A stretch of DNA of 12,491 nucleotides. It comes from a bacterium (GTDB lineage Bacteria > NPL-UPA2 > JAUVJM01). A program made the translations under genes and the position numbers. The stretch spans positions 1-12,491 of the forward strand of contig JAUWGW010000030.1 in NCBI GenBank assembly GCA_030606215.1. The letters are read 5' to 3'. The notes beneath the pieces were generated by a model. It did not search any database and was not told where the DNA came from. It was given only the letters and a program-made list of their open reading frames with translations. Of the stretch, positions 1-12,491 are shown piece after piece (position 1 is the first letter of the stretch; the number at the start of each line of letters is the position of its first letter).

Positions 1-2
1 CC

Positions 3-122
3 ATCACGGATTACATAGCCGAGCATAATGAAAATCCCAAATCGTTTTCATGGACGGCGAAAGCGGAAGAAATTCTTGCAAAAGTTCGCCGTGCCAGACG
101 TGTCTTGGATAAGGTAAATTAA
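3..122 (+). CDS. IS630-family transposase, C-terminal fragment
   Basis: The reading frame is open from the window edge to TAA at 120-122 and gives 39 residues. They include FSWTAKAEEILAKVRRARRV, the typical end of IS630/Tc1-mariner transposases (usually F-x-WTAKADxILxKVxRAR). The catalytic DDE domain lies outside the window, so activity cannot be judged. This marks the right side of an insertion sequence whose terminal repeat should fall in about 123-161; the left end is not visible, so the repeat cannot be confirmed. The gene does not overlap the PEP-CTERM gene that follows. The family call rests on this short motif only. Confidence 0.75.
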   Translation: MTDYIAEHNENPKSFSWTAKAEEILAKVRRARRVLDKVN

Positions 123-161
123 TTATGAAACACTACACTAGGTGGGTGCTGTCAAAAGAAA

Positions 162-1103
162 ATGGAGAGTTTAAAGAAAGGATTATTGATAATTGGGGTA
201 GGCCTTCTTTGGGCGGGGAAGATTTGGGCAGCTCCGGTTGTTCTGTCTAATGTACCAGACTATGAATGGTGGTACGGTTGTAGCCCAACCTCAGCCGGAA
301 TGTTAATGGGTTACTATGACCTCCACGGTTTTTCTAACCTGTATAGTGGCGGAGCCGCTCCTTTGTACAATACGGGTGAAAATCAATACATCAACTCGAT
401 GATATGCAGCAAACGTGGTATTGACTGCCGAACAACAATGGGACATACAGACGATTACTACAGCGGCTTTGGTAATACGGGTCCTGACCCCTGGGTTGAC
501 AATGGCTGGACTGAACATTCCCCTGACTGCTTAGGAGACTTCATGGGCACCAGCCAGTGGAAGTGGGATCTAGATGTAGATGGGACAGTTGACCAAAACA
601 GTGATGGTTCTACGGCATTCTGGTACCATACAGGTGGTGCTCCAACCCAGTATGTCCCTGGACCAGAGTACGGCACACCACAATACACAGGCCGCAAAGG
701 CCTGGAAGACTATGCCGCCTACTCCGGATACGTTGGTGATTTCTATAATCGCTACATTGATTCTTATGTAGTAGGTGGGGGTATGAGTTTTCTTGAATAC
801 TGCGCTGAGATAGATGCTGGTTGTCCTTCCTTGATTCATACATCTAACCACACCATGTTGGGATATGGCTATGATACCGCGGGCAGCTTGGTTTACCTTC
901 GTGATACATGGACTCTGGGAGGAGTACACACGATGGCTTGGGGAGGGAGCTATGACGGAGTATCACACATAGGTGTAACCTATGGAACACTTACAAATTC
1001 TATCATTCCTGAACCAGCGAGTGTTTTACTCTTGGGTGCGGGGCTGGTAGGTTTGTTTTGCTTCAGCCGCAGAAAGAAAGTTCATCTCGTCTCTCATCTG
1101 TAA
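162..1103 (+). CDS. Secreted C39-like cysteine peptidase with PEP-CTERM sorting signal
   Basis: A 313-residue exported protein. Residues 1-23 form a signal peptide (two Lys, hydrophobic core, likely cleavage after IWA). The mature part opens with WWYGCSPTSAGMLMGYYD (about 36-53), the Cys-box of C39-like papain-fold peptidases with Cys40 as likely nucleophile. NHTMLGYGYD (229-238) supplies the probable His230, and YLRDTW (245-250) the probable Asp248. The C-terminus is a textbook PEP-CTERM signal: IPEPAS (282-287), a hydrophobic helix to about 301, then RRKK. Such signals are processed by an exosortase, which must be encoded elsewhere. The protein probably acts at the cell surface; its substrate is unknown. 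ATG 162 has only a weak ribosome binding site but places the signal peptide correctly. It is apparently monocistronic, downstream of an insertion-sequence remnant. Confidence 0.85.
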   Translation: MESLKKGLLIIGVGLLWAGKIWAAPVVLSNVPDYEWWYGCSPTSAGMLMGYYDLHGFSNLYSGGAAPLYNTGENQYINSMICSKRGIDCRTTMGHTDDYYSGFGNTGPDPWVDNGWTEHSPDCLGDFMGTSQWKWDLDVDGTVDQNSDGSTAFWYHTGGAPTQYVPGPEYGTPQYTGRKGLEDYAAYSGYVGDFYNRYIDSYVVGGGMSFLEYCAEIDAGCPSLIHTSNHTMLGYGYDTAGSLVYLRDTWTLGGVHTMAWGGSYDGVSHIGVTYGTLTNSIIPEPASVLLLGAGLVGLFCFSRRKKVHLVSHL

Positions 1104-1172
1104 CCGTTTCTTTTTCCGTCCAGAGCAACTCTCTTTTTCTAGCCCATTTCCAGTTTTTCCCCCTAACGGGTC

Positions 1173-1202
1173 TTGACAGTTAGCTTCTTGCGGGTTTATA
1201 AT
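1173..1202 (+). promoter_or_regulatory. Near-consensus sigma-70 promoter of the large operon
   Basis: TTGACA at 1173-1178 and TATAAT at 1197-1202 both match the consensus exactly and are 18 bp apart. Transcription would start near 1209, about 145 bp upstream of the first gene, so the palindromic repeat at 1230-1318 would be transcribed as part of the leader. This is the only obvious promoter for the genes at 1352-9449. Confidence 0.65.
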
Positions 1203-1229
1203 CCCACTGAAAGATGAATATAAATCCCG

Positions 1230-1318
1230 TGTCATTCTGACCCTGAGTGAAACGAAGGGGAAGAATCTATAGAGATTCTTCGTCGTCCCGAGAGCTTTTG
1301 GGACTCCTCAGAATGACA
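1230..1318. repeat. Palindromic interspersed repeat (GTCATTCTGA...TCAGAATGAC type)
   Basis: The element is bounded by an 11-bp perfect inverted repeat: TGTCATTCTGA at 1230-1240 and TCAGAATGACA at 1308-1318. An inner 9-bp inverted repeat, GAAGAATCT (1260-1268) and AGATTCTTC (1273-1281), has a 4-nt loop. Similar GTCATTCTGA/GAAGAATCT elements are dispersed in many bacterial genomes and resemble REP or MITE-like units. Here it lies in the transcribed leader between promoter and first gene and should fold into a long hairpin in RNA. Confidence 0.75.
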
Positions 1319-1351
1319 GATGAGGACATAGTTCACTGAAGTTTTACAAAG

Positions 1352-2002
1352 ATGGATAAGCGGGGTACTTTGATGATTGAGGAGAGTTTGCGTTCTTATC
1401 TTTCTGCGGCAGCATCACGTTCACCTGCTCCGGGGGGTGGAAGTGTATCGGCGCTGGCAGGCGCTCTCGGGGCGGCAATGGCAAGTATGGCAGCAAATTT
1501 TACTGTTGGGAAGAAGAAGTATGAAAATGTTCAGGAAGAAGTGAAAAGAATACTTTCTGAATCCGAGGAGTGTCGTTTGAAGCTGGAAGAACTTGTGGAC
1601 GAGGATATTAAGGCTTATACAAAAGTCTCTTCCGTGTATTCTCTCCCGAAGGAGACAGATGAAGAGAAAGAAAAACGTGTGCAGGAAATTGCTCGGGCAA
1701 CGAAAGAGGCTGTTTCTGTTCCACTTGAAATTGCGAAATGCTGTTTCAGGGTGCTTGAGTTGTGTAGACAGCTTGTTGATATAGGGAATAAGAGGTTGAT
1801 AAGCGATGTTGGGGTCTCTGTCCTTCTTGCTGAGGCGGCTCTGCGCGCGGCAAATCTGAATGTGGAGATAAATCTTGTCAGTTTGAAGGACGATCCCTTT
1901 GTAAAGGAGAAAAGGTGTGCTATTGGGTCTTTACTAACGGAGGGCAGGAATATACTGGGGGAAGTGTTGAGTAAGGTTGAAAGGGAAATTAGTGGTGGTT
2001 AG
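1352..2002 (+). CDS. Cyclodeaminase/cyclohydrolase family protein (FTCD C-terminal type)
   Basis: This 216-residue protein belongs to the formimidoyl-THF cyclodeaminase / methenyl-THF cyclohydrolase (FchA) family, which converts one-carbon folate intermediates. The signature SPAPGGGSVSALAGALGAAM (about 24-43) is the family's N-terminal folate-binding motif; the rest is helical, as expected, and the usual length is about 200-215. A second in-frame ATG at 1373 has GGGG seven bases upstream and gives a 209-residue protein beginning MIEESLRSYL, close to the usual family start; either start is possible. First gene of the operon. Formate-linked one-carbon metabolism would fit, since formate is released in riboflavin synthesis, but that link is an inference. 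Which of the two reactions it catalyses cannot be told from sequence. Confidence 0.85.
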   Translation: MDKRGTLMIEESLRSYLSAAASRSPAPGGGSVSALAGALGAAMASMAANFTVGKKKYENVQEEVKRILSESEECRLKLEELVDEDIKAYTKVSSVYSLPKETDEEKEKRVQEIARATKEAVSVPLEIAKCCFRVLELCRQLVDIGNKRLISDVGVSVLLAEAALRAANLNVEINLVSLKDDPFVKEKRCAIGSLLTEGRNILGEVLSKVEREISGG

Positions 2003-2270
2003 GGCGCGTGTTTTAATTTCAGGGGTTGTGCAGGGGGTTTTCTTCCGCCATTATACAAATCTGCGCGCAAATGAGCTTGGAGTTAATGGTTGGGTTAAAA
2101 ATACAATAGATGGTAAGGTGGAAGCAATTTTTGAAGGGGAGAAAGAGAAAGTAGATGAATTAATCAAGTGGTGTCATCGTGGTCCTTCCGGAGCAAAAGT
2201 TACAGAAGTAAATGTAGACTGGGAAGATTACAGGGATGAGTTTGATTCATTTTCAATTGGAGGATGGTGA
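1995..2270 (+). CDS. acyP: Acylphosphatase
   Basis: A 91-residue acylphosphatase, a small cytosolic enzyme that hydrolyses carboxyl-phosphate bonds. SGVVQGVFFRHYTN (9-22) carries the phosphate-binding loop and catalytic Arg18, and GWVKNTIDG (32-40) supplies catalytic Asn36. These match the family pattern (G-x-VQGVxFR and GWVxN). I choose GTG 1995 because AAGGGA lies 8 bp upstream and the protein then begins MVRARVLISG, the usual start. GTG 1992 and TTG 1977 are alternatives. The gene overlaps the end of the cyclodeaminase gene by 8 bp and its own end overlaps queH, so it is translationally coupled on both sides. The stop is TGA, which matters for the genetic-code question raised by glmS. Confidence 0.88.
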   Translation: MVRARVLISGVVQGVFFRHYTNLRANELGVNGWVKNTIDGKVEAIFEGEKEKVDELIKWCHRGPSGAKVTEVNVDWEDYRDEFDSFSIGGW

Positions 2271-2785
2271 AACTTCTTCTTCATGTCTGTTGTGCTCCAT
2301 GCGCTACATATGTTGTGCAGGAGCTCAAACCTCCTTTAGCATATTTCTACAATCCTAACATCCATCCCAAAGAGGAATACCTGCTTAGACTATCAGAATT
2401 TAGGCGTTACGCATCTATAACCGGTTTAGAGTTTATAGAAGGTCCATATGATACGGAGAATTGGTTCAATGTGATAAGAGGTTATGAGAATGAGCCTGAG
2501 GGCGGGAAGAGGTGCGAAATTTGTTACCGAGAGAGGCTTGAAAAAGCAGCTTTGATTGCTAAGGAGAAAGGTTATACTCATATTGCAACTACATTGACAA
2601 TTGGTCCTACAAAGAAGGCGAGCGTAATCAATGAAATAGGGGAGAAGATAGCGGAAGTTTATGGATTGAAGTTCATTTCTGGTGATTTTAAAAAGCGCGA
2701 TGGGTTTAAAATCAGTTGTGAGTTGAGTAAGCAGTTCAATCTGTACCGGCAGAAATATTGCGGATGCCTCTTCAGTAAAAGATAA
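2264..2785 (+). CDS. queH: Epoxyqueuosine reductase QueH
   Basis: This 173-residue protein matches QueH (formerly DUF208), the iron-sulfur enzyme that reduces epoxyqueuosine to queuosine in tRNA, a non-orthologous replacement for QueG. It has LLLHVCCAPCAT (4-15: Cys9, Cys10, Cys13), KRCEICYRER (82-91: Cys84, Cys87), KRDGFKISCELSKQFNLYRQ (144-163) and YCGC (165-168). These are the conserved cysteines that bind the clusters and metals. Length is typical for a minimal QueH. GGAGG lies directly before ATG 2264, so GTG 2267, one codon later, may be the real start. The gene overlaps the acylphosphatase end by 7 bp and ends overlapping the next gene by 1 bp (TAATG), indicating coupling to the next tRNA-modification-like gene. 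Confidence 0.92.
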   Translation: MVKLLLHVCCAPCATYVVQELKPPLAYFYNPNIHPKEEYLLRLSEFRRYASITGLEFIEGPYDTENWFNVIRGYENEPEGGKRCEICYRERLEKAALIAKEKGYTHIATTLTIGPTKKASVINEIGEKIAEVYGLKFISGDFKKRDGFKISCELSKQFNLYRQKYCGCLFSKR

Positions 2786-3783
2786 TGGGAGTTATGCGTG
2801 CAGTAGGGCTTTTTTCAGGAGGGCTTGATAGTTCCCTGGCTATATGTATGGTAAGGGATATGGGGATAGATGTGTCCGCTCTCCATTTTTATGCAGGGTT
2901 TCGTCCCGGAGTTAACGGCGCTGAAAGTAAGAAAGAGATTTTGGGTTCAGGGAAAGAGTTAGGTCTTGATGTTCAGATACTGGATATTTCCCGGGAACTT
3001 CTCAACTGTGTCTTACATCCACATTTTGGATATGGTTCGGGGATGAATCCATGCCTTGATTGTCGTCTTCTCATGTTGAGGAAAGCAGGAAGGTTTATGA
3101 AGGATACAGGTGCAAAATTCATAGTTACAGGGGAGGTTCTTAATCAGCGTCCAATGTCCCAGTACAGGCGTGCCCTTGAAATGCTTGAGGAGGAAAGCGG
3201 TTTGATGGGGCTGATACTCAGACCACTTTCGGGGAAGTTGCTGCCGGAGACAATCCCCGAGAAGGAAGGATGGGTCAGTAGAGAGAAATTACTCGCTATC
3301 CTGGGCAGGTCGCGGAAGGAGCAGATAGCTCTTGCGAGGGAGATGGAAATTACAAAGTATAGTCAGCCAGCCGGTGGATGTCTTCTTACTGACAAGAATT
3401 TCAGCAGGAAGCTTAAGGACCTCATACATTACAGGGGAGAAGTTGATGTGGAGGAGCTTGATATTCTTAAAGTTGGCCGGCATCTTCGTATAAGCCCTGA
3501 TATTAAAATGGTTGTTGGGAGAAACCACACTGAGAATTCTTTTTTAGAGAAATATAAAAGCGGGAGATGGCATCTCAAAACAGTGGATTATAAGGGACCG
3601 CTTGCTCTTCTTGAAGGCGAACCCTCTGAAGAGGAACTGAAATTAGCTTGCGCTATTACGGCAGGATATAGTGACGGGGCAGGAGAGTCTAATCTCAGAG
3701 TATATTGCGAGAGGGATGGTGAGATAACTGAAATCTGTGTTGAGCCGTTGGGGAGAGAAGTTATATCCGGGTGGCTGATATGA
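2785..3783 (+). CDS. ThiI/MnmA-like PP-loop ATPase (probable tRNA thiolation enzyme)
   Basis: A 332-residue N-type PP-loop enzyme. The PP-loop is LFSGGLDSS (9-17). Cys90 and Cys93 in NPCLDCR and Cys199 in SQPAGGCLLTD are candidate sulfur-transfer or metal-binding cysteines. Residues 1-200 resemble the adenylation domain of ThiI/MnmA tRNA sulfurtransferases. The C-terminal part (about 205-332) resembles the RNA-binding domain shared with NFACT/DUF814 proteins (VGRNHTENSFLEKY). This architecture is usually annotated as a tRNA 4-thiouridine synthase-like or MnmA-like protein; the exact nucleoside is not established. ATG 2785 overlaps the queH stop by 1 bp; ATG 2794 is an alternative. Placement after queH supports a role in tRNA modification. 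Stop is TGA. Confidence 0.75.
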   Translation: MGVMRAVGLFSGGLDSSLAICMVRDMGIDVSALHFYAGFRPGVNGAESKKEILGSGKELGLDVQILDISRELLNCVLHPHFGYGSGMNPCLDCRLLMLRKAGRFMKDTGAKFIVTGEVLNQRPMSQYRRALEMLEEESGLMGLILRPLSGKLLPETIPEKEGWVSREKLLAILGRSRKEQIALAREMEITKYSQPAGGCLLTDKNFSRKLKDLIHYRGEVDVEELDILKVGRHLRISPDIKMVVGRNHTENSFLEKYKSGRWHLKTVDYKGPLALLEGEPSEEELKLACAITAGYSDGAGESNLRVYCERDGEITEICVEPLGREVISGWLI

Positions 3784-3825
3784 AGTAGTTGAAATCTCAG
3801 GGAAGATGTGGGAGAATAAGCCGAT

Positions 3826-5346
3826 ATGTGCGGAATAGTTGGTTATCTCGGGAAAGGTGATGCAATCAGGATTATTCTTGATGGGCTGCGACGTCTTGAA
3901 TATCGCGGTTATGATTCTGCCGGGGCAGCTGTGCTTCAAGGGAATAAACTTCAAATACGCAGATGCTGCGGGAAGGTGGATGATTTGGCGAGGAAATTAG
4001 AGGAGAATCCTGTCTCCGGCAATGTTGGAATTGGTCATACGCGGTGGGCTACGCACGGAAAACCTTCAGAAGAAAATGCGCATCCACATACAGATTGCGG
4101 AAAAAGTCTTGTAATAGTTCACAATGGGATTATTGAGAACTATATGAGTCTTAAAAGAGAGCTTCTCAGGGAGGGACACATTTTCCGTTCTGAGACTGAT
4201 ACTGAAGTGGTTGCTCACCTTATAGAAAAATATATGAAGGATGATGGTTTTGAGGAAGGGGTCTTGCGGGCATTGAGAAGAGTGAAAGGTTCTTATGCGC
4301 TTTGTGTTATATCAAAATCTTACCCGGGGAAAATTATTGCGGCTCGTTGTGATAGTCCGTTGATTATAGGTATCGCGGATGGAGAAAAGTTTGTTGCCTC
4401 TGATGTGCCTGCAATTATCAGGGAGACGAGGGATGTAATCTATCTTGACGATGGGGAAGTAGGTGTACTGGGAGAAGAATCTGATAGGTTTATTAATCTT
4501 GATGGGAAGAAGCTGCATAAATTGCCGGTCCGAATTACCTGGAATATCGCTGATGCGGAGAAAGGGAACTATCCCCATTTCATGCTGAAGGAAATTCACG
4601 AACAGCCGAGAGCGGTGGAAGATACGATACTTGGAAGAGTAGCTCCGGATATGACAGCTATCCATCTTGAAGAATTTGGGATGCGGAAGAGGGATATTAA
4701 ATCAATCAGAAGAATAGTTATGACAGCATGTGGAACCTCATGGCATGCGGCATTAATCGGGAAATATCTATTTGAAGAACATATTAGGATTCCAGTTGAG
4801 GTGGATTATGCGGCTGAATTTCGTTATCGGGAGCCTCTGGTTGATAAGAATACTCTTGTAATTGTCATCAGCCAGTCCGGAGAGACAGCGGATACTATTG
4901 CGGCAGCAAAAGAGGCGCACAGTAAAGGCGCGCGTATTATTTCAATCTGTAATGTAGTCGGCAGTTCAATCACCAGATTATCCGATGGAATAGTCTATAC
5001 GCGGGCAGGTCCTGAGATAGGGGTTGCTTCCACAAAAGCTTTTACAACACAACTTGTTGTTCTGTATATGATGTCTCTTTTTATAGCTGATAAACTCGGG
5101 AAGTTCTCCGGGGAGGATGTGAAGAAGAAAATAGTTGAGCTTAGAAAAATTCCTCAGAAGATGGAGTTATTACTCAGGAGAGACGACAGAATTAAAGAAA
5201 TAGCAGACAGATTCTATAAAAGCACAAATTTTCTGTATTTAGGGCGCGGCGAAGGATTCCCGATTGCGCTGGAAGGTGCGTTGAAGTTGAAGGAGGTTTC
5301 GTATATCCATGCAGAAGGTTACCCTGCGGCTGAGATGAAACATTGA
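3826..5346 (+). CDS. glmS: GlmS, N-terminal 506 residues (interrupted by in-frame TGA)
   Basis: Glutamine--fructose-6-phosphate aminotransferase makes glucosamine-6-phosphate, the entry to UDP-GlcNAc for peptidoglycan and lipopolysaccharide. MCGIVGYLG gives the N-terminal nucleophile Cys1 of the glutaminase domain, with LRRLEYRGYDSAG and GIGHTRWATHG following (residues 1 to about 220). The isomerase domain has two SIS units, including MTACGTSWHAA and ISQSGETADT. GGGAG at 3810-3814 lies upstream of ATG 3826. The frame stops at TGA 5344-5346 directly after EMKH, whose His matches the sugar-ring-opening His504 of E. coli GlmS. The same frame continues to 5658 with the missing C-terminal residues. 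As written, the truncated product lacks the catalytic Lys (Lys603 in E. coli) and would lack synthase activity. No glmS ribozyme fits the 42-bp upstream gap. Confidence 0.9.
   Translation: MCGIVGYLGKGDAIRIILDGLRRLEYRGYDSAGAAVLQGNKLQIRRCCGKVDDLARKLEENPVSGNVGIGHTRWATHGKPSEENAHPHTDCGKSLVIVHNGIIENYMSLKRELLREGHIFRSETDTEVVAHLIEKYMKDDGFEEGVLRALRRVKGSYALCVISKSYPGKIIAARCDSPLIIGIADGEKFVASDVPAIIRETRDVIYLDDGEVGVLGEESDRFINLDGKKLHKLPVRITWNIADAEKGNYPHFMLKEIHEQPRAVEDTILGRVAPDMTAIHLEEFGMRKRDIKSIRRIVMTACGTSWHAALIGKYLFEEHIRIPVEVDYAAEFRYREPLVDKNTLVIVISQSGETADTIAAAKEAHSKGARIISICNVVGSSITRLSDGIVYTRAGPEIGVASTKAFTTQLVVLYMMSLFIADKLGKFSGEDVKKKIVELRKIPQKMELLLRRDDRIKEIADRFYKSTNFLYLGRGEGFPIALEGALKLKEVSYIHAEGYPAAEMKH
5344..5346 (+). 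other. glmS: In-frame TGA at a conserved Gly codon of glmS
   Basis: The family sequence here is KHGP(I/L)AL; the window reads K-H-stop-P-I-A-L. A single G-to-T change in GGA would create it, and the frame is otherwise undisturbed. The base after the stop is C, the weakest termination context known for UGA. A sequencing error, a recent mutation or readthrough are all possible. Confidence 0.9.
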
Positions 5347-5658
5347 CCGATAGCTTTGATTGATGAGAATATGCCGACTGTTGTGCTTGCATTAAAGGGA
5401 AGAAGATATGAGAAGATAGCAGGGAATGTAGAGGAGATAAAAGCGAGGAATGGAGTTGTCATCGCACTCGCAAGTGAAGGAGATAGAGGGATAAGGCAGA
5501 GGGTGGATGAAGTTATCTACATTCCAAGGATTTCTGCTGAGTTATCACCGATACTTGCAGTAATTCCATTACAACTCCTTGCATACTATATAGCGGCTAA
5601 GAGAGGTTGTCCGATTGACCAGCCGAGAAATTTAGCAAAGAGTGTGACAGTAGAGTGA
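5347..5658 (+). CDS. glmS: GlmS, C-terminal 103 residues (same frame after the TGA)
   Basis: This continues the glmS frame from PIALIDENMP to the diagnostic tail QPRNLAKSVTVE, whose Lys corresponds to the catalytic Lys603 of E. coli GlmS. It covers the last part of the second SIS domain, including PLQLLAYYIAAKRGCPIDQP. The two parts together give 610 codon positions including the stop, against 609 residues in E. coli, so nothing is missing or duplicated. It is not an independent gene: there is no ribosome binding site, and the first in-frame start-like codons are TTG 5356 and ATG 5371. The absence of decay in this part argues that the protein is, or until very recently was, made in full length. 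The gene ends with TGA overlapping the ribD start. Confidence 0.88.
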   Translation, partial: PIALIDENMPTVVLALKGRRYEKIAGNVEEIKARNGVVIALASEGDRGIRQRVDEVIYIPRISAELSPILAVIPLQLLAYYIAAKRGCPIDQPRNLAKSVTVE

Positions 5659-6749
5659 ATGATGAGGTGTACATGCGCAGGGCGCTTCAACTTGCTAAGA
5701 GAGGGTGGGGAAATGTGAGCCCGAATCCAATGGTAGGGGCGGTTATTGTAAAAGGAGGTAGAATTATTGCAGAAGGGTATCACCGCAGAGCAGGGGAGAG
5801 ACACGCTGAAATTGCAGCTCTGGAGAAAGCGCGGAGGAGAGCTTCAGGCTCTACAATGTATGTTAACTTAGAGCCGTGCACTCATTACGGAAGGACGCCG
5901 CCATGTGTTGAAAAGATTATTGAGGCGGGAGTAAAACGGGTGGTTATTGCAATGAAAGACCCTAACCCTCTTGTCAGCGGAAAAGGGATTAGAAGACTTA
6001 AGAAGGCTGGTATTCAGACAGAAATTGGGACGCTTCGGGAAGAAGCTGAAAATCTCAATGAAGTCTTTATCAAGTTTGTCAAAAAAGGGCTCCCTTTTGT
6101 AATTGTAAAAACTGCGATGACTCTGGATGGTAAGATAGCTACTGCGTTAGGGGATTCCAGATGGATAAGCGGTGAGAAGGCGAGGAGGTTTAGCCATAAA
6201 CTCCGTTCAGGAGTTGATGGAATTCTCGTCGGTATAAATACAGTAATCAGGGATGACCCGCAGTTGAATGTGAGGTATTGGAGAAACTTGCGTCACCCGA
6301 AGAAAATAATTGTTGATAGTAGATGCCGTATCCCGCTTAATGCAAAAGTTTTCTCTGAAGGTGGAGATGTAATCATTGCTGCTTGCTTGGATTGTCCTCC
6401 GAAGAAAAGGGAGAAGTTCCGGAAGATGGGAGTAGAAATTTTAGTGGTTAAAGGGGCTGGGGGAAGGGTTAATCTAACAAAGCTTATGAACGAGCTCGGA
6501 AAAAGAGGAGTTACGAGTCTTTTAATTGAGGGTGGCGGCGAGGTAATAGCTTCTGCTCTTTCCTGCGGAATAGTTGACAAACTGTTTTTCTTTATTGCGC
6601 CTAAGATAGCCGGCGGGAGATGCGCAGTAACTCCTGTTGAAGGTGAGGGAGTTGGCAGGATAAGTGAGGCAATTAAAATCAGTCGTATGAAAATACGGCA
6701 TTTCGATGAGGATATTCTGGTAGAAGGATATGTTTACGGGGATAATTGA
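5655..6749 (+). CDS. ribD: Bifunctional riboflavin deaminase/reductase RibD
   Basis: A 364-residue enzyme for the second and third steps of riboflavin synthesis: deamination of the pyrimidine product of GTP cyclohydrolase II, then NADPH-dependent side-chain reduction. The N-terminal deaminase domain (1 to about 145) has HAE (50-52) and EPCTHYGRTPPC (73-84) as zinc and catalytic motifs. The reductase domain (about 146-364) has KTAMTLDGKIAT and LLIEGGGEV. GTG 5655 shares a GTGA overlap with the glmS stop and gives MNDEVYMRRALQLAKRG, the usual N-terminus; the nearby ATG 5659 is out of frame. Translation is therefore probably coupled to the end of glmS, so the TGA inside glmS could also reduce ribD expression. 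Length is normal (about 360-370). Confidence 0.95.
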   Translation: MNDEVYMRRALQLAKRGWGNVSPNPMVGAVIVKGGRIIAEGYHRRAGERHAEIAALEKARRRASGSTMYVNLEPCTHYGRTPPCVEKIIEAGVKRVVIAMKDPNPLVSGKGIRRLKKAGIQTEIGTLREEAENLNEVFIKFVKKGLPFVIVKTAMTLDGKIATALGDSRWISGEKARRFSHKLRSGVDGILVGINTVIRDDPQLNVRYWRNLRHPKKIIVDSRCRIPLNAKVFSEGGDVIIAACLDCPPKKREKFRKMGVEILVVKGAGGRVNLTKLMNELGKRGVTSLLIEGGGEVIASALSCGIVDKLFFFIAPKIAGGRCAVTPVEGEGVGRISEAIKISRMKIRHFDEDILVEGYVYGDN

Positions 6750-7362
6750 AGAGCTTGGTGAGGTTGTAGAGGTCAGGAAGAATAGAGGCGGGATAAAACT
6801 GCGCATACAGGCAGGGGAAGTGTTGAATGGGACGAAGGCTGGAGATAGTATAAATGTGGATGGTGTTTGTCTTACAGTGTGTGAGGTTAGAGAGAAAAAT
6901 TTCCTGGTTGATGTTATAAAAGAGACTCTGATGAAAACAACTCTCTCAGAACTGCATAGCGCAAGTAAAGTTAATCTTGAAAGGGCAGTTCAGTTAAACG
7001 GGCGCTTTGGAGGACATTTCGTAACAGGACACGTGGACGGTGTTGGGAAGATAGTTAAGAAGAGTTCCGGGTTAATAACCATTCAGGTGCCTGCGGGAAT
7101 GGTGCGTTATATCTTTCCAAGGGCTTCAATTGCTGTGGATGGAGTGAGTTTCACAGTTGTGAGCTCTTCTCATAATAGGTTTGAAATTGCAATTATCCCT
7201 CATACTGCCCGCATGACGACACTTGGATTTAAAAATAAAGGGAGTCTTGTTAATCTGGAAGCGGATTTTCTCGGAAAACAAGTGGAGAATCTCCTCCAGC
7301 ATAGAGAAGGAATTACAAAAGAATTTCTTTCAGAGAGAGGGTTTATTAAGGGAGGACCTTAA
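6730..7362 (+). CDS. ribE: Riboflavin synthase, alpha subunit
   Basis: This 210-residue protein catalyses the last step, dismutation of two 6,7-dimethyl-8-ribityllumazines into riboflavin and the pyrimidine substrate. It begins with the invariant [10 protein letters not shown] and has two lumazine-binding repeats, roughly 1-95 and 96-190. The second opens at [27 protein letters not shown] in the first and [13 protein letters not shown] in the second show the internal duplication. The start overlaps ribD by 20 bp. AGAAGGA sits close to ATG 6730, so coupling to ribD translation is likely. Length is typical. The symbol ribE is used in the B. subtilis sense; E. coli calls it ribC. Confidence 0.95.
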
Positions 7363-7363
7363 G

Positions 7364-8566
7364 GTGCGGTTCACAAAAATTCCCGAAGTAATTGAAAAAA
7401 TCAAAAATGGCGGGATGGTGATTGTGGTTGATGATGAGGACCGTGAGAATGAAGGCGACCTTGTTATGGCAGGAGAAAAAGTAACTCCAGATGCAATAAA
7501 TTTTATGGCAAGGTTCGGCCGCGGACTTATCTGTGTTCCGCTTCTCTCGGAAAGGCTTCAGGAACTTGAATTAAGACCTATGGTTCAGGATAGTTCCGAC
7601 CGTCTTGATACAGCTTTCACTGTTTCCGTTGACTGTAAGAATGGGGTAACAACAGGTATTTCCGCGCATGATAGAGCTCTCACGATAAAAGCGCTTATCT
7701 CCTCTGAGACAAAGCCGGAAGACCTCGCCCGTCCGGGACACATCTTCCCTCTTACAGCGAAAGATGGAGGAGTGCTGAGGCGTGCGGGACATACGGAAGC
7801 GGCAGTTGACCTGGCGAGACTTTCCGGTCTTTACCCGGCGGGAGTAATCTGTGAAATAATGAATGATGATGGAACAATGGCGCGCCTCCCGGAATTGCTT
7901 GAGTTTTCAAAAAAGTTCAACTTACCTATATGTGCAATAGCTGACCTTATAGAATATAGATGCAAGACAGAGAAACTTGTGAAACGCGTCGTCCAGACCA
8001 AACTACCAACTGAATATGGAAATTTTGACTTGATTTTCTATAGCACTGTTATTGACGAGAGCGAACATCTTGCTCTTGTCCTCGGTGAAGTTTCAAGCGG
8101 ACATCCGGTTCTTGTGCGGGTTCATTCAGAATGTCTCACGGGCGATGTTTTCCACTCAAAGCGTTGTGATTGCGGGGAACAACTGACGATGGCTTTGAAG
8201 CAAATTTCTGAGGCAGGAGCCGGCGCATTTCTTTACATGCGGCAGGAAGGAAGGGGTATTGGGCTTGTAAATAAGCTTCGTGCTTATGTTCTGCAGGATC
8301 AGGGGAAGGATACTGTGGAAGCGAATGAGGAGCTTGGGTTTCCGGCTGACCTGCGCGATTATGGTATCGGAGCTCAAATCCTGGTTGACCTGGGAATTAA
8401 GAAAGTGCGTCTCCTGACAAATAATCCGAGGAAGATAGTCGGTCTTGAAGGTTACGGGCTTGAAATTGTTGAGAGAGTTGCCATAGAAGTAAGAGCTCAT
8501 GAACACAATGCTGAGTATCTGAGGACGAAGAAGGAGAAGCTCGGGCACATGCTTAATTTAAAATAG
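7364..8566 (+). CDS. ribBA: Bifunctional DHBP synthase / GTP cyclohydrolase II RibBA
   Basis: A 400-residue fusion that supplies both entry substrates of riboflavin synthesis. Residues 1 to about 200 are 3,4-dihydroxy-2-butanone-4-phosphate synthase, with the acidic metal loop [10 protein letters not shown] (23-32) and [14 protein letters not shown]. Residues about 205-400 are GTP cyclohydrolase II, with the zinc site in [20 protein letters not shown] and the catalytic region [19 protein letters not shown] 7364 is chosen because GGGAGGA at 7350-7356 lies 7 bp upstream and the product then starts at the family's usual position. The frame is open further upstream to 7223 but overlaps ribE there and shows no homology. 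It starts 1 bp after the ribE stop. Confidence 0.95.
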
Positions 8567-8578
8567 GAGGGAAGGGAG

Positions 8579-9043
8579 ATGGTTAAAACAATTGAAGGGA
8601 AACTGGTAGTAACGGGAAAACGGTTTGGAATTGTGAACTCAAGGTTCAATGAGTTCATAACACAGAAGTTACTTGATGGTGCTCTTGATACTCTTCTGAG
8701 ACATGGTGTGAAGGAGGAAGAGATAGAAGTAGTCTGGGTGCCGGGCTCTTTTGAAATTCCCTATGCGGCAAGGAAGATGGCTGAGGGTGGAAAGTACGAC
8801 TCTGTCATATGTCTTGGAGCAGTTATTAGAGGGGATACGCCGCATTTTAATTACATCAGCAGTGAAGTGACAAAAGGAATCGCGCAAACCTCTCTTGCAA
8901 CAGGTGTGCCGGTTATATATGGATTGATAACTGCTGATACCCTGGAGCAGGCAATTGAGCGCGCAGGAACAAAAGTGAATAAGGGGAGAGACGCCGCATT
9001 GTCAGCAATTGAGATGGTGAATCTATTTTCACAAATGGGATGA
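8579..9043 (+). CDS. ribH: 6,7-dimethyl-8-ribityllumazine synthase
   Basis: A 154-residue lumazine synthase, which condenses the RibD-derived pyrimidine (after dephosphorylation) with the RibBA-derived butanone phosphate; homologues assemble into pentamers or 60-mer shells. Key motifs are the substrate loop WVPGSFEIP (53-61), [14 protein letters not shown] (80-93, with the catalytic His89) and [16 protein letters not shown] (121-136). Length is typical. Two purine-rich stretches, GGAGG at 8566-8570 and AAGGGAG at 8572-8578, precede ATG 8579, giving one of the best ribosome binding sites in the operon. This suits the high stoichiometry of the enzyme, although that link is inferred. The gene ends at TGA 9041-9043, one base before nusB. 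Confidence 0.96.
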
Positions 9044-9044
9044 G

Positions 9045-9449
9045 ATGGGAAGTAGAAGAAAAGCGCGGGAGATTGCTTTTCAATTTCTCTATGAAATTGA
9101 GCTTGGTGGAGAGGATGTATCTCAAGCATTCAATGATTTCCCGGAAAAGTGCAAGGAAAAACAGGTTGTGAAAGATTTTGCTTTCAGACTTGTGAAAGGA
9201 GTTTGCGAGAATATCAAGCACATTGATGAGATGCTTGCTAAATGCAGTGCCAATTGGCTCACAGCTCGTATGACGCCGGTTGATAGGAATATAATTAGAG
9301 TTGCTGCATATGAGCTTATTTATTGTGACACTCCACCTGCTGTTGCAATTGATGAGGCTATTGAAATTGCAAAAAAATTCGGGGCGGAAAAATCCAGTAA
9401 ATTCGTCAATGGTGTCCTTGACTGTATAAGGAAAGATTCTAAGACATAA
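9045..9449 (+). CDS. nusB: Transcription antitermination factor NusB
   Basis: This 134-residue all-helical RNA-binding protein joins NusE/S10 on boxA RNA to support rRNA antitermination. It starts SRRKAREIAFQFLYEIEL, the standard N-terminal Arg-rich RNA-binding helix. The C-terminal half has MTPVDRNIIRVAAYELIY and AIDEAIEIAKKFGAEKSSKF, ending NGVLDCI, the conserved NusB tail. It sits one base after ribH, and the ribH-nusB pairing is very common in bacteria. Length is normal. The TAA at 9447-9449 is in the same frame as the following signal-peptidase-like gene. Confidence 0.95.
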   Translation: MGSRRKAREIAFQFLYEIELGGEDVSQAFNDFPEKCKEKQVVKDFAFRLVKGVCENIKHIDEMLAKCSANWLTARMTPVDRNIIRVAAYELIYCDTPPAVAIDEAIEIAKKFGAEKSSKFVNGVLDCIRKDSKT

Positions 9450-9473
9450 TCAAGAAGCTTTGCAATTATCACC

Positions 9474-10142
9474 TTGTCCTCTTTACCTATTTTAAAGATA
9501 ATTGCCGTCGGGCGGAATCCAAAATTCACATTAATCCGGGTAGTTTTCCTTTGTATATTTTGCTTCCTCCTCTTTAGATTTTTCCTTATTCCGGTACGGG
9601 TTTATGGCGCAAGTATGGAACCCGCATACCAAAATGGCTCAATTAACTTTGTGAATGCAACCGCTTATCTTCTTCATGAGCCTCGGAGGGGAGATGTTGT
9701 TGGAATTGCTATGGCCGGGAGGAGAGTGATGCTCCTCAAACGCATAATAGGGCTTCCAGGTGAGACCGTGGCCTTTCTCTGGGGAACACTTATCATAAAC
9801 GGCAGAAAAATCCCCGAGCCCTATATAAAAACTGACTGTCAATGGACAATGGAAGAAGTGAAGAATGGTCCCGGCGAATATTTCGTTGCGGGTGATAATA
9901 CCCTCTCTACAAAAATCAATTCAGTGATGGTAGCTGTACTCAAAGAAGCTACAACCCTTGCTAAAGAAGCAAACAGAAAAACAGTAATGCCTGAAGATAT
10001 AACTCAAGCTTATAAAAAACATGTTGGCAAAGAACATTTAACCTGGGAAGAAGTTCTTAAACAGATCCTTCGCCAACCACCTGCAGATTTAGGCAAGATA
10101 CCCAAAGGCATTAACGATTATATTGAAAAAAACAGTGGTTAG
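9474..10142 (+). CDS. S26 signal peptidase fused to a histone-fold-like C-terminus (chimeric)
   Basis: Residues 1 to about 147 are an S26 (LepB-like) signal peptidase. Membrane segment about 21-39 is followed by GASMEP with catalytic Ser47, MLLKRIIGLPGET with general base Lys89, and YFVAGDN (136-142). The usual next segment (Arg after GDN, then about 20-30 residues ending near RRIVGK) is missing. From about 148 the protein instead reads LKEATTLAKEANRKTVMPED, then ITQAYKKHVG, which resembles the second and third helices of archaeal-type histone folds (compare RKTxxxEDI). A unique tail, LTWEEVLKQILRQ to GINDYIEKNSG, follows. ATG 9927 (residue 152) could start the second part alone. The start at TTG 9474 is weak and lacks a ribosome binding site. 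The peptidase part is confident; the histone-fold reading is a pattern-based inference. Confidence 0.7.
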   Translation: MSSLPILKIIAVGRNPKFTLIRVVFLCIFCFLLFRFFLIPVRVYGASMEPAYQNGSINFVNATAYLLHEPRRGDVVGIAMAGRRVMLLKRIIGLPGETVAFLWGTLIINGRKIPEPYIKTDCQWTMEEVKNGPGEYFVAGDNTLSTKINSVMVAVLKEATTLAKEANRKTVMPEDITQAYKKHVGKEHLTWEEVLKQILRQPPADLGKIPKGINDYIEKNSG

Positions 10143-10167
10143 TAGTCAGTGACCAGTGGTCAGTAAA
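10133..10167 (+). repeat. Five imperfect heptanucleotide tandem repeats (CAGTGGT)
   Basis: Five consecutive 7-mers: CAGTGGT, TAGTAGT, CAGTGAC, CAGTGGT, CAGTAAA. Units 1 and 4 are identical. The array spans the stop codon of the upstream chimeric gene (TAG 10140-10142) and lies upstream of the HU-like gene. It contains the near-palindrome GACCAGTGGTC (10151-10161). It resembles short heptad repeats known from cyanobacteria and other genomes. Confidence 0.6.
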
Positions 10168-10191
10168 AAGCAAAAAGCTGAGTCAACAAAA

Positions 10192-10407
10192 ATGAACGTG
10201 TCAGAACTCAGTGAAGCCATATCAAGAGAACACGGTCTTTCAAAAGCTCTCTCTAACAGGATCCTGAAAACAGTTCTTAATACCATCCGCAAAGAACTAA
10301 AACAGAATCGCCTGGTCCGCCTCAGAAATTTCGGCACATTCCAAGCACGAAAAGGCCACGGCAAACTAAGAGCCAAATTTGACGACTCCAAAAATTTCTT
10401 TAAGTAG
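10192..10407 (+). CDS. HU/IHF-family DNA-binding protein, short-armed
   Basis: A 71-residue protein, against about 90 for typical HU. Residues 1-45 match the helical dimerisation body (LSEAISREHGLSKALSNRIL), and VRLRNFGTFQARK (43-55) matches the conserved beta-sheet entry. The usual DNA-binding arm with GRNPxTG is absent: after QARK the sequence goes to GHGKLRAKFDDSKNFFK, which looks like the final strand and C-terminal helix. The protein therefore either binds DNA differently or is a reduced variant. ATG 10192 is chosen because homology begins there; GTG 10156 in the heptad repeats is also in frame. No strong ribosome binding site is seen. It lies 49 bp after the histone-fold-like gene end. 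Confidence 0.75.
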   Translation: MNVSELSEAISREHGLSKALSNRILKTVLNTIRKELKQNRLVRLRNFGTFQARKGHGKLRAKFDDSKNFFK

Positions 10408-10441
10408 TCAGCGAGACATAACCATGTTCCTGGAATTTTAG

Positions 10442-10663
10442 TTAAAACTAGTTGAGACCGAAAGGGAGCAAAGGCTAAAGTTGGAGTTTGCTCTATCAAT
10501 TGCATCTATCGCTATTGCTACAGTTGACCTGCTCACGGGAAGTAAAAGGAGCGAAGGAAACGAGACTGCCATTATGGATATTGTATGCGACTTATTCTTC
10601 AGAGACTTAAGCAAAGGAAAAAAACAATTACCCTTCAAGAAACAAGCAATTGGCAGAAGTTAG
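10442..10663 (+). pseudogene. Unrecognised gene fragment
   Basis: An open frame follows a stop at 10439-10441 and reads LKLVETEREQRLKLEFALSI (first 20 residues). A hydrophobic stretch, ASIAIATVDLL, comes next, then NETAIMDIVCDLFFRDLSKG and a Lys-rich end at TAG 10661-10663. Composition looks protein-like (amphipathic helices). There is no ATG or GTG start with a ribosome binding site; TTG 10481 is the only candidate near the beginning. I do not recognise the family. It may be the C-terminal remnant of a larger helical protein whose front was lost in rearrangement, or chance coding. Confidence 0.3.
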
Positions 10664-10712
10664 TAAGAAGATTCAATTAGGCTAAATCTATAGAAGGGAG
10701 GTGAAAAAGAAA

Positions 10713-10901
10713 ATGAGAAAGGCAATAACATCAATGTTTGGTTTCCTATTTGTCTTAGGTCTAATGAGCATAGCTGAGGCTACGCTTAGCGACTTAGGAA
10801 ATGAGATTATGATAAGCCATCTGTATGAAAACGACATTTCAATACAGTTTCTGGACCCACCTGTGGACCTCGCTCTACAGGCGGTGGACTGCTCTGTCTA
10901 G
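10713..10901 (+). CDS. Small secreted protein (possible truncated PEP-CTERM-type gene)
   Basis: A 62-residue product starts at ATG 10713 with a strong ribosome binding site, GGGAGGTG (10696-10703), 9 bp upstream. Residues 1 to about 21 form a signal peptide: MRKAITSMFGFLFVLGLMSI with a likely cleavage near AEA. The mature start ATLSDLGN resembles the opening of secreted or PEP-CTERM proteins that continue with GLIYDxxxxLTWLxD, but that continuation is lost; the rest has no recognised motif and ends at TAG 10899-10901. It may be a decayed 5' end of a larger secreted protein joined to foreign sequence. Its stop overlaps GGAGGA, the ribosome binding site of the next gene, so the two may be co-translated. 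Confidence 0.5.
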   Translation: MRKAITSMFGFLFVLGLMSIAEATLSDLGNEIMISHLYENDISIQFLDPPVDLALQAVDCSV

Positions 10902-10911
10902 GAGGACTGGA

Positions 10912-11310
10912 ATGATTACCCATTACATCATTTCTGACCTGCACTTAGCCAATGGTACCAGGAGAAACGACTTTAAAAAGAATCGCACCAAATTTAAGAG
11001 CTTTCTCCGGATGGTGGAGAAACAAAAAGCCAAGCTAATCATAGCAGGAGATTTTCTTGAACTATTGCAAACTAATCCGGTAGATATCGCCAGGACCTAT
11101 TCTGATATCCTCAACGAACTAATCTCAATCGGCACTAAAATAGTCATCGGTAACCATGACTACTATCTCCACCACTTCCGAAAACTAAACTCAGGCTCCT
11201 GGACATCATCAAAGCCAACTTACGTTGAAGTTAATCACAACGGTCACTGCACCCTAAAATACTGGCCTACCCAATCCCCTGTCAAAAAATCATTTTTAAA
11301 ATACGCATAA
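10912..11310 (+). CDS. Calcineurin-like phosphoesterase, probably C-terminally truncated
   Basis: A 132-residue protein with the first metal-binding motifs of metallophosphoesterases: IISDLHL (6-12, Asp9 and His11), IAGDFLELL (44-52, Asp47) and VIGNHDYY (78-85, Asn81 and His82). The layout resembles UDP-2,3-diacylglucosamine pyrophosphatase-like members. The rest of the family domain (about 80-120 residues with two His motifs, typically ending GHTH) is missing. After GNHD only about 50 residues of unrecognised sequence follow. GGAGGA at 10901-10906 lies 5 bp before ATG 10912. Without the later His ligands the metal site is incomplete, so activity is doubtful. One other frame near 11200 reads LLDIIKANLR before a stop, a possible sign of a frameshift, but this is weak. 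Confidence 0.65.
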   Translation: MITHYIISDLHLANGTRRNDFKKNRTKFKSFLRMVEKQKAKLIIAGDFLELLQTNPVDIARTYSDILNELISIGTKIVIGNHDYYLHHFRKLNSGSWTSSKPTYVEVNHNGHCTLKYWPTQSPVKKSFLKYA

Positions 11311-11315
11311 TTATA

Positions 11316-11346
11316 TTGACAAATAGCCATATCTATGCCATATTAA
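11316..11346 (+). promoter_or_regulatory. Candidate promoter and operator of the toxin-antitoxin unit
   Basis: TTGACA at 11316-11321 is a perfect -35 element. A -10 candidate lies at 11339-11344 (CATATT, 17-bp spacer) or 11341-11346 (TATTAA, 19-bp spacer). The direct repeat GCCATAT occurs at 11326-11332 and 11337-11343, 11 bp apart (one helical turn), with the second copy on the -10. This suits a ribbon-helix-helix antitoxin as repressor. Transcription would begin very close to the toxin start codon. Confidence 0.5.
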
Positions 11347-11350
11347 AAAT

Positions 11351-11638
11351 GTGGATAAGGAGTTTGGCAGTTTTATCTGGGATGTTAAGAAAGGAATAAT
11401 CAATTATTACAAACATGGAGTCAATTTCACCACAGCATCAAAGGCGTTTAAGGACCCAAAGAGAAAAATCTATATTGACTCCAGGCATAGTAAGAAAGAA
11501 GAAAGGTTTTTCTGTGTCGGGAAAGTTGAAGGTAAAATCTTAACAGTTAGATTCATTTACCGTAGAGGCAAGATTCGGATATTTGGTGCTGGCTATTGGA
11601 GGAAAGGAGAAACATATTATGAGAAAGAAACCAGTTGA
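11351..11638 (+). CDS. brnT: BrnT-family (DUF497) toxin
   Basis: A 95-residue protein matching BrnT, a RelE-fold ribonuclease toxin that inhibits translation. Visible motifs are FIWDVKKGIINYYKHGV (8-24, the family's W-D-xxK...KHGV), AFKDP (32-36), DSRHSKKEERFFCVG (43-57) and VRFIYRRGKIRIFGAGYWRK (66-85). Many BrnT proteins have IRIISAR where this one has IRIFGAG, so it belongs to a variant group or lacks one conserved Arg. GTG 11351 has no ribosome binding site, and the predicted transcription start is almost at this codon, so the message may be leaderless. The toxin-first order with a ribbon-helix-helix partner overlapping its 3' end by 20 bp is the standard BrnTA arrangement. Confidence 0.85.
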   Translation: MDKEFGSFIWDVKKGIINYYKHGVNFTTASKAFKDPKRKIYIDSRHSKKEERFFCVGKVEGKILTVRFIYRRGKIRIFGAGYWRKGETYYEKETS

Positions 11639-11861
11639 TCCAAACAAGCCTGTTGGGAAAATGACCAGAGTTGAGGATTTTCTCCCCCCGCCTAGCAAGT
11701 TGGTTGTCCCAGAAAAGACTGTGAAGATCACAATATCTCTGAATGAATCAAGTGTGGCTTTCTTTAAGCACCAGGCGAGAGAACACCACACGAAATATCA
11801 AAAGATGATCCGTGAGCTGGTTGATATATACGCAACACAGTATTCACGGCCTGGCAGATAA
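11619..11861 (+). CDS. brnA: BrnA-like ribbon-helix-helix antitoxin
   Basis: An 80-residue antitoxin. Residues 1-33 are a Pro/Lys-rich N-terminal region (MRKKPVDPNKPVGKMTRVED, FLPPPSKL), probably the toxin-binding part. Residues 34-76 fit a MetJ/Arc/CopG ribbon-helix-helix: strand TVKITISL (34-41), helix NESSVAFFKHQAREH, then helix YQKMIRELVDIYATQY. In classical BrnA the order is similar, with toxin-binding and RHH parts at different ends. ATG 11619 is chosen because GGAGG (11598-11602) and AAGGAG (11604-11609) precede it; the strong site contrasts with the toxin's absent one and would favour antitoxin excess. It probably represses the promoter at 11316-11346 with the toxin. Its stop directly abuts the next gene. 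Confidence 0.8.
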   Translation: MRKKPVDPNKPVGKMTRVEDFLPPPSKLVVPEKTVKITISLNESSVAFFKHQAREHHTKYQKMIRELVDIYATQYSRPGR

Positions 11862-12491
11862 ATGGAATCAACAATGCCTGAAAGAACTAAAGCCTATTTC
11901 AAAAGTCTCGGGACCGGATACAGGTTTGACCCTTACGACGAGAGAGACAAAATCTTTCTTGCCCCGCCCAGGATATTGCCCAAACACATAGATAACAGGG
12001 AAGAATGCACCCCAGTCAGAAACCAGGGGACAGAGGGCAGCTGCACGGGACATGCCATGGTAGCTGTTGCTGAACTGCTCTACTGGAGAAAACTTGGTTT
12101 GCCCCCGGACCTGAGTGAAAGATGGGCTTACGAGAAAGCAAAGCTTCACGATGAATGGGATGGGACAGACTATGAAGGGTCCAGTATAAGGGGCGCGGTC
12201 AAAGCATGGGCAAACGAAGGGATTTGCCCGGAAGAATCCTGGCCGTACAAAGCAAAGAACCCGGGCAAGCCGAAACCCGATGCCGGTGCCAAAGCCGGGG
12301 AATATCCAATTGCCAGATATGAGCGTTGTCTTGGGATAGATCACATCAAACACGCAATACACTACAGGGGTTGTGTTATTGCCGGAGCCAACGTTCATAA
12401 AGGTTGGTTCTCAACCATCGGGAAAGAGATAATCCCGTTCAAACCTGACTATTCCCAGGAAGGCGGACATGCAATAACATTGGTCGGATAC
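11862..12491 (+). CDS. Papain-like (C1) cysteine peptidase, partial at window end
   Basis: The frame is open from ATG 11862 to the window edge, 210 codons. PVRNQGTEGSCTGHAMVAVA (51-70) contains the oxyanion Gln55 and nucleophile Cys61 of C1A peptidases. YEGSSIRGAVKAWANEG and the following CPEESWPY are the usual middle region, and GGHAITLVGY (201-210) supplies catalytic His203. The catalytic Asn (NSWG-type motif) should lie just beyond the window. There is no signal peptide, so the enzyme is probably cytosolic. ATG 11874 is an alternative start. The gene begins on the base after the antitoxin stop, so it is probably in the toxin-antitoxin operon and coupled to it. Its codons are visibly richer in G and C than those of the upstream operon, which suggests a different origin. 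No stop is seen. Confidence 0.85.
   Translation, partial: MESTMPERTKAYFKSLGTGYRFDPYDERDKIFLAPPRILPKHIDNREECTPVRNQGTEGSCTGHAMVAVAELLYWRKLGLPPDLSERWAYEKAKLHDEWDGTDYEGSSIRGAVKAWANEGICPEESWPYKAKNPGKPKPDAGAKAGEYPIARYERCLGIDHIKHAIHYRGCVIAGANVHKGWFSTIGKEIIPFKPDYSQEGGHAITLVGY

Follow-up and report, generated by a model that had tools for sequence, protein, structure and literature searches.

IHF histones were described by Schwab et al. (2024; PMC11390915), to whom 19 UniProt sequences were known, from Omnitrophota, Wallbacteria, CG03, and Elusimicrobiota, and who reported a C-terminal tail with two helices that dimerize. In the published cluster, a topoisomerase VI (TopoVI)-like gene, the IHF histone, and an IHF-like gene lie together, and the presence of a TopoVI-like gene near the histone was not stated to be universal (PMC11390915). 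The bacterial dimer histones are members of the alpha3-truncated family and form single-gene units (PMC11390915). Both the IHF-histone class and its gene neighborhood are therefore already in the literature, and our literature search found no later paper on IHF histones. Here we describe a locus in which the 3' part of an IHF-histone gene continues, in frame, the 5' part of a signal peptidase gene. The window, the whole 12,491-nucleotide stretch of DNA that was analyzed, is an entire contig (C14) of a 1.52 Mb genome in 34 contigs that is 93% complete.

A signal peptidase fragment in frame with a histone fragment

The fused open reading frame occupies positions 9474-10142 of the plus strand, starts with TTG, and encodes 222 amino acids without internal stops. 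It and its downstream neighbors comprise the following features:

9474..9899, plus strand: S26 signal peptidase gene, 5' part encoding residues 1-142 (PF10502, E 1.2e-23; TIGR02227), 3' end missing
9897..9902, plus strand: junction of the two gene pieces, right after the GDN codons, where peptidase homology ends and histone homology begins
9900..10142, plus strand: 3' part of an IHF-histone gene (46% identity to relative L023, 15-sequence alignment, profile matches to histones in the PDB)
10192..10407, plus strand: IHF-like gene of the HU/IHF family, frame intact (PF00216, E 1.1e-11, profile positions 1-58 of 90)
11351..11638, plus strand: BrnT-type toxin gene (PF04365, E 1.6e-18)
11583..11861, plus strand: BrnA-like antitoxin gene (PF14384, E 0.00096, below cut-off)

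An earlier note on this DNA had described an S26 peptidase that keeps Ser47 and Lys89 and has nothing after GDN, and this description is accurate: both residues of the dyad are present, and the profile matches stop early, for Peptidase_S26 (Pfam PF10502; residues 21-143, E 1.2e-23) at profile position 142 of 168 and for TIGR02227 at position 133 of 162. Hydrophobicity places a single N-terminal transmembrane segment within about residues 15-46. The peptidase part is 61, 57, and 54% identical to complete homologues in three genomes (G001, G005, and G003, respectively), in which the protein runs on after GDN for 22-35 residues with the pattern R.MP...GRV.R..I.G..LF; the window instead reads GDN-TLSTKINS, and homology to the peptidase family ends at GDN. 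The G001 homologue shares the ribH-nusB-peptidase order of the window, and those of G005 and G003 have gene settings that differ from it. In all three genomes the peptidase is followed by a homologous gene, the G001 copy of which is SnoaL-like by Pfam; no SnoaL-like gene was found in the window's own genome (93% complete), which does carry, on contig C22, another S26 gene that is complete. The TTG start at 9474 has no clear ribosome-binding site.

Residues 143-222 correspond to the C-terminal two thirds of an IHF histone, comprising most of alpha2, L2, alpha3, and the C-terminal tail, and lack alpha1, L1, the sprocket arginine, and early alpha2, all of which are present in full-length aligned family members. 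The L2 loop carries RKTVMPED (RxTxxxxD), and the residues of the retained part that are invariant in the family are kept, namely the R, T, and D of this motif and the DL of the tail, which aligns with the family over its length. The earlier note had likened the segment to the L2 loop and third helix of archaeal histones, correctly, and had suggested profile searches and a look for a stand-alone or longer gene in related genomes. Among curated models, the 81-residue segment gives marginal matches to Histone (PF00125), where 1.4e-5 falls narrowly below the cut-off, and to CBFD_NFYB_HMF, where 1.2e-4 narrowly exceeds it, and a weak one in a single-sequence search of the PDB (HMfA, 0.19). A full-length relative of 116 amino acids is encoded on a contig of an Elusimicrobia metagenome-assembled genome (L023; 46% identity, E 9e-24), a genome of the window's own phylum encodes a more distant one (L002), and 12 of 340 Elusimicrobiota genomes have a match at E up to 0.001. 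A family profile, built from a 15-row alignment (A5) once further relatives had come from Elusimicrobiota, matches PDB histones of archaea, eukaryotes, and bacteria. Given the full-length homologue, a homologous next gene, and a family profile that finds PDB histones, the histone homology is not due to chance, and by sequence comparison the window segment is an IHF histone. The assignment of L023 itself to this class rests on its match to the published description in motif, tail, and IHF-like and TopoVI-like neighbors. A single-sequence AlphaFold2 model of the fused frame was poor (pLDDT 47) and did not resolve the structure of the tail.

The switch from one gene to the other is in frame, as had been claimed; its position, put earlier at about 9912, lies slightly upstream at about 9899/9900, because the peptidase relatives continue past GDN whereas the window departs from the family there, and IHF-histone homology starts within the next residues. 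The homologues show the two halves to be parts of two different genes, each of them whole and separate in relatives and each with neighbors of its own, which supports the note's option of a recombination or assembly junction.

Two observations concern the rest of the window. The protein encoded at 162-1103 ends in a PEP-CTERM-like sorting signal (IPEPASVLLLGAGLVGLFCFSRRKK). In the glmS frame (3826-5658), an in-frame TGA at 5344-5346 replaces the glycine of KHGPIALID (KH-stop-PIALID); since ribH in the window ends in TGA, this codon is a stop here, and the glmS TGA is either a nonsense mutation or a sequencing error.

The three-gene cassette and its relics

Intact cassettes of a TopoVI-like gene, an IHF histone, and an IHF-like gene occur in a genome of the same phylum (G008) and in eight Elusimicrobiota genomes. 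The order of a conserved protein of 340-370 amino acids, the histone, and an HU/IHF-family protein recurs in L023, L002, and ten further loci from seven Elusimicrobiota genomes (L108-L113, L115, and L119-L121). The TopoVI-like gene was not found in the window or its own genome by a query that did find the G008 copy. Its name comes from Schwab et al. and from motifs read by eye (RTFWY/RTYWY, EK, and DYD); sequence and profile searches of the protein against the PDB, Pfam, and NCBIfam gave nothing convincing, and a single-sequence model was poor (pLDDT 37).

The earlier note was silent on the IHF-like partner as the next gene and on the fact that this class of histone had already been described. 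The IHF-like frame in the window, for which a longer GTG-started version opens at 10156, encodes a protein 70% identical to the L023 partner. IHF-like proteins of about 71 amino acids that lack the DNA-binding beta-arm region are encoded in the window (10192-10407), L023 (5250-5465), and L114 (944-1159), and all three end alike in KLRAKF(D/N)DSKNFFK; the region is kept in the L002 copy and in those of the remaining Elusimicrobiota loci. Because the beta arm is absent, DNA bending of the IHF kind would not be expected of the arm-less form. The IHF-like gene of the window may still be used. At another locus (L109:1468-2160), the frame of an IHF histone continues into an entire HU/IHF domain (PF00216, residues 129-214, E 1.8e-15), and a second HU gene follows. 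Given the conserved gene order and this natural histone-HU fusion, the intact trio is most likely to be a module whose members shape DNA together around a TopoVI-A-like enzyme.

Genes resembling toxin-antitoxin pairs are located next to or within the cassettes of the window (11351-11861), L023 (3145-3722), L114 (270-893), and L002 (250-1113). They include BrnT with BrnA or CopG, a HicB-type gene between the histone and IHF-like genes, and PIN with RHH; the BrnT gene beside the L023 cassette lies at 3145-3420 (E 1.2e-8). The BrnA-like antitoxin in the window probably starts downstream of the TTG at 11583.

Truncated cassettes are found elsewhere. In the Elusimicrobiota genome G511, at a mid-contig position, unrelated sequence adjoins a histone frame that opens inside alpha2, and in another (G537) the frame opens near the D of RxTxxxxD and the tail is changed; in both, the IHF-like gene is whole and an adjacent TopoVI-like gene is absent. 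L114, in which the histone runs off the contig start, was left out of this count. In the window's own genome, contig C1 (48601-48672; about 1488-1559 of L103) retains the final 23 codons of an IHF-like gene as a relic. It is the nearest DNA relative there of the right part of the window (86% over 59 bases) and suggests that the cassette is native to this genome and is decaying in it.

As far as we have checked, the truncated relics, the L109 histone-HU fusion, and the arm-less IHF-like form of the window, L023, and L114 are new. Further loci are thereby added to a rare and unexplained class of histones. Decay of the three-gene cassette proceeds by 5' truncation and leaves the IHF-like gene whole, a pattern relevant to the question of which component is useful alone, and the intact cassettes together with the histone-HU/IHF fusion make the proposed partnership of histone, IHF-like, and TopoVI-like proteins testable.

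Origin of the join

We think it probable that the fused frame is the scar of a deletion or recombination event in a decaying histone cassette. Such an event would have joined, in frame, the 5' part of the nusB-linked S26 gene, one of the organism's two, to the 3' two thirds of the IHF-histone gene. The intact ancestor would probably have been a DNA-organizing module in which an IHF-histone dimer and the IHF-like protein worked beside a TopoVI-A-like enzyme for DNA cleavage or strand passage. The TopoVI-like gene, the front of the histone, the 3' end of the peptidase, and the SnoaL-like gene would all have been lost, and the remaining relic would hold only the IHF-like gene whole. From the sequence data we infer that the join exists in the cell's DNA, and a real deletion appears more probable than an artefact because the other halves are missing from the bin, a relic sits on C1 of the same genome, and like damage is seen in other genomes. 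Against a scar, the frame is uninterrupted and the histone segment retains the residues typical of the family, which one would not expect of an old dead gene; if the frame is a scar, then it is a recent one. Any chimeric product would sit in the membrane, its catalytic domain incomplete and outside the cytoplasm and its histone remnant unable to form a normal handshake dimer or to reach DNA, and peptidase activity would come from the complete gene on C22. We expect no function of the chimera, because the peptidase domain and the histone fold are both incomplete, its location would be extracytoplasmic, and a second complete S26 gene is present. We also rejected the idea that the cassette had inserted into the peptidase gene, as no peptidase 3' end is seen downstream of the cassette within the window; and no relative among viral contigs, phages, or plasmids, and no evidence for a virus or plasmid home, was found.

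The main competitor, which we regard as possible but distinctly less likely, is an assembly chimera in which two loci or organisms were joined at about 9900, the peptidase gene and the cassette both being intact elsewhere in the real genome. The join does lie between two unrelated genes, the bin is 93% complete in 34 contigs, and many contig ends share overlaps of about 140 bases typical of graph assembly, with the assembly fragmented at repeats. Near the join, GC skew also drops from about +0.27 to roughly 0, as would be the case wherever two regions meet, whether in the cell or through an artefact. However, the severed halves are absent from the bin, including its contig ends, these ends have no sequence in common with the surroundings of the join, and no repeat was found at the join. 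Tetranucleotide usage of 9900-12491 also fits the genome (0.77; 0.70-0.83 for pieces of the left part), a measure that does not separate this genome from one of the same phylum. The C1 relic, which matches this gene end at 86% identity, and the comparable truncations in other genomes likewise speak against a chimera.

The proposal of a membrane-anchored histone fusion fares much worse. An S26 peptidase with one N-terminal transmembrane segment has its C-terminal side outside the cytoplasm, away from DNA, so that the histone part, which lacks alpha1, L1, and the start of alpha2, would also be in the wrong compartment. The open reading frame, the catalytic serine and lysine, and the conserved tail residues would suit a functional signal peptidase with a histone-derived tail, whose C-terminal helices might dimerize it, but both domains are incomplete and the fusion is seen in one genome only; we consider it very improbable. 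We give as little credence to the specific scenario in which expression of the fused gene yields a membrane peptidase and its tail brings two copies together or binds partners on the extracytoplasmic side, which, if true, would be a new use of a histone-fold remnant. Least likely of all is a separate small histone-fold protein starting at ATG 9927: the ATG exists and the downstream IHF-like gene is whole, but this codon is residue 152, inside alpha2, has no Shine-Dalgarno-like sequence upstream, and would give a product without alpha1, L1, and half of alpha2.

Comparison with known systems

With the type I signal peptidases (S26, TIGR02227), the fused frame shares the N-terminal transmembrane segment, the Ser47/Lys89 dyad, and the motifs up to GDN; it differs in lacking the last 22-35 residues, so that the catalytic domain is incomplete beyond GDN, and in starting with TTG where the aligned relatives have ATG or GTG. 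The bacterial dimer histones (HBb/Bd0055) resemble its histone part in sequence, the family profile matching PDB entries 8cmp and 8fvx at about 2e-4, and likewise place a histone fold in bacteria, but they have no IHF-like partner gene. With the IHF histones (PMC11390915), whose reported hosts include Elusimicrobiota, the fused frame has in common the RxTxxxxD motif, a tail after the fold, and an IHF-like gene directly downstream; intact relatives have the TopoVI-like gene upstream. The window copy, in contrast, is fused to part of a peptidase and is without alpha1, L1, the sprocket arginine, early alpha2, and the TopoVI-like gene.
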